Assembly: GCF_001644665.1 (NCBI RefSeq)
Contig: NZ_CP011393.1
Span: 1,200,001-1,264,000, forward strand
Length of the DNA: 64,000 nucleotides
Direction: 5' to 3'
Source: Fervidobacterium pennivorans
GTDB taxonomy: Bacteria; Thermotogota; Thermotogae; Thermotogales; Fervidobacteriaceae
This document shows, one piece after another, positions 1 through 64,000 of the stretch. Position numbers and translations under genes: made by a program. The notes below the pieces were generated by a model. It ran no database searches, was not told the origin of the DNA, and saw nothing but the letters and a program-made list of their open reading frames with translations. Numbering within the stretch: the stretch's first letter is position 1; each line of letters begins with the position of its first letter.

Positions 1-3000
1 AAGAAATGTCTCAAGCAGTTCTTTCTCGAATTCCGGTGTCAGGTCGTATTCTTTTTCGGCTTTTTCAAGTTCTTCCCTTAGTTTGGATATATCGTCTGCA
101 ATATCTTCAGCTTGTTCTTTTTCATCAGGTTTAGCTTTTCTTTTTGTCGTTTCAAAAATTGATGATTCAACACTTTTTACAGTTTCTGGTTTTTCAGTTA
201 AGTGACTACAGTACGTCTCAAGAATGCGAGCTATTTCTTCAACTTTTATAGGTTTGACAACGTAATCGTTCATCCCGGATGCCAAAACCTCATCTTTGAT
301 GTTTTTCATAGCGTGTGCAGTTAAGGCTACTATCGGAACATCCAGATTGAACTGCCTTATCTTTTTGGTGGCTTCTATTCCATCCATTTCTGGCATGATT
401 ATGTCCATGAAGATTAAATCATAGTTGTTCTTTAGAGCTTTTTCTACAGCCTCCTTCCCATTAGATGCAAATTCAGGTTCTATTCCGAATTTTTTGAGTA
501 TCTCTGAAATGAGCAGTCTGTTTACTTCGTAGTCTTCAGCAACCAAAACCTTCGCTTTATACTTTTTTATTTCAGAAGTTTTCTTCGTATCTTTTGTTGT
601 TTTGGCTACACACTTTTTCAGTTTAAGAGTGAAGTAGAACTTGCTTCCTTTACCTTCTTTGCTTTCAACATTGATTTTTGAGCCCATAAGTTCCACTAGT
701 TGTTTACTAATTGACAATCCAAGTCCGGTTCCTCCGTATTTTCTGGTTATTGAAACATCAGACTGCTCAAATGGTTCAAATATTTTTTCAATCTTTTCCT
801 TGGGAATCCCTATCCCAGTATCCTTTACTGAGAAGCTTATATATTGATATTCCTCGTCTTCCCCTACCTTTTCGATACGAACAGACACTAGCCCACCTGC
901 AGGCGTAAACTTGATTGCGTTGTTGATTAAATTGAACAACACCTGCTGGAGCCTGACAGGATCAAAAACTAAGCAATCTGCAATATTGTCGTCGATAAAA
1001 ATATTATAGTCCAGGTTTTTCTCTCTTGCTTTTGCTTCATACAACATGAGTGAGCTTTGAAGTTCGGCTTTTAGGTTAGATTCAACAAGCTCAAGTTGTA
1101 GTCTACCACTCTCGATTTTTGCTAAGTCTAGTATATCATTTATAACTCCAAGCAAGACCTCCGTAGATTTTAGTATAGTTGATAGACATTTCCTTTGTTT
1201 CTCGTCTAAGTTTGTTTCAGCAAGCAAGTTGGCAAAACCTACAATACCGTTCAAAGGTGTTCTAATTTCATGACTCATGTTCGCCAAGAAGTTACTTTTC
1301 GCTATGCTTGCCTCTTCTGCTAATTTCCTTGCTAATATCAGCTCCTGTTCGTATCGTTTCTTTGCCTCAACGTTTGCGATTAATGAAGCTAAGAGCTTGA
1401 ATATATTTTTCTCAATAGGATGCCAATCCTTATGTTCTTTAGATGCTGCACTTATAAAACCCGATACTTTGTTTTCTAATATTATTGGAGTGATAAGTGC
1501 AGCATAGTGTTCTCCGAGTATTCTTATTATCTCTTCGTTTTTTGTTTTTTCTTTTGTAATTACAAACTGTTTTCCTTGCATTAGATTTTCTAACTCTGGA
1601 CCTTTTACTTTTTCTACATCGAAAGTGATTGTAGAGGTTTCATTTGGATTTTCAGAATAAACCCAAGAACTAATAGATGCAAAAGTTCCCACGTCTTTGA
1701 TAAACCTGTAAACCCTTAGCCTTGAAATATTTAGCTCTTTGGCAACAAGTTCAACGGCTTTTGAAATCTCTTCATCAAGCTTTTCGATAGGAAGGTTTAT
1801 GAAGTTTATAGCTAAGTTTATGATAATTTGCTGATACTTTGCAAGCTTTCTAATGACTTCCTGTGCAATTTTTTGTTTGGTGATATCTTTTTGAATAGAA
1901 AGTATACCTCTTTTCCCATTGGGTAAAGTGATGCTCGTTTCGTAGAGCTCAAGATACCTAATTTCTCCGTGCTTTCCTACGTTTCTTACTGTATGCACCA
2001 AAGTCTTTCCAGAAAGTATCTCTTGGATGTTCTTTTTAACCATTTCGACATCTTCTTTTGGTGCGAGAATTCTGACATTTTTACCTATCAGTTCTTCTTT
2101 GGTTCTTCCGTTTATTTTGCAAAATTCGGGGTTCACGTCGATGATGTTACCTTCTTCATCTTCGATAAGTATCCCAACGGGAGCAAATTCGAACAGAGTT
2201 TTGTAACGTTCATTTTCTAACATTCTTTCTTGTTCTGAGAGTTTTACATCGGTTATGTCGTGGAAGAATACAACCTTTCCTTTTTCATTACCTTTTTTAT
2301 CTCTCAATGGATTAGCCCATACCTCAAAATAACGTCCAAACCTTTTGACCACGCCTTCGCCGTGTTTTATGACTTCCAAGCATTCTTCGCTAAGGATGTT
2401 CCTGGCTGGTTGGTATAAAATATCACTTTTTCCAACTAGGTTCTTGATAAAGTTTTCGAACGTTTTGTTAGCGCTGATTATATAACCATCCTTGTCGAGA
2501 ACAACTATCAAATCTTTGGATGATTCGTAAACAATATTTTTTATCTCGGACTCTAAATCAAATCCGTGTAACTTTTGTGCTTCGAATAGTATAATGATTA
2601 TACTTATCATCAACCCGAAAGGTAGCAAATCGACAGGTAGGTTGAACAAGATATAAACAGCACTTGCAGTAACAGGTATCATAACTGCAGCAAATAAGTG
2701 GATTATTGTAGCTTTCCGAAAAACTGTTTTGTATCTATTAACCATTTTTAAGAGCATGTAATAACCCAAGAATGAAATAGTGTAACTGTAAAATATTTGT
2801 AGGTAATAGAAAGGTCCTCTCAATATATAATTTCCTTCGACGACATAACCTTTTAAAAAAAAATTATGCAATTCGTTTGTCCAAACGAAAATGGTAGTGA
2901 GAACAGGAAGAATAAAGAGTATTGTAATTTCCTTTTTTGTAATTTTTCTTCCTGAGAAAGTCGAAACGAAGAAATACCAGAGCACTGGAATGTACGGAAT

Positions 3001-3231
3001 AGCGAAATACTGTGCTTTATACCAAGAAAACGCATGGCTAATATTTCCTGATAGTAAATTAAGTAATTCCATAGCATAGCCGAATGAGTAAAATCCCACG
3101 GCAAATGATGTGATGGCTCCTATTATAGAGATTGGTTTGTTTCGATACCGTAGGAACACCGCTATTGCTTGCAATGAGATTATCGAATTGTACAACAGCA
3201 GAAAAACAAAGACTATAGAAATTTTAGGCAC
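1..3231 (-). CDS. Membrane-bound hybrid sensor histidine kinase (7TM-PAS-PAS-GAF-HisKA-HATPase-REC), C-terminus beyond window
   Basis: The minus-strand frame is open from 3231 to the window edge (1077 codons), so the C-terminus is missing. Residues 1-215 are hydrophobic and fit the N-terminal 7TM region of histidine kinases. Two PAS domains follow (about 225-335 and 340-450; the second contains FAPVGILIEDEEGN), then a GAF domain (about 457-620). The HisKA box is FLANMSHEIRTPLNG with phospho-acceptor His654. The ATPase domain has KYGGTGLGLSISKQL near residue 833. The receiver domain reads LIFMDIIMPEMDG, with Asp943 as the likely phosphate acceptor, and ALTAH later. A charged helical stretch at the edge could lead into an Hpt domain, but this is not visible. 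Start: GTG at 3231 with AAGGGG upstream; GTG at 3240 is an alternative. The signal sensed is unknown. Its receiver domain suggests an internal phosphorelay. Confidence 0.9.
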   Translation of the reverse strand, partial: MPKISIVFVFLLLYNSIISLQAIAVFLRYRNKPISIIGAITSFAVGFYSFGYAMELLNLLSGNISHAFSWYKAQYFAIPYIPVLWYFFVSTFSGRKITKKEITILFILPVLTTIFVWTNELHNFFLKGYVVEGNYILRGPFYYLQIFYSYTISFLGYYMLLKMVNRYKTVFRKATIIHLFAAVMIPVTASAVYILFNLPVDLLPFGLMISIIIILFEAQKLHGFDLESEIKNIVYESSKDLIVVLDKDGYIISANKTFENFIKNLVGKSDILYQPARNILSEECLEVIKHGEGVVKRFGRYFEVWANPLRDKKGNEKGKVVFFHDITDVKLSEQERMLENERYKTLFEFAPVGILIEDEEGNIIDVNPEFCKINGRTKEELIGKNVRILAPKEDVEMVKKNIQEILSGKTLVHTVRNVGKHGEIRYLELYETSITLPNGKRGILSIQKDITKQKIAQEVIRKLAKYQQIIINLAINFINLPIEKLDEEISKAVELVAKELNISRLRVYRFIKDVGTFASISSWVYSENPNETSTITFDVEKVKGPELENLMQGKQFVITKEKTKNEEIIRILGEHYAALITPIILENKVSGFISAASKEHKDWHPIEKNIFKLLASLIANVEAKKRYEQELILARKLAEEASIAKSNFLANMSHEIRTPLNGIVGFANLLAETNLDEKQRKCLSTILKSTEVLLGVINDILDLAKIESGRLQLELVESNLKAELQSSLMLYEAKAREKNLDYNIFIDDNIADCLVFDPVRLQQVLFNLINNAIKFTPAGGLVSVRIEKVGEDEEYQYISFSVKDTGIGIPKEKIEKIFEPFEQSDVSITRKYGGTGLGLSISKQLVELMGSKINVESKEGKGSKFYFTLKLKKCVAKTTKDTKKTSEIKKYKAKVLVAEDYEVNRLLISEILKKFGIEPEFASNGKEAVEKALKNNYDLIFMDIIMPEMDGIEATKKIRQFNLDVPIVALTAHAMKNIKDEVLASGMNDYVVKPIKVEEIARILETYCSHLTEKPETVKSVESSIFETTKRKAKPDEKEQAEDIADDISKLREELEKAEKEYDLTPEFEKELLETFL

Positions 3232-3397
3232 TTGAATCACGCCCCTTTTTCCAGATGTATTTTTCTGATATTTTAATATAGTGAATTTGAGTTAAAATTA
3301 GAATTACAAAAAAATCAACACACCCAATTTCTTCTTGTCTATGCTAAAATATGAAATAAGGAGAGTATTTAATAACCGAACCGCTGCGTAGCGAATA

Positions 3398-3737
3398 GAT
3401 AGTGTTAACTTATAGTGATGAAAGAGTGTAAGTGTGAAAGAATGAGATTGATATTACCATTGTGCGTTTTCCAAAGATTCTTCACTACACAAAAACCTCG
3501 AATATGTCTCGCTAAATTCTTCTTATTCTTCAGTCCTCGCTTGAGTCGGAAAAAGTCTTTCAGCAATGAAAACTTGGATTCACACATGTTTTTACCAAAT
3601 GATACTGCTTGGCCAAGAAAGCATTGAGTTATTCATCTTGGGGGACCTGCTTTTGTCAAGAGTTGGTTGAGGGGTGTCCCCTCTTTAAAGGATAATGCGG
3701 TTTTTGGAAAGTTTCAATACTTTTAGTTAACATTATC
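3398..3737. mobile_element. Deletion-derivative insertion element (MITE-like), copy 1, with 8-bp target duplication
   Basis: A 340-bp element bounded by imperfect terminal inverted repeats (GATAGTGTTAACT at the left, complement of AGTTAACATTATC at the right). It is flanked on both sides by AGCGAATA (3390-3397 and 3738-3745), an 8-bp target-site duplication. Its left ~100 bp and right ~60 bp match copy 2 at 24993-25381, while the middle differs. On the minus strand the start of a transposase reading frame remains (MNNSMLSWPSS), but its zinc-ribbon cysteines are lost and the frame soon stops. It cannot encode a transposase and would need one in trans. It ends 25 bp before the start codon of the decarboxylase beta-subunit gene. 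Confidence 0.85.
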
Positions 3738-3762
3738 AGCGAATATGCGGGGGGTGTTTTAA

Positions 3763-4890
3763 TTGCAAGAGCTTTTAAATGGGATATTTGCACTGAGTAT
3801 AGGTAATGTTGTCATGATAGGAGTAGGGGCTTTTCTAATATATATTGCTATCTCCAAAGAGTATGAACCAGCACTACTGATTCCCATAGGTTTTTCTACA
3901 ATATTGGTAAATATTCCTTTCTCTTCCGCTATTGACCAATGGATGGGCGGAGTTTTACATCGTGGTGTTCTGAGCATATTCTTTGACATAGGTATTATAA
4001 CAGAAATTTTTCCACTTTTGATATTTATTGCAGTAGGTGCAATGATTGATTTTGGACCTTTGCTTGAACATCCTATAATGTTCCTTTTTGGAGCGGCTGC
4101 TCAGTTTGGTATATTTGCAACGATGGTTGTTGCAACGCTTTTGGGTTTTGATATAAAGCAGGCAGCTTCCATAGGTATAATTGGTTCCGCGGACGGCCCA
4201 ACTTCAATTTACGTCGCGGGAAGATTCGCAAAAGACTTGCTTGGTCCGATTTCGGTGGCAGCCTATTCTTACATGTCGCTTGTTCCAATAATACAGCCAC
4301 CGGTTATAAAAGCACTCACTACCAGGGAAGAAAGAAGAATAAAAATGGCCCCGAAGAGTTTAAAAGTGAATAAAACCGCCAGGATTATTTTTCCTATTTT
4401 AGTTACCATTATTGCAAGCTTAATTGCTCCAAGTGCAGCTGCACTGATAGGTTTTTTAATGTTTGGAAATCTTTTAAGAGAGTGCGGAGTGTTAAACTCA
4501 ATTTCAAAAACTGCTCAAACAGAACTTGCCAATATCGTTACTATTCTTTTAGGGTTGTCTATAGGTTCAACAATGACAGCTGATAAGTTCCTACAACCTA
4601 GAACACTTTACATACTGCTTTTGGGTGTTGTCGCTTTTGTTTTTGATACCGCTGGTGGTGTATTATTTGCAAAGTTCCTAAATCTCTTTCTTAGGAATAA
4701 AATCAACCCGATGCTCGGAGCGGCTGGAATTTCTGCGTTCCCGATGTCTGCACGAGTTATTCATCAGTTGGGTAGAAAAGAGGATCCGACAAATTACTTA
4801 TTAATGTACGCTGTTGGAGCAAATGTTGCTGGTCAAATAGGTTCAGTGCTTGCTGGTGGAATACTCATAGCACTCGTAGGGAATTTGTAA
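3763..4890 (+). CDS. oadB: Sodium-translocating decarboxylase, beta subunit
   Basis: A 375-residue polytopic membrane protein. In this family (OadB/MmdB/GcdB) the beta subunit couples decarboxylation of biotin-bound carboxylate to Na+ export. Family signatures are visible: GIIGSADGPTSIYVA near residue 140, NPMLGAAGISAFPMSARV, and VGANVAGQIGSVLAGG at the C-terminus. The TTG start at 3763 is supported by GGGGGTG about 7 bases upstream. A probable gamma subunit follows directly, but no carboxyltransferase alpha or biotin carrier is in the window, so which acid is decarboxylated (oxaloacetate, methylmalonyl-CoA or glutaconyl-CoA) cannot be told. The gene symbol is therefore a family label. The transposable element just upstream may affect its expression. 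Confidence 0.9.
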   Translation: MQELLNGIFALSIGNVVMIGVGAFLIYIAISKEYEPALLIPIGFSTILVNIPFSSAIDQWMGGVLHRGVLSIFFDIGIITEIFPLLIFIAVGAMIDFGPLLEHPIMFLFGAAAQFGIFATMVVATLLGFDIKQAASIGIIGSADGPTSIYVAGRFAKDLLGPISVAAYSYMSLVPIIQPPVIKALTTREERRIKMAPKSLKVNKTARIIFPILVTIIASLIAPSAAALIGFLMFGNLLRECGVLNSISKTAQTELANIVTILLGLSIGSTMTADKFLQPRTLYILLLGVVAFVFDTAGGVLFAKFLNLFLRNKINPMLGAAGISAFPMSARVIHQLGRKEDPTNYLLMYAVGANVAGQIGSVLAGGILIALVGNL

Positions 4891-4911
4891 AATGTTGACG
4901 GAGATGAGAGT

Positions 4912-5079
4912 ATGTCGAATGTAAACTTCTTGCTAGCGTTAAAAATAGGTATCACTGGATATTTAGTGCTGATAGGTATACTTTTTTTGTTCTACATTTT
5001 GCTAACAGGTTTTGTGAAGTTTTTTACTAGGAGTGATAGTAATGGCTCGAAAAAAGGTGAAGGAAAATCTTCAGAATGA
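4912..5079 (+). CDS. Small membrane protein, probable decarboxylase gamma subunit (OadG-like)
   Basis: A 55-codon frame starting MSNVNFLLALKIG, with one long hydrophobic segment (about residues 6-35, ending LLTGFVKFF) and a short charged tail (NGSKKGEGKSSE). This is the layout of OadG/MmdD gamma subunits, which have one N-terminal membrane helix and assemble the alpha and beta subunits. The ATG has GGAGATGAGAG upstream. It lies 21 bp after the beta-subunit gene and its end overlaps the start of the following GGDEF gene, so all three are probably co-transcribed. Assignment rests on size, topology and position, because the sequence itself is too short to be diagnostic. Confidence 0.7.
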   Translation: MSNVNFLLALKIGITGYLVLIGILFLFYILLTGFVKFFTRSDSNGSKKGEGKSSE

Positions 5080-6109
5080 GATCAAAAATATGTTCTTTCT
5101 TTTTAGTGAAAATCTACTGCGTATAACCACGAACAGAGAGACTAGTCTCAAAAAAAAGGACTTCGAGCAATTGCTTAAGATAGTTGTTGATAATCTCAGC
5201 TTTGTTCATAGCGGAAGTGTTTTATGGCTAGATAAAGATGGGACATATTTCTATTTGGCGGTTTACAACCACGATTACGGCATTTTGAAGAACATTAAAT
5301 TTACTCCGAAAGAGATGGTTATGAGAAGATTCAAGCACGCGTATGTAATTAAACGAAGAAGTGTTGATTTAATCAAAGAACTTGCAAGAAAACTGAACGA
5401 AGATGAGGAGCTTATTCAACAAAAAGCACAAAGTATTGATAACATAAAGGCTTTTATCTCTATCCCAATAAGATCACAAAGGAAGGTGGTAGGTTTCTTC
5501 AATTTGGATACTTGTGAACATGAAAATATATTCGAAGAAGTTGAGTTTCAAAGCGTAGCCGAGGCAATGGGAAACTTGCTTTCCACCGTTGTTGAAAAGT
5601 TTGAGCTAATAGAGGCTATAAAAGCAAAGAATGCAGAGATTGACAGGGTTAACCTTTTTGATAAGTTAACTTACCTACCTAATTTGAAGAATATAGCTAT
5701 TTACTTCGATAAGTATTCTGAAATAACGAAACGAATTCCGGTTAAGTTGTATATAATGCTCCTGGATATAAAGGAATTTGAGAAGATAAACAAAGTCTAT
5801 GGATATGAATTCGGTGATGATTTGTTAGTTAAACTATCGAAAGTTATTACAAAATCGTGCAGAAAAAGTGATGTAATTGGTAGAACCAACAGTGATGAAT
5901 TTGTGATACTCACCCTTTCAAAAGAAAATCCTTTAGCGTTAATGAAAAGACTCGAAGAAAAGATTTCAAACTTCTCTTCAAAATTAGGAATTAGCTTAGA
6001 AGTTCAAATAAGCATAGCTGAATATGGAACAGATGGAAAAGACTTGAACACACTTATCTCAAAAGCTCAAGAAAAGCTTTACCAAAACCGTGTTTTTGCT
6101 GCATACTAG
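5042..6109 (+). CDS. GAF-GGDEF domain protein with degenerate cyclase site
   Basis: About 355 residues. The N-terminal half looks like a GAF sensor (roughly residues 25-190, with IKAFISIPIRSQRKVVGFFNLD). The C-terminal half is a GGDEF domain (FDKLTYLPNLKN onward). Diguanylate cyclases make cyclic di-GMP and need a GG(D/E)EF motif; here it reads NSDEF (residues 283-287), so both glycines are replaced and catalysis is doubtful. The inhibitory-site motif RxxD is kept as RKSD (274-277), exactly five residues before NSDEF, as in active cyclases with product feedback. This suggests a c-di-GMP-binding receptor rather than a synthase. The ATG at 5042 has AGGAG eight bases upstream; GTG 5033 is an in-frame alternative. 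It overlaps the small membrane-protein gene before it. Confidence 0.85.
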   Translation: MARKKVKENLQNEIKNMFFLFSENLLRITTNRETSLKKKDFEQLLKIVVDNLSFVHSGSVLWLDKDGTYFYLAVYNHDYGILKNIKFTPKEMVMRRFKHAYVIKRRSVDLIKELARKLNEDEELIQQKAQSIDNIKAFISIPIRSQRKVVGFFNLDTCEHENIFEEVEFQSVAEAMGNLLSTVVEKFELIEAIKAKNAEIDRVNLFDKLTYLPNLKNIAIYFDKYSEITKRIPVKLYIMLLDIKEFEKINKVYGYEFGDDLLVKLSKVITKSCRKSDVIGRTNSDEFVILTLSKENPLALMKRLEEKISNFSSKLGISLEVQISIAEYGTDGKDLNTLISKAQEKLYQNRVFAAY

Positions 6110-6149
6110 CATAAAAGGGCGATTTTAATCTTAAACCGGAGGTGAAATA

Positions 6150-6809
6150 ATGGGTAAAAGGGATGACATAAACAAAGAACAGCAAAACCAACAAACCGCA
6201 AGAAATTCTGAGCATTTTGAACATTACTACGTTGAAGAACCACAAACTCCTTTAAAAGTTAGAGAAGTCCAGCTTAAGCTGAAAAACGGGCACATCTATT
6301 CGTTTAAAAGTCCTTCAGGAGTTTACTCTTTTGGAGATGTTGACAAAGCTACACAGATACTTGTCAATCATCATGCTCCAGTCAGTGGGAAGGTTTTAGA
6401 CATAGGTTGTGGATATGGTGTAATAGGCATCGTTCTGAAAAAAGAAAATCCCAGCATCGAAATTTTCATGTCTGACATCAACAAAAGAGCTGTTGAATTC
6501 GCAAAAATAAACGCAAAAGACAACAATATCGATGCTGACATAAGACAAGGGAACCTATATGAACCTTGGGAAGGAATGATTTTTGACCATATTATCGCTA
6601 ATCCGCCAATTGTTGCTGGTAAGAAAGTGTGGATGGATTTAATTACCGGAGCTTACGAACACCTAAAGCTTGGAGGAACACTCCAGTTAGTCGCGTATCA
6701 CAATAAAGGTGGAGAGAGGATAAGGAACTTCATGAAAGAAGTTTTTGGCAACGCCAAGGATATCTGGAAAGAGGGCGGTATTCGAATTTATCTATCCCGA
6801 AAAGAATAA
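6150..6809 (+). CDS. Class I SAM-dependent methyltransferase, RsmC/MTS-like
   Basis: 219 residues. The MTS-type fold is shown by the SAM-binding motif VLDIGCGYGVIGI (about 85-97), an acidic motif II (MSDINKRAVEFAKINAK) and the catalytic-type motif IIANPPIVAG. These are typical of the small MTS family related to RsmC, which methylates guanine N2 in 16S rRNA; many thermophile members are single-domain like this one. The N-terminus contains the family element SGVYSFGDVDKATQILV. The ATG start has CCGGAGGTG upstream. The real substrate is not shown by sequence; rRNA is the likely target. Confidence 0.8.
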   Translation: MGKRDDINKEQQNQQTARNSEHFEHYYVEEPQTPLKVREVQLKLKNGHIYSFKSPSGVYSFGDVDKATQILVNHHAPVSGKVLDIGCGYGVIGIVLKKENPSIEIFMSDINKRAVEFAKINAKDNNIDADIRQGNLYEPWEGMIFDHIIANPPIVAGKKVWMDLITGAYEHLKLGGTLQLVAYHNKGGERIRNFMKEVFGNAKDIWKEGGIRIYLSRKE

Positions 6810-6842
6810 ATTTAGATATTAAAGGTAAGCGAGTGAATAAGT

Positions 6843-7526
6843 GTGCTTATAGAGTTAAAGAAGGTTTCTGTTATTTTTGAAGAGAAAACAGATGTTGAAA
6901 AAGTGGCACTTAAAGACATAAATCTATCTTTTTCAACAGATGAGAGCATCTTGCTTATTGGTAATACAGGCTCCGGAAAGACAACGCTTATATATTTGCT
7001 GGACTTGCTTATAAAGCCTTCTAAGGGCTTTTTACTTTACGACGGTAAGGACCCTTTCTTTTACCCATACGAGTTCCGTAAAAGATTTGGAGTGGCTTTC
7101 CAGATACCGGAAAGACAGTTTTTTAGCGAAACTGTTGAAGAAGAAATTACTTACGCTGCAAAGAACTTTGGTGTTCCATTCACCCAGGAAGATATTGAGA
7201 AAGTGCTTGAACTTGTAGGGTTAAGAAAAAATATACTTAAGCAATCTCCTTTCAAGTTATCTGGTGGTGAGCAGAGGAAGGTAGCGATTGCATCCATTTT
7301 GTTACATAAACCGGAATTCCTCATCTTTGATGAACCAACTGCCGGATTAGACTTGAAAGGTGTCCTTTCGGTTAGAGAAATTCTTAAGAAATTCAAAAAC
7401 AGTGGCAAGGGTTTTCTTGTTGCAACTCATGAACCAGAGTTATTTGAAGATTTGTGCGATAGAAAAATAGTCTTGAAAAGCGGTACTATTTTGGAAGATG
7501 TGAGGTCATCAGTAGCCCACACTTAA
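6843..7526 (+). CDS. ecfA: ECF-type ABC transporter ATP-binding protein
   Basis: 227 residues with a complete ABC ATPase set: Walker A GNTGSGKTT (about 39-47), a Q-loop in FQIPERQFFSETV, signature LSGGEQRK (about 138), Walker B FLIFDEPTAGLD (about 158-169) and the switch histidine in ATHEPE. The sequence PERQFFSETVEEEI is characteristic of EcfA/CbiO ATPases that power vitamin and metal uptake. No EcfT or second EcfA lies beside it, so its partner is elsewhere; a broken EcfT-like relic is found at about 42.2-42.45 kb. Start GTG 6843 is weakly supported by a ribosome site. It is followed 17 bp later by pilus genes, probably on the same transcript. Confidence 0.82.
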   Translation: MLIELKKVSVIFEEKTDVEKVALKDINLSFSTDESILLIGNTGSGKTTLIYLLDLLIKPSKGFLLYDGKDPFFYPYEFRKRFGVAFQIPERQFFSETVEEEITYAAKNFGVPFTQEDIEKVLELVGLRKNILKQSPFKLSGGEQRKVAIASILLHKPEFLIFDEPTAGLDLKGVLSVREILKKFKNSGKGFLVATHEPELFEDLCDRKIVLKSGTILEDVRSSVAHT

Positions 7527-7543
7527 AAGGGCGGGTGGTGTGT

Positions 7544-8788
7544 TTGGTATTTGAGTATAAAGGTATAGATCGAAGTGGAAAAAAGCTGAAAGGAATTGTT
7601 CAAGCGGATAGTATAAAAGAAGCATTGGACAAACTTAAGGAACAAGGTATTTTGGTCACCGATATTGTGGAAAAAAGTGAAAAAAGGGTATCTGTAAGGA
7701 CGTCCGCGGGGCCTGTCTCACCTGGACGCAATGTAGCTAAAAAAAGAACAGTTTTCCAAGTGAAGCTGAAAGATATTGTTCTTTTCGCAAGACAGTTGGA
7801 AACAATGATAAGTGCAGGTTTGAGACTTGTTGATGCGATAATGACACTTTCAGAACAAGAGGTGCTCTCAAAAAAATTCAGAAATATACTTAGAGAAGTC
7901 GCAGCGGACATGAAAGGAGGTATGTCCTTTTCCGACGCGCTTGAAAGACAAGGAGTGTTTGACTCTATCTTTATAAACATGGTGCGTGCAGGTGAAGAAG
8001 GCGGTGTATTAGATGTTACTATGAAAAAAATCGCAAACTATTACGAAGGAATGAACAGATTAAGAGAACAAGTAAAATCATCCATGGCGTATCCAATGTT
8101 TATCTTAGGTTTTGCTGTAGCCGTCGTTATTGTGATTTCTGTTTTCATTTTGCCTAAGCTTATCTCTGTCTTTGGTACAACGCCCCAAGGAGGGGTTTTA
8201 GGGATGCTTATGAAATTGAACTACATCTTCACCAAAAAATGGTACATATTGTTGCCTATTGTTGTAGTAATTGGTGTTGGATTGAAATTCTTCTTAGATA
8301 CAGTATACGGTGCGTATTTGAAAGAATTCATAGGAGGATTAATTCCTCCGATAAGAAAGCTGAGGCTCAAGATGGCTAACGAAAGATTTACAAGAACACT
8401 CGGAGTTCTCATCGGAAGTGGAGTTCCAATGGTTAATGCGTTAGATATGGCTGCTAAGGCTTCTAATAATCCGAGGTTTATGGCAATAATATCCAAGGTT
8501 ATTGAAGAAGTCAAAGCAGGAAGTAACTTAAAAGATAGTCTGAAGCGAACAGGCATCTTTCCACAAATTGTGTACGAAATGGTTGGGACCGGTGAACAAA
8601 CAGGTAAACTCGATGTTGTCATGGAAAAGGTCGCCGATTTCTATGAGGAAGAAATACTGGCTGATACAAAGAAGCTCGTTAGTCTTATCGAGCCAATGAT
8701 GATTGCGTTTGTTGGTTTGTTTATTGCTTTCATCGCTTTTACAATGTACTCAACGATATTCCAAATGCAAAGCCAGTTTGGGCGATAA
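7544..8788 (+). CDS. pilC: Type IV pilus / type II secretion inner-membrane protein (PilC/GspF)
   Basis: About 414 residues. Two T2SSF domains are visible: one from about residue 75 (LKDIVLFARQLETMISAGLRLVDAI) and one from about 275 (RFTRTLGVLIGSGVPMVNALDMA). Each is followed by membrane helices (MFILGFAVAVVIVISVFILP; MMIAFVGLFIAFIAFTMYS). PilC/GspF is the platform protein that couples the cytoplasmic ATPase to pilin assembly. The start is chosen at TTG 7544, which gives the usual family beginning MVFEYKGIDRSGK, with GGGTGG five bases upstream; in-frame GTG codons at 7535 and 7538 are alternatives. It heads the pilus block. No PilB or PilT ATPase is in the window. Confidence 0.92.
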   Translation: MVFEYKGIDRSGKKLKGIVQADSIKEALDKLKEQGILVTDIVEKSEKRVSVRTSAGPVSPGRNVAKKRTVFQVKLKDIVLFARQLETMISAGLRLVDAIMTLSEQEVLSKKFRNILREVAADMKGGMSFSDALERQGVFDSIFINMVRAGEEGGVLDVTMKKIANYYEGMNRLREQVKSSMAYPMFILGFAVAVVIVISVFILPKLISVFGTTPQGGVLGMLMKLNYIFTKKWYILLPIVVVIGVGLKFFLDTVYGAYLKEFIGGLIPPIRKLRLKMANERFTRTLGVLIGSGVPMVNALDMAAKASNNPRFMAIISKVIEEVKAGSNLKDSLKRTGIFPQIVYEMVGTGEQTGKLDVVMEKVADFYEEEILADTKKLVSLIEPMMIAFVGLFIAFIAFTMYSTIFQMQSQFGR

Positions 8789-8819
8789 ATACTTCAAAAT
8801 CATGCGAGGGTGACTAAGT

Positions 8820-9155
8820 TTGAACATCATTGAACTGATGGTCGTACTGCTTATTCTAGGGTTTGTTTTTGTTGCTTTTTCAACAAGCCTTATGAAAATA
8901 GCCAATATTGATTTAACAAAAGAGTATGTAGAAACGGCTGTTTATGCAGGTTTATGGAAATCTCAACTGTACAAAGATTACAAAAGCAACAATTACTGTC
9001 GAATTGTCACGGTAGATATGGTAGAGTTTTACAAAGCTTCTGAAAGTTGTCTTTCAGGTCTTGTGGTTAACTCTTTCAGATGGGTAAAAGGTGGGACATA
9101 CTCAGGAGTAGCGGTTGAACCTATCCTTTTCAAAGTTTCAGGAGGTGAAAAATAA
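8820..9155 (+). CDS. Pilin-like protein lacking a prepilin leader
   Basis: 111 residues. The N-terminus MNIIELMVVLLILGFVFVAF is the hydrophobic helix of a type IV pilin or pseudopilin, with Glu at position 5, but the usual charged leader ending in Gly is absent. The TTG start (8820) has GAGGGTG upstream. A TGA stop (8811-8813) lies in frame just before it, so the frame cannot extend to a longer leader; an ATG at 8802 is in frame only across that stop. The rest shows two cysteines (NNYCRI, SESCLSG) that might form a disulfide. It sits between the platform gene and the PilM-like gene, the position of a minor pseudopilin. Whether it is assembled without processing is open. Confidence 0.7.
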   Translation: MNIIELMVVLLILGFVFVAFSTSLMKIANIDLTKEYVETAVYAGLWKSQLYKDYKSNNYCRIVTVDMVEFYKASESCLSGLVVNSFRWVKGGTYSGVAVEPILFKVSGGEK

Positions 9156-9156
9156 T

Positions 9157-10077
9157 TTGGGCATATTTTTGTACAGAGTGGTAACATACAGCCTAAACGA
9201 TGGACAAATCAACACAACGATTGCAAAATACCGTGTGGGAAAGCTGAAAATAAAAAACTATTATCCTCAGTTTGTTCTTGCTGATCCTGAAGACATAACG
9301 GTAATAAACATACCGTGGGATATTGTACAAATGACATTCTTAGAGTTACCACCTACCAAAAAAGAAAGGGATCGCATAAGGGCTGCTGAGTTAGAAATCA
9401 GGCGAATTTACAATCTCAGTGAAGATCTAGTCGTATCTTGCGTACCTTCGGCTTTCGGTAAGTGTCTTGTATTCTTTTTGAAAAAATCTGATTTCTTCAG
9501 ATTCCTTAGTTCATACAATATCGATTTTATACCCGACGTGGCTTATCCAAACATTCTTGCCGAACTCTTGATAGTAAAAAAACTCCCTGGAAGATGGGTT
9601 TACATTGTGCTTAGCGAGCACACTTCAGGTATTGTAATTATGAACGGTGAGAATATTCTGAACGTAAGAATGATTGATTTATCTTTGAACGAGATTAATC
9701 ATATTGTCAAAGAGGAGACAGGTTTTGAAATCTTCGAGATAGAGAACAGTGGTAATGAAGAACTGATAGGACAAGCGAAAAAGATAGTTGATAGCATAAC
9801 CTATGACATACTGGGAATAGTAGGTAGGGAAGTAATAATCTCGATTAACACGACGGAACAAGAAAAACTTAGCATAGAAATGATCGATGGTATCTCCTTG
9901 GTATGTCGTTCGAGTATTATCAAGGAAGCCATTTTATCTACCGAGTCTGATATCAAATCAAAACTTTCCGAGGCAATACTTACAGTCCTCCCACATCCAC
10001 AACTAAGCTTGGCAGACCTCGGGCTACTATACAGGGGGGGATTAGAGCTTGGAAAAGTTAAATCTATCACCTGGTAA
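9157..10077 (+). CDS. PilM-like (GspL-like) actin-fold pilus assembly protein
   Basis: About 306 residues with no membrane segment. The sequence has no strong signature. Its position ahead of two bitopic genes of the PilN and PilO type, and an acidic, actin-fold-like composition (for example WVYIVLSEHTSGIVIMNGENIL and the closing GLLYRGGLEL), fit PilM or the cytoplasmic part of GspL, which link the inner-membrane pilus alignment complex to the motor. TTG 9157 is chosen as start because GGAGGTG (9141-9147) lies nine bases upstream, inside the end of the pilin-like gene; an upstream in-frame start at 9115 has no such site. Translation is probably coupled to the pilin gene. Confidence 0.65.
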   Translation: MGIFLYRVVTYSLNDGQINTTIAKYRVGKLKIKNYYPQFVLADPEDITVINIPWDIVQMTFLELPPTKKERDRIRAAELEIRRIYNLSEDLVVSCVPSAFGKCLVFFLKKSDFFRFLSSYNIDFIPDVAYPNILAELLIVKKLPGRWVYIVLSEHTSGIVIMNGENILNVRMIDLSLNEINHIVKEETGFEIFEIENSGNEELIGQAKKIVDSITYDILGIVGREVIISINTTEQEKLSIEMIDGISLVCRSSIIKEAILSTESDIKSKLSEAILTVLPHPQLSLADLGLLYRGGLELGKVKSITW

Positions 10078-10612
10078 GAAAAGGGTTTTGAAACTTACTA
10101 CATTTTTAATGCTCTTGTTTATATCGATATTGCCTTCCATTTCCTTACTATCGTTATCATATTTCATAATGGAACAAAAAATTTCAAAGTTGTTGATAAG
10201 ATATCCGGAGGTTTTCAACAATCTTACGACCACTGACTTGAGAAATATCGATGCTCAAATAGATAACCTACTTTCTTCTTTGAAGGCTAAGGAATCGCAG
10301 TTGAAAAGTGCAAGCGAGGAAATTAAGAATTATATAATAGAAGCTTATAAGAATACATATTTTTTGCATAGCTTTCTCAAATACACATCCACAAACACTA
10401 ACAGCTATTTTCTAACAAACGTTATTTATGATGGTCAAAGGTTCTACGTAGATTTTTATGAATACGGAACTGAAACACAAATTAGTACTTCTGTTATTTA
10501 TAACGACCTGGCACGGTTTTATAAGGATGTGCTTGTATCTTTACTAGAGCAAAGAAATTTTTTGGGAGACATGAAATATTTCCACTACATTTGGGAGGGT
10601 AGGATAAGATAA
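10049..10612 (+). CDS. PilN-like bitopic pilus assembly protein
   Basis: 187 residues: a short cytoplasmic start (MEKLNLSPGKKRVLK), one membrane helix (about 15-40), a probable coiled coil (about 60-95, DAQIDNLLSSLKAKESQLKSASEEIKN) and a mixed C-terminal domain. PilN starts with a conserved short N-terminal tail (usually xxINLLP) that docks into PilM; LNLSP here may be its counterpart. The TTG start overlaps the end of the PilM-like gene by 29 bases and its stop overlaps the next start codon, giving a tightly packed operon. Assignment is by topology and gene order. Confidence 0.6.
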   Translation: MEKLNLSPGKKRVLKLTTFLMLLFISILPSISLLSLSYFIMEQKISKLLIRYPEVFNNLTTTDLRNIDAQIDNLLSSLKAKESQLKSASEEIKNYIIEAYKNTYFLHSFLKYTSTNTNSYFLTNVIYDGQRFYVDFYEYGTETQISTSVIYNDLARFYKDVLVSLLEQRNFLGDMKYFHYIWEGRIR

Positions 10613-11010
10613 TGATTCTGATGCCAAGAAAAGGCGCGATGATAATTTTGTTTGTTACGTTGATAGTATCAACTCTTGGTAGTCTTCTTTATTTTTCCGG
10701 TAAAACATACACTTATGTCTCAAAACTTGAGCAAAAATTTATCGAAGTGAGAAGTGTATCCAGGAATATAGCTCAGCTTGAAACACAACTCAAACAATTA
10801 GAGAATGTTAGAGCTTCTGTTTACAGCGTTCAAAGTACCTTTGCCAAAAATGAAATGACTCCAGAACAAGTGAAGGAAAAATTATACGAAGTTCTTTCGA
10901 GTGGGCTCCTTATAACTGATTACATCGTTATAAAAGCCTCTTTAAGCGAACCTATAGTATTTAAAAAACTTTCAGTGAAATATACGATGATAATTCGCGG
11001 TTCTGAATAA
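10612..11010 (+). CDS. PilO-like bitopic pilus assembly protein
   Basis: 132 residues: a membrane helix at about 9-30 (MIILFVTLIVSTLGSLLYF), a coiled-coil stretch (about 38-70, VSRNIAQLETQLKQLENVRASV), then a small alpha/beta domain. This is the architecture of PilO/GspM, which dimerises with PilN below the secretin. The ATG overlaps the previous stop (ATAATG), so translation is coupled; an alternative in-frame ATG is at 10621. It is shorter than usual PilO (about 200 residues). Confidence 0.55.
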   Translation: MILMPRKGAMIILFVTLIVSTLGSLLYFSGKTYTYVSKLEQKFIEVRSVSRNIAQLETQLKQLENVRASVYSVQSTFAKNEMTPEQVKEKLYEVLSSGLLITDYIVIKASLSEPIVFKKLSVKYTMIIRGSE

Positions 11011-11042
11011 AATTTGATATAAAATGAAAGTGGTGAGAATCA

Positions 11043-11678
11043 ATGGCACTGAACAGAAGAACTGTTATTCTTTTAATAATAGCGATAGTTATATGGGCTG
11101 CTGCTATAGTTGTTCTGTATATAAATTATGGTCCCAAAAAAACACCAACATCAACGGCAGGTACAACTCCAGCTCAGACTACAAATGAACAAGCATCGCA
11201 ACCTGGGAGTATTAATGTACACAATACTACAACTTCTACTGGTCAAGGTTCTACTAACGTATCTGGATCAACATCAATTGGAGCAACTACAGTTGCTAAT
11301 TTATCCAGTTTTAGTATTACAGAACTAGCTTCAATAGCGGAATCTAAGGTAATTATCAAGAACGTTTTTGAACCGTATTTTGTTGATTTAGTAAGTTTGC
11401 TTGAAGGTGTTTCAGGAACCTTGGAATCACAAGATTCATCAACATTTATAGAAGATATTACTTCTGATAATACACAATATCACGGATACTTAGAAATCAG
11501 AGATGGAGGTGTAAGAACAACGAAGGTGTATCTCACATTAAATGGAGAAACAAAAGCTTGGTTGAGTGAGGAGCTAATCGATGGGAAATACAAAGTCATC
11601 TACGTAAGTAGTAAATTCTTGGTTGTTTTGGATACTTCGGATGGAAGGATAAAGAAAATATCAGTAATGCAGAAATAA
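11043..11678 (+). CDS. Membrane-anchored protein with Thr/Ser-rich linker, PilP/GspC-position protein
   Basis: 211 residues: an N-terminal anchor (about 8-28, ILLIIAIVIWAAAIVVLYI), a low-complexity linker rich in Thr, Ser, Gln and Gly (about 32-90), then a compact domain (about 95-211, ending VLDTSDGRIKKISVMQK). It lies between the PilO-like gene and the secretin gene, where PilP or GspC usually lies; these contact the secretin N-domains from the inner membrane. The linker would let the C-terminal domain span the periplasm. Homology to PilP is inferred from layout only. The ATG start has a GTGGTGAG site upstream. Confidence 0.55.
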   Translation: MALNRRTVILLIIAIVIWAAAIVVLYINYGPKKTPTSTAGTTPAQTTNEQASQPGSINVHNTTTSTGQGSTNVSGSTSIGATTVANLSSFSITELASIAESKVIIKNVFEPYFVDLVSLLEGVSGTLESQDSSTFIEDITSDNTQYHGYLEIRDGGVRTTKVYLTLNGETKAWLSEELIDGKYKVIYVSSKFLVVLDTSDGRIKKISVMQK

Positions 11679-11699
11679 CGGTTAATTAAACAGGGGGGA

Positions 11700-14600
11700 A
11701 TGCTTTTGAAAAGCACAAATTTGCTCAAATTTTTTGGCTTTATCATGTTTCTTTTAGCTTTTACAAGTTCATTTGCAGAATTGATCGACCTGACTTACGT
11801 TAAGACGTCGAGTGAGATAGTAATTATAGTATCTTTTACAAAGACTCCTACGGTTCAATACTATTCGAGAAATGGTAGCAAGACTGTTCATTTCTTCGTT
11901 GTAAATGACACATGTGTTAGTCCTATTTACCTCCCTATAAATGCTGAAAGTGTGGATGCCGTTCAGGTTATACCATTCCGTGACGCCGCGAATCTATTTG
12001 TCTACACGCTCACACCTGTGAGCGCCACATATAATGTCACAGGTTCTAGATTATATATTAGGTTGCCTTTGAGCACCTCTGCAAAGCGTATGACTGCAAA
12101 TTTTACAAGTCTAAAAAGCGAAGTTGTTTTTAAAGACTTAGCTGACTTCTTTGGAATAAATCTTGTTTTATACGATAGCGCGAAAGGGAAACTCGTAAAT
12201 ACAAGAGTGAACAATTCTACTATCGAACAGATATTGAGAAATCTCTTAACATTAACCGGCTTATCTTATGCTTATTCAGAAGACCAGACCTTGTACATAG
12301 GTTCCCAAGAGGACATCGAAAAGACATTCGCACTGAACTTCCAGATACCTGGTGGAAAGGTGTCTGTTGAAGAGCTGAGCAAATTATTCATGGATAGTAT
12401 CTACGCGCTACCACTTTCCGATAAGTCAAAATTATTTACTTATGGAGGTTCTAATGAATACAAGATTTTAGCATCTGCTATAGGCCTAGCCGCAAGAGAA
12501 GCTGCTAAGAAGATGGAACCAAAACCAACATGGTATTATTTCAGTTACACAGCTGACGAGAAAGAACTTGAGGGATTCTTAGAGAAGCTTAAGAAGATTT
12601 ATGACTTCGATTTTGTTCTTCTACCAGAGATCAAACAGTTAGCTCTTAACGGAGCTGACTACGAGAAAGTGTGGGAATTAGTGAAAACTTTGAAACCTGC
12701 ACAGAAACCTGCGATTGAGACACAATATAGGACATTTACTACAGAATATCCTCAACGTGTTGCGGAATTTCTCAAACAGCTTTACAAGGATATTAATGTC
12801 GAAGTTATAGGTGATAAACTTTATGTTTCCACAGATTATGAAAATGTAGTAAAGAAACTTCTTGAAGACCCTGTTATTGCACGTCCTTGGAGAGTCATGT
12901 TTTCCGATACATCGGAAGACACTGTCAAAACGGCTTTAAGCTATTTGGATATAGCTGAGCCAAATTATATTGTGAAGTCATACGATAACACAGTTTACGT
13001 GACACTCTTTGTTAATGAGAAGAAATACAAAGAATTTCTTGACCTAGTAAACACTATGAGTTTTACAACAGCGACTGTTAAAGTCGATGAAGCTTTTTTG
13101 AAATCATTTAATGTAGCTGTTGTTCAGACCTTTTCTGATGGTTCTAGGTTAGTAAAAGGGAAAATAAAAGAAATAGAGAGGCTGAAGAAAGCAATCGAAG
13201 AAAGCATCACGAATGTTGTTATAAAAGCCGAACCATCTGATCCTTCAAAAGATGTGATATCTAAGGTTCTTGGTTATCCAGTTGACATTACAACAGATGG
13301 TTATTGGATAATAACTGTACCGAAGCAAGAATCTTCAACGATTCAGGAGAAATTTAAGAATATCAGAGAAAACTTTGGCAAAAGTATAATAACGCTGAAC
13401 GGTAGATACGATGAAAACGCAGTGGAGATTGCTAAAAAAATTTACGGTGTTGAAATATACACGTTGTCAGATAAATTAATTATCTACGGAACCCAATCCC
13501 AAAATGCAAAGCAATTTTTGGAAAAGCTAACAGTTGAAAATTTCATAGTTCCCGTCCAAATTTCGCTTTCAAATGTACATATCGACTATGTCAGGAAAGT
13601 TTACAATGTTGAAGTTATCTACTTCCCAGAAATGAATAAAGCCGTAGTCTTCGGACCTATCGAACCTGCTTTAAGAGCAGCCGCGTATTTGAAATCGCTT
13701 AACATGCAGTCAGATTTGGAATCGCTAAAACTTTCCAGTTCTTTGAAAAAAGAAGATTTAGAAAAACTGAGCTCGCTCCTTGAACTAAATGTAAAGGTAG
13801 AAGTTATCGGAGATACCGCTTATCTAAAAGGAATTAAGAACGATATTGAGAAACTAGTTAAAGAAATCAACAAGTTGATTCTGTCACCGGAAATGACTTA
13901 CGATGTTATTAGTTATGATGAAAGCTTGGATGAAATCTTAAGAAAAATATACAACGTGCAAACTTACAAAATAAAATCTGGATACATAGTTTACGGAACA
14001 AAAGAACAAATCCAAAATGTAAAGGCGTTTTTAGGACAGGTCAAGTTAGAGGAAATCAGAATTCTCAACACGCAGATTGAAGAAGCTTACTTAGGAATAA
14101 TAAGAGACATCTACGATAGCTCAGTTAGATATTACAAAATAGGGGATAAGGTATACTTAATTGGTAAAAAAGAAAGCCTCGACAAGATAGCGGAAGAAGT
14201 AAGTGTCTTTGAAAAAGAAAAAGGTTCTTTAGCAATAGAAACTTTCAGGTTAGGTAACAACGTGAAACTTGAAGATGTAACAAAACTTCGTGACTTATTG
14301 AGTTTGAAGGTAGAAGCTATACAGATTGGGGATGTGCTGTACTTAAAAGGTAAACAAGATGAGATTGCTAAGTTAAAATCAGAGATAGAAAAACTTACCC
14401 AATCACCCGAGCTTGAATATGAATTAATTAACTATGACGAAGTTCTGGATAGTGTTGTAAAGGAACTTTATGGGGTAAAGACTTACAAAGTAAAATCCGG
14501 ATACATAGTCTACGGAACACAAGAGCAACTTGCAAGTGTAAAATCTTTCGTAAGTGGTTTTTCTACGCAACTTGAGGTTAGGACTTTAACAACAAAACTC

Positions 14601-16412
14601 GAAGCAAGAGATATTGAAACAATCATTTCTGTTTATGATCCAAATGTAAAACATTACAAAATCGGTGATAAAGTTTATCTGGTTGGCAAGAAAGAAAGCT
14701 TAGATAAGATAGAAAAAGAAATATCGCAGTTCGATGCGCAGAGTGAATATAACATCATAAATGGTAAGTTGCTTATCGAAGTTACAAATAAGAACTTAGC
14801 AGAACTTGTAATGAAAGTAAGTAATGTGTTTAAAGAACAAGTCATTTTGGTAGATGAATTAAAGACCAACGTTACCTTGAGATTGTTAGTAGCGGACTTT
14901 AGGAGCTTCGTGGAATATTTACAAACCTTCGGCGTTACTTATAAACAGACAGACGATGTTTACTTAATTTATTCCGCTGCTCCTCAACAAACAGCTTTCC
15001 AGGGACAGCAACAAACGCAACCAGTGCAACCAGAAGAAGTTATTGTGAAAGATGGGCTTATAACAATAAATGCTTCAAACAAAAACGTAACTGATATAGT
15101 GTCCCAAGTACTTTCAAAACTTGGAAAGTCTTACAAAATTGATGATGTCCAAACAAAAGTGTTCTCCGTCAGTTTGAATAATATAGACTTTGAAACATTC
15201 AAATCGGTGTTTTCCGAATGGGTTGAAATTAAGGAAATCGGTAATGTGGTCTACGTTTCAAAACCTATATCTGTTAGCGAGTCGAAAGTTTCTGTTAAGA
15301 ATGGCAAAATTAGTGTAAAAATAGACAATGAACCGCTTGGAAACGTTATAAAATCCGTCTTTGAAAGTTTCGGGTATCCCATTATATTCTCCAAACAAAT
15401 AAACACGACGGCAACGATGTCGCTATCAGAGATAGATTTCGATACTTTCACTTCTATACTTTTGAATTACGGGATAGCGATTAAAAAATCCGGAAACGTG
15501 TATGTTGTTGACACTACACCTGAAGCCACAAAAACAAAAACAACGTATACGTTTAATGTAACGCGTGGTGCTGATAAAGTCAAAGCACTTATAGAATTCT
15601 ACGGTGGTAAAGCAATGGTGAATACAGATGCCGGAATAGTAATTGCTTATGATTTAGATCCCAAAAATGTTGATGATATTAGAAACGTTATCGATAAAGT
15701 TTCCAAAGTTAGAGTTGTTTCGATCGAAACAAAAGTAGTTGACGAATCTCTTTTGAGCAGTCTGGGGTTTGATATCTCAACAATTTTGAGCTCAGCTGAC
15801 TATCTATCGATTGGTACTGGAGGTCTTAGCCTGAAATTCAAAATTGTTGACTTTATGGACCTGCAAGCGCTGTGGAACAAGATAATTGACGAAGCTCAAA
15901 TCCAAATCAAAACGTCAGGTAGTAATGTACAAGCTCCATACGGAACATCTGGAGGAGGAAAACTATTGGCAAACCCAAATATAATGGCAAAGAGTGGGGA
16001 ACAAGCAAGAATATTTATAGGTGATTCTATACCGGTTGTAATTACTTCTGAAGGAAGGCAGACGATGAACTATTTGGAAGCCGGTATAGAATTAAGAATC
16101 ACCCCGAGTATAAACCTTGATGATACGATAGACTTGGATTTATATACAACAGTTGGAAACTTTGATTATTCAGTAGTTGTAGGAGGCTTCCCGAAGCAGA
16201 ACAAAAGAGAGGTCCAAACAAAGATTACACTCAAGAATGGTCAAACACTCATAATCGGTGGACTTGCCAGAGAAGAGGTTAGCAAATCGGAATGGAAAAT
16301 CCCAATTCTCGGAGACTTACCCATAATCGGTTGGCTTTTCAAAGGTGTACAAGAGAAAACCGAACAGAGAAACATAGTGATATTCTTAACAGCCAAGATA
16401 ATAGAACAGTAG
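11700..16412 (+). CDS. Giant secretin (PilQ/GspD family)
   Basis: 1570 residues, more than twice the usual 650-750. It begins with a signal peptide (MLLKSTNLLKFFGFIMFLLAFTSSFA). An STN-like domain occupies about 137-200, and three more STN-like modules lie near 1023-1095, 1120-1190 and 1202-1275. Between them are many secretin-N (N1-type) modules, including a tandem duplication of 173 residues starting near 737 and 910 (SYDESLDE and NYDEVLDS; both copies carry KSGYIVYGT and YYKIGDKVYL or HYKIGDKVYL). The outer-membrane pore domain is C-terminal, from about 1310, with QAPYGTSGGGKLLANP, IFIGDSIPVV and the ending KNGQTLIIGGLAREE and PILGDLPIIGWLF. It should form the outer-membrane channel of the pilus or secretion machine. 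The ATG has GGGGGG upstream. A terminator follows. Confidence 0.9.
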   Translation: MLLKSTNLLKFFGFIMFLLAFTSSFAELIDLTYVKTSSEIVIIVSFTKTPTVQYYSRNGSKTVHFFVVNDTCVSPIYLPINAESVDAVQVIPFRDAANLFVYTLTPVSATYNVTGSRLYIRLPLSTSAKRMTANFTSLKSEVVFKDLADFFGINLVLYDSAKGKLVNTRVNNSTIEQILRNLLTLTGLSYAYSEDQTLYIGSQEDIEKTFALNFQIPGGKVSVEELSKLFMDSIYALPLSDKSKLFTYGGSNEYKILASAIGLAAREAAKKMEPKPTWYYFSYTADEKELEGFLEKLKKIYDFDFVLLPEIKQLALNGADYEKVWELVKTLKPAQKPAIETQYRTFTTEYPQRVAEFLKQLYKDINVEVIGDKLYVSTDYENVVKKLLEDPVIARPWRVMFSDTSEDTVKTALSYLDIAEPNYIVKSYDNTVYVTLFVNEKKYKEFLDLVNTMSFTTATVKVDEAFLKSFNVAVVQTFSDGSRLVKGKIKEIERLKKAIEESITNVVIKAEPSDPSKDVISKVLGYPVDITTDGYWIITVPKQESSTIQEKFKNIRENFGKSIITLNGRYDENAVEIAKKIYGVEIYTLSDKLIIYGTQSQNAKQFLEKLTVENFIVPVQISLSNVHIDYVRKVYNVEVIYFPEMNKAVVFGPIEPALRAAAYLKSLNMQSDLESLKLSSSLKKEDLEKLSSLLELNVKVEVIGDTAYLKGIKNDIEKLVKEINKLILSPEMTYDVISYDESLDEILRKIYNVQTYKIKSGYIVYGTKEQIQNVKAFLGQVKLEEIRILNTQIEEAYLGIIRDIYDSSVRYYKIGDKVYLIGKKESLDKIAEEVSVFEKEKGSLAIETFRLGNNVKLEDVTKLRDLLSLKVEAIQIGDVLYLKGKQDEIAKLKSEIEKLTQSPELEYELINYDEVLDSVVKELYGVKTYKVKSGYIVYGTQEQLASVKSFVSGFSTQLEVRTLTTKLEARDIETIISVYDPNVKHYKIGDKVYLVGKKESLDKIEKEISQFDAQSEYNIINGKLLIEVTNKNLAELVMKVSNVFKEQVILVDELKTNVTLRLLVADFRSFVEYLQTFGVTYKQTDDVYLIYSAAPQQTAFQGQQQTQPVQPEEVIVKDGLITINASNKNVTDIVSQVLSKLGKSYKIDDVQTKVFSVSLNNIDFETFKSVFSEWVEIKEIGNVVYVSKPISVSESKVSVKNGKISVKIDNEPLGNVIKSVFESFGYPIIFSKQINTTATMSLSEIDFDTFTSILLNYGIAIKKSGNVYVVDTTPEATKTKTTYTFNVTRGADKVKALIEFYGGKAMVNTDAGIVIAYDLDPKNVDDIRNVIDKVSKVRVVSIETKVVDESLLSSLGFDISTILSSADYLSIGTGGLSLKFKIVDFMDLQALWNKIIDEAQIQIKTSGSNVQAPYGTSGGGKLLANPNIMAKSGEQARIFIGDSIPVVITSEGRQTMNYLEAGIELRITPSINLDDTIDLDLYTTVGNFDYSVVVGGFPKQNKREVQTKITLKNGQTLIIGGLAREEVSKSEWKIPILGDLPIIGWLFKGVQEKTEQRNIVIFLTAKIIEQ

Positions 16413-16432
16413 CCAGTATAAGCATTTGTCGG

Positions 16433-16468
16433 AAAGCGCCGGACATTTGAATTGACCGGCGCTTTTTT
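16433..16468 (+). terminator. Rho-independent terminator after the pilus operon
   Basis: AAAGCGCCGG pairs with CCGGCGCTTT across a 13-base loop and is followed by a T run. It lies 20 bp after the secretin stop and closes the pilus block. Confidence 0.9.
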
Positions 16469-16499
16469 AGTCTTTTGGGGTATTTTCGACAAGAAATTG

Positions 16500-16508
16500 T
16501 GGTATACT
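16500..16508 (+). promoter_or_regulatory. Extended -10 promoter element for the Memo gene
   Basis: TGGTATACT matches the extended -10 form (TGnTATAAT, one mismatch), about 50 bases before the start codon and just after a terminator. No clear -35 is seen at normal spacing. Confidence 0.5.
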
Positions 16509-16558
16509 AAGAATAGTTAGTTTTTCAAAGTAGTTTACTCAAAGGAAAGGTGAGTAAA

Positions 16559-17359
16559 ATGAACAGAAGACCTGTGGTTGCTGGAAAATTTTATCCTGGA
16601 ACTCCAAATCAATTGACAAGCATGTGTGAAGCTTTTCTGGGAAGTGAAAAACCGAAAAATCGTCTTGAAAAACCATTAGGTCTTATCTTACCGCATGCTG
16701 GGTACATATACAGCGGAAAAACCGCAGGATTGGGTATTAAAAAAGCTGTTGAATTTGGTAAGCCAAGTAACATAATCATTCTAGGTCCTAATCACACAGG
16801 TTACGGTGCTTCGGTCTCTGTTTGGAAGGAAGGTGAGTGGTTCGTTCCAAATGGAAGTGTTAGGGTAAACTCTATAATAGCTGAGGAAATAATAGACGGA
16901 AAAATAATTGAAGAAGACGAAAGTGCCCATTTGTACGAGCACTCTATAGAAGTTCAACTACCGTTATTAATACACGCATTTGGTGAATTTCAAATAGTTC
17001 CCATCTGTATGATGGATCAACGACTCACTAAGGCCCGCTTTATTGCTGAAAGGATAAGAAAAATTCTTGAGAAATATCCAGATACATTAGTTGTTGCTTC
17101 TTCTGATTTCAACCATTATGATCCACATGAATTAACCATGAAAAAAGATGAGATTGCTATTACGAGAATAATTAGTAACGATTTGGAGGGTCTTTACGAA
17201 GATTTGAAAAAATACGACATAACCATGTGCGGTCCTGGACCTGTTGCGGTTGTTAGAAGTTTGTTTGAAAACGCCGAACTCGTATATCACACTACGAGTG
17301 CGGAGTTTTCGCAGGACTTTTCTTACACTGTTGGATATGCTTCTTTCATTTTGTGGTAA
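16559..17359 (+). CDS. amrB: Memo family protein (AmmeMemoRadiSam system protein B)
   Basis: 266 residues matching the Memo family throughout: RRPVVAGKFYPG at the N-terminus, GLILPHAGYIYSGKTAG, NIIILGPNHTG, SAHLYEHSIEVQLPLL, VVASSDFNHYDP and the closing TTSAEFSQDFSYTVGYAS. The fold resembles extradiol-type dioxygenases with metal-binding His residues. In bacteria it often accompanies an AMMECR1 protein and a radical SAM enzyme (the AmmeMemoRadiSam set), whose function is unsettled; neither partner is visible here. ATG 16559 is preferred over GTG 16550 because GGAAAGGTG lies upstream and the protein then starts at the conserved family position. Confidence 0.9.
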   Translation: MNRRPVVAGKFYPGTPNQLTSMCEAFLGSEKPKNRLEKPLGLILPHAGYIYSGKTAGLGIKKAVEFGKPSNIIILGPNHTGYGASVSVWKEGEWFVPNGSVRVNSIIAEEIIDGKIIEEDESAHLYEHSIEVQLPLLIHAFGEFQIVPICMMDQRLTKARFIAERIRKILEKYPDTLVVASSDFNHYDPHELTMKKDEIAITRIISNDLEGLYEDLKKYDITMCGPGPVAVVRSLFENAELVYHTTSAEFSQDFSYTVGYASFILW

Positions 17360-17372
17360 GAGTTCAAGAATA

Positions 17373-17405
17373 AAAAAGCCCAGAGCTCAGCTCTGGGCTT
17401 TTTGA
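17373..17405. terminator. Bidirectional terminator between the Memo and mscL genes
   Basis: A near-perfect hairpin, AAAAAGCCCAGAGC / GCTCTGGGCTTTTT with a three-base loop. It has A and T runs on both sides, so it can end both converging genes. Confidence 0.92.
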
Positions 17406-17408
17406 TTT

Positions 17409-17771
17409 TTAATCTTTTTCCCTCTTTACTTTTTCTTCAAGCTTTTTAGCTGCAAGTTCTGCTGCTAATTTTGCTTTTTCAGCAGCTTTGTTCATCGCTC
17501 TAACAAGGAAGAAGACTATCAAAGCAACGATAAGAAAATCTAAAGCAGCAGAAATAACCCTTCCCCAGTAGATACCGTGCCACTGAATTTCCTCAATTTT
17601 TCCAAGGTGCATCTTAGTGAGCACAGGTTGCAAAATGGCAGGAGTGATCAGATCATTTACAAGAGAGGTAACGAGTTGGTTGAGTTTGCCACCGATAATG
17701 ATTGCTACAGCAAGTCCGATGACGTTGTACTGCTTTAAAAAGTCAGAAAACTCTTGGAAAACCTTTTTCAT
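17409..17771 (-). CDS. mscL: Large-conductance mechanosensitive channel
   Basis: 120 residues. The start MKKVFQEFSDFLKQYNVIGLAVAIIIGG matches the MscL N-terminal amphipathic helix and pore-lining TM1, followed by VTSLVNDLITP, a short periplasmic loop, TM2 (VISAALDFLIVALIVFFLVRAM) and a charged C-terminal helix (AAEKAKLAAELAAKKLEEKVKREKD) like the cytoplasmic bundle. MscL forms a pentamer that opens under membrane tension. The ATG at 17771 has AGGAGGTAAGGGG upstream; longer in-frame starts lack a better site. Confidence 0.88.
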   Translation of the reverse strand: MKKVFQEFSDFLKQYNVIGLAVAIIIGGKLNQLVTSLVNDLITPAILQPVLTKMHLGKIEEIQWHGIYWGRVISAALDFLIVALIVFFLVRAMNKAAEKAKLAAELAAKKLEEKVKREKD

Positions 17772-17840
17772 ATGCCCCTTACCTCCTGATGACAAATTGA
17801 AACTTGCTCACTTTTGTTTGGAAACTTCAGAGTACTTTTC

Positions 17841-18251
17841 TTATCCTTCGGATTTAAGTGCCAATTCCAAAGTTTTCCAAGGTAATAAGAAGCACTTCAC
17901 CCTCATTGGGTAATTCTTCACGTCGTAAAAATTCACAATAGGTCCCAAAACATTTCCGTCAAATTCTTTGCCGAGCATCATATTTTCTGCATTTTTCATG
18001 ATTTGCAGAGCCTCTTCTTTTGTTTTTCCTATAATTTGTTCGATCATTACATTTGTCGATGCCTGACTTATTGCACACCCGTGTCCTTCAAATTTCACAT
18101 CAGCGATTTTATCACCATCGAAAAGGAAATATAATGTGACTTCGTCCCCGCATGAGAGATTCTTACCTTCTTCGACCTTGTGTGCGTTCTCAATTTTTCC
18201 GTGGAATTTTTTAAGCTTGGAATAGTCCATTATGAATTCTGAATATATCAT
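17841..18251 (-). CDS. sufU: Iron-sulfur assembly protein, SufU/IscU type
   Basis: 136 residues. The three family cysteines are present in NLSCGDEV, GHGCAISQAS and MRVKCFLLPW, with Asp in SCGD. In SufU proteins these bind zinc or a cluster and accept persulfide from SufS. It is the last gene of the suf operon: its ATG overlaps the sufS stop (ATGA), so translation is coupled. No SufE or SufA is nearby, so SufU is the probable sulfur acceptor in this system. Confidence 0.92.
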   Translation of the reverse strand: MIYSEFIMDYSKLKKFHGKIENAHKVEEGKNLSCGDEVTLYFLFDGDKIADVKFEGHGCAISQASTNVMIEQIIGKTKEEALQIMKNAENMMLGKEFDGNVLGPIVNFYDVKNYPMRVKCFLLPWKTLELALKSEG

Positions 18252-19507
18252 TCAAACCACCTCTTTATATATTTTAATCCTTCGATTAGGATATCTATAT
18301 CTTCCTTCGTGTTGTAAAAATACACACTCGCTCTAACTGTGGAATTTGGGAAATCTATCTTTGAACCACGTGCTAATACACTCATCAGTGGCTGTGCGCA
18401 ATGGTGTCCGCTCCTTGTTGCAACTCCAAAATTTTCATCAAGTATGTGAGATACATCATGCGGATGGATTCCTTTCACATTAAATGATACCAAAGATTTG
18501 TGGGATTCATCTATGGGTCCGTAGATTTCCACAAAATCAAGTTCTAATAATTTTTCCATCAAGTATTTCGACAGTTCTTCAACGTGCTTTTCTATTTTGT
18601 CAAATCCAATACTTTCAAGATAATCTATCGTGTATCCAAATCCAACGGCACCTGCGATATGTTGTGTTCCCGCCTCAAATTTGTACGGAAGGATATTGAA
18701 AGTAACATCCTCGAATGTAACCTTGTCTATCATCTCTCCACCGTACAGGAATGGTTCTAAACTTTCCAGTAGTTCTCTCTTCCCATAAAGGACACCAATG
18801 CCTGTTGGAGCTATCATCTTGTGACCAGAAAAGACTAAGAAATCTATATCTAGCTTTTCAACATCAATTCTTTTGTGGGGCACAAGTTGCGCACCGTCAA
18901 CTATGAGAAGTGAGTCTTTGAATGTTTCCCTAATCAATTCCAATGGCATTTCTTGACCTGTAACGTTTGATTGACCGGTTATCGAAACCACTTTTGGATT
19001 TTTCAATTTCGCTTTTAGAATAGCATCCGTTGTAATGACACCTTTATCATCTGCTTCTATATATTCCACCTTGAAGCCATAAAACTTTGAAAGCCTTACC
19101 CATGGAACAAGATTTGCATGGTGTTCAACTTGAGACAAAAGAACCGTATCTTCGGAATTCAGCATACCACTTCTTACAAGTGAATTAACTAAGAAGTTTA
19201 TTCCCATGGTTGTTCCACTTGTGAAAATAACTTCTTCAGTGCTTGAATTAAGGAATTTTGCTATTTTTTCTCTTGCTTGTTCATATGCAACTGTTGCCTC
19301 AGTCGCAAGCGTATGCACAGCTCTGTGGATGTTAGAGTAGTGGTAAAGGTAAAAATCCGTCATCTTTTCGATGACGGATTTGCTTTTAAGAGTACTTGCA
19401 GCATTATCCAGATAGACTAACCGTTTTCCATTTACCTCTCTTTTCAACACAGGAAAGTCTTCAAGTATTTTGAGAAACTCTTCAGCCGAGAACACTGTCG
19501 AGTGCAT
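18248..19507 (-). CDS. sufS: Cysteine desulfurase
   Basis: 419 residues, group II desulfurase. The PLP lysine lies in FLVFSGHKMIAPTGIGVLYG (about residue 228); the catalytic Cys is in RSGHHCAQPLM (about residue 366). YLDNAAS and NIHRAVHTLATEAT are also conserved. It converts cysteine to alanine and passes sulfur to SufU. ATG 19507 is chosen; AAGGGG lies nine bases upstream, inside sufD, with which it overlaps by 26 bases. Confidence 0.95.
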   Translation of the reverse strand: MHSTVFSAEEFLKILEDFPVLKREVNGKRLVYLDNAASTLKSKSVIEKMTDFYLYHYSNIHRAVHTLATEATVAYEQAREKIAKFLNSSTEEVIFTSGTTMGINFLVNSLVRSGMLNSEDTVLLSQVEHHANLVPWVRLSKFYGFKVEYIEADDKGVITTDAILKAKLKNPKVVSITGQSNVTGQEMPLELIRETFKDSLLIVDGAQLVPHKRIDVEKLDIDFLVFSGHKMIAPTGIGVLYGKRELLESLEPFLYGGEMIDKVTFEDVTFNILPYKFEAGTQHIAGAVGFGYTIDYLESIGFDKIEKHVEELSKYLMEKLLELDFVEIYGPIDESHKSLVSFNVKGIHPHDVSHILDENFGVATRSGHHCAQPLMSVLARGSKIDFPNSTVRASVYFYNTKEDIDILIEGLKYIKRWFE

Positions 19508-20624
19508 GCTCAACGACCCCTTCCAGATTGTATCGTTTTAGTTCATCTTTCAGTGTCTCAAAGACCCCGCGAACAATCATCTTTTGAGCGTCTTCTTTGG
19601 GTATACCTCTGCTCATCAGGTAAAAAACCATGTTCTCATCTATTGGAGAACTACTTGCCGCATGTGATGCGACGACATCGTTTTCATCAACCATGAGACT
19701 TGGTATTGCCTCAACTTTTGCTTTAAGCGACATCAAAGTGGCATGGTTACTTTGATGGGCTTCCACTTCTTTTGCACCGCTTAGAATATCCATTATACCT
19801 CTGAAAACTACCTTTGCTTCGTCTGTAAGTACGCCCTTTGCATCAACATTTCCATAGCTGTTTGGTTTATAAAATCTCATGAGGTACAGTATATCGATAA
19901 CTGTTTTTTCATTACCAAGATAGTACGGGCGTACGTCGGCGTATGCATTTTCTGCGTTAACTCGCACACCAACGTACCCTACATTTATTTTACCACCAAA
20001 GTAGAAATCTTTAACCATTGTTTTTGAATCATTTTCGACGTCTATGAAAACATTTGAAATTAGCAAGTCGTCTTTAGAAGTTCCCAAATAGAGGTTGTAT
20101 AGATTAAGTTTTGCGTTTCTTCTCACTTTTATTCTAAGATTACCGATGAAAAATGGACGCTCAACGATTCGGACAAAATTTAACTCTCCACTTCTTACAT
20201 CAATTAGTGTGTTGTCAATTTGGCCAACGTCGTTGACAACAATCGTTGTATCGTCTTCTACAACGATATATTCTCCACTCGAAGAAAAGACATCTGCAAA
20301 CAGGACAAATTTCCTGTCAGCTCCCTCGAAGTCAAGCGTCTCTAGTAAGTTCAACCCCTCGATATCCAGTGCTTCCAAGCCTTTGTATGGTAAAACATTT
20401 GGCAATGAAAGGTTCTTTAAACCTGTCCTTTTCCACATGGGGAACTTATAGGTTAGGTATTCAGAAAGTCTTCTTATTCTCCATTCATCAAGTAGATTAT
20501 TCCCACTAGGTTTGAAATCATCAACCTTGTAATCTTCAGTATCTATTGTCTTTCTTTGAGGAACAATGGCTCGTAGATTTTGATGCTCCAATCTTAAGGT
20601 CTTTTCTATTTTCATAGTGTTCAT
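19482..20624 (-). CDS. sufD: Fe-S cluster assembly protein SufD
   Basis: 380 residues. The C-terminal beta-helix core shared with SufB is clear (VEAHQSNHATLMSLKAKVEAIPSLMVDENDVVASHAAS, then MSRGIPKEDAQKMIVRGVFE). SufD pairs with SufB and SufC in the SufBC2D scaffold. The H in ASHAASSSPIDENMVFYLMSRG matches the conserved SufD histidine. ATG 20624 is preferred, with GGTGGTG six bases upstream; the frame runs back to GTG 20636. Confidence 0.93.
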   Translation of the reverse strand: MNTMKIEKTLRLEHQNLRAIVPQRKTIDTEDYKVDDFKPSGNNLLDEWRIRRLSEYLTYKFPMWKRTGLKNLSLPNVLPYKGLEALDIEGLNLLETLDFEGADRKFVLFADVFSSSGEYIVVEDDTTIVVNDVGQIDNTLIDVRSGELNFVRIVERPFFIGNLRIKVRRNAKLNLYNLYLGTSKDDLLISNVFIDVENDSKTMVKDFYFGGKINVGYVGVRVNAENAYADVRPYYLGNEKTVIDILYLMRFYKPNSYGNVDAKGVLTDEAKVVFRGIMDILSGAKEVEAHQSNHATLMSLKAKVEAIPSLMVDENDVVASHAASSSPIDENMVFYLMSRGIPKEDAQKMIVRGVFETLKDELKRYNLEGVVEHALDSVLG

Positions 20625-20642
20625 ACCATTCACCACCCTAAT

Positions 20643-22055
20643 TTAACCTATCGAGGATTCAATTTCCATATCAACAAGCCTGTTCAATTCTATTGCGTAT
20701 TCAAATGGAAGTTCTTGGACAACTGGTTGTATGAACCCCTTAACGATAAGTCCTTTTGCTTCCAATTCACTTAGTCCTCTGCTCATAAGATAGAAAATCT
20801 GCTCATCCTTGATTCTTCCTATCTTCGCTTCATGTCCCACATCGGAGTCTGTGTTGTAAACTTCGATTATTGGAACTGTGTCACTTTTTGATTTGTTGTC
20901 TATCATAAGACCTGTACAGCTAACACTTGCTTTTGAACCTTTTGCGCTTTCCATAATTTTGAGCAGACCTCTGTAGAAAGACCAGCCCCCACCAATGCTT
21001 ATACTTCTTGCATCTACCGTAGAACGTGTATTCTTTCCTATGTGAATTACCTTTGAACCAGTATCAATATGTTGTCCAGGTCCTGCAAACGAAATTGAGA
21101 CATTTTCAGAAACGGAATTGTCACCTTTGAGTATTGTTGCAGGGTAAACCATCGTTTTGTAACTACCAAACGAACCTGATACCCAAGTCATAACTGCATC
21201 GTCTTCCGCTATTGCACGTTTGATTTCAAGGTTGAACATGTTCTTGCTCCAGTTTTGCATTGTTAAGTATTTCATCTTTGCTCCTTTTTTGACGTACACT
21301 TCGACCGTTCCGACGTGCAAATTTACAACATCATATTTTGGGGCCGTACAGCCTTCTATATAAGTTACCTCGCTACCTTCATCAGCAATTATAACCGTGT
21401 GTTCAAATTGCCCACCACCGGGGTTACCAAAAAGGAAGTAAGACTGCAAAGGCAGAGGAACCTTTACACCTTTCGGAACGTAGAGAAAAGTTCCACCGCT
21501 CCAGAGTGCTCCGTGGAGTGCAGCGTATTTGTTATCCGTTGGAGGAACGAGTTTCATGAAGTATTCTTTGACAAGGTCAGGATATTCCCTAACAGCGGTT
21601 TCAATGTCTGTGAATATAACTCCAAGTTTTTTCAATTCTTCTTTGATGTTTTTATATATCATCTCAGAATCAAATTGAGCACCGACTCCTGCTAAGTATT
21701 TCCTCTCTGCTTCCGGTATACCAAGTTTGTCGAACGCTTGTTTGATTTCTTCAGGTACTTCTTCCCATGTAGTTGTTTTTTTAGCATTGGGTTTTACATA
21801 TGGAACTATCTTTGATAAGTCCAATTCTTCACGGCTAACACCCCAGTCAGGTTCGTGCCATTTTTCGAAAATCTCAAAAGATTTAATCCTATGTTCAGTC
21901 ATCCAAGCAGGTTCGTTTTTTGCTTCTGATATTTCATATATGAGCTTTTTATTCAATCCTGCTGGCAGTTTTATCGCTGGTTTGACATTTACTTTTATTT
22001 CAAAATCTTCGCGCTTTTTTAGTTCATACAAAAGTTCATGGAGGTCGCTCATCAT
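20643..22055 (-). CDS. sufB: Fe-S cluster assembly protein SufB
   Basis: 470 residues, full length. Typical SufB segments are visible: SGGTFLYVPKGVKVPLPLQSYF, TYIEGCTAPKYDVVNLHVGTVEV, TMQNWSKNMFNLEIKRA and GHEAKIGRIKDEQIFYLMSRGLSE. SufB is the scaffold on which the cluster is built. ATG 22055 has GGGGGG upstream. It lies nine bases downstream of sufC. Confidence 0.96.
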   Translation of the reverse strand: MMSDLHELLYELKKREDFEIKVNVKPAIKLPAGLNKKLIYEISEAKNEPAWMTEHRIKSFEIFEKWHEPDWGVSREELDLSKIVPYVKPNAKKTTTWEEVPEEIKQAFDKLGIPEAERKYLAGVGAQFDSEMIYKNIKEELKKLGVIFTDIETAVREYPDLVKEYFMKLVPPTDNKYAALHGALWSGGTFLYVPKGVKVPLPLQSYFLFGNPGGGQFEHTVIIADEGSEVTYIEGCTAPKYDVVNLHVGTVEVYVKKGAKMKYLTMQNWSKNMFNLEIKRAIAEDDAVMTWVSGSFGSYKTMVYPATILKGDNSVSENVSISFAGPGQHIDTGSKVIHIGKNTRSTVDARSISIGGGWSFYRGLLKIMESAKGSKASVSCTGLMIDNKSKSDTVPIIEVYNTDSDVGHEAKIGRIKDEQIFYLMSRGLSELEAKGLIVKGFIQPVVQELPFEYAIELNRLVDMEIESSIG

Positions 22056-22064
22056 TATCCCCCC

Positions 22065-22826
22065 TTATTTGGATGAATTGGCATCAGCTGAGCCATTTAC
22101 TATCGCGTATCCCGTTTCTTCTACCTCGTATGCAAGTGATTTATCACCTGTCAATGCTATCTTACCATCGACATACACATGAACCTTATCCACATCCAAA
22201 TAATTCAAAATCCTTGCGTAGTGTGTGATTATCAACAATGAAGTGCCTTCCTCTTTTAGCTTATTAATCTGCTCTGCAACAATTCTTAACGCATCAACAT
22301 CGAGACCCGAATCAATTTCGTCCAAAATCAAAAGCTTCGGTTTCAGAAATCTAGCCTGTAATATTTCCCCTTTTTTCCTCTCTCCACCCGAAAATCCAAG
22401 GTTAACAAACCTTTCCAGGAATTCTGAGGGGAGTCCAACTTCGTTCAAAAGTGCTTTCATCTCTTTGTCGAGTTGGAAGAATGTTTTATCCTCTCCGTGC
22501 AGCTTACGGTAGGCAATTAAAAGTAGCTGGTCGAGTTTAACTCCTTCAATTTCATAAGGATTTTGGAATGTCATCATTATACCTTTTTGAGCTCTTTCGT
22601 CTGTTCTTAAATCAAGTATTGATTCACCTTCAAATAATATATCACCAGAGATAACTTCGTATTTCGGATTGCCCATAATCACATTCGCGAGCGTTGACTT
22701 ACCCGACCCATTTGGTCCCATTATCGCATGAACTTCTCCTGCACCTATTTCCAAATTTACACCTTTTAGTATAACTTTCTCTTCATCTCTCAGTTTTGCA
22801 ACCAAATCTTTTACTTGCAGCAGCAT
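22065..22826 (-). CDS. sufC: Fe-S cluster assembly ATPase SufC
   Basis: 253 residues, ABC-type ATPase without membrane segments: Walker A GPNGSGKSTLANV, signature FSGGERKKGEILQ, Walker B KLLILDEIDSGLDVDAL, and ITHYARIL. SufC drives the SufBCD scaffold. The ATG at 22826 has a perfect GGAGGTG site seven bases upstream. It is the first gene of a sufCBDSU operon with a clear promoter. Confidence 0.96.
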   Translation of the reverse strand: MLLQVKDLVAKLRDEEKVILKGVNLEIGAGEVHAIMGPNGSGKSTLANVIMGNPKYEVISGDILFEGESILDLRTDERAQKGIMMTFQNPYEIEGVKLDQLLLIAYRKLHGEDKTFFQLDKEMKALLNEVGLPSEFLERFVNLGFSGGERKKGEILQARFLKPKLLILDEIDSGLDVDALRIVAEQINKLKEEGTSLLIITHYARILNYLDVDKVHVYVDGKIALTGDKSLAYEVEETGYAIVNGSADANSSK

Positions 22827-22877
22827 AATCGCACCTCCAAAATTAGTCATTTTTATCTACTTAGTTGTTCCTAATTT

Positions 22878-22905
22878 ATTATACCATATGATGTTAGATT
22901 GTAAA
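22878..22905 (-). promoter_or_regulatory. Promoter of the suf operon
   Basis: On the minus strand, TTTACA (22905-22900) and TATAAT (22883-22878) are separated by 16 bases, about 50 bases before sufC. Confidence 0.75.
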
Positions 22906-22923
22906 GTAGACTTTGTACAAATT

Positions 22924-22952
22924 TTGAAAGATGGTGGGAGATGAGGTATAAT
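22924..22952 (+). promoter_or_regulatory. Promoter of the M48 protease gene
   Basis: TTGAAA (22924-22929), a 17-base spacer and a perfect TATAAT (22947-22952), 41 bases before the start codon. It is divergent from the suf promoter. Confidence 0.85.
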
Positions 22953-22993
22953 AATAACTAATTGAGATTATCTTAGTATAGGAGGAGATTGCG

Positions 22994-24241
22994 ATGTTGA
23001 ATTCATTCGTTTTGCTATTTTTGGTTGTAATTATTCTCAAGGTATTGTGGGATATCACACTCGAGCTTTTAAACCTGCGATACTCCACAAATTCAAATGC
23101 GAAAATACCAGATGTGCTAAAAGACAAGATTTCCGAAGAAGATTTTGAAAAGGCAAAGAGATATCTCAAAGACAGAGTTACCCTCGGAGTGGTTATGAAA
23201 ATTACTTCGCTTATTCTAACACTGGTTTACGTATTTTTCCTCTTCCCTTTTCTTGAAAAACTCATTGCGAGTAAGGGAACCTTCATAGTCCAGTCGCTGT
23301 TATTCTTTGGAATTTATGCTTTGATTGATTATTTAGTCGAACTGCCATTCAGGGTATATTCCATATTTGTCGTTGAACAAAAATACGGCTTCAATACAAC
23401 AACTCCAAAATTGTTTGTAAAAGACCAAATAATTGGAATCATACTTGGTGTTATCATAGGTGCGCCCATAATTTCCATTATGATGTGGCTTTTGAACAGG
23501 TTTAGAGTCTGGTGGTGGCAACTTTCGATACTATCGTTCGTATTTTTGTTGTTTTTCATGATTATCCAACCGTTAGTTATAGCTCCTCTCTTTTACAAAT
23601 TCTCCGAATTGGACGATGAAGAGCTAAAATCGAAATTACGGGCATTGTTGGATAAGTCTGGCGTTAAGGTCCCAAATATTTACAAAATGGATGCATCAAA
23701 ACGAACAAAAAAACAAAATGCATATCTCACCGGTATTGGAAAGTCAAGACGACTTGTATTGTTCGATACGATTTTGAGCTACAATCATGATGAGGTCCTT
23801 TCCGTTGTTGGACACGAGCTTGGTCACCATGTGAGAAAGCATATACCGAAACTTTTGTTAATAAACATTGTATTCATATCATTTGTGCTTTACATTACAA
23901 ATGCAGTCTACAGAATGATTCTTGAAACAAAAGTCTTTGGTGTCTCTCAGCCATACACGGTATTTGCTTATTCTTTTTTATTCGTTTCATCGTTGATGTT
24001 CTTCTTAGAACCAATTTTGAACTATCTTTCCCGGAAGATGGAATACGAGGCTGATGAATACTCTGCCAAACTGTTAGGCACTCCAGAACCTTTGATATCT
24101 TCTTTGAAGAGATTAGTAAAGGAAAATCTATCAAATCCCAACCCAATGCCACTTTACAAGGTCTGGCATTACAACCATCCAGCACCAGAGGAGAGGATTA
24201 AAAGGTTGATGGAGATGGAGGTAGTGGGTAGAAATGGCTAG
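22994..24241 (+). CDS. M48 family CAAX-type (Ste24-like) membrane protease
   Basis: 415 residues with several membrane segments. The zinc site is GHELGHHVRKH (HExxH, about residues 274-278), with a downstream third ligand in MEYEADEYSAKL (about 352). N-terminal membrane helices and FRVYSIFVVEQKYGFNTTTPKLFVKDQI are shared with the Ste24/HtpX peptidase families. Bacterial members are thought to degrade damaged membrane proteins; the prenyl-protein role of the eukaryotic enzyme is not implied. The ATG start has AGGAGGAG upstream. Its stop overlaps the nuclease start. Confidence 0.93.
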   Translation: MLNSFVLLFLVVIILKVLWDITLELLNLRYSTNSNAKIPDVLKDKISEEDFEKAKRYLKDRVTLGVVMKITSLILTLVYVFFLFPFLEKLIASKGTFIVQSLLFFGIYALIDYLVELPFRVYSIFVVEQKYGFNTTTPKLFVKDQIIGIILGVIIGAPIISIMMWLLNRFRVWWWQLSILSFVFLLFFMIIQPLVIAPLFYKFSELDDEELKSKLRALLDKSGVKVPNIYKMDASKRTKKQNAYLTGIGKSRRLVLFDTILSYNHDEVLSVVGHELGHHVRKHIPKLLLINIVFISFVLYITNAVYRMILETKVFGVSQPYTVFAYSFLFVSSLMFFLEPILNYLSRKMEYEADEYSAKLLGTPEPLISSLKRLVKENLSNPNPMPLYKVWHYNHPAPEERIKRLMEMEVVGRNG

Positions 24242-24788
24242 AAAACGTCAAAAACAAACTGCCTCAGTAGGCAGTATCCTAATTGCAATTGTTGTAGCAC
24301 TTGTTCTGTTTTTCCAATCACAAGGTGAATACAAAAAGTGCTACGTTGTTGGAGTTGTTGATGGGGATACTTTAAAGGTAAATTTGGTGGGGGAAGAGTA
24401 CAAAGTTAGACTCATAGGGGTTAACACACCAGAGACTAACCACCCTGTTAAACATGTTGAACCATACGGACCGGAAGCAAAAGCCTTTACAAAGAAAATA
24501 CTAACAGGAAGAACAGTTTACTTAGAATTCGATGTCCAGGAAAAAGATAGATACGGAAGGCTACTTGCCTACGTTTGGCTTGAAAAACCGACTCAGATAA
24601 CGGATGAAGAAATAAGAACGAAGATGTTCAATGCGATACTTCTTCTTGAAGGCTACGCACAAGTTATGACAGTTCAGCCAAATGTAAAGTATGTAGATTA
24701 CTTTCTGCAATATCAACGCGAAGCAATGGAGTCTGGCAAATGTTTGTGGGGGCTTGTAGTTTATCAAAAAAGCAAGAAGAAAAAATAA
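24234..24788 (+). CDS. Thermonuclease-like (SNase) protein, membrane-anchored or secreted
   Basis: 184 residues: an N-terminal hydrophobic helix (about 12-27) and a staphylococcal-nuclease fold. Catalytic and Ca-binding features are visible: VVDGDTLKV, VRLIGVNTPET and DVQEKDRYGRLLAYVW. Enzymes of this family cut DNA and RNA outside the membrane. The ATG overlaps the protease stop (ATGGCTAG), so the two are co-translated. The helix has no obvious cleavage site, so it may be a permanent anchor. Confidence 0.9.
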   Translation: MARKRQKQTASVGSILIAIVVALVLFFQSQGEYKKCYVVGVVDGDTLKVNLVGEEYKVRLIGVNTPETNHPVKHVEPYGPEAKAFTKKILTGRTVYLEFDVQEKDRYGRLLAYVWLEKPTQITDEEIRTKMFNAILLLEGYAQVMTVQPNVKYVDYFLQYQREAMESGKCLWGLVVYQKSKKKK

Positions 24789-24942
24789 TTCGTGGGCATT
24801 GGTTAACTACAATGTCTTTTAAAAACCCTCTTTCTTTTCAAACATTAATATTCAAAAGTCACACGTTGTAAAGAGATGAAAAGAAACAAAAAAGGTAATA
24901 AATTAACAGAATTTACAACTTAAGTAAAACAAGCGCAGCTTT

Positions 24943-24970
24943 TTGAAACACCAACCGTTTGTGATATAAT
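24943..24970 (+). promoter_or_regulatory. Promoter upstream of transposable element copy 2
   Basis: TTGAAA (24943-24948), a 16-base spacer and TATAAT (24965-24970). It lies 22 bp before the left end of the inserted element and was probably the original promoter of the DUF3798 gene beyond it. Nothing else was seen in 24789-24942. Confidence 0.75.
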
Positions 24971-24992
24971 TGATTTGACCCACACTATTCCA

Positions 24993-25381
24993 GATAGTGT
25001 TAACTTGTAGTGATGAAAGAGTGTAAGCGTGGAAGAATGAGATTGATATTACCATTGTGAGTTTTTCAAAGATTCTTCACTACACAAAGACCTTAGACCT
25101 ATCACAAGAAGTGCATTTGGGATAAGGGAAAGGGAAGTTTTTGCGTTTGTGAGAATGGGAAAGTTTGAAAGAATGATGGCAGAGTTTGCAAAGGAATTGT
25201 TGGTTACCGTATTTGTCATGACCGTTTTTGTACAAGCTGGTGGAACCGCATTTTGGACAAGAGAGCGTTGAGTTGTTCATATCGGGATACCTCCTTTGTC
25301 GAGAGTTGGTTGGGTGGGTGCCCTCTCTTTAAAGGATAATGCGGTTTTTGGAAAGTTTCAATACTTTTAGTTAACATTATC
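24993..25381. mobile_element. Deletion-derivative insertion element (MITE-like), copy 2, with 8-bp target duplication
   Basis: 389 bp, with the same ends as copy 1 (GATAGTGTTAACT / AGTTAACATTATC inverted). Flanked by CTATTCCA on both sides (24985-24992 and 25382-25389), an exact 8-bp target duplication. The right 55-60 bp are identical to copy 1. It retains the start of a transposase gene on the minus strand. Near the right end, TTGGAA, 18 bases, then TAACAT could act as an outward promoter toward the DUF3798 gene. Confidence 0.88.
25080..25280 (-). pseudogene. Transposase N-terminal fragment (zinc ribbon)
   Basis: 66 residues beginning MNNSTLSCPKCGSTSLYKNG, with CPKC and CKLC pairs forming a zinc ribbon as in the N-termini of several DDE transposases (IS1- and IS6-related groups). 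The catalytic domain is missing; the frame ends after CTSCDRSKVFV. The 8-bp target duplication would suit either family, so the exact IS family is left open. It probably produces no active enzyme. Confidence 0.75.
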
Positions 25382-25405
25382 CTATTCCAAGGGAGGGGAT
25401 TGGGT

Positions 25406-26521
25406 ATGAAGAAACTGGCGGTATTGCTTGTGGTTGTTCTATTCATAACTTCTCTTTACGCTGCACTTGGTTTCAAGATAGGTGTTGTTACGGGAACTGT
25501 TTCACAAGGTGAGGACGAGTACAGAGGTGCGGAAAACGTTGTTAAAAAATACGGTAAAGAAATTATTCACGTAACCTATCCAGACAAGTTCATGCAAGAA
25601 CAAGAAACAACGATTGCAAGAATCGTAGAACTTGCTTACGATCCACAAGTCAAAGCGATAGTTATTTGTCAAGGTGTTCCTGGCACAACTGCAGCCATTA
25701 GAAGGGTTAAGGAAATGAGAAAAGATATTGTCTTTGTTGTTGGTGTTCCACATGAAGACCCAGCGGTTATTTCTTCTGCAGCAGACGTTATACTCGAAGT
25801 TGACACACCTGGCCGTGGAAAGACAATTGTAGAACTTGCAAAGAAGATGGGTGTTGAAACGATTATTCACTATTCCTTCCCGAGACACATGAGCTATAAA
25901 CTACTTGCTGAAAGAAAAGATATCATGGAAAAGACAGCTAAGGAAATGGGCATCAACTTCGTGTTTGTTTCTGCTCCAGACCCACTTGGTGAGCAAGGTC
26001 TTACTGGTGCACAGCAGTTTATACTTGAAGACGTTCCAAGACAACTTGCAAAATATGGTCCAAAGACTGGATTTTTCTCAACAAACTGTGGTATGCAAGA
26101 ACCACTCCAAAAAGCAATTCTCAAACACGGTGGTTATTATCTCGAACCATGCTGTCCATCCCCAACGCACGGGTTCCCAGGAACACTTGGAATTAAGATA
26201 CCAGAAGATAAGAAAGGCGATATGACATATATACTTAGGGTTGTAAACCAAAAAATCATAGAAATGGGCGGTGCGGGCAGATTCGCAACTTGGCCAGTTC
26301 CAATGAACATGCTCTTTGTTGAGGCTGGAGTAGAGATTGCTAAAGCCTTGGTCCAGAAAAAAGTTAGCCCAACTAATCTCAACGGTATAAAACTTATCGT
26401 AACAGAAGAAGCAAAGAAGAAGTATCCAAAAGCTGAATTACAGGTTAGAACTCTTGATCCTTACAAGAACTACTACATGTTCATACACAAATCAGTTATC
26501 TTTGGAGTTGACAAATTCTAA
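25406..26521 (+). CDS. DUF3798 substrate-binding protein of an ABC transporter
   Basis: 371 residues. A signal peptide (MKKLAVLLVVVLFITSLYAALG) is followed by a two-lobed binding-protein pattern (FKIGVVTGTVSQGEDEYRGAE, VKAIVICQGVPGTTAAIRR, GFFSTNCGMQEPLQKAI). I recognise it as the DUF3798 family, related in fold to sugar- and nucleoside-binding proteins. The ATPase and two permeases downstream show it feeds an ABC importer; the ligand is unknown. ATG 25406 has GGGAGGGG seven bases upstream. A terminator hairpin separates it from the ATPase, which would give the binding protein more transcript. The cysteines in NCGMQ and PCCPSP are unusual for an exported protein. Confidence 0.82.
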   Translation: MKKLAVLLVVVLFITSLYAALGFKIGVVTGTVSQGEDEYRGAENVVKKYGKEIIHVTYPDKFMQEQETTIARIVELAYDPQVKAIVICQGVPGTTAAIRRVKEMRKDIVFVVGVPHEDPAVISSAADVILEVDTPGRGKTIVELAKKMGVETIIHYSFPRHMSYKLLAERKDIMEKTAKEMGINFVFVSAPDPLGEQGLTGAQQFILEDVPRQLAKYGPKTGFFSTNCGMQEPLQKAILKHGGYYLEPCCPSPTHGFPGTLGIKIPEDKKGDMTYILRVVNQKIIEMGGAGRFATWPVPMNMLFVEAGVEIAKALVQKKVSPTNLNGIKLIVTEEAKKKYPKAELQVRTLDPYKNYYMFIHKSVIFGVDKF

Positions 26522-26548
26522 TAGGTTTAAAATTTAATTCCTGAAGTC

Positions 26549-26577
26549 AAGGTGTCGGCTACTTGCCGACACCTTTC
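26549..26577 (+). terminator. Intra-operon terminator/attenuator
   Basis: AGGTGTCGGC pairs with GCCGACACCT across a five-base loop and is followed by only a short T run. It lies between the binding protein and the ATPase genes, so it is probably a partial terminator. Confidence 0.7.
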
Positions 26578-26655
26578 AATTAAACCTTAGGACTTTTTGT
26601 TTCCTTCTTTCAAGTGTAGGACCTCTTTTAGAGCCTTTAAGTAGGGGGATGAGCT

Positions 26656-28260
26656 ATGAAAACTGTCTTAGAGATGAGGAATATTTCAAAGTTTTACTAC
26701 GGGAACCAGGTCTTGAAGAACGTTTCTATCTCAGTTGGAGAAGGTGAGATACTTGGATTGGTAGGTGAAAACGGAGCGGGTAAATCAACGCTCATGAACA
26801 TTCTTTTTGGAATGCCGGTTATACATTCCACAGGAGGATTCGAAGGAGAAATTATCTTCGAAGGGCAAAAAGTTGATATAGATTCTCCATCGAAAGCTAT
26901 GGAACTTGGAATAGGAATGGTCCACCAGGAATTTATGCTACTTCCTGGATTTACTGTGACAGAGAATATAAAACTCAACAGAGAAATTACCAAACCTAAC
27001 CTGGTCAGTAAGATATTAGGGACAAAGGGAAAAAGACTCGAAACTTTAGATATCCAGGCAATGCGAAAAGATGCGCGCCAAGCACTTGATACCATTAAGA
27101 TGCATTCAATTGATGAGATGGAATACGTTGCTTCATTACCTGTTGCTCACAAACAATTTGTCGAAATAGCACGCGAAATTGACAAAAAAACATTGAAGCT
27201 CCTTGTATTAGATGAACCTACCGCTGTCTTAACTGAATCTGAGGCGGAGAATTTGCTGAACATTATCAGGTTGCTTTCCGAAAAAGGTATTTCTATAATT
27301 TTTATCTCACACCGTCTGCATGAAATACTCGAAGTGGCACATAGGATAGTTATACTCAGGGATGGGCAAGTTGTTGCCGAGGGTAGGAAAGAAGAATTTA
27401 CGGTCTACCAAATCGCAGAAAAAATGGTTGGTCGAAAGATAGAAAATGTTCAACTCCCGCCAAGAAAGAAAGAGATAAGTGAAAATAATGTAATAATGTC
27501 GATAAAGCATTTGAAAGTTCATATGCCTGGTGAAGAAGTTAAAGATTTCTCTATTGATATTAGAGAAGGGGAAATCTTGGGAATTGGAGGATTGGCCGGC
27601 CAGGGCAAGCTTGGAATTGCGAACGGTGTCTTTGGACTCTACCTTTCCGAAGGCGATGTAACTTATATGGGAAGACCTTATCAGCTAAATTCTACGATGT
27701 ATGCATTGAAGAGTGGTATTGTTTATGTTTCAGAAGACCGAAGGGGTGTCGGTTTATTACTTGACGAGTCTGTGGAAATGAACATAGTTGCAACCGCTAT
27801 CACAGCATTTGGAATGTTTACAAAGAAATTCTTGGGCTTTACTGTATACGATAGAAAAGCTATTAGACAACATGCAGAGAAGTTGATAAAAGAGTTGGAC
27901 ATTCGTTGCAAAGGACCTACACAACCTGTTAGAAGACTGAGCGGTGGTAATCAACAAAAGGTTTGCCTTGCACGTGCGTTTACATTGAGTCCAAAACTCT
28001 TGTTTGTCTCAGAACCAACACGAGGAATAGATGTCGGTGCAAAAAAACTTGTGCTCGATTATCTAGTGAAGCTCAACAGGGAGCATGGAATTACCATCGT
28101 ACTTACCTCAAGCGAACTGGCAGAGCTCAAGTCTATATGTGACAGAATAGCAATTGTTGCCGAAGGTAAGCTCGCTGCAGTACTACCACCCACAGCTCCA
28201 GATGTCGAATTTGGTTTAGCTATGGCTGGCGAGTTAAAGGAGGTAAAAGTAAATGGGTGA
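26656..28260 (+). CDS. ABC transporter ATP-binding protein with two ATPase domains (RbsA/YufO-like)
   Basis: 534 residues, two ABC domains. The first has Walker A GENGAGKSTLMNILFG and Walker B LKLLVLDEPTAVLTESEAE, but its signature region reads SLPVAHKQFVEIARE, not LSGGQ. The second has GLAGQGKLGIANGVFG in place of a normal Walker A, signature LSGGNQQKVCLARA and LLFVSEPTRGIDVGAKK. This asymmetry is usual for sugar and nucleoside importers of this type. It works with the two permeases downstream and the DUF3798 binding protein upstream. The ATG start has TAGGGGGATGAGCT upstream. Confidence 0.92.
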   Translation: MKTVLEMRNISKFYYGNQVLKNVSISVGEGEILGLVGENGAGKSTLMNILFGMPVIHSTGGFEGEIIFEGQKVDIDSPSKAMELGIGMVHQEFMLLPGFTVTENIKLNREITKPNLVSKILGTKGKRLETLDIQAMRKDARQALDTIKMHSIDEMEYVASLPVAHKQFVEIAREIDKKTLKLLVLDEPTAVLTESEAENLLNIIRLLSEKGISIIFISHRLHEILEVAHRIVILRDGQVVAEGRKEEFTVYQIAEKMVGRKIENVQLPPRKKEISENNVIMSIKHLKVHMPGEEVKDFSIDIREGEILGIGGLAGQGKLGIANGVFGLYLSEGDVTYMGRPYQLNSTMYALKSGIVYVSEDRRGVGLLLDESVEMNIVATAITAFGMFTKKFLGFTVYDRKAIRQHAEKLIKELDIRCKGPTQPVRRLSGGNQQKVCLARAFTLSPKLLFVSEPTRGIDVGAKKLVLDYLVKLNREHGITIVLTSSELAELKSICDRIAIVAEGKLAAVLPPTAPDVEFGLAMAGELKEVKVNG

Positions 28261-29317
28261 GACTATGGATATAAAGAGCTTAGTTAATCAGATTTTTAAG
28301 AGAGTAGACTTACCAATATTAGTCATCGTCCTTTTCTTGTTATCTTTGTTTGTTTTGGCTGCATTTACTACAGTTTCAATACCAGGATTGATAAGCGATT
28401 CATTGGTGAGAATTGGTATGAATGGTGTATTGGTTCTTGCCATGCTTCCAACAATTAGAGCAGGTATAGGTCCGAATTTTGGATTGCCGGTAGGTATTAT
28501 TGGTGGGTTGTTGGGAATGCTTATTGTTATGGAAAACCAAATAATAGGACCTATGGGATTTTTTGTGTCAATCGCTATTTCGATAGGCTTTAACCTTATT
28601 TTTGGTTGGATATACGCTTGGTTGCTTGATAAAGTGCGCGGTCAAGAAATGATGGTTGAAACATACGTTGGATACTCAATAGTTGCGTTTATGTCCATTA
28701 TGTGGCTTGTACTTCCTTTTAAAAACCCAGAGATGATATGGGCTATTGGTGGTGTGGGATTGAGATATACACTAACACTTCAGGGATACTTTGATAAAGT
28801 CTTGAACAACTTTCTAAGGTTTAGAATCCTTGGAGACCTATACTTTCCTACAGGTTTGATACTGTTCTTTGCCTTGATGTGTTTCATTATATACTTGTTC
28901 TTCAGAACACGGGCAGGATTGTCTATCGATTTGGTAGGTCAAAACGAAATGTACGCGATTAGTTCCGGTGTAAATCCAAGAACTGCACGAAGAAATGCAG
29001 TTATCCTCTCAACTGTTTTGGCAGGTATAGGTATCATCGTTTATGCTCAAAGTTATGGTTTTGTGCAGCTTTACCAGGCACCTTTGTTTATGACATTTCC
29101 CGCAGTTGCTTCGATTCTAATAGGTGGTGCTTCAATAAGGCGAGCTACTATAACAAACGTTGTAATGGGAACAGTAATCTTTCAAACCCTTCTGACAGTC
29201 GCGTTGCCAGTGCTGAGCCAAGTAACACGTGGAGATATCACCGAGGTTATGAGACTCATAGTCAGTAACGGTATGATACTCTACGCACTGACACGTGCAC
29301 CAAAGGAGGCAAACTGA
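28253..29317 (+). CDS. ABC transporter permease (BPD_transp_2 family), first subunit
   Basis: 354 residues with about nine or ten membrane segments. The family loop is seen in RRNAVILSTVLAGIGIIVYAQSYGF and ASILIGGASIRRATITNVVMG. It begins inside the end of the ATPase gene, with GGAGG nine bases before ATG 28253. Together with the next gene it should form the heterodimeric channel. Confidence 0.88.
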   Translation: MGETMDIKSLVNQIFKRVDLPILVIVLFLLSLFVLAAFTTVSIPGLISDSLVRIGMNGVLVLAMLPTIRAGIGPNFGLPVGIIGGLLGMLIVMENQIIGPMGFFVSIAISIGFNLIFGWIYAWLLDKVRGQEMMVETYVGYSIVAFMSIMWLVLPFKNPEMIWAIGGVGLRYTLTLQGYFDKVLNNFLRFRILGDLYFPTGLILFFALMCFIIYLFFRTRAGLSIDLVGQNEMYAISSGVNPRTARRNAVILSTVLAGIGIIVYAQSYGFVQLYQAPLFMTFPAVASILIGGASIRRATITNVVMGTVIFQTLLTVALPVLSQVTRGDITEVMRLIVSNGMILYALTRAPKEAN

Positions 29318-29318
29318 T

Positions 29319-30389
29319 ATGGAAAAGAACGTGAAAAGCAGAATAAAATTAATCCTTCTGAGCAATATAGTTCCCATAGTTTTTTTTGTACTTACCTTGG
29401 GAGCTGTTATTGCAGCAAAGATTCCTCCTTTGTTCCTGATATCCGAAGTTGTTCGAAGACTTAGTAGAAATACATTCTTAGTCCTTGCACTTATAATACC
29501 AGTTATCGCGGGGCTTGGCTTGAATTTCGCGATAGTTTTGGGTGCTATGGCCGCTCAGGCTGCACTCTTTTTCGTTGTCGATTGGAACATTACTGGGGTA
29601 AAAGGCGTTTTATTGTCAATGGTTATTGCAAGTTTAATGTCAATCTTTCTTGGCTGGCTTGTTGGGATAACATTAAACAGAGCAAAAGGACGAGAGATGA
29701 TAACATCCATGATTCTTGGGTTCTTTGCAAATGGTGTTTATCAACTTATATTTTTGTTCTTTATTGGTTCACTCATACCATTTTCAAAGACAGATATACT
29801 CTTACCACAAGGTGTTGGTTTGAGGAACACCGTAGATCTTTATGGGACAGTCGCTGGAGCGTTGAATAACATACTCGTTGTGAACATAAAGTTTATAAAC
29901 ATATTTATTGTCCCGCTTCTATTTGTAGTGGGGTTGTGTTTATTCATAACTTTCCTTTTGAAGACAAAACTTGGGCAGGACTTCAGAGCGGTTGGTCAGG
30001 ATATGCACATTGCAAGGACTGCTGGTATTGATGTTGACAAAACGAGAATTATAGCAATCATTTACTCAACTGTACTTGCAGCTATTGGGCAGGTCATATA
30101 TCTCCAAGACATAGGAACTATAAACACATACAATAGTCATGAGCAGATAGGTCTTTTCTCAATCGCTGCGCTTTTAGTTGGTGGTGCATCTGTTCAAAAA
30201 GCCTCCATTTGGAATGCGATAATTGGTGTAATACTTTTCCACACACTCTTTGTTGTTGCACCAAGCGCAGGCAACAGATTGTTCGGACAACCGCAGATAG
30301 GAGAGTTTTTCAGAGAATTTATGGCTTATGCTGTTATCGCATTTGCACTTGCAATGCATGGTTGGAGGGCAAGAAAGGCAAAACATTAA
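29319..30389 (+). CDS. ABC transporter permease (BPD_transp_2 family), second subunit
   Basis: 356 residues, polytopic, paralogous to the preceding permease: TKLGQDFRAVGQDMHIARTAGIDVDKTR and ALLVGGASVQKASIWNAIIGV. ATG 29319 follows AGGAGGC and lies directly after the previous stop. It ends the transporter operon, and a strong terminator follows. Confidence 0.88.
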   Translation: MEKNVKSRIKLILLSNIVPIVFFVLTLGAVIAAKIPPLFLISEVVRRLSRNTFLVLALIIPVIAGLGLNFAIVLGAMAAQAALFFVVDWNITGVKGVLLSMVIASLMSIFLGWLVGITLNRAKGREMITSMILGFFANGVYQLIFLFFIGSLIPFSKTDILLPQGVGLRNTVDLYGTVAGALNNILVVNIKFINIFIVPLLFVVGLCLFITFLLKTKLGQDFRAVGQDMHIARTAGIDVDKTRIIAIIYSTVLAAIGQVIYLQDIGTINTYNSHEQIGLFSIAALLVGGASVQKASIWNAIIGVILFHTLFVVAPSAGNRLFGQPQIGEFFREFMAYAVIAFALAMHGWRARKAKH

Positions 30390-30410
30390 TTGAATATCTC
30401 GAGAAACAAT

Positions 30411-30436
30411 AACGGGGGACAAGTCCCCCGTTTTTT
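30411..30436 (+). terminator. Terminator of the DUF3798 transporter operon
   Basis: AACGGGGGAC / GTCCCCCGTT with a two-base loop, followed by TTTT. Confidence 0.92.
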
Positions 30437-30465
30437 CATAAGTTGATTACTATTCACCGTTCAAA

Positions 30466-30936
30466 TCATTTTCTGTACCAGTACGAAATCATTACCTTAC
30501 CTGTAGAGGTTGGAATGGCACTTATAGCAAACAAAACATCTTTCCCTGAAAGAATGATTAAATAGGAAGGTCCTGAGCTTTTTGCAAGTTCAAATCGATA
30601 CTTGTTTTTCCCAAGGGCTTTAACCGTGACATTCTCTGTTTTGAAAGTGACTCCCGAATCGAGGACTAGTTCAACCTCAACACCTTTTCTGCCCTTAGGA
30701 TACTTAATCTCAATATCATGTGGATGTTTCTTAGGTCTTGGTAACTTCACTGATTTTCCTTCAACTAAATCATAGTTAGCTGAGATACCAACGGAGAAAT
30801 TTAAGCCAAAATTCTGGGATAAATAAAGCGAAAGTTGCAAAGTGATATCGGGCTCTTTCGCCTTTTGGTCCTTCGGGGTAGCAAATATAAAGACAAATGA
30901 TAGTAAAAGCACCAACATAATGGAAAAACGTTTCAT
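30466..30936 (-). CDS. Secreted protein of unknown function
   Basis: 156 residues. A clear signal peptide (MKRFSIMLVLLLSFVFIFA) is followed by a basic beta-rich domain (EIKYPKGRKGVEVELVLDSGVTFKTENVTVKALGKNKYRFELAKSSG). No family is recognised. The ATG has AGGAGGAGGT upstream and a TATAAT-type -10 in the divergent intergenic region. It converges with the transporter operon and is monocistronic. Confidence 0.75.
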   Translation of the reverse strand: MKRFSIMLVLLLSFVFIFATPKDQKAKEPDITLQLSLYLSQNFGLNFSVGISANYDLVEGKSVKLPRPKKHPHDIEIKYPKGRKGVEVELVLDSGVTFKTENVTVKALGKNKYRFELAKSSGPSYLIILSGKDVLFAISAIPTSTGKVMISYWYRK

Positions 30937-30958
30937 AAATCATACCTCCTCCTTTTTG

Positions 30959-30975
30959 TGTATAATTATTATACC
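30959..30975. promoter_or_regulatory. Overlapping divergent -10 elements
   Basis: The near-palindrome GTATAATTATTATACC reads TATAAT on the plus strand (30961-30966), toward the alpha/beta hydrolase, and TATAAT on the minus strand, toward the secreted protein. Matching -35 hexamers are not clear. Confidence 0.5.
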
Positions 30976-30996
30976 ACTCTTTGGAGGTGAGAATAT

Positions 30997-31821
30997 ATGA
31001 AGGATGAATTCTTGACTTCTGATGGGACAGAGATTGAATACGAATACTTGAACAATTGTGATGTCAGAGATAAAACGACTTCAGTAGTCTTTTTGAATGG
31101 TATATTCATGCATTATGAAAGCTGGAAGGTTTTTTCAAAAAACCTTTCTCAATACATCCCAATGTTGTTTCACGATTTCCGCTGTCAATGGGGTTCTGGT
31201 TGTGCGGTAGATAAAGAATGTTCATTTGAAAGGCATGTGGAAGATTTGAAAGAGCTTTTAGATTACCTTGGCATTAAAAAGGCGAAATTTATTGGCACAT
31301 CGTACGGTGGAGAAGTTGGTATGCTGTTTGGAGCGACATATCCAGAATACATAGATTCGATGATGATTATCACTTCTACAGCACGCACTGACAAAGTCAT
31401 GGAAAGCAAAGCTTTGAGATGGAAAGATGGTGCCAAGAGCCGAAGCCCAGAAATTTTTGTCAACAGCTGGCTTTCGGATGTTTATAGCGAAGGGTATATA
31501 AATTCTATCAACAATCTATCTCAGATTATTGCCTCAAGACTCACAGGATTTAATTACGAAGGTGCTGAAAGACTGCTTGAGGCATTTCTCAGATTGAACG
31601 ATCTAAACTTGCTCGAAAGAATCAAGAAGTTTGAATTTCCAGTTTTAATTATCTCAGCAGAAGAAGATAATATAAAACCGAAGAGATTTAGCGAAGAGAT
31701 TTATAAACAACTTAAAAGCGCTCTCCATCTGACAATTCCAAATTCAGGACATGCAGTTGTAGTTGAAAAGCCGAAAGAGATTGGCTACCTGATTAAATCA
31801 TTCGCGTCTGGAACGATATAG
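30997..31821 (+). CDS. Alpha/beta hydrolase
   Basis: 274 residues. The nucleophile elbow is GTSYGGE (Ser102). The oxyanion strand is VVFLNGIFMHYESW; the acid is probably Asp in ISAEEDNIKP, and the His is in PNSGHAVVVEKP. No signal peptide, so it is cytoplasmic. The substrate cannot be deduced; the architecture suits esterases, lactonases and C-C hydrolases. The ATG has TTGGAGGTGAG upstream. Confidence 0.88.
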   Translation: MKDEFLTSDGTEIEYEYLNNCDVRDKTTSVVFLNGIFMHYESWKVFSKNLSQYIPMLFHDFRCQWGSGCAVDKECSFERHVEDLKELLDYLGIKKAKFIGTSYGGEVGMLFGATYPEYIDSMMIITSTARTDKVMESKALRWKDGAKSRSPEIFVNSWLSDVYSEGYINSINNLSQIIASRLTGFNYEGAERLLEAFLRLNDLNLLERIKKFEFPVLIISAEEDNIKPKRFSEEIYKQLKSALHLTIPNSGHAVVVEKPKEIGYLIKSFASGTI

Positions 31822-31901
31822 TCGGGAGCTTTATTTTCGATTTATAGAAAGTTAAAAGACACAGGAAATGCCTTTGTCTAACACATGTGGAGGTGAGCAG
31901 A

Positions 31902-32576
31902 ATGAAAATGAAAGTTTTCCTGTGTTTGATTTTCGTCCTTTCAGGCTCGTTGTTTAACTTTGCACATGCACCGATAATTTCAAATATGTCTGGTGCTGAT
32001 ATATCTAACGCTATTCCAATAAACGATATACAAATTTCCCAAGTGTTGTACAAAGTTCTTGAAAAGGATAGTAGTTTTGTATGGCTGACATTCCAAGCCA
32101 AAAAAGGCGAGAATTTGTATTTCCAGGTAGGAACACCTAAAATTGATAAATACAAAGAATTAAAGCCAGCAGTTGCAATCGTAGGTCCGGAATTGCCAGA
32201 AACAAGCAGTTTTCCATTTGAAATTCCTGATGGTATGGGTGCTATTCTATTTGAATCATCAGACACGCCACAAGCATTCTATGAGCCTGTTACCGATACA
32301 AATTCTTGGATCCACATTACAAAGACGATAACTTTGCCAGAAACTGGAAAATACTATATTGTAGGATACTTCCCACCTAACGGACAAGCTGGAAATCTGT
32401 TTATCGCTGTTGGAAAGATAGAAAGGTTCACTTGGCAGGACATTGTCAATGTTTTTAAAATTTTGCCCGAAATAAGAGCGTTCTACGGACTTTCCGGTCT
32501 GCCTGGATGGATGAATGTTGTTATAGGATTATCCCTAATAGGCTTATTAGCTTTGTTTGTGTACTTTTTTCGATAA
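31902..32576 (+). CDS. Exported protein with C-terminal membrane anchor, unknown function
   Basis: 224 residues: a signal peptide (MKMKVFLCLIFVLSGSLFNFAHA), an extracytoplasmic beta-rich domain (TFQAKKGENLYFQVGTPKID; KTITLPETGKYYIVGYFPPNGQAGNLFIAVG) resembling pre-peptidase-like domains, and a C-terminal helix (MNVVIGLSLIGLLALFVYFFR) that would anchor it. ATG 31902 has GGAGGTGAG upstream. A small hairpin (AGACA...TGTCT, 31856-31879) lies in the gap before it. No function is assigned. Confidence 0.75.
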   Translation: MKMKVFLCLIFVLSGSLFNFAHAPIISNMSGADISNAIPINDIQISQVLYKVLEKDSSFVWLTFQAKKGENLYFQVGTPKIDKYKELKPAVAIVGPELPETSSFPFEIPDGMGAILFESSDTPQAFYEPVTDTNSWIHITKTITLPETGKYYIVGYFPPNGQAGNLFIAVGKIERFTWQDIVNVFKILPEIRAFYGLSGLPGWMNVVIGLSLIGLLALFVYFFR

Positions 32577-32617
32577 TTTGAAGGGGAAAATCAAATCTCA
32601 CTCATAGTTGCTTGTGA

Positions 32618-33586
32618 CTAAACGAGAGATATTCTTTTACTTTTGCTATTTCTAATATCTTCTATAATATCGCCGACAACTTCCAAACCGGCATTTATTC
32701 CCTTTCCAGCATAAAGAACTGATCCATTAGATTTAAAAGTTACTTCTATATTCGAATTAAGACTTTCCTCAATTCTGCCAACCATATCTCCATTTCTTGG
32801 TGCTAAAAGAAAACTTCCACCACCTTTGAACATTTTAATGTCAATGGATAATTTGCCTCTTTCGACACGCAGATAAATTGCATTATCCTCTATGCGAAGA
32901 TTGAAAATCCTTGCACCGTTGTAAGTAGTAAATTGATAGATCATTCCATTTAGATAAAAGCCTATTATGAAACCAACGAAATAACTCCTTCCAAAAGGTA
33001 CGTTAGCTATAGAAAGTGTAAAGGAAGCATCTGAATTATCAAAGTTATTTGAAGAAGCCCATATCCAGGATTTTGGGAATGACTTTCCCCAATCTTTTTC
33101 AATGTAACCGTTGCCATTTTCGAAATCAATATTTTTCCCTTCGACAACAACATTTCCTGTTACCATATGATTGAAGCTCAAAATTCCGTGATAACACTCA
33201 AGGAAGTCGAAAAAACCAAAAAAACCCATAGCTCCAGGGCTTAAAAGTTTAACGGGCCACGGCTTTAACTCTCGAAAATACAGATTAGCTTTAATGTATT
33301 CTGTTTCCAAAGATAAACTCTCTAAGGAGAAATAATTCTTATCGATAGAAACCGAGAAGGGATTATTTGAAAATCTAAAATCTTCAAATTTAAATCTATA
33401 GTACTTTGAGAAATTTCTGTTATCTATTATTTGAATAAAAGCGTGTGAATCTTCACCAATTGAAACTCCGGGTATTACTGCAAAAACGTAGTCTTTTTGA
33501 GAAGACGTTTGTTTAAAGTACCAACCTTCAAAAAACTTGTTCTTCTTATTCCCATGAAAATTTTCTGGATGCCATATGTTCATCAT
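32618..33586 (-). CDS. Tocopherol cyclase-like protein
   Basis: About 322 residues. The start WHPENFHGNKKNKFFEGWYFKQT and the later NGYIEKDWGKSFPKSWIWASSNNF are hallmark segments of the tocopherol cyclase (VTE1) family. In plants and cyanobacteria this enzyme closes the chromanol ring of vitamin E; an anaerobic thermophile has no known tocopherol, so here the fold probably binds some other lipid or hydrophobic ligand. No signal peptide. ATG 33586 is chosen (GGAGTGAG upstream). It begins 11 bp after the preceding gene, probably in one transcript with it. Confidence 0.75.
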   Translation of the reverse strand: MMNIWHPENFHGNKKNKFFEGWYFKQTSSQKDYVFAVIPGVSIGEDSHAFIQIIDNRNFSKYYRFKFEDFRFSNNPFSVSIDKNYFSLESLSLETEYIKANLYFRELKPWPVKLLSPGAMGFFGFFDFLECYHGILSFNHMVTGNVVVEGKNIDFENGNGYIEKDWGKSFPKSWIWASSNNFDNSDASFTLSIANVPFGRSYFVGFIIGFYLNGMIYQFTTYNGARIFNLRIEDNAIYLRVERGKLSIDIKMFKGGGSFLLAPRNGDMVGRIEESLNSNIEVTFKSNGSVLYAGKGINAGLEVVGDIIEDIRNSKSKRISLV

Positions 33587-33596
33587 TCTCACTCCG

Positions 33597-34292
33597 CTAT
33601 TCTAAAAACAGCGGTCCATATAGGTCTTTTATCAAATCTTTCAGAATTTTTTGTGTAGTATCATCCCTTTTCTCGAACAACTTTTTCAAACCAGGGTTGA
33701 TTTCATTACTTGGATTCTCCCAAGGCTTTATACCGTTCAACTTCCTGTACTCTCCTGAAATCCAAAGGTATTTGTGTAATTCTGAAACAGATGTTTTAAA
33801 GTCAAGAGAATTCAAAAGCATATAAAAATCATGATAAAAATCATTGTATGTTGTGTATTTCTTGCTAGCTTTAGTTTCCTCGTTTAAGTGGTAAGCTACC
33901 ATACGTGCTGTAACAGAATTGTAGATGGGGAATTTTTCACTTAAGAAAATATGAGCCAAAGCTGAAGAAAAGCTTGTGTAGTGTTTTTCCTTTCCATTGT
34001 CTCCATTACTTCTAAGCACAACTGTCGACAATTTGTCTACGAATTCAGGTTCTAAAACAATTCCTTCTTGCGAGATAACTTCCGATATGTGATAAGCAAC
34101 ATCATATACCCTGAAGATATTTGTGTTATAAAGTGAATTCACAACCGCAACTTTGACAAGTGTTGATTGCAGTGTGAAGTCTGGGAAGTTGTTTCTAATT
34201 TTTTTGAGTGCTTTCTCAATATTTAGAAGTTCGCTAGATAAATCGTATAACTTAGTAGCTGATTCAACTTGCTCTTTGAATATCTTTATCAT
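33597..34292 (-). CDS. Protein of unknown function, mostly helical
   Basis: 231 residues, soluble and helix-rich. A central segment, YTSFSSALAHIFLSEKFPIYNSVTARMVAYHL, has a pattern I have seen in uncharacterised bacterial proteins with helix-hairpin-helix-like cores, but I cannot name a family. It lies directly upstream of the tocopherol-cyclase-like gene and likely shares its transcript. The ATG has GAGGTGG upstream, and TAGAAT boxes lie further upstream as possible -10 elements. Confidence 0.7.
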   Translation of the reverse strand: MIKIFKEQVESATKLYDLSSELLNIEKALKKIRNNFPDFTLQSTLVKVAVVNSLYNTNIFRVYDVAYHISEVISQEGIVLEPEFVDKLSTVVLRSNGDNGKEKHYTSFSSALAHIFLSEKFPIYNSVTARMVAYHLNEETKASKKYTTYNDFYHDFYMLLNSLDFKTSVSELHKYLWISGEYRKLNGIKPWENPSNEINPGLKKLFEKRDDTTQKILKDLIKDLYGPLFLE

Positions 34293-34383
34293 CTGACCAC
34301 CTCTGTGGTGTTATTGAAATTCTACCACTATTCTACAACAACTAGCCTTGTTTTGTTCCACAATATTTGCGAAAGGTTGTTAC

Positions 34384-34416
34384 AAAAAAAGCGGAGCTCT
34401 TTACCAGCCCCGCTTT
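34384..34416 (-). terminator. Terminator after potD
   Basis: Read on the minus strand: AGCGGGGCT ... AGCTCCGCT (one G-T pair) followed by seven T. It lies 26 bases past the potD stop. Confidence 0.85.
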
Positions 34417-34442
34417 GTTACCTACATTTTAGCTTGCTTTGA

Positions 34443-35468
34443 TTATTTGATTATCTCTTCCCAGGCTTTGTTGTACAGATCAATGTGTTCTCCAATGTAA
34501 TCTATTATCTCGCAGTTACTAAGTTCGTCGAGCGTGTAGAGTGGCTCAACTTTTTTATATTTTTGTGCATCGGTGATAGGAGATGGTATCATCAAATAGT
34601 CAGATATCTGAGCTGCAATTTCTGGTCTCAGAATGAAGTTTATAAATTTGTATGCCAGGTCCTTGTTTTTGGCATCCTTTAGAATTACCATGTTGTCAAT
34701 CCAGAGTGTTCCACCTTCCTTTGGAACAAAGAACTCAAAATTCTCTAAATCTTCTTCAGGAATCAGTTGGAACACGTTCTCAGGATATCCGTGCACAACC
34801 CAGAATTCCCCATTCACAACACCTTGTGCATAAGTTGTTGCATCAAATTTGACGATATTTTCTTTCCATTTCAATATGACTTGCTTTGCTTGTTCGATTT
34901 CGTCTGGATTTGTTGTGTTCACCGAATATCCAAGGTATTTTAACGCTGCTCCAAAAACTTCGCGCATATCATCAAGGAGTGTCATTTTGCCTTTCAAATC
35001 AGCACGTTCATATATACTCCAAGATTTTTCGTAATCTTTGAGGTATTTTTTGTTCACTATCAAACCTGTGGTACCCATCATATACGGGACTGAATATTCG
35101 TGATTCGGGTCGTATGTTGTTTTAGATAAGACGATAGGGTCGATATTTTTGAAATTTGGTATTTTGCTTAAGTCAAGTTTTTCCAAAAGTCCTTCATTAA
35201 TCATCATTTTAACGTGGTCACCTGAGGGAAAAACTATGTCGTATCCTGTTCCGCCCGATTTAATCTTTGCAAACATCTCTTCATTTGATGCAAACGTGTC
35301 GTAAATGACCTTACAGTTGTACTCTTTCTCAAATTGTTGGATAACTTCCTCAGGAATATAATCTGCCCAGTTGTAGATGCGCAAAACATTTGATTTGTTG
35401 CATGAAGAAAGTAAGAAGAATACCGAAAAAACCACAATCACAAAGGCAAACAACAAGAATTTTTTCAT
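34443..35468 (-). CDS. potD: Spermidine/putrescine-binding lipoprotein
   Basis: 341 residues. A lipoprotein signal (FFLLSSC) is followed by a PotD-type fold: LRIYNWADYIPEEVIQQFEKEYNCKV, SGGTGYDIVFPSGDHVKMMINEGLLEKLD, YSVPYMMGTTGLIVN, and LWIDNMVILKDAKNKDLAYKFINFIL. It captures polyamines for an ABC importer; the potABC genes are not in this window downstream, so they must lie elsewhere. ATG 35468 has GGGGAGGAGG upstream; in-frame ATG 35474 is too close to that site. A minus-strand TATAAT (35528-35523) with a TTTACA box 19 bases away is a candidate promoter. Confidence 0.9.
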   Translation of the reverse strand: MKKFLLFAFVIVVFSVFFLLSSCNKSNVLRIYNWADYIPEEVIQQFEKEYNCKVIYDTFASNEEMFAKIKSGGTGYDIVFPSGDHVKMMINEGLLEKLDLSKIPNFKNIDPIVLSKTTYDPNHEYSVPYMMGTTGLIVNKKYLKDYEKSWSIYERADLKGKMTLLDDMREVFGAALKYLGYSVNTTNPDEIEQAKQVILKWKENIVKFDATTYAQGVVNGEFWVVHGYPENVFQLIPEEDLENFEFFVPKEGGTLWIDNMVILKDAKNKDLAYKFINFILRPEIAAQISDYLMIPSPITDAQKYKKVEPLYTLDELSNCEIIDYIGEHIDLYNKAWEEIIK

Positions 35469-35560
35469 GCCCATCCTCCTCCCCGTTAAATTTGCGACCA
35501 AAAAAGTTCATTTACTCTAATAATTATAACATAAAGTCAGAAATTTATGTAAAAGCAAAG

Positions 35561-35590
35561 TTGTAAAACCCAAACGTTTTGGGGTAAAAT
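35561..35590 (+). promoter_or_regulatory. Promoter of the cobamide operon with palindromic spacer
   Basis: TTGTAA (35561-35566), 18 bases, TAAAAT (35585-35590), just upstream of the riboswitch. The spacer holds a near-palindrome, CCCAAACGTTTTGGG, which could be an operator. Confidence 0.6.
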
Positions 35591-35606
35591 AATAAAAAAC
35601 AAATAA

Positions 35607-35768
35607 CCACATCCCACATAGTGTATGGGAACGCCGGTGCAAATCCGGGGCTGCCCAGCAACCGTGAGTGGGGACGAAATCCGCATAAAAGCCACTGGCT
35701 CAGGTTTTTGAGCTGGGAAGGCGCGGAGAGTAGGATGATCCACGAGCCGGGAGACCGACTATGTGGGA
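35607..35768 (+). promoter_or_regulatory. Cobalamin riboswitch
   Basis: The outer stem is formed by CCCACATAGT (from 35613) and ACTATGTGGG (to 35767). Inside are the conserved elements GCCGGTGCAAATCCGG, GCTGCCC followed by AACCGTGAG, and the B12 box region AGCCGGGAGACCG. Binding of adenosylcobalamin should turn off the cob genes through the terminator that follows. Confidence 0.95.
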
Positions 35769-35772
35769 ATCA

Positions 35773-35810
35773 ATTCCCGACAGCTCGGGCTGTTTGGGAA
35801 ATTTTTTCTT
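35773..35810 (+). terminator. Riboswitch-controlled terminator (expression platform)
   Basis: TTCCCGACAGC pairs with GCTGTTTGGGAA (one bulge) across TCGG, followed by TTTTTT, 30 bases before cobT. Confidence 0.85.
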
Positions 35811-35841
35811 TGATTAATAAAAGCAAAAGGGGGGTTTACGT

Positions 35842-36885
35842 ATGGAAAAAGGAATGTTTGAAAACGTTTTGAAAGACAGTATCATGAGACGTCTGAACAA
35901 TTTGACAAAACCTATTGGTAGCCTTGGATACTTGGAAAAAATCGCTTTGAAGATGGGACTAATCCAGAACAAAGTAATACCAGACCTTCCGAAGGTTAAA
36001 AGAATTTATGTTTTTGCTGCCGACCATGGTGTGGTAGAACAGGGGGTTTCTGCTTATCCAAAACAAGTTACATACCAAATGGTTCTGAATTTTCTTAACG
36101 GCGGTGCGGCCATAAACGTATTTGGTAGACATGTTGGAGCGGATGTTTACGTGGTTGATGCCGGAGTCGATGGAGACTTTGAATTCACACATCCAAATTT
36201 AATCAATGCAAAAATTGGTTATGGTACAGCCGATTTTACAAAAGGTCCTGCAATGACAAGAACGCAAGCAATTGAGTGTATTGAAAAAGGAAAAGAGATA
36301 GCGAAGAAAGCGATAGAAGAAGGTACAGACCTTCTTGTTTTAGGTGATATGGGGATTGGTAATACTACAACTGCAACGGCTATTTCTGTAGCATTTGGAT
36401 TTGATATAGACGAGATTCTGGACATAGGTACTCCTATCGATAACGATACATTAGAAAGAAAGCGTCAAGCTGTAGAAAAAGCTATAGAAATAAATAAACC
36501 CAATGCCGATGATCCTATTGATGTACTCGAGAAAGTCGGAGGTTTTTGTATTGGTCAGATGGCAGGATTTATAATTGAGGCAACAAGCAGACATATTCCG
36601 GTCGTCGTAGATGGTTTTCCGACAACTGCAGCACTTTTGCTAGCTTGGAAGCTTGAACCTAGTGTGCTTGATTTTGTTTTCGCTGGTCACAAATCTAAGG
36701 TGAAAGGGCACAAGGTTTTACTTGATGCTATGAACCTTAGACCAATTCTTGACTTAGATATGAGGCTTGGAGAAGGAACTGGTGGAGCTTTGGCAATTTC
36801 TATTATAGAAGCGGCAATAAAGATGATACGAGAAATGGCGACATTCGACGATGCGGGTGTATCGAAAGGAAGTGATTCAGTTTGA
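35842..36885 (+). CDS. cobT: Nicotinate-nucleotide-dimethylbenzimidazole phosphoribosyltransferase
   Basis: 347 residues. CobT activates the lower-ligand base (dimethylbenzimidazole or a relative) to its alpha-ribotide. Visible family segments: RRLNNLTKPIGSLGYLEKIA, YVFAADHGVVEQGVSAYPKQVT, FLNGGAAINVFGRHVGADVYVVDAGVDGDF, LVLGDMGIGNTTTATAI, and the catalytic-end LRPILDLDMRLGEGTGGALA, with Glu in GEGTGG. First gene of the riboswitch-controlled operon; ATG with AAGGGGGG upstream; its stop overlaps cobU. Confidence 0.96.
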   Translation: MEKGMFENVLKDSIMRRLNNLTKPIGSLGYLEKIALKMGLIQNKVIPDLPKVKRIYVFAADHGVVEQGVSAYPKQVTYQMVLNFLNGGAAINVFGRHVGADVYVVDAGVDGDFEFTHPNLINAKIGYGTADFTKGPAMTRTQAIECIEKGKEIAKKAIEEGTDLLVLGDMGIGNTTTATAISVAFGFDIDEILDIGTPIDNDTLERKRQAVEKAIEINKPNADDPIDVLEKVGGFCIGQMAGFIIEATSRHIPVVVDGFPTTAALLLAWKLEPSVLDFVFAGHKSKVKGHKVLLDAMNLRPILDLDMRLGEGTGGALAISIIEAAIKMIREMATFDDAGVSKGSDSV

Positions 36886-37379
36886 TACTTATAACTGGTG
36901 GAATGAAATCAGGTAAGAGTACGTTTGCACTAAACATGGCTTTAAAATACACCAAACGAGCTTTTCTAGCAACTGGTGTTCCGTTTGATGAAGAAATGAG
37001 GTTGAGAATAGAAAAGCATAAAGCGGAAAGAAAGGAGCTTTTCGATACTTTCGAAGAACCTGTCAATGTGACGGAAGTTCTCAAAAATATAGATAACAAC
37101 TACGATGTTATCCTTTTTGAATGCCTTACAACCTACCTTGGCAACCTTTATTATTATCGACTTGATGTTCAGGAGCGTATTGATGGGCTCGTTGATGTTC
37201 TAAGCAATATGAGTAGTGATGTTATCGTAGTCACCAATGAAGTTGGTTGGGGAATTATACCTGAGAATCCAATAGCCAGGCAGTATGCCGAAATACTTGG
37301 AAAAACTAATACGCGACTAGCTAAGCTCGCAAAAGAAGTTTATCTTGTTGTCTCCGGAATAGGAGTGCGTATTAAATGA
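36882..37379 (+). CDS. cobU: Adenosylcobinamide kinase / guanylyltransferase
   Basis: 165 residues. The P-loop ITGGMKSGKSTFA and the segments RAFLATGVPFDEEMRLRIEKHKAER, VILFECLTTYLGNLYY and VVTNEVGWGIIPENPIARQYAEILGKTN match CobU. The enzyme phosphorylates adenosylcobinamide and adds GMP. The His in KHKAER is the guanylylated residue in the family. It starts at TTG 36882, overlapping cobT by four bases, and overlaps the next gene, so translation is coupled. Confidence 0.94.
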   Translation: MILITGGMKSGKSTFALNMALKYTKRAFLATGVPFDEEMRLRIEKHKAERKELFDTFEEPVNVTEVLKNIDNNYDVILFECLTTYLGNLYYYRLDVQERIDGLVDVLSNMSSDVIVVTNEVGWGIIPENPIARQYAEILGKTNTRLAKLAKEVYLVVSGIGVRIK

Positions 37380-38053
37380 GCCAACTATTAGGTACAACAT
37401 CTTGGGTCATACCTGGCACTTATTACGAAAACGTTGAGTATATAACTCGAAAGTTTCGTAACTTTGAATTCATTGAGCTACTTGTTTACACTTGGGATGA
37501 TGATACTTACAGGTTATTTGAGCAAGAAAAGGAGCATTTACGCAAAATTGCACTCGAAAGACAAATTAAATATACTGTCCATCTTCCAACAGATAACATT
37601 ACGAACGTTTTAAATGCATTTAAATACCTTGAGATGAACTTGGATATAGTAAATTATGTGCTACATCCTTTTGAAGATTGCACGGAAAAGGATAAGAAAT
37701 TATTCCGCGCTCTTTTGTCACATCCAAAGATTTCTATTGAAAATCTAAAAGAACGAGTATTTAATCATTTACGAACAGTCTTTGACGTAGGGCACCATAT
37801 TCTAGGAGCCAAAGTGGAAAACAGCTTCATTGATAACATTGTCGAAATCCATATGATGGGCGTTATTGAGGGAAAAGACCACCAAAAACTTGATTTGGAA
37901 ACACTTGACAAAGTTTACCAAATACTTTCAGGTAGGCTTTTCACGGTGGAGTATCTTTGTTTTGAAATATTTGATGAAGACGAATTGGAGCAGTCCTTAG
38001 AATTGTGGGAGGAATTCAAAGACAAAATTTATAACACTGGGAGCATTGAATAA
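37376..38053 (+). CDS. cbiR: CbiR-like cobamide amidohydrolase (cobamide remodelling)
   Basis: 225 residues, TIM-barrel-like. Segments such as YTVHLPTDN, YVLHPFED, ISIENLKERV, TVFDVGHH and EIHMMGVIEGKDHQKL follow the pattern of metal-dependent AP-endonuclease/sugar-isomerase barrels, with His, Glu and Asp near strand ends. CbiR, described in Akkermansia and present in Thermotogae, hydrolyses cobamides to cobyric acid so that a new lower ligand can be attached. Position among cobU and cobS supports this. It overlaps cobU by four bases. A sugar-isomerase role is the alternative, but the context argues against it. Confidence 0.75.
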   Translation: MSQLLGTTSWVIPGTYYENVEYITRKFRNFEFIELLVYTWDDDTYRLFEQEKEHLRKIALERQIKYTVHLPTDNITNVLNAFKYLEMNLDIVNYVLHPFEDCTEKDKKLFRALLSHPKISIENLKERVFNHLRTVFDVGHHILGAKVENSFIDNIVEIHMMGVIEGKDHQKLDLETLDKVYQILSGRLFTVEYLCFEIFDEDELEQSLELWEEFKDKIYNTGSIE

Positions 38054-38054
38054 C

Positions 38055-38804
38055 ATGTGGAAAGAAGTCCTTACTGACTTTTTACTTACTTTATCATTTA
38101 TCTCAAGGCTACCTGTCAAGATTAAAAATATTGACGAATGGGAAAAAAGAATAAAACGAATTCCCGTATATTTTCCCGTGATTGGATACATCCCTGGTAC
38201 TATTTATTCCATTGGAGTTTTATTGGCTCATTCCTTGAGTAATTACAAATTGCTTTTCATTTTCGGAGCGATGGCTATTGGATACTATTTCTTTGACCTC
38301 TTCCATTTCGATGGTCTTCTTGATATGTTCGACGGCTTTTTAAACCAGTCAAACAAAGAACGTAGACTTGAGATAATGTCCAAAGGTAATGTTGGACCAT
38401 TCGCTGTCTTTTATGGCATGCTCTACATCTTGCTCTTTTACCAACTCATGTCAACACTAAACTGGCAAGCATTCCTTTTTGCCTCTGTTTTTGGAAGATA
38501 TGAAATGGCACTTTTGCTCACCTTTTCGAAACCTGCCAAACCAAAAGGATTGGGTGCTATGCTCTTTCCATACAACAAGCGATACACAGCATGTTCGATG
38601 ATTTTCCTGATACCGTTACTTTTCATTAGCCCGCTAATGTTTTTTATTTCTCTCGCTTTAACCATAACCACGGCATACTTAATCTCCAGAGTTTCGGAAA
38701 TTAAAATCGGTGGAATCACAGGTGATGTGCTTGGTGGGAGTTGTTTAATATCCCAAATGGTAGTCTTATTAGCATTTTATATATTCCATGCCTTTGGAAG
38801 GTGA
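38055..38804 (+). CDS. cobS: Adenosylcobinamide-GDP ribazoletransferase (cobalamin synthase)
   Basis: 249 residues, polytopic. The family motif FHFDGLLDMFDGFLNQSNKERRLEIMSKGNVGPF is complete. CobS joins adenosylcobinamide-GDP to alpha-ribazole (phosphate). ATG 38055 is preferred; TTG 38046, overlapping the cbiR stop, is possible. N-terminal LSFISRLPV is also typical. Confidence 0.95.
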   Translation: MWKEVLTDFLLTLSFISRLPVKIKNIDEWEKRIKRIPVYFPVIGYIPGTIYSIGVLLAHSLSNYKLLFIFGAMAIGYYFFDLFHFDGLLDMFDGFLNQSNKERRLEIMSKGNVGPFAVFYGMLYILLFYQLMSTLNWQAFLFASVFGRYEMALLLTFSKPAKPKGLGAMLFPYNKRYTACSMIFLIPLLFISPLMFFISLALTITTAYLISRVSEIKIGGITGDVLGGSCLISQMVVLLAFYIFHAFGR

Positions 38805-38808
38805 GAAG

Positions 38809-39648
38809 ATGTATTTAATGGTTGCAGGTACAATGTCGAACGTTGGAAAATCAACGTTAGTAATGGCTTTGTGCAGATACTTTACAAGAAAAGGTCTAAA
38901 CGTAGCACCTTTCAAATCCCAAAATATGTCAAGAAAGTTTATCAACATCCAAAACGGGAAAGGGAAAATAGCGATAGCCCAGTATGTTCAAGCAATTGCA
39001 TGCGAAAAAGAACCTACCATGGAATTCAATCCGATATTGATAGTCCCAAAAGAAGGAAAAACACAGGTTTATTTCATGGGTGAATTCATCGACTACTTAA
39101 CATCTGAGCGTTACATGTTTGATTCAAAAGAAAAATTGTTTGCGCAAATCAGAGACATGCTTGAGAAATTGTCGAAAAACCATGATTTAGTAATCATCGA
39201 AGGAGCAGGTGCGTTCGTTGAACCGAACCTCAAAGACTCAGAGATAGTAAACCTTCGAGTTGCAAAGAGTGTTGGTGCGCAAGTTATTCTTGTTTCGGAC
39301 ATCTCAAGGGGTGGAGCATTCGCACAAGTTGCAGGTACCATCGAACTGATGGATAACAAAGAACAAAAACTTTTAAAGGGCTTTGTATTCACCAAATTCC
39401 ATGGTGACAAATCACTTCTGAAAGACGCCCCACAAATACTTGCTAAAAGATATTCCATCGAATATCTTGGAACAGTACCTTACTTTGAAAACAAAATTCC
39501 AGACGAAGATTTATTGACCAAAAAAGAAGGGGAAATCGCTTTGAATGATAAAGCGCAAATTATCAAAGAAATCGATAGAATAACAGACTTCATTATTGAA
39601 CATATCGACATCTCGAAAATTGAACGCATCATTTCTGAAGGGATGTAA
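38809..39648 (+). CDS. Cobyric acid synthase-like protein lacking the glutaminase domain
   Basis: 279 residues, against about 480-500 for normal CobQ/CbiP. The N-terminal synthetase domain is intact: P-loop VAGTMSNVGKSTLVMAL, APFKSQNMSRKF, AQYVQAIACEKEPTMEFNPILIVP, VIIEGAGAFVEPNL and VSDISRGGAFAQVAGT. The sequence stops after it; no class-I glutamine amidotransferase (with its Cys and HGxF motifs) follows, because cbiB starts seven bases later. It may use free ammonia, recruit another glutaminase, or have changed function. ATG 38809 has GGAAGGTGAG upstream. Confidence 0.85.
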   Translation: MYLMVAGTMSNVGKSTLVMALCRYFTRKGLNVAPFKSQNMSRKFINIQNGKGKIAIAQYVQAIACEKEPTMEFNPILIVPKEGKTQVYFMGEFIDYLTSERYMFDSKEKLFAQIRDMLEKLSKNHDLVIIEGAGAFVEPNLKDSEIVNLRVAKSVGAQVILVSDISRGGAFAQVAGTIELMDNKEQKLLKGFVFTKFHGDKSLLKDAPQILAKRYSIEYLGTVPYFENKIPDEDLLTKKEGEIALNDKAQIIKEIDRITDFIIEHIDISKIERIISEGM

Positions 39649-39654
39649 AAATAA

Positions 39655-40572
39655 ATGTTGGATACAATTTTTCTTTCCGGAGAGCTTTTTGCTTTACTTT
39701 TTGCCATAGTATACGATTTACTTTTCGGTGAATACCCTTCTCAAATTCACCCTGTTGTTTACATGGGATTCGTTGGTAAATGGCTTGACAAAAAACTCAA
39801 CAAACCTGAAAAAAGTAACTTCCTTAGGTTTATTTTTGGCATGATAGCGCAGACTATTGAAATTGTGCTTTTTCTGGAGATAAGCTTATCACTCATGGTT
39901 ATATCAAAAAGTGACAACAAAATTTCGCGAATCTTAGGTTTTTTGGGTTCAATTTACTTGTTAAAATCTACATTTTCTATCCGAAGCTTGTATGAGCATG
40001 TTGCAAGATGTTACACAGATGACGTAGAACTCTTGAGGAAGAACGTTTCGCTTATTGTTTCTCGGGATGTATCAAAGCTTGATAAAGCTCACCTTTACTC
40101 TGCTGCAATAGAGAGCTTGGCAGAGAACATCTCAGATAGCATAACCGGTCCGTTGCTTTATTATTCGCTCTTTGGACTTCCCGGTGCAGTTATCTACAGG
40201 GTAGTCAACACTTACGATGCGCTCTTTGGCTATAGGAATGAGAAATACGAGTGGTTTGGAAAATTTTCAGCAAGGTTCGATGATTTATTAAACATCGTAC
40301 CTTCAAGGGTTACGGCTTTTGTGATTTCACTCTTCAATCCTATCAGTTCCTGGAAATACATCTTAAAATACGGAGCAATAAAGATTAACGCGATGTATCC
40401 GATGAGTGCTTTTGCGGGAGTCTTAAAGGTGGGGATTGAAAAAATAGGATACTACAAACTTGAGGGAAAAATACCAGAAAAGGAAGATGTTAAAAAAGCA
40501 CTTAAATTGTATAAAAAGGTCACTGCGATTATCTTACTCATAATAATAACACTAACGGTGGTGGTGAAATGA
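39655..40572 (+). CDS. cbiB: Adenosylcobinamide-phosphate synthase
   Basis: 305 residues, membrane protein. Family segments: YDLLFGEYPSQIHPVVYMGFVGKWLDKKLN at the start, LYSAAIESLAENISDSITGPLLYYSLFGLPGAVIYRVVNTYDALFGYRNEKYEWFGKFSARFDDLLNIVPSR. CbiB joins cobyric acid to aminopropanol (phosphate), the step expected after CbiR. The ATG follows the short CbiP-like gene directly. Confidence 0.95.
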   Translation: MLDTIFLSGELFALLFAIVYDLLFGEYPSQIHPVVYMGFVGKWLDKKLNKPEKSNFLRFIFGMIAQTIEIVLFLEISLSLMVISKSDNKISRILGFLGSIYLLKSTFSIRSLYEHVARCYTDDVELLRKNVSLIVSRDVSKLDKAHLYSAAIESLAENISDSITGPLLYYSLFGLPGAVIYRVVNTYDALFGYRNEKYEWFGKFSARFDDLLNIVPSRVTAFVISLFNPISSWKYILKYGAIKINAMYPMSAFAGVLKVGIEKIGYYKLEGKIPEKEDVKKALKLYKKVTAIILLIIITLTVVVK

Positions 40573-40573
40573 A

Positions 40574-41623
40574 TTGAAAGGCGCAAATAACTTTCGCAAG
40601 TTTCATGGCGGTATAAAAGATGAAGATGTCTTAGATTTCTCAATTTCTGTGAACCCGTTTGTTCCTGGATTTATACTTCAAGTGCTGAGGAAGAAACTAC
40701 AAAACCTAAAAAGATACACATACATTGAATGGGTTGAAGAGCTGTTCAGAAAATACTTTGGAAGCAACTATGTAATCGTTGGTGGTGCAACCGAGGCGTT
40801 CCATATACTTGGTTGGACATTGATGGAAGACGCACATGTGATAATCCCTACTCCGAATTACACGGAATACGAAAGAGTTGCAACATTCAAAGCAAAGGAG
40901 ATTATAAAAGTTAATTACGTTGAAGCAAAAGAAATTGAGCTTGATATTTTAAAAAATGTTTTAGAAACTACAGCAACTAAATTAAAAAAGCACAAGAAAA
41001 TAGTTGTGATTACAGGAAACCCGAACAACCCGACAGGTATATACAAAGATTACTCTACTTTGCTCGATTGGTCACTAAACAGATATGGAACCGATGTAAT
41101 ATTTATTATCGACGAAGCGTTCATAGACTTTGTGCCCGAAAAAATGAGAATAGAATTGGATGAAAAGATATATCCGAACTTAATTTTAGTCCGAAGTTTC
41201 ACGAAAATTCTGGGATTGCCAGGTGTGAGGGTTGGATATGTGAAATCATCACAGTTTAAAGGATTATTTGAGAAATACCGAATGCCGTGGGCGATAGGCG
41301 GAGATGGATATACTCTTTTGGAAGCGATAGTGGAAAATAAACAAAACTACGAATACTTTGTGAGACAAACTCAACAATATTTTGCTGAGCAAAGAGAAAG
41401 ATTTTCTGAATTTATTTATTACCCATCACTCACAAATTACATCGTTGCCAAAGTAGGTGATGTGAAAAAATTCATCGCCAAGCTGAACAAAGAACGCATG
41501 CACGCAAGGGAGATGTTCGATTTTGGAATAAATGATAGTGTCAGAATTGGACTTAAAAAGCCAGAAGATAACGAAAAGATGTTGGATTTTCTTATACTTT
41601 GGACAAAGGAGATGAAAGGATGA
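40574..41623 (+). CDS. cobD: Aminotransferase-fold PLP enzyme, probable threonine-phosphate decarboxylase
   Basis: 349 residues. An early HGG (KFHGGIKDEDVLDFSISVNPF) is typical of CobD/CobC. Other class-I features: NPNNPTGIYKDY, FIIDEAFIDFVPE and the PLP lysine in VRSFTKILGLPGVRVGY. CobD makes (R)-1-amino-2-propanol phosphate for CbiB. Histidinol-phosphate aminotransferase is the close alternative, but the operon favours CobD. The TTG start at 40574 lies two bases after the cbiB stop, with GGTGGTG upstream. Confidence 0.82.
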   Translation: MKGANNFRKFHGGIKDEDVLDFSISVNPFVPGFILQVLRKKLQNLKRYTYIEWVEELFRKYFGSNYVIVGGATEAFHILGWTLMEDAHVIIPTPNYTEYERVATFKAKEIIKVNYVEAKEIELDILKNVLETTATKLKKHKKIVVITGNPNNPTGIYKDYSTLLDWSLNRYGTDVIFIIDEAFIDFVPEKMRIELDEKIYPNLILVRSFTKILGLPGVRVGYVKSSQFKGLFEKYRMPWAIGGDGYTLLEAIVENKQNYEYFVRQTQQYFAEQRERFSEFIYYPSLTNYIVAKVGDVKKFIAKLNKERMHAREMFDFGINDSVRIGLKKPEDNEKMLDFLILWTKEMKG

Positions 41624-42156
41624 ATAAATCTGTAGAACCAGACCAAAAAGGCTATATCCACGTTTACACAGGTAATGGTAAGGGAAAAACAACAGCAGCT
41701 TTCGGTTTAGCGTTGAGAGCGGTGTGCGCGGGTAAGAAAGTGTACATCGGGCAGTTTATAAAAGGCATGAAATACAGTGAACTCGATGCACCGAAATACC
41801 TGCCAAATTTGGTAATTGAACAATACGGACGAGATTGCTTTATTTTTAACTCACCTACCGAAGAAGATATCAGATTGGCAAAGCAGGGACTTGAAAAGAT
41901 AGCACAAATTATCTTTTCTGGCGAATACGACGTAGTCGTTATGGACGAAGTGAACGTTGCAGTTTACTACAAACTCTTCCAGCCAGCAGATGTGGTAGAA
42001 ATTTTGAAAAACAAACCTGAACACGTAGAGGTCATTTTAACAGGAAGATATGCGCCACAGGAGTTTATAGACATTGCAGATTTAGTGACCGAAATGAGAG
42101 AAATCAAGCATTATTACCAAAAAGGTGTTCTCGCAAGGGAAGGGATTGAATATTGA
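41620..42156 (+). CDS. cobA: Cob(I)alamin adenosyltransferase (CobA/BtuR type)
   Basis: 178 residues. P-loop-like YTGNGKGKTTAAFGLALRA, FIKGMKYSEL, VVMDEVNVAVYYKL, VEVILTGRYAPQEFIDIADLVTEM and the closing KHYYQKGVLAREGIEY match CobA/CobO. It puts the adenosyl group on corrinoids. ATG 41620 has GGAGATG upstream; it overlaps the cobD stop. Last gene of the cobamide operon; no clear terminator follows. Confidence 0.95.
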   Translation: MNKSVEPDQKGYIHVYTGNGKGKTTAAFGLALRAVCAGKKVYIGQFIKGMKYSELDAPKYLPNLVIEQYGRDCFIFNSPTEEDIRLAKQGLEKIAQIIFSGEYDVVVMDEVNVAVYYKLFQPADVVEILKNKPEHVEVILTGRYAPQEFIDIADLVTEMREIKHYYQKGVLAREGIEY

Positions 42157-42168
42157 GCTATTAGGATT

Positions 42169-42450
42169 TCACAAGAAAGGATTATAAAACCTTCCATTGT
42201 TCACAAATACTCCAATAGCTATAGATATGAACAATATCAATCCAGATATTCCAAGTGCAATATAGTCTTCAAACGTGAATTTCTTTGTAGTATACCATGT
42301 ACGCTTTTTGTATTTGCCAAATCCTCTCAGATCCATTGCGTTACTTATCTTTTCAACACGCTCAAGGCTGGAGAAAAGTTAACGGGTCTACTCCAGAATT
42401 ATTGGGTATTCTCAGAACATTTTCTTTTCCCTCGACCTTCTTTTTGTTCC
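42169..42450 (-). pseudogene. EcfT (CbiQ-like) transmembrane component, decayed C-terminal relic
   Basis: On the minus strand, 42378-42169 reads LFSSLERVEKISNAMDLRGF, then KKRTWY, FEDYIALGISGLILF and a final hydrophobic helix. This matches the C-terminal end of EcfT, whose RG-containing coupling helices contact the ATPases. A stop (42381-42379) lies just before it, and the sequence upstream continues in another frame (VLRIPNN, SGVDPLTF) before stopping again. No start or full membrane domain remains. It may be the remains of a cobalt or vitamin ECF transporter beside the cob genes. The rest of the gap up to 42530 holds nothing else I can identify. Confidence 0.6.
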
Positions 42451-42530
42451 TTTGAGATTACATACAGCAAACATTACCTCTTGTTTTCAAATCTTCATGT
42501 GGAAGGAAAGAAACAAACAAATGATTTATG

Positions 42531-42539
42531 TGCTATAAT
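42531..42539 (+). promoter_or_regulatory. Extended -10 element before the DpnII-type system
   Basis: TGCTATAAT (42531-42539) fits the extended -10 consensus, 45 bases before the methyltransferase start. No good -35. Confidence 0.55.
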
Positions 42540-42584
42540 TTGAATAAGACAGTTGTACAGGTACTGTTCAAAGGAAGGGAACGT

Positions 42585-43565
42585 ATGAGTAAGTTAACTA
42601 TGATTAATTTTTTCCAAGATGAAATATTAAATTTCCCAAAAGCAAAGCCTTTTCTGAAATGGGCTGGCGGGAAGTCGCAGCTTATCGAGGAACTAGAAAA
42701 ACGGCTTCCACAGCCGATATTGAGAAGCAAAACGATAGATGTATATGTTGAACCTTTTGTTGGTGGAGGAGCCTTTTTCTTCTACTTGAAAAGTAACTAC
42801 ATAATCAAAAAGGCGTATCTTTTTGATATAAACAAAGACCTTGTAATAGCATACAAAGTGGTGCAAATTTCTCCTCAAGCACTGGTAGAGCAACTCTATT
42901 CAATTGAAAAGAAATATTTTTCATTGTCGGAGAATGAACAGAAAAAGTTTTACTATGAGATTAGGGATTTGTACAATATGCAGAAGAAAGAATTCGATTT
43001 TTCGAATTTTAACGAAGACTGGATAGTTCGTGCAGCCTATATGATTTTTTTAAATAAGACGTGTTACAACGGTCTTTACAGACTGAATAAAAACGGAGAA
43101 TTTAACGTACCGTACGGAAAATACAAAAATCCGAAGATATGTGATGAAGAAAATCTTTTCGAAGTAAGTAAGGCTTTGCAAAACACGGAAATTATTTGTG
43201 CCGATTTTGAAGAAAGTAAAAGATATATTTCTAAAGGAACACTTGTATATCTTGACCCTCCATACAGACCACTTTCGAAAACTTCAAACTTTACGAGTTA
43301 TACAGAAGATGGATTTAGCGACGAAGACCAGATAAGACTTGCTAAGTATTTTAGAGAAATACACGAGCGAGGGGCTTATATCTTATTGAGTAATTCCGAC
43401 CCGAAAAATTTTGACCCAAAGGATGATTTCTTTGAAAAACTTTATGAAGGCTTTATTATAGAAAGAGTTCCTGCCAAAAGATTTATAAACAGTGATGCCA
43501 GAGGCAGAGGTTCTATAATGGAATTAATAATACGAAATTATGAAGGTGGAATGGAAAATGGATAG
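42585..43565 (+). CDS. DNA adenine methyltransferase, Dam/DpnM type
   Basis: 326 residues, D12 class N6-adenine methyltransferase. SAM motif I is FLKWAGGKSQLIEELEKRLP (about 21-40) followed by YVEPFVGGGAFFFYL; catalytic motif IV is YLDPPYRPLSKTSNFTSYTEDGF. FLNKTCYNGLYRLNKNGEFNVPYGKY is the target-recognition segment shared by GATC-specific enzymes. It should protect GATC sites from the DpnII-type nuclease encoded next. ATG 42585 has AAGGAAGGGA upstream. Its stop overlaps the nuclease start. Confidence 0.93.
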   Translation: MSKLTMINFFQDEILNFPKAKPFLKWAGGKSQLIEELEKRLPQPILRSKTIDVYVEPFVGGGAFFFYLKSNYIIKKAYLFDINKDLVIAYKVVQISPQALVEQLYSIEKKYFSLSENEQKKFYYEIRDLYNMQKKEFDFSNFNEDWIVRAAYMIFLNKTCYNGLYRLNKNGEFNVPYGKYKNPKICDEENLFEVSKALQNTEIICADFEESKRYISKGTLVYLDPPYRPLSKTSNFTSYTEDGFSDEDQIRLAKYFREIHERGAYILLSNSDPKNFDPKDDFFEKLYEGFIIERVPAKRFINSDARGRGSIMELIIRNYEGGMENG

Positions 43566-44496
43566 TACATATCTGCACATTCTACAAAAGAAAGGGCTAA
43601 AGGTTTCAAATACGGAAGACCTAATGAAAATCTTTTTAGACACACTTCTTGAAACGAACAAAACATACGACTTTTTCGTAGATTGGAAGAAAGTCAGAAC
43701 TTTTGTCGAAAAAAACAAAGTGGAGATAAATATACTCAACTCGTTGCTCCACTCAGAGGACTTTGATAACGAACTGAGACGAATTCTTAGAAAATATCCT
43801 GAGGTTCTCAAGGTTGTTCCTTTATTACTGGCAATTCGTGACAATTCCGTTTCAATAATTTCAGAATTTGATCTGGAAAAAACGAACGTTATTAAACTTG
43901 ATTTCACAGAACGCAATTTAAGAGAAGAGGAGATTGAGATTTTTGTAGACTTCTTTAAGAAGACGGGGCTGAAAGATTTTTTCCTTAATGTTGCTGATAA
44001 AAGTTTGCTTGACTATATCCTGGGTGTTGAAGTCGGTATGGATACAAATGCAAGAAAAAATAGAAGTGGCAAAGTTTTAGAAAACTTCCTTAAACCAATT
44101 ATTGAAAAAATTGCCAATGATCTAAAGTGTACTTTCCTTACGCAAGAGAAATTCTCCACTCTTGAAAAATACAGCATAAATATTAACAAACTCAAAGACA
44201 GAAAGGCGGATTTCATACTGTTAAAGCCCAGAGGAGATGGCTCATATGGAGTCGTAAACATCGAGGTTAATTTTTACAACGTTTCAGGTTCGAAACCGCA
44301 GGAGATTATAGACTCATACATTGAAAGACAAAAGGAACTGAAAGAATACGGCTATGAGTTCTTACTCATAACAGATGGTCCTGCTTGGAAAGAGCAAAAA
44401 AGCCAGCTGACCAAAGCTTTGGAGAACTTAGACTTTGTTTTGAATACTTATTTAGTTCGTCTTGGGATTTTGGAGGAAGTTATATGCATGATTTAA
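43558..44496 (+). CDS. Type II restriction endonuclease, DpnII family (predicted GATC)
   Basis: 312 residues. The segment LGVEVGMDTNARKNRSGKVLENFL and the later RKADFILLKPRGDGSYGVVNIEVNFYNVSGSKPQEII are characteristic of DpnII/MboI-type nucleases; D...ExN in ADFILL/NIEVNFYN is the modified PD-(D/E)XK site. It is predicted to cut unmethylated GATC. ATG 43558 is chosen (GGTGG eight bases upstream), overlapping the methyltransferase gene by eight bases, a common device to limit nuclease synthesis. Confidence 0.9.
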   Translation: MDSTYLHILQKKGLKVSNTEDLMKIFLDTLLETNKTYDFFVDWKKVRTFVEKNKVEINILNSLLHSEDFDNELRRILRKYPEVLKVVPLLLAIRDNSVSIISEFDLEKTNVIKLDFTERNLREEEIEIFVDFFKKTGLKDFFLNVADKSLLDYILGVEVGMDTNARKNRSGKVLENFLKPIIEKIANDLKCTFLTQEKFSTLEKYSININKLKDRKADFILLKPRGDGSYGVVNIEVNFYNVSGSKPQEIIDSYIERQKELKEYGYEFLLITDGPAWKEQKSQLTKALENLDFVLNTYLVRLGILEEVICMI

Positions 44497-45320
44497 ACGT
44501 AGAGTTCGATTTCAAACCGGAAATAACAACCGTATGGTCTTTTCCTGAACGTGGAAAATGGAGCACACATAAAGGTACATACAGAGGTAACTTTGCACCT
44601 CAAGTTGCTAGAAATCTTCTACTAAGATATACAAAAGAAGGAGATGTTATTTTGGACCCTATGATGGGTAGCGGCACAACATTAATTGAAGCAAAATTGC
44701 TGAAGAGGAGAGCAATAGGTATAGACATAAATCCCACCAGTGTAGAACTTACAAAACGTAATCTTTCATTCAACTGTCCCAATTCTTATGAACCTGAAGT
44801 TTTTATCGGTGATGCTCGGGATTTAAGTTTTATCGAAGATGAAACCGTTGATTTTGTTTTGTTACATCCGCCATATTTGAATATTATCAAGTACTCAGAA
44901 GGAAATATCAATGGTGATCTATCCAATATATCCGATGTTAAAAGATTCTGTACAGAGTTAGAAAAAGTTATTATTGAGCTTTTCAGAGTGTTAAAGCCTG
45001 GGAAGTTTTGTTCTGTTCTCATCGGTGATACAAGAAAAAATGGGCATTATGTACCACTTTCTTACTACGTTTTAACTTTATTTTTAAAAAACGGTTTTGT
45101 CTTGAAGGAAGAAATAATAAAGATACAACATAACTGTACCTCTACTCCTTATTGGCGAAAGAAAGTTTCCGAAAATAACTTTTATTTGATAATGCACGAA
45201 CATTTGTTTGTTTTCAAAAAACCTGAGCTCGGTGAAAACGTTTCGAAGATCAAATATAGTGCAGGGGGTTTTGTTGATCTTCTTTTGAAATACCGGTACA
45301 CAAAGAATAATAACGGATAA
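44484..45320 (+). CDS. Second DNA methyltransferase of the DpnII-type set
   Basis: 278 residues. Motif I DPMMGSGTTLIEAKLLKRRAIGIDIN (about 53-78) precedes motif IV LLHPPYLNIIKYSEGN (about 130). HPPY in place of (D/N/S)PPY is unusual but occurs in some amino-methyltransferases. ATG 44484 with GGAGGAAG upstream; it overlaps the nuclease gene by 13 bases, so it belongs to the same operon. In DpnII of Streptococcus the second methylase modifies single-stranded DNA; this protein has a different motif order from DpnA, so that role is only a possibility. Whether it methylates adenine or cytosine is not shown. Confidence 0.82.
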   Translation: MHDLNVEFDFKPEITTVWSFPERGKWSTHKGTYRGNFAPQVARNLLLRYTKEGDVILDPMMGSGTTLIEAKLLKRRAIGIDINPTSVELTKRNLSFNCPNSYEPEVFIGDARDLSFIEDETVDFVLLHPPYLNIIKYSEGNINGDLSNISDVKRFCTELEKVIIELFRVLKPGKFCSVLIGDTRKNGHYVPLSYYVLTLFLKNGFVLKEEIIKIQHNCTSTPYWRKKVSENNFYLIMHEHLFVFKKPELGENVSKIKYSAGGFVDLLLKYRYTKNNNG

Positions 45321-45396
45321 CCTACAGTAGGTGGCTTTCGAGGGATAATACTTCAAAAGTTTAACCGTTTCTCCTAGCTCAAAGGAGCTGACATGT

Positions 45397-48300
45397 ATGA
45401 ATAACTCTGATGAGGAGTTAAAAAAAGCCATCCGTGTTGTCCAAATAATAGCATCCGAAAAAGGTGGAGAAAAACCATTTGGTATTTTTAGCAAACCAAC
45501 GTTAGATTATTTTAGAATCGCAAAGGATTTACTAAAAACTTACGGCGAGCTAAAAGTTGTTGGCAAAGAGTCAGCTCAGTTTGATGCCAAAATAATCATA
45601 CAAGCTGAAGAAAAAAATAACAGAATCGATGGGACAGTGACATTCGAAAAAGAAGAGAACAGCTGGAGTTCAAAATTCACAATAGACCTATCCACGAAGT
45701 CAAAAGAGCAACTGCATACGTTCGAGTTTGAGGCAATTGTTCTGGAAATACTATCCTTCATAAAAGGAAGCGATATACTTTTTGCAGTTTTAAAAGAAAA
45801 GGACCTCAACAGAAAGAAAGCAGCAGTAAAAGCCATTGGAAATTTGAGTGACCCAAAATTTATCACTGCCTTGGTTGAAATCCTCCAAAACTCTCCCTCT
45901 GATTTGAAAAAGCTAATCATAGAAACGCTTGGAAAAATGAAGGACCCAAAGGTGGTTTCTCCGATAGCTCTATCTTTGAGAGATGTTGACCCTGTTGTGC
46001 GTGCATCTGCCAAAGTTGCGCTTTTTAACGCACTTCGTTCAGGGCTTCCTATTGATGAAACTGTGCTCTTCTTGTTAGAAGATAAAGATGCGGGAATTCG
46101 GTCCGCGATTGTTGATATTCTTGCAAATGTAAGCAATGAAAAGATTGTTGAAGCTTTGCTCAAGGCGTTAAACGATGAAAATCCTAATATTCGACTGCGG
46201 TCTGTACAAGCGTTGGAGAAAATAAAGGACCAACGAGCTATTGGACCTCTTTCGAAACTATTGATGGACAAAGATGTTGGAATTAGACTTGCTGTGGTTC
46301 AGGCGATAGGAAGTATTGGACATGAAAAAGCTGTTGAATACCTTTCGATGGCTTTGAAAGATAGCGAGTGGAGAGTTAGAAAAGCTCTTGCCAAGGCTCT
46401 TGGAAACACAAATGATCCCTCGGCTACGCCATACCTTGTCGAGTTGCTCAGGGATGAATCACCTGATGTGAGGAAAGCCGCGGTCGAAGCACTGCAGATT
46501 GTTGGTGACGAAACTTCTGTTCCTGCACTTATTGAAGCGCTCAGTGATGGAGATTCCTGGGTAAGAATGACAGCCGCAGAGACGCTTGGACGGTTGGGAA
46601 GTTTGGAATCTGTTGAAAACCTTATTGAATTACTTCAGGACCCATCTGCAAACGTTAGAAAGACAGCACTAGAAGCTCTCGGGAAAATAGGTGACAACAG
46701 AGCCTTAGAACCTATTTTACAAAGGCTCAAAGATGATATTGCAAGCGTTCGAGAGGCTGCCGCAGAGGCTCTCGGAAAACTGCGCGATAGCCGAGCTTTG
46801 GAACCGCTCATTGAAATTTTGGAAAATCCAACAGAAGAGTACTCAGTTAAAGAAGCAGCGATAAGAGCTCTTGGGAATATAAGGGATTTTGAGTCAGTTG
46901 ATGCGATTGTAAGTATGATGAACGATGAAAACCCAAATATCCGCAAAGCAGCTGTTGAAGCTCTTGGAAAAATTGGTGATATTAGGACTTTGAATTTGTT
47001 GATTAATACAGCTATTGATTATGAAGAAGAACATTCGGTAAGAAAAGCTGCAGTACTTGCATTGGGTCAATTGGGTGATGAACGTTCAGTTGAAACTCTT
47101 ATCAAACTTTTAGATGACAGCGATCCAGAACTAAGGAAATCGGCGGCTTTTGCACTCGGAGAGATTGGAAGTTCCCAGGCTGTTGATTCCCTTGTTAAAA
47201 AATTCGAAGACGAAAACATTGCTGTGAAATTAGCAGCTATCGAAGCAACGGGAAAAATAAAAGACAAAAAATGTATAGATAATCTTGTCGCTACACTGAA
47301 AAGTAATCAGCCAGAAGTGAGAAAAGCTGCAATCCAAGCACTTGGGCAGATAGGTGATGAGGTTGCAATCACGTTCATTATCGAGGCATTGAATGACCCA
47401 TTCGTTGACGTTAGGAAAACTGCAGCCGAGGCTCTAGGATTAATGAGAAGTAAAAAAGCTGTAGGTTCACTCTTGGAAGCGCTGAAAGACAAAGATAAAG
47501 GTGTGAGGATGGCCGTTGTCGATGCTCTAAGCAAAATTGGAGACTCAAGAGTCCTTCAAGAATTACTAGTCTTAACAATTGAAGGCAAAGATGACGGCGC
47601 AGGATACAAAAAAGGTGAAGCCCGGCAGGAAGGAGTGACAAGCGTTGAAGGACTCATGAGTGCTTTCTCGTCAGTCTTTGGACCGGAAGCAACAAAAATG
47701 CAGGCAGAGCCTTCCAAGAATGAAGGAGCGTTTAAGGAAGAAGACGCAGAAATCTTAATACGAATGGCTAGTGATAATAGATTAGATGAAGACTTACGTC
47801 AGCGAGCTATTTTTGTGCTTGGTGAGATGAAAACACCTAAAGCAATAGAAACATTAACGGAGCTACTGAAAGAAAAAAATCAATCTCTAAGAGAGTTAGC
47901 AGCCCAAGCCTTAGGAAAGATAAAAGCGCAAACTGCTTTAAAGCACCTGGGGGCTATGTTAAATGATAAAGCACCTGAAGTAAAAAAAGCAGCAATTTGG
48001 GCAATAGGAGAAATCGGAGGTATGAACGCAATAGAACACTTAAGGCGTGCTTTGAAAGATAGCGATTTTGTTGTACGTGAAGCTGCCGTTAAAGCACTTG
48101 GGGTTGTTGGAAAAGCGAACATTCATGAAGCTTACGAACTACTTGCCGAAGCCCTGAAAGATGAAGATTACCGCGTAAGAAATAGTGCAAAGATAGAACT
48201 TCAGCTTGCTGCAAAGTCAGGTTTTCCTTTAACTGATGTGTTGATCCAACTCCTAAAAGACAAAAACCTTTCCGTAAGGCTTGCAGCGGCAGAAATTCTT

Positions 48301-50082
48301 GCTTTTTCACAAGATTCAAGGGCAGTTGACGCACTTATCGAAGCTCTAAAAAGTGAAGATACTGCGATTCGTAAAATGACGGTTGAATCACTTGGCAAGA
48401 TTGCGCATCCAAAAGCGGTTGGGGAATTGTCAAAGCTGGTAAAAGACAAAGACTTAAGTGTGCGTTTGGCATTAGTTAAAGCATTAGGAAATATATATGA
48501 CGAAAGTACAATTGCCCCTCTAATACAAATGCTAGACGACCAAAGTGACGAAATCAAATTGTTGGCACTCCAGGCACTTGGAAAATATCAAAATGAACAA
48601 TCAATAAATGCTATTGGGAATTTATTGAAAGACAAAAATGTAGAAATACGGTTAGCAGCTGTGCAAGCACTTGACACGATAGGAAAGAAAGAAGCTTTGC
48701 GCTTTTTGCTTACAGCCATAAATGACGAAGATTGGAGAGTTCGAAAAGCCGCTGTTGAGGCTGTAAAAAATGTAGGCGAAAAAGAGAAAATAGAAGACTC
48801 GAGAATAATAACAGAAGTCATTAAACTACTCAAAGATCAGAGTTCGGCAGTAAGAAAAGCCGCAGCTGAAGCACTTTACACAATAGGTGATTCTCAAACT
48901 CCTGGACTTTTGGAAGCATTACTCGAGACCTTGAATGATGAAGATTCGTGGGTGAGGTTGGCGAGTGTTCAAGCACTTGGAAAATTTGGTGGATGGTCAA
49001 TTGTTGACCAATTAATAAAAACGTTGAGAGATCCAGCTTCCTACGTAAGAAGAGCTGCTGCTGAAGTGCTAGGAAAGATAGGTGATTCAAGCACAGTAAA
49101 TGCTTTGTTAGAAGTTCTAAAAGATAAAGATTGGAAAGTTCGTAAAACAGTTGTGGAAGCACTCGGGATGATAGGTGACGAGACGGTAGTCGATGTCCTT
49201 GTGGATATGCTTAACGATGAAAGTTCGGAAGTTAAAATAGCCGTGTTGGAGGTGCTTGAAAAATTAGCTGATGCTAGTGTTCTTGATAAATTTGAAGCAG
49301 CCATTAACGACAAAGATACTGAGGTAAGAAAAAAAGCAGTTGAGGTAATTTGGAAAATAGGCACTCCAAAGTCGGTTGACTTACTAATTAAGGCTTTAAA
49401 AGATGAAGACTTAGAAGTTAGATTTAAAGCCCAAGAAGGGTTGCTCCGTGTTTGTGATTTCAGTGTGCTTGAAAAAATAGAAAAACTTCTCAAAGATGAT
49501 GATCCAAACGTAAGGTGGTTGGCGGTGCAAGCGCTAAAGAAAATTGGTGGGGGATCTGTGCTCAAACCATTGATGGAAGCAGTAAACGACAATGTTTTCA
49601 GCGTCAGGTGGTTCGCAATTGAAGCACTTGGAGAAATTGGAAACCAAAAAGCAATACCGGTTCTGTCAAAATTCTTGGCGGACAGAGACTACACAATACG
49701 CCGGTCAGCGGCAGAAGCAATAGGAAGAATTGGTGGTCAAGAGGCATACAATGTCTTAAGTGAATCATTAAGCGACAAAAATCCAGAAATAAGGGAAGCA
49801 GCTGTTTGGGGAATATCAAAGTTGACAACGCACGAGCCAGAAAAAGCCATAGAACTTCTCATCAGAATGATTGACGACACAAGCCCGAATGTTAAAAGAG
49901 CAGCTGCACAAGTTCTTGCAGGTTTTAGAAACAGAAAAGCTTTGGAGGTTGTTATTGAAAAACTTAGAACTGAAGACCAAAATACAAAAAAGATAATATC
50001 CGAAGTGCTTGAAGAAACCACAGGAAAGAAATTCGGCCTGGAATATGAAATATGGAAAAAGTGGTTAGAGGAAAACCTATGA
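45397..50082 (+). CDS. Giant HEAT-repeat protein
   Basis: 1561 residues, no signal peptide or membrane segment. After an N-terminal domain of about 125 residues, the protein consists of some 45 HEAT (PBS-lyase type) repeats of about 31 residues, each close to VRKAAVEALGKIGD...AVEPLIEALKDED. A non-repeat acidic linker (about residues 729-788, with SSVFGPEATKMQAEPSKNEG) divides it into two solenoids. Such solenoids bind proteins or nucleic acids; no catalytic motif is seen. The ATG has AAAGGAGCTGAC upstream and lies 76 bp after the DpnII-type operon on the same strand, with no terminator between. Co-transcription with the restriction genes is therefore possible. Confidence 0.9.
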   Translation: MNNSDEELKKAIRVVQIIASEKGGEKPFGIFSKPTLDYFRIAKDLLKTYGELKVVGKESAQFDAKIIIQAEEKNNRIDGTVTFEKEENSWSSKFTIDLSTKSKEQLHTFEFEAIVLEILSFIKGSDILFAVLKEKDLNRKKAAVKAIGNLSDPKFITALVEILQNSPSDLKKLIIETLGKMKDPKVVSPIALSLRDVDPVVRASAKVALFNALRSGLPIDETVLFLLEDKDAGIRSAIVDILANVSNEKIVEALLKALNDENPNIRLRSVQALEKIKDQRAIGPLSKLLMDKDVGIRLAVVQAIGSIGHEKAVEYLSMALKDSEWRVRKALAKALGNTNDPSATPYLVELLRDESPDVRKAAVEALQIVGDETSVPALIEALSDGDSWVRMTAAETLGRLGSLESVENLIELLQDPSANVRKTALEALGKIGDNRALEPILQRLKDDIASVREAAAEALGKLRDSRALEPLIEILENPTEEYSVKEAAIRALGNIRDFESVDAIVSMMNDENPNIRKAAVEALGKIGDIRTLNLLINTAIDYEEEHSVRKAAVLALGQLGDERSVETLIKLLDDSDPELRKSAAFALGEIGSSQAVDSLVKKFEDENIAVKLAAIEATGKIKDKKCIDNLVATLKSNQPEVRKAAIQALGQIGDEVAITFIIEALNDPFVDVRKTAAEALGLMRSKKAVGSLLEALKDKDKGVRMAVVDALSKIGDSRVLQELLVLTIEGKDDGAGYKKGEARQEGVTSVEGLMSAFSSVFGPEATKMQAEPSKNEGAFKEEDAEILIRMASDNRLDEDLRQRAIFVLGEMKTPKAIETLTELLKEKNQSLRELAAQALGKIKAQTALKHLGAMLNDKAPEVKKAAIWAIGEIGGMNAIEHLRRALKDSDFVVREAAVKALGVVGKANIHEAYELLAEALKDEDYRVRNSAKIELQLAAKSGFPLTDVLIQLLKDKNLSVRLAAAEILAFSQDSRAVDALIEALKSEDTAIRKMTVESLGKIAHPKAVGELSKLVKDKDLSVRLALVKALGNIYDESTIAPLIQMLDDQSDEIKLLALQALGKYQNEQSINAIGNLLKDKNVEIRLAAVQALDTIGKKEALRFLLTAINDEDWRVRKAAVEAVKNVGEKEKIEDSRIITEVIKLLKDQSSAVRKAAAEALYTIGDSQTPGLLEALLETLNDEDSWVRLASVQALGKFGGWSIVDQLIKTLRDPASYVRRAAAEVLGKIGDSSTVNALLEVLKDKDWKVRKTVVEALGMIGDETVVDVLVDMLNDESSEVKIAVLEVLEKLADASVLDKFEAAINDKDTEVRKKAVEVIWKIGTPKSVDLLIKALKDEDLEVRFKAQEGLLRVCDFSVLEKIEKLLKDDDPNVRWLAVQALKKIGGGSVLKPLMEAVNDNVFSVRWFAIEALGEIGNQKAIPVLSKFLADRDYTIRRSAAEAIGRIGGQEAYNVLSESLSDKNPEIREAAVWGISKLTTHEPEKAIELLIRMIDDTSPNVKRAAAQVLAGFRNRKALEVVIEKLRTEDQNTKKIISEVLEETTGKKFGLEYEIWKKWLEENL

Positions 50083-50554
50083 AACCAAAGTCGTTTTAAA
50101 TAAATTGTGAGCTGTTGAAACCTAAGATTACTTATACCAATAGTAATATTTAGTTTTATTTTATGTAACACAAAACAGTCAATCTCAAGTGTAATATCTT
50201 GTATCAAAAATATTGATTGCAAATTCTATTTGATGCGACAAATTCGGAACTTGCTTAATTATAAAGAAATATAACAACAATATAAATGCATAATAAAATA
50301 AACACAAAAAACCACAAATCTGGCATATTATCGTCATAAACTATTAAATCCATTCCTGTAGGCTCTTGAAATCGAGGTTTTTCAAAACCACTATGTAACG
50401 CTTATGTAAACTCGCAAAATTCACCCAATTTTTGCCCCCTTATCCAAAATAAATTTTTTCCAAAAAGCTCATGTATAAATCACTTTTGATTTTTACAAAT
50501 GTAACTGTCAAATTTAACAAAAATAATGGTATAATATCTATGAGGGTTTTACGG
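50083..50554 (+). other. AT-rich intergenic region, probable CRISPR leader
   Basis: No credible reading frame on either strand. The last ~150 bases before the first repeat are the likely leader, because the neighbouring repeats are the best conserved. A short copy of the repeat core (CTATGAGGG, 50538-50546) lies just before repeat 1. Confidence 0.65.
50527..50535 (+). promoter_or_regulatory. Extended -10 promoter in the CRISPR leader
   Basis: TGGTATAAT, a perfect extended -10, 20 bases before repeat 1 and pointing into the array. The -35 region is weak. Confidence 0.65.
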
Positions 50555-51573
<1,019 letters not shown>

Positions 51574-51614
51574 AATCCAATATCACTTTGCCGGTTGTTT
51601 GTCTGTGATCATTT

Positions 51615-51697
51615 GTTTTGGAAAAGACTGTGAGAGATGAGAAATCTGAAATGGTTAGGAGATTTTGTTTTAGAAGGGACTAAGAGAAAAGTAGCAT
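51615..51697 (+). repeat. Two heavily degenerate CRISPR repeats beyond the array end
   Basis: TTTTGGAAAAGACTGTGAGA (from 51616) and TTTTAGAAGGGACTAAGAGA (from 51668) align with the repeat at about 60-70%. The interval between them is only about 23 bp, so a spacer has shrunk or the alignment is shifted. Confidence 0.6.
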
Positions 51698-51710
51698 GTG
51701 AGAATTGATA

Positions 51711-51749
51711 ATACCAAAAAATAAATGCCCTGGTGTTTTTCACCAGGGC
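51711..51749 (-). terminator. Terminator after the aldo-keto reductase gene
   Basis: GCCCTGGTG / CACCAGGGC with a five-base loop; on the minus strand it is followed by ATTTATTTTTT. It may also end transcripts crossing the CRISPR array. Confidence 0.88.
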
Positions 51750-51766
51750 GATTTGGTTTATTTTGG

Positions 51767-52693
51767 TTACGGAATCATATTCCCGGCTGCGATGTAAAGG
51801 CTGTACCACTCTTCTCTTGTAAGATCAACATTTTGTGCTTGTGCAATCTTTTTTAATCTTTCTGGATTTGTTGTTCCAACGATTGGTTGAATCTTTGCTG
51901 GATGCCTCAAAATCCAAGCAATGGCGATTGCTTCTTTTGAAACGCTATATTTGTTTGCCAAATATTCTAATTTAGCGTTTAAATCAGGGAATAATGGGTT
52001 GTCTATAAATACCCCCTGTATGTTTCCGTATTCGTTGCCGTATTGGAATGGAGACCATGCTTGAATTGTTATTCCTTTCAGCCTGCAGTATTCAAGGATA
52101 CTCCCGTCTCTATTAATTGCTTGATGGAATTTTGTGTTTGCAAATATACCAGAGTCAATCATTCCTGTATTCGTCAAGCTTAGTTGAAGTTGGTTGGTTA
52201 GTAATTTGTAGTTCACTGCACTGCTTAGCAATTCAATTTGCATGGAATTGAAATTGCTAACTCCAAAATATCTCACGTAGCCTTTTGAATGAACGTAACT
52301 GAAAGCTTCGGCAATTTCTTCAGGTTCCATTAGTGTATCTGGTCTGTGTAAAAGCAATACATCGATGTAATCTGTATCCAATCTTTTAAGAGCTTTTTCA
52401 ACAGATGTGATGATGTGTTCTTTTGAAAGGTCATAGAACCCGCTTCTGATGCCACACTTTGTTTGGATTATTACTTTATCCCTTGATATTTGGAGGTTTT
52501 TCAGTGCTTGAGCAAATACTTCTTCAGATTTCCCTCCACCGTAGATATCTGCGTGGTCGAAGAAGTTGATACCAAGCTCAAGAGATGTAGCAATTAGCCT
52601 TTCTACCTCTGAGATTGGCTTATCCCAAATTCTCATACAGCCAAGCCCGATAACTGGAACATCGAGTTCGTTACCGAGTTTCATTCGCTTCAT
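51767..52693 (-). CDS. Aldo/keto reductase (YdhF-like)
   Basis: 308 residues. Features of the superfamily: VIGLGCMRIWD, NFFDHADIYGGGKSEE (catalytic Asp and Tyr), KVIIQTKCGIR (catalytic Lys), DYIDVLLLHRPD (His), GVSNFNSMQIELL, and a C-terminal NAD(P)H site IQPIVGTTNPERLKKIAQA. It reduces aldehydes or ketones; the natural substrate is unknown. ATG 52693 follows GAGGTG. A TATAAT (52734-52729, minus) is upstream. It is monocistronic and opposes the CRISPR array. Confidence 0.93.
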   Translation of the reverse strand: MKRMKLGNELDVPVIGLGCMRIWDKPISEVERLIATSLELGINFFDHADIYGGGKSEEVFAQALKNLQISRDKVIIQTKCGIRSGFYDLSKEHIITSVEKALKRLDTDYIDVLLLHRPDTLMEPEEIAEAFSYVHSKGYVRYFGVSNFNSMQIELLSSAVNYKLLTNQLQLSLTNTGMIDSGIFANTKFHQAINRDGSILEYCRLKGITIQAWSPFQYGNEYGNIQGVFIDNPLFPDLNAKLEYLANKYSVSKEAIAIAWILRHPAKIQPIVGTTNPERLKKIAQAQNVDLTREEWYSLYIAAGNMIP

Positions 52694-52728
52694 ACCCAAT
52701 CACCTCTCTACATTTTGTAGGCATTTTA

Positions 52729-52734
52729 ATTATA
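52729..52734 (-). promoter_or_regulatory. -10 element of the aldo/keto reductase gene
   Basis: Perfect TATAAT on the minus strand, 36 bases before the start; -35 not clear. Confidence 0.5.
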
Positions 52735-52862
52735 CTACCTGAAACAATTACAAGTTCTTTCCTAAAAAAGTTTGCTTTTTACATTTGATAACGCTTAAAC
52801 GCTGTTTTTTTCTTAAAAAGCCTGTCTTGTATATCTTATTTTTGAATTCTAAATTTTCTTAT

Positions 52863-52889
52863 TTGCACACCAAGAACTGGTAGTATAAT
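52863..52889 (+). promoter_or_regulatory. Candidate promoter of addAB
   Basis: TTGCAC (52863-52868), a short 15-base spacer and TATAAT (52884-52889), about 80 bases before addA. Confidence 0.45.
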
Positions 52890-52970
52890 AATGTATACTG
52901 ATTGATGAGCCCTCTAATATTTTTATGTGTGTTAAAATATTTCTGTAAACAACGCGAGGGGTGAGGTTAA

Positions 52971-55900
52971 ATGGAAAACTCAGGACTTAATTTAGGTGCC
53001 GAACAAAAGGTCACAGTTGCTGAGAAGGTAAGGAAGGAACCGAATAAGAATTATTTTATTTCGGCGTCTGCTGGCACAGGAAAGACATATACGCTTACGA
53101 ATTATTACATAGGTATCCTTGAGCAGCATGAAAAAACAGGAGAAAGTGATATCGTTGACCGTATTGTAGCAGTTACGTTTACAAACAAGGCAGCGAATGA
53201 GATGAAGGATAGAATTGTCAAAGAGATACAAAAAAAGCTTGAAAGTTTGAGCGAGAATGATAGAGCCTATAAATACTGGAAAGATGTCTATAAAAACATG
53301 TCCAGGGCAATTATTTCTACTATTGATAGCTTTTGTAGAAGGATACTCATTGAGCAGAACATAGAAGCAGGTGTTGATCCGAATTTTAAGATAATAAACG
53401 AACTGAAGCAGAAAAAATTAATCGACAAGGCAACGCAAAGGGCGATTCAGCTCGCATTTGACGTGTATGATGCCATTGAAAGCGGGGAAAATTACACTGA
53501 GAAAGTCACAAATTATTTGTATGGTTTGACAACGGAAAGGAATAAGCGTATACGAGAACTTTCAGATGAACTTGCAAAAAGTAAGGAAGATATTTTTAGG
53601 CTGTTTGAAGTTTTTGGAGATATATCTGACGTTGCGGAGAAAATTAAATCTGTTGTTACAAATTGGCGTTTGGAGTTGAATGAATCAAAGGTTAGTGAAA
53701 GGCTCTTAGAGGTTTTCGAAGAAGCCGGCGGTGCGTTGCGCGCGTTCAGAAATATTTCATTGATTGCAGCTGAGTTTTATGAGTCTGAAACACTCGATAA
53801 TTTTGAGTATGATTTCAAAGGTGTGCTCGAAAAAACGCTAAAGGTGCTCGAGAATAGTGTGATAAGGGAGTATTATCAAAAAAGATTCAAATACATCATT
53901 GTTGACGAATTTCAAGATACAAACGAACTGCAGAAAAAGATTTTCGATTTGATTCACACGAATGATAACTATATTTTCTATGTTGGTGACAGAAAGCAGT
54001 CGATATATAGATTCCGTGGCGGGGATGTTTCTGTTTTTATTAAGACTATGAACGAGTTTGAGGAAAAGATAAAAAGCGGAAGAACAGACTATGAAATGCT
54101 CTCGCTTAATATAAACTATAGGTCCCATCCTGAGCTTATTGATTATTTCAATTACATATCCGAAAATACAATTTTCAACAACCATGTGTATGAGGCACTT
54201 TCGGAAAGTCCAGATACATCGAAAACTACGGACAATAAGTCAAAGTCGAAAAAGAAAGACAAGAATAAGTCGCAGGCTAATGGGGAGGATATAGTTTTAA
54301 ATGAAGCATTACAAAACGTTAATGACATACTTTCAACAGAAAGAGAAGAAAATATCTACATTCATGAGGTCTTTAGATTACGCTATCCGGAACTTTACGA
54401 AAAACTTTGGTTTATTAAAAAAGACGATGAGTCAAATGCTGCGTTTTCCCCAGATTCAAACGAGTTTTTACCGGGGGATTTGAGAAGAGTAAACTACATA
54501 ACTATTTCTAAAGCATCTTTACTGGAAAACTTACAAGAAAATGATGAAACTGCCAAAGAAATAGGGTTAGATGAAGATAACCAAAGTCCTGGAAAAATGA
54601 AAAAGTTAAAAGATATGGACGAAAGGGAACTTGAGGCACTCCATGTGGCTAAGGTTATAAAGTCACTGGTTGGTAAAGAAATGACGTTCTATGAAAAAAA
54701 AGATGGAAAGTTTGTCCCCATCTCAAGGAGGATAACTTTCAAAGACTTCTCCATCCTTTCTTACAAGCTTGAAGGGATTGAGGATGTTTACAGAGAAGTT
54801 TTTGCAAGAGAAGGCATCCCTCTTTATATAGTCAAGGGTAGAGGATTTTATCGAAGACCAGAAATAAAGGCAGTTATATCTGCACTGTATGCCATCCAAA
54901 ACCCAAATAGTAACTACTACTTCACCCAGTTTTTCTTTACACCTTTCACAGATAATCTGGAACAAAATCCAGAAGTTGGAGTTCGAAATGGTAAGGTTAA
55001 GATTTTCCACAAAATTGTGATGAGATACAGAGAATCAAAAGGGCAAGGACTTAAAAAATCCCTTTTCCAGTGTGCGAAAGAACTTGCTGAGGAAAATGAA
55101 TTACCTGAGAATGTTACTAAGATGATAAAGCTTATCGCAAAATACGACGAGCTCAAATATTACCTAAGACCAGCAGAGACCTTAAAGTTGTTCGTTAAGG
55201 AGAGCGGGTATTTAAGAAAAATACCACATTATCCGAATTCCAGTCAAAGGTTGAGGAATGTTAGGAAGTTGCTCGAGCAGGCTACAGAATTTGATGACCA
55301 AGCACCAACTTTCTTCGAGTTAACAAGGCTCCTTGAACGTATCTCTGAAGTTCAGGAAGTTGAAGCCTCAGAGATTTCTGAAGAAGAAGATGTTGTAAGA
55401 ATGATGACGATACATGCATCAAAGGGGTTGGAGTTTAATATAGTCTTTCTTGTGAATAACGATGGCGTTGATAAAGCTGAGGAAAAGACGTTCTTTCCGG
55501 AAAGTGAGGATGGGAATGGAAGGTATGTCTATATAAGTCAATTTTTGGACAAGGCTCTCAAGAAGTTTGAAACATCAAAAGTGACGAAGGAATTGGAAAA
55601 AGAACTTAAAAAACTTCTAGAAGCGGAGATTATATACGATAAAACTGAAATACTGAGAAAAGTATACGTCGCTATCACAAGGGCAAAGGAAATGCTTTTT
55701 GTTGTGGATTTGCAAAGGAAGAATACCAAAGGAATCCCCGCTATAAAATACCTAACTCCTAAGGGATTTGAGGAAAGAATTAAGATAATTTCGAGTCTTG
55801 ATGAGATTGATAAGCTTGCCGGTAGTGATGTTGAATCTGTATCTGGGAAACAAGAGTTCGCAGAAGAAACAAGTATCCAATCCCTGCTGGATTTAGAAAA

Positions 55901-56639
55901 CGTGGTCGATAAAGGGCTTATTTTCTCAGATTTCACACCGAAAGCTTACAAACGTTATATTTCACCAACCCTGCTTTATGGCATTAAAGATGAAAAAAGC
56001 GATCTTGAATCTGTTGATGAATCAAGTGAGGATTTTGACAGTGCGGAGACGATTTCAATAACATCAACGAGCAATTTTGAAGCATCGAAAGCCAAAGCAA
56101 GGTTGAAGGCGTTAAACTCACTTTTGGAAAAGGCTACGGAAATCACGCGTGGTAAACAGATTCATTCAATGCTTGCAAGTATAACAAAGTACGAACAGTT
56201 GAAGTTACTTGTTGAGAAGAACGCTCTTCCAGAGGATATACTCAATGTGCGCGTTCTTGAATCGCTCTTCAATGAAAGTGAAAAGATATTCTCGGAATGG
56301 AGATTGGCAAAGAGTATAGAGATATACGATGAGAAATTAAAAGAAAGAAAAAATTACATCCTCTTCGGTGTTCCAGACAAGGTCTTTTTGAAAGATGGAG
56401 AATTTTACGTTGTAGATTTCAAGAGTACAGACCTTTACAAAGAAGCAGAGGAAATTGAACGATACATGTTCCAAGTGAAATTTTATATGATGCTTCTTTC
56501 GGACCTTGGAAAGGTTCATTGTGGCTACCTCGTTAGTGTTCCAAGGGGACAGGCGTTGAGAATAGACCCTCCCGGTGAAGAGTTCCTCGATGAGATAATT
56601 TACAAAATCAAGCAGTTCGAGGAGTTGATGAGCATATGA
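52971..56639 (+). CDS. addA: Helicase-nuclease subunit AddA
   Basis: 1222 residues, UvrD-type helicase with a C-terminal nuclease. Motif I is FISASAGTGKTYTLTNYYIGIL (about 29-50); Ia AVTFTNKAANEMKDRI; II IIVDEFQDTNELQKKIF (about 308); III GDRKQSIYRFRGGD; IV NINYRSHPELIDYF; V MTIHASKGLEFNIVFLVNND; VI VYVAITRAKEMLFVVD. The nuclease motif is FYVVDFKSTDLYKE (about 1145). AddAB resects double-strand breaks up to a Chi-like site and loads RecA; in bacteria it also degrades foreign linear DNA and supplies fragments for CRISPR adaptation. An unusual lysine-rich insert (about 420-440) lies in the 2A region. The stop overlaps addB by four bases. Confidence 0.92.
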   Translation: MENSGLNLGAEQKVTVAEKVRKEPNKNYFISASAGTGKTYTLTNYYIGILEQHEKTGESDIVDRIVAVTFTNKAANEMKDRIVKEIQKKLESLSENDRAYKYWKDVYKNMSRAIISTIDSFCRRILIEQNIEAGVDPNFKIINELKQKKLIDKATQRAIQLAFDVYDAIESGENYTEKVTNYLYGLTTERNKRIRELSDELAKSKEDIFRLFEVFGDISDVAEKIKSVVTNWRLELNESKVSERLLEVFEEAGGALRAFRNISLIAAEFYESETLDNFEYDFKGVLEKTLKVLENSVIREYYQKRFKYIIVDEFQDTNELQKKIFDLIHTNDNYIFYVGDRKQSIYRFRGGDVSVFIKTMNEFEEKIKSGRTDYEMLSLNINYRSHPELIDYFNYISENTIFNNHVYEALSESPDTSKTTDNKSKSKKKDKNKSQANGEDIVLNEALQNVNDILSTEREENIYIHEVFRLRYPELYEKLWFIKKDDESNAAFSPDSNEFLPGDLRRVNYITISKASLLENLQENDETAKEIGLDEDNQSPGKMKKLKDMDERELEALHVAKVIKSLVGKEMTFYEKKDGKFVPISRRITFKDFSILSYKLEGIEDVYREVFAREGIPLYIVKGRGFYRRPEIKAVISALYAIQNPNSNYYFTQFFFTPFTDNLEQNPEVGVRNGKVKIFHKIVMRYRESKGQGLKKSLFQCAKELAEENELPENVTKMIKLIAKYDELKYYLRPAETLKLFVKESGYLRKIPHYPNSSQRLRNVRKLLEQATEFDDQAPTFFELTRLLERISEVQEVEASEISEEEDVVRMMTIHASKGLEFNIVFLVNNDGVDKAEEKTFFPESEDGNGRYVYISQFLDKALKKFETSKVTKELEKELKKLLEAEIIYDKTEILRKVYVAITRAKEMLFVVDLQRKNTKGIPAIKYLTPKGFEERIKIISSLDEIDKLAGSDVESVSGKQEFAEETSIQSLLDLENVVDKGLIFSDFTPKAYKRYISPTLLYGIKDEKSDLESVDESSEDFDSAETISITSTSNFEASKAKARLKALNSLLEKATEITRGKQIHSMLASITKYEQLKLLVEKNALPEDILNVRVLESLFNESEKIFSEWRLAKSIEIYDEKLKERKNYILFGVPDKVFLKDGEFYVVDFKSTDLYKEAEEIERYMFQVKFYMMLLSDLGKVHCGYLVSVPRGQALRIDPPGEEFLDEIIYKIKQFEELMSI

Positions 56640-59600
56640 GCAATAAGAAAAATGGTAGGATAGCTTACGTTGTTCCGGTTGACAGAAATCATTTTCAATT
56701 CGTTGCCAACCAGATTTCTGAAATATACGAAGATGCCCCTTTAAACTTTCTTTTCATCGGTCCTTCAGGGTTTTATGTTAGACAGATTGCAGATAATGTC
56801 GCAAGGCGAGTCAATAAAACCATCAACAGGGATGCGTTTAGAGTTATTAACCAATACGTGACTGAAATACTCAGGTTGAACAATTACGATGCGGAAGTTT
56901 TTGATAGAGATTTCTACACGGTATATGTTACGGATGTTATCGATAAAATTCAAAGTGATGCGAAGTTCGATGGTGACAGCCAAAAACAAATCATCCTAAG
57001 GACTCTTTCTAAATCTCCAACGATAATTGAATACATCGTAGACCTTTTTGAAAAAATCTGGGAGTTGAACCTTTATGGAGACAGCGGAAAAACTGAAGCG
57101 GAACTGACAGGTACGTATGCACTGATTCGGGATATAATGCAAAATCCAACAACGCCATTTGCTGAAATACTCAACGAAATCATCCGTAAAATGGAGCAAT
57201 CTGCAGAAAAACTTAAAGGTAGGAAGATATATGACCCCATAAGTGTTTACAGATGGTATGTAGACCAGGCGGAATACGTAGAACCTGGCAGGAAATATCT
57301 TGTTCTAAGTGGATTTTTAGATATCTCCCCGCTTGTTCGAAAGGCATTAATGAAAATGGTTGAAAAAGCGGAAAATGTGTTCTTCTTTGTTTGGCAAAAA
57401 CCTGCAGATTTTTCTTTTGACCAGCTTGACGAAGTCTACAGCTTCCTTGAGTCAGCCGGATTTGAAATAAAAACAGATTTCTGCAAACGAAGGATAATAC
57501 CTTTAAAAGAGCTGATTGATAATGTACGACGAATAAAAATTCCTGTTGAAAACGAACTTTACCAATACAATTATGTAGCTGCTCAGGTGAAGAAGTTACT
57601 CTTACAAGGTGAACGCCCCGATGATATAGCGATTGTTACGCCATCAGGTTCTGTAGCCAAAAGGCTTATGGAAGAGTTCAATGAAGCGAAAATCCCCTAC
57701 AGATATAGTGGAAAGATACCTATTACTCAAAGCAAAGTCGTCCAAATCCTCACACAGCCTTTGGAAACGTATATCAACGAATTTAAAACGGAAAACTTGC
57801 TTGCGATAATTGAATCTCCGTTGATACCTGAACGAAAGCTCACAATGGATGAAGTAGAAGACCTTTTCAGGCAATTCGGATATTACTCGGTAAACTTAAC
57901 ACTCAACATCCTGAGAGACCACGAGAAAAGATATGAGATATTCTTTAGAAGCCTGGATAACGAAATAGAAGAAATAGAACGGCAGAAAGAAAAGGGAGAA
58001 ATAGAAGAAGATGTGTATTTTGAAACTATAAAACGCTTAGAACAACTCAAAGAATTTAGAAGCGTTATCGAGAAACTTTTTAGTATACTCGATGAAATAG
58101 ACCAAAACAATGGGAAAACTAATTTCTTCGAATGGTACCGAATGTTCATATTAAGGTACTCTAAGAATTTTGAAAAAGCCTTCGAGGAATCAGAAGAGGG
58201 AGGATTTTCTGAGCATAGTGTGGAAAGAGCAGAGGTTTCGCAAAGCCTTGGGAACGAAGTAAACGCGTTTTCGAAGTTTGTAGAAACGTTAAACAAGCTT
58301 GAAGATTACATTGGTAAGATTGTTGAGCTTGGTGAAAGAACGAAGATAGAAGGTTGGAAAAAAATATATAGACTTCTCACGGTGATGCTTAATTCTTCGG
58401 TTTACAGAGAGACTTTCAAATCTGCAAACGTAGTTGATATTGTTGACCTCTCAAACGCAAGGTTCTTGAGTAAAAAATACAAATTCTTCCTTGAGTTTAC
58501 GGATGATTATTATCCGTCAATTGCAAATGTAAACCCGCTTCTTTTCAAAACGAACAATGAACGGTCAAAGATTTACGAAATGATAGAAGAGCGGGAACGC
58601 AGGTCACTTATACTTTCAATCATGTTCAGTGATGAATCGCAGCTTGTTGTCCCTCTTGCTACGAATACAGGTGATATGCTTGTTCCTTCGAAATATCTCA
58701 GTGAATTTGCGGAGCTGGAAAATGAGCGGGAGAAGTTTGTCCCTAATCTTTCGGATATATATTCTGAAATTGATTACGAAATTGAAAAGCTGAAATTCGA
58801 GAAATTCGAAAAACCATCGAGTTTTGGCTTAGCTGATGATGACTTTATCGTCGGTGGGGTGGAGGTTAACGAGTTTAGCTACAACAAGATAAACACGTAT
58901 ATGAAATGTCCTCTACAGTTTTACTTCCAGCAGGTAGTAGATATTTACAAACCAGGTGGGACTATTGAGAACAAAGAGTCTATTAATGACGGGTTAATTG
59001 TCCATCGAGTGATGAACAAATTTTTTGGAGATTTCTTGAAAAAGACTATTTTTGAGGTTGATGAAGAAAAAATAATTAACTGGATAGATGAAGAGTATAG
59101 AAAACTTTACTCTGAAGGTATTTACGCACATTCCATTCCAAGACGAATGAAGGTTGAAGAAATCTCAAAAAATCTTTTGCCACTTCTAAAGGCATTTGTG
59201 CGAGACAAAAAGGTGATAAACTTAAAACAAAGAAGTATTAGTGTTTCTGAAGGGTATCTGGAGGAAGAATCGGAGAAAAAGTTTTCTGGAAGCAAAATAG
59301 AATTGATTTCAGAAAAAATCTTGAGCCTCGAGAAGGAATTTACAGCACAGTATGGGAAATATTCTTTCGTTGCGAGGGTGGACCGAATTGATGAAGTTTC
59401 CGCGTTGGTAAATAAAAATTCTGAAACTAACGGAAAGGCTAATGACTTTTTAGATGATGGAAGTGATGAAGGTGAAGGGTACGCAATTCTTGATTACAAA
59501 TATGCAGATATTAGAAATTCTGCTATTGAGCAGCTGATGTTTTACGATTGGATTTTGCAAAAATCAAATGACAGTGCAATTAATACTGGAGATAGAGTTT

Positions 59601-60019
59601 ATTTCATACTTTTCTCACTCAAACCAAACGACAAAGGAAAGTACACCTACGGGTATGAATACGCAAAACGCCAAAACGATAATGATTCACCAAAAATATT
59701 CCTACCAATTGGTAAGAGAGGAACAATATTTGGGTATACTACTTTCGATTATCAAGTGTTCGAAAACTGGCTTATGGAATTAATTAGTATGATAACAGAG
59801 AAAGGTAGCTTTATCCCTGTTTTCTTGGAGAGTGATATGAAATCATTTGTTAAACTTGCCATGCGGTTAGTTAATGAGAAAGGGATGGAACTAATCGCTC
59901 CAAACGGTTCAAAGGAAACGAGAAATTGCAGGAGTGCTACAAATCGTGCCTACAATTGTCCGTATGAGCCTATATGCTCAATGTTCGAAATCCACGGAGT
60001 AAAATTGAAGAAGAGTTGA
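56636..60019 (+). CDS. addB: Helicase-nuclease subunit AddB-like
   Basis: 1127 residues. The N-terminal helicase-like half has lost its Walker A: the expected GxxGxGKT position reads IGPSGFYVRQIADN (about 41-54), so it probably does not hydrolyse ATP. The C-terminal PD-(D/E)XK nuclease is intact, with AILDYKYADIRN (about 950). An Fe-S cluster site is suggested by the Cys in MKCPLQFYFQQ (about 758) together with CRSATNRAYNCPYEPIC (about 1098-1114), as in AddB. It forms the complex with AddA encoded just upstream (ATGA overlap). Confidence 0.88.
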   Translation: MSNKKNGRIAYVVPVDRNHFQFVANQISEIYEDAPLNFLFIGPSGFYVRQIADNVARRVNKTINRDAFRVINQYVTEILRLNNYDAEVFDRDFYTVYVTDVIDKIQSDAKFDGDSQKQIILRTLSKSPTIIEYIVDLFEKIWELNLYGDSGKTEAELTGTYALIRDIMQNPTTPFAEILNEIIRKMEQSAEKLKGRKIYDPISVYRWYVDQAEYVEPGRKYLVLSGFLDISPLVRKALMKMVEKAENVFFFVWQKPADFSFDQLDEVYSFLESAGFEIKTDFCKRRIIPLKELIDNVRRIKIPVENELYQYNYVAAQVKKLLLQGERPDDIAIVTPSGSVAKRLMEEFNEAKIPYRYSGKIPITQSKVVQILTQPLETYINEFKTENLLAIIESPLIPERKLTMDEVEDLFRQFGYYSVNLTLNILRDHEKRYEIFFRSLDNEIEEIERQKEKGEIEEDVYFETIKRLEQLKEFRSVIEKLFSILDEIDQNNGKTNFFEWYRMFILRYSKNFEKAFEESEEGGFSEHSVERAEVSQSLGNEVNAFSKFVETLNKLEDYIGKIVELGERTKIEGWKKIYRLLTVMLNSSVYRETFKSANVVDIVDLSNARFLSKKYKFFLEFTDDYYPSIANVNPLLFKTNNERSKIYEMIEERERRSLILSIMFSDESQLVVPLATNTGDMLVPSKYLSEFAELENEREKFVPNLSDIYSEIDYEIEKLKFEKFEKPSSFGLADDDFIVGGVEVNEFSYNKINTYMKCPLQFYFQQVVDIYKPGGTIENKESINDGLIVHRVMNKFFGDFLKKTIFEVDEEKIINWIDEEYRKLYSEGIYAHSIPRRMKVEEISKNLLPLLKAFVRDKKVINLKQRSISVSEGYLEEESEKKFSGSKIELISEKILSLEKEFTAQYGKYSFVARVDRIDEVSALVNKNSETNGKANDFLDDGSDEGEGYAILDYKYADIRNSAIEQLMFYDWILQKSNDSAINTGDRVYFILFSLKPNDKGKYTYGYEYAKRQNDNDSPKIFLPIGKRGTIFGYTTFDYQVFENWLMELISMITEKGSFIPVFLESDMKSFVKLAMRLVNEKGMELIAPNGSKETRNCRSATNRAYNCPYEPICSMFEIHGVKLKKS

Positions 60020-60063
60020 TAAAATAGTATCAGTCACTTATTTAGTTTGAGGGGGTGGTCGCT

Positions 60064-60843
60064 GTGAGAATATACTTCGATAAGGCGTTCCAATTACAAG
60101 AACTTATGCAATACGCTGCACCGAGTATTATCCAAGTAGGTAACAATCTGAAAATCGATTTACATTCCACAAATGTATTAAACTTCATGATGCTTGAGAC
60201 TATCGGTGAATCTGTTGAAGAACTCATGGGTATCGAGTTAAACTGCATAGAATATGACCCAACTGCGAGTGTCGAATTATTAGAATTTAGGGACTTAATT
60301 GAACTCGACGAAAAAAATTTCGAGAAATTCAAAGTGGCAAATGTCGTTGCGCTTTATATGAAAAATCAAAAACTCTCAAACGAGCCCAGATTTTTGAAGG
60401 TCGAGAATTCTTTGTATGGAGTAGAGGTTGTCTTAAGTATTGAACAGAAGTTTTTGCTTAGTCATTCTGAATTCTTTGCTCACAAAGGATTTGTGTTTCT
60501 TCTCGATTGCATGATAGCCTCAATGCTTGGGCAACTCATGAAAAATGAACCAGTAAAAATTTCAAGTGCAGAGCCGTTGATGTATCGCTTAGATTTAGAA
60601 AATATTACCGGAGAAAAAGCTGAAGAACTTGGTCAAAGGTTTTCTGAAGTCAATACAAAGATGGTGGATATTATAGATGGTATGTTTATTTTACTGAGAG
60701 GTATTGCTGAGAAGTTTAACGATAGCGTTTTGGAAAAGCACAGGGAAAGTATAGTCGCCGTTTTAAGTGAAGGTTTTGAGTTAGATAGATATATAAGCGA
60801 ACTTCAGATGCTTAATGGGGCATTGAAAAGCTTGAAAATATAA
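60064..60843 (+). CDS. Protein of unknown function following addAB
   Basis: 259 residues, acidic and soluble, with no recognised family. The C-terminal part is helical (EELGQRFSEVNTKMVDIIDGMFILLRGIAEKFND). Two mildly hydrophobic stretches (FVFLLDCMIASMLGQLM) do not look like membrane helices. GTG 60064 is preferred, with GGGGGTGG five bases upstream; GTG 60055 is an alternative. It lies 44 bp after addB on the same strand and may belong to its operon. Confidence 0.7.
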   Translation: MRIYFDKAFQLQELMQYAAPSIIQVGNNLKIDLHSTNVLNFMMLETIGESVEELMGIELNCIEYDPTASVELLEFRDLIELDEKNFEKFKVANVVALYMKNQKLSNEPRFLKVENSLYGVEVVLSIEQKFLLSHSEFFAHKGFVFLLDCMIASMLGQLMKNEPVKISSAEPLMYRLDLENITGEKAEELGQRFSEVNTKMVDIIDGMFILLRGIAEKFNDSVLEKHRESIVAVLSEGFELDRYISELQMLNGALKSLKI

Positions 60844-60861
60844 ATTTTGAAGAAGGAGACT

Positions 60862-61395
60862 ATGTATAAGATGATACGATACGAGAAATTAGTTGAATCG
60901 TTGAAAAAGAATGAAAAACAAAAAGTTGCTACAATTTGCTATGCAGAAAACGATGGAAAGATATTGTTTTTACTTAGGAAAAAAGAACCTTTTTCTGGAT
61001 ATTTAGTACCTCCAGGCGGTCATGTTGAAGAAGGCGAAGATGTTGAAACAGCAACAAAGAGAGAATTTTTGGAAGAAACAGGACTTGAGCTTGAACATTT
61101 AAAGTTGAAAATGGTGACTTCTGAGGTAGGACCGGAGCATTATAATTGGATACTTTTTATATTTGTTGGAAAGACAAAAGGAACTGAATTTGTTGAAAGC
61201 GATGAAGGTGAGTTAGTTTGGATAGACAAGGATAGAATACTAAACGAAAACCTTTCTCCAATAGACAAACTCCTTGTTCCGTATATACTTGATGGAACGG
61301 ACATTGTGTGGAAAGCAGAGATTGAATACAATGGCGAGAAAGAAGTATTTCGGTGGCATGTAATAGAATTACAAAATTTAAATACCAAAAGATAA
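60862..61395 (+). CDS. NUDIX hydrolase
   Basis: 177 residues. A perfect NUDIX box is present: [26 protein letters not shown] (G-x5-E-x7-REFLEETGL), with catalytic Glu residues. Sequences around it ([22 protein letters not shown]) resemble MutT-type 8-oxo-dGTP diphosphatases. Here it may clean oxidised nucleotides, but substrate choice in this family is not readable from the box. ATG 60862 lies close after AAGGAGAC; ATG 60871 is possible. Confidence 0.9.
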
Positions 61396-61423
61396 CATTA
61401 CATATAGAGAGGTGACTCGAAAC

Positions 61424-62407
61424 GTGGAAATACAACTTTGGACTAAAGGAGAAGAAGCGGAATTCTTCAGAACCTATTTAAAGAGAGTCAAACCAGAAAA
61501 ACTGTTTTATTATCTTAAAGAAGAGGATCTCTATTATGCATATTATCCTAAGAGTTACAAAGGTAAAAAAACAACACTTCAAAGCAGAAATACACTTATC
61601 GGAGAATACACTGAAGAATGGGTTTGGAAGCTTCTAAGTAAGGTTATTGAAGATGGTTCTAAAGATCCACAATTTAAAGAATTATTTAAGGACCGAAATC
61701 TGAGCGTTATTAAGCATCTTGTATGTGAAGAACTTGGACTGGGTAGTGAATCTCCTGCCGATATAGCTATTATTAGATCAGATAAAGTAGATAAAAATAA
61801 GATGAACTCCGAAGATATACTCTTGATTTTTGAAGTCAAAATGTCGATTGTTTGGAATTGGAGCTATTCATCAAAAACAAATGAGTTAGAATGCAAAGGA
61901 GATTTCACTGAACACCAAGGTAATCCTTCGTTGTTAAGATCAGACAGCATGTTGAAAGCAATTGGAAAATCTTTAAGCATTAGATTAAAAACTGCTGAGA
62001 AATCGCCAATACCCATAATTGTTTTGGGTAATACACCGATAACAGAGCATTATGCAGAAATGGTTGATAAATTTAAAGAGAAGGGAATTATTCAAGGATT
62101 CTACTCTTTGAATCCTTCAGTGGTTAAGGGTTTACAATCAGCTAATGATGTCGCACACAGTAAAGGTAGAAAAGAGGGCTATATTATAAAAACAGAACAT
62201 GAGGGGTTCTTAACAGTGGAAAGTTACGAGGATTTTAAAAACAGAGTATTAACTCTTATGAAAGACTTTGTCGAAAACAAATCTGTATTCCTTTCATGCT
62301 TGATTGACAAAGTGGTTCTTGGTAGAATAATAGAAAAGGCAAGCAAAGAGGAGAACTATGAAAAAATGGCAGAAGTCTTTGTTGAGCTTCTGCAGGATGG
62401 TGAGTAG
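61424..62407 (+). CDS. Probable type II restriction endonuclease (PD-(D/E)XK-like)
   Basis: 327 residues, soluble. A nuclease-like core is visible: SPADIAIIRSDKVDKNKMNSEDILLIFEVKMSIVW, that is D followed by ExK (EVK), with the glutamate of an upstream helix in NTLIGEYTEEWVWKLL. It precedes a DNA methyltransferase gene by one base, which argues for a restriction-modification pair. The recognition site is unknown. GTG 61424 is chosen, nine bases after GAGGTG; GTG 61412 is an alternative. Confidence 0.75.
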   Translation: MEIQLWTKGEEAEFFRTYLKRVKPEKLFYYLKEEDLYYAYYPKSYKGKKTTLQSRNTLIGEYTEEWVWKLLSKVIEDGSKDPQFKELFKDRNLSVIKHLVCEELGLGSESPADIAIIRSDKVDKNKMNSEDILLIFEVKMSIVWNWSYSSKTNELECKGDFTEHQGNPSLLRSDSMLKAIGKSLSIRLKTAEKSPIPIIVLGNTPITEHYAEMVDKFKEKGIIQGFYSLNPSVVKGLQSANDVAHSKGRKEGYIIKTEHEGFLTVESYEDFKNRVLTLMKDFVENKSVFLSCLIDKVVLGRIIEKASKEENYEKMAEVFVELLQDGE

Positions 62408-62408
62408 A

Positions 62409-63338
62409 ATGCCTAAGAAAAATGGTACTATCACAAGCCCGTTTGGTGTTTCTGGAAGAAGCAACCACGATTCTACACCTTTCTATAACAGCAATTTGTA
62501 TAGTGGACTACAAAAAGAAAAAAACGTAGAGTATGTCGAGAATCCATTAAACAAAGATGTTCTAAATAAAATTTTCCCTAAGAGTAGTGAAAATATGGAT
62601 GAACTACCAGATAACAGTGTACATCTCATGGTCACTTCCCCACCTTACAATGTTGGCAAAGAATATGATAAGAACCTAACTTTTACCGAATACAGGGAAT
62701 TTTTAAAAAGAGTTTGGAAAGAAGTATATCGTGTGCTTGTTCCTGGAGGGCGGGCATGCATAAACATAGCGAATTTGGGGCGTAAGCCATACATTCCATT
62801 GCATGCATATATTATAGAAGATATGCTTGAAATAGGATTTCTAATGCGCGGAGAAGTCATTTGGAATAAAGGTGCAACAGCTAGTTCATCTACAGCATGG
62901 GGGAGTTGGATGTCAGCAGCGAATCCAACATTAAGAGATGTGCATGAATACATTTTGATTTTTTCTAAGGAGAAGTTTTCTAGGAAAAATCCAAGTGGTA
63001 GGAAGAGTACAATAACAAAAGAGGAATTTTTGGAATTCACAAAGAGCGTATGGACGTTTTCTGCAGTATCTGCAAAAAAGATAGGACATCCAGCGCCTTT
63101 TCCAATAGAACTTCCATATCGTTGCATTCAGTTATACACGTTCGAAAGTGAAGTAGTCCTTGACCCATTTATGGGAAGTGGTCAAACAGCAATAGCTGCA
63201 CTCATGACTAACAGATTCTATATAGGTTATGAAATTAATGAAGAGTACGTAAAACTTGCTAATAAGAGAATTGAAGAGATTCGTATGAAACTGGAAAATA
63301 ATTTTCCACTTTTTGAATGGGCGAGGGAAAATAAGTAA
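62409..63338 (+). CDS. Site-specific DNA methyltransferase (SPPY class, probable N4-cytosine or N6-adenine)
   Basis: 309 residues, beta-class order. Motif IV is VTSPPYNVGKEYD (about 77-89), then LVPGGRACINIANLGRKPYIPLHAYI, and motif I follows near the end: VVLDPFMGSGQTAIAALMTNRFYIGYEINEEYV. TSPPY favours N4-cytosine methylation, but adenine enzymes with this motif are known. The ATG at 62409 follows GGTGAG and lies one base after the nuclease stop. It should protect host DNA from that nuclease. Confidence 0.9.
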   Translation: MPKKNGTITSPFGVSGRSNHDSTPFYNSNLYSGLQKEKNVEYVENPLNKDVLNKIFPKSSENMDELPDNSVHLMVTSPPYNVGKEYDKNLTFTEYREFLKRVWKEVYRVLVPGGRACINIANLGRKPYIPLHAYIIEDMLEIGFLMRGEVIWNKGATASSSTAWGSWMSAANPTLRDVHEYILIFSKEKFSRKNPSGRKSTITKEEFLEFTKSVWTFSAVSAKKIGHPAPFPIELPYRCIQLYTFESEVVLDPFMGSGQTAIAALMTNRFYIGYEINEEYVKLANKRIEEIRMKLENNFPLFEWARENK

Positions 63339-63340
63339 TA

Positions 63341-63367
63341 AGGCGAGTGTGCAAACTCGCCTTTTTG
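63341..63367 (+). terminator. Terminator after the second restriction-modification pair
   Basis: AGGCGAGT / ACTCGCCT with a six-base loop, followed by TTTTT. Confidence 0.9.
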
Positions 63368-63374
63368 TTGATAT

Positions 63375-64000
63375 TTATATCCCAACTATCAAATACTCGT
63401 TTTTCTCAGTCGAGTAATTCCCAACAATCTTTATCCTAATCGGCTTTTTAAAAATGGGTCCGTCGTAAACTACTGTATGATATTCGCCATTCTCACCTGA
63501 AAGGTCGATGTTGAGTTTTTCGATAAGCTTTAGTGTTTCGCCTTCTTGTAGTTCTTTTCCAAGCAGTTCTTTGTATTCCTTTTTGGTTGCTATAATCTTT
63601 GCTTTAAAGCCTTCCTTCAAGAATTCTTCCAGCAACTTCTCCCTCGGTTCGAGCCATAATGGTTCTAACGCTGTTACATTATACGTTTTGCATACGCGTT
63701 CAACCCAATCTCTGTGTTCTTGTAGGTCGATATCTCCAAATATGCCTATGCCATTTTGCGCATGTTCCTTTAGAAATTCAAGGAACTCATGTTCGTAAGT
63801 TTCCCAAGTAGCACACCTTGTTATGGAGCGTGCTCCTATGCTCTCAGCCTGCGCTGTGATGATTTCTTTTGGCAAACCATGTGCACGGGTATGAACGCAT
63901 GTTTCATCAAACATTGTGAAGAGAATGTCTACTTTTTTCAGTTCTTTTAAAGCCCTATTTAATGCTAAGGCAGAATCCTTCCCACCACTCCATGAAGAGA
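63375..64000 (-). CDS. Dph6/DUF71-type ATP-dependent ligase (PP-loop), N-terminus beyond window
   Basis: The minus-strand frame enters at the right edge with SSWSGGKDSALALNRALKEL, the PP-loop SGGKDS, followed by VDILFTMFDETCVHTRAHG and, later, GIGIFGDIDLQEHRDWVERVCKTYNVTALEPLWLEPREKLLEEFL. These are signatures of the diphthine-ammonia ligase (DUF71) family. Bacteria lack diphthamide, so its substrate is something else and unknown. Only a few N-terminal residues are missing. The stop lies close to the terminator that ends the converging methyltransferase gene. Confidence 0.88.
   Translation of the reverse strand, partial: SSWSGGKDSALALNRALKELKKVDILFTMFDETCVHTRAHGLPKEIITAQAESIGARSITRCATWETYEHEFLEFLKEHAQNGIGIFGDIDLQEHRDWVERVCKTYNVTALEPLWLEPREKLLEEFLKEGFKAKIIATKKEYKELLGKELQEGETLKLIEKLNIDLSGENGEYHTVVYDGPIFKKPIRIKIVGNYSTEKNEYLIVGI

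Follow-up and report, generated by a model that had tools for sequence, protein, structure and literature searches.

A short CobQ in a cobalamin operon

What can a cobyric acid synthase (CobQ/CbiP) do once its glutaminase domain is gone? The question is raised by a gene of the heat-loving bacterium Fervidobacterium pennivorans, whose genome is a single contig of 2.06 Mb. The window, i.e. the whole stretch of 64,000 nucleotides that was analysed (G000:C1:1200001-1264000), carries a densely packed operon with the order cobalamin riboswitch, cobT, cobU, cbiR, cobS, short cobQ, cbiB, cobD-like gene, cobA. With CbiR present and cobT, cobU and cobS adjoining, it is a CbiR-initiated cobamide remodelling operon. 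Its features, in window coordinates, are:

35602..35777, + strand, cobalamin riboswitch at the operon head (Rfam RF00174, 98 bits, E 9.5e-24)
35842..36885, + strand, cobT, nicotinate-nucleotide:DMB phosphoribosyltransferase (TIGR03160, 424.7 bits)
36882..37379, + strand, cobU, cobinamide kinase / guanylyltransferase (NF004469, 163.3 bits)
37376..38053, + strand, cbiR, cobamide remodelling phosphodiesterase (NF041277, 158.8 bits, cut-off 105)
38046..38804, + strand, cobS, cobalamin-5'-phosphate synthase (PF02654, 149.9 bits)
38809..39648, + strand, cobQ short form, synthetase domain and C-terminal tail with the glutaminase domain excised (NF001989 and tail match)
38821..38853, + strand, cobQ P-loop region, residues 5-15, VAGTMSNVGKS (from the sequence)
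38932..38940, + strand, cobQ residues 42-44, RKF in place of LNS of full-length CobQ (from the alignment)
39568..39645, + strand, cobQ C-terminal tail, residues 254-279, homologous to the end of full-length CobQ (tail HMM)
39655..40572, + strand, cbiB, adenosylcobinamide-phosphate synthase (TIGR00380, 259.2 bits)
40574..41623, + strand, cobD-like PLP enzyme, a relative of threonine-phosphate decarboxylase (NF006225, 364.6 bits; TIGR01140, 161.9 bits, under cut-off)
41599..42156, + strand, cobA/btuR, corrinoid adenosyltransferase (TIGR00708, 180.3 bits)

The short cobQ frame encodes 279 residues, and a ribosome-binding-like GGTGAG precedes its ATG at 38809. This ATG lies 4 bases beyond the cobS stop (38804), and cbiB (39655) begins 6 bases beyond the cobQ stop, so the gaps between these genes hold no leftover of a glutaminase frame. 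Downstream of the operon, a putative adenine methylase is followed by a possible restriction enzyme and another putative methylase (42528-45320), an arrangement resembling a restriction-modification locus, and a 1561-residue protein with, by appearance, HEAT-like repeats is encoded at 45397-50082.

Residues 2-257 of the short protein matched the cobyric acid synthase model NF001989 with 282.9 bits (cut-off 273), while the full-length model TIGR00313 gave 240.2 bits, below its cut-off of 309.9. Profile search of the protein yielded no match to GATase_3, the class I glutaminase domain with its Cys and His. The first-pass annotation had described a missing glutaminase half, retained ATP and substrate motifs and tight packing, and all three are borne out: the protein still has its P-loop and most of the synthetase motifs, and G7, T8, S10, G13 and K14 of the P-loop are invariant across all aligned short and full forms. 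Its description of a protein reduced to the synthetase domain stands for the loss of the glutaminase but not for the rest, a C-terminal helical tail being still present. AlphaFold2 models were confident for the short form (pLDDT 88.3) and for a full-length CobQ (pLDDT 91.2), and both end in two helices. The closest solved folds of the short form are dethiobiotin synthetases (1dbs, E 2e-8); a search of solved structures by sequence, with the short protein as sole query, found nothing.

The same short gene occupies the same operon slot in three further genomes, G070, G068 and G069 (99, 66 and 61% identity). Comparison with G068 gave pN/pS 0.20/0.75, similar to cobS, cbiR and cbiB, with synonymous sites near saturation; these values indicate that purifying selection is acting on short cobQ. 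A sequencing or contig artefact is rejected on the same grounds.

The glutaminase domain was lost from inside the protein

A tail profile was built from 132 full-length proteins, each represented by its final 60 residues. By this profile every short form has the tail (36/36, median 24 bits). The highest score among 1,080 shuffled tails was 12.4 bits, which 33 of the 36 exceeded, those of L105, L113 and G076 falling below. The tail of the window protein reached 29.2 bits and best matched residues 438-460 of the 462 residues of the G077 protein. Left free to align anywhere, the short tails tested were placed at the extreme C-terminus of full-length proteins; Fervidobacterium-type tails are most like those of G077-G080, their nearest full-length relatives. 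For the weakest tails (G067, L248, L105), pairwise scores barely exceeded those of shuffles and the evidence is the profile.

Since the tail is retained, the glutaminase domain was lost from inside the protein; simple C-terminal truncation is ruled out. Subtraction of protein lengths between relatives puts the removed stretch at about 185 to 225 residues. In G077 and G080, a full-length cobQ stands precisely where the short form stands here, with cobS before it and cbiB after it.

Short forms arose repeatedly

Our survey of the phylum covered 103 Thermotogota genomes. CobQ was present in 28 of them (in G003 as a fragment only; a G047 match in a 46-residue frame was left out of this count), CbiB in 30 and CbiC in 8, and 20 of the 28 CobQ-bearing genomes are without CbiC. 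Short forms occur in G000, G067, G068, G069, G070, G075 and G076, every one without CbiC. Beyond the phylum they were found in Nitrosopumilus-type archaea, in Bacillales (G111, G112, G123, G215, G242, G408) and in Bacillota metagenome-assembled genomes (L052, L105). The homologue search suggested by the first-pass annotation thus recovered not an isolated truncation but a form recurring in seven clades, namely three in Thermotogota, one in Nitrosopumilus-type archaea, one in Bacillales and two in other Bacillota. This is a real, recurrent, glutaminase-excised CobQ variant.

In a tree of the synthetase domain, short forms fell at seven places, four of them forced by well-supported branches; a larger tree with motif columns removed again gave seven places, five of them forced. 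Because the rows for G067 and L052 are long or of uncertain position in these trees, seven is the best count and five the safer one. The window group nests inside the family and clusters with Thermosipho-like full-length CobQ (support 99/99 and 100/98). A single origin of the short forms is rejected by both trees, which point to independent loss of the glutaminase in at least five lineages.

Two CobQ genes coexist in G076, a short one by the salvage operon (C5:20047-20853) and an isolated full-length one (C7:17520-18974). In G003, remnants of CobQ and CbiB share one open frame (C4 3550-4125), which looks like a product of decay or fusion.

L42 and N43 are lost in every short lineage

Among 135 full-length proteins, 42 columns were at least 95% invariant, and exactly two of them, L42 and N43, had changed in 7/7 short lineages. 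The number of columns expected by chance to change in all seven is about 4.7e-6, and even one such column appeared in only 2/200,000 random draws. N43 is found in 135/135 full-length proteins versus 1/36 short forms (L248), and L42 in 130/135 versus 0/36. The window protein has R and K at positions 42 and 43, and the SQNM-x-LNS motif of full-length CobQ is not intact. The Fervidobacterium lineage additionally lost E52, K78 and, in G000, N195, which several other short forms keep; its substrate range may therefore be narrower.

Because producers of the corrin ring that carry only the short form must make cobyric acid (see below), we infer that L42 and N43 serve glutaminase coupling or the ammonia path in CobQ rather than binding of the corrinoid substrate. 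The ammonia gate of CTP synthase consists of Pro54, His57 and Val60 (PMC9138612) and belongs to the segment that follows the second strand; LNS is found there in CobQ. Profile alignment of LNS with this gate gave a probability of 2.4%, which is unreliable, and the correspondence is a guess at the motif level.

Ammonia as the likely nitrogen donor

Two host proteins matched GATase_3, one of 192 residues beside PdxS and one of 219 residues in a purine cluster, which neighbourhood and length identify as PdxT and PurQ. This search found no committed glutaminase partner for short CobQ in the host genome, nor was a GatD-like partner gene found; a separate partner, the finding that would have spoken against the first-pass annotation, thus did not appear. 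In the Nitrosopumilus genomes examined, standalone glutaminase candidates adjoin PdxS and are likewise PdxT.

The ring-synthesis marker CbiC was present in 22/22 Nitrosopumilus-type genomes tested, where the short form was the only CobQ found with the CobQ model. G123 and G114 likewise combine CbiC with short CobQ as the sole CobQ found. N. maritimus, without metE, grows vitamin-free and in culture makes and releases cobalamin (PMC4303638, PMC8281238); the genomes scanned here are Nitrosopumilus-type. Short CobQ is therefore very probably a functional cobyric acid synthase in Nitrosopumilus-type archaea.

Single-domain NAD synthetases have been shown experimentally to use ammonia only (PMC3376133). 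The amidotransferase survey in the same paper names no other family without a glutaminase, CobQ not being among the families tabulated, and we found no description of a glutaminase-less CobQ in the literature searched, subscription journals lying mostly outside its scope. As the same loss occurred in at least five lineages, including marine, B12-making ammonia-oxidising archaea, the enzyme is probably ammonia-driven, in agreement with the nitrogen donor proposed in the first-pass annotation.

Role of the short CobQ in its pathway

The host has one tetrapyrrole methylase (RsmI by inference). CbiC was not found there, nor was CbiA at the threshold used, and the host appears unable to make the corrin ring. 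Jointly, CobA, CobQ, CbiB, CobD, CobU, CobT and CobS span the steps from cobyrinic acid a,c-diamide to adenosylcobalamin. The first-pass annotation had taken CbiR to yield cobyric acid, which is wrong: in Akkermansia, CbiR converts cobamides to cobinamide-phosphate and alpha-ribazole (PMC7733943). Since cobinamide-phosphate enters after CbiB, CobQ, CbiB and CobD constitute a separate entry route. Nor is the suggested tie between short CobQ and CbiR supported. CbiR is accompanied by full-length CobQ in G077 and G080, G063 has it without any CobQ, and in Bacillales the short forms stand beside CbiZ with no CbiR nearby.

We favour, with a probability of about 0.6, the reading that this cobQ encodes a cobyric acid synthase carrying an in-frame internal deletion of the glutaminase and dependent on ammonia, the latter being the best explanation of the recurrent loss. 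Activity, ammonia use and substrate are all predicted here from sequence. ATP would phosphorylate side-chain carboxylates of the corrinoid on short CobQ, and free ammonia, not derived from glutamine, would then amidate the activated carboxylates. In the host this step would follow CobA and precede CbiB/CobD. The operon would then provide every step to adenosylcobalamin, starting from cobyrinic acid a,c-diamide or under-amidated corrinoids that the cell imports, complete cobamides being fed in separately by CbiR at cobinamide-phosphate.

In salvage-only hosts the short form might instead have been repurposed to re-amidate the side chains of corrinoids that are damaged or incompletely amidated, such as the b, d or e acids that hydrolysis yields at high temperature, rather than carry out the full four-step amidation. 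The absence of ring synthesis and CbiA from the host, the retention of CobQ in salvage-only genomes (the 20 of 28 noted above) and the additional conserved residues lost in Fervidobacterium would fit such a role. However, the Cys and His of the glutaminase are intact in the full-length CobQs of salvage-only relatives, so that glutamine-driven amidation appears conserved there, and the short form is also the sole CobQ of de novo producers. We regard this alternative as unlikely, and a little more so its strict form, in which the glutaminase-less CobQ of salvage-only thermophiles would be a corrinoid repair ligase using free ammonia and no longer biosynthetic. That short CobQ draws ammonia from a glutaminase encoded elsewhere is quite improbable: other amidotransferases are often split into a synthetase and a glutaminase (PMC3376133, Table 1), but the GATase_3-like matches lead to PdxT and PurQ in the host and to PdxT in Nitrosopumilus, and LN is lost in every lineage, as expected without glutaminase docking.

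Assistance to CbiB, also raised in the first-pass annotation, would have short CobQ activate the f carboxylate with ATP for attachment of aminopropanol phosphate. The position of cbiB directly after cobQ, the presence of CobQ in 28 of the 30 CbiB-bearing Thermotogota and the order cobD-cobQ-cbiB in Nitrosopumilus could be read this way. The complete genome G063, however, lacks CobQ altogether; its operon is otherwise the same, includes cobD and has cobS followed immediately by cbiB, so the CobQ step is dispensable there. G408 has short CobQ with no CbiB detected. These two genomes weaken the proposal to the point of being very doubtful, and an obligate helper role is unlikely. Lowest of all we place a functionless, decaying remnant: absence from G063 and the fragment in G003 would be in keeping with decay, against which stand the pN/pS values, the conserved P-loop, an excision in frame with the tail kept, and retention of the gene in four related genomes.

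The salvage operon of G408 (L269 3800-11634) consists of CbiZ, CobU, short CobQ and CobS.

Comparison with known amidoligases

The short form shares with CobQ/CbiP (NF001989, TIGR00313) the synthetase domain, P-loop, C-terminal helical tail, gene neighbourhood and tree position; it differs in having neither the glutaminase domain nor L42-N43 of SQNM-x-LNS. Type N NadE, the single-domain NAD synthetase, is likewise an amidoligase without glutaminase domain or committed partner and with discriminating sequence motifs, but has an unrelated fold (N-type ATP pyrophosphatase, adenylation), and its short form has been proposed to be ancestral, whereas that of CobQ is derived by loss. BioD (dethiobiotin synthetase), the closest solved fold, is a P-loop ligase that also works without a glutaminase, on another substrate, with other chemistry and at 17% identity. 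CTP synthase (PyrG) also joins a P-loop synthetase to a class I glutaminase but, unlike short CobQ, is always glutaminase-fused in the survey (PMC3376133). Among solved structures, the nearest to the glutaminase domain of CobQ is GatD, which belongs to the two-subunit MurT/GatD.

If our preferred reading is correct, the last corrin amidations in marine B12 producers of the Nitrosopumilus type and several salvage bacteria would run on free ammonia instead of glutamine, tying B12 synthesis directly to ammonium supply, and CobQ would join NAD synthetase among the amidotransferase families in which glutaminase-free forms recur. About seven natural replicates would then point to L42 and N43 as the glutaminase-coupling element of CobQ, and annotation of the short genes as ordinary glutamine-hydrolysing CobQ would mislead. 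A repair ligase, for its part, would bring a novel enzyme function to B12 metabolism.

Two further observations concern amidation in related genomes. G078, G079, G080 and G074 have CbiC and no CbiA/CobB match at E 1e-20, leaving a,c-diamide amidation without an obvious enzyme. A gene of the B12 subgroup of DUF71/COG2102 (Dph6-like ammonia ligase) lies beside or near short CobQ in G067, G075, G076 and G069, and also in the CobQ-less operon of G063; its product may take part in the amidation. The positions of these genes are:

L152, 8356-9078, DUF71/COG2102 gene
L153, 2956-3591, DUF71/COG2102 gene
L154, 8879-9514, DUF71/COG2102 gene
L158, 11522-12163, DUF71/COG2102 gene
L194, 11261-11869, DUF71/COG2102 gene
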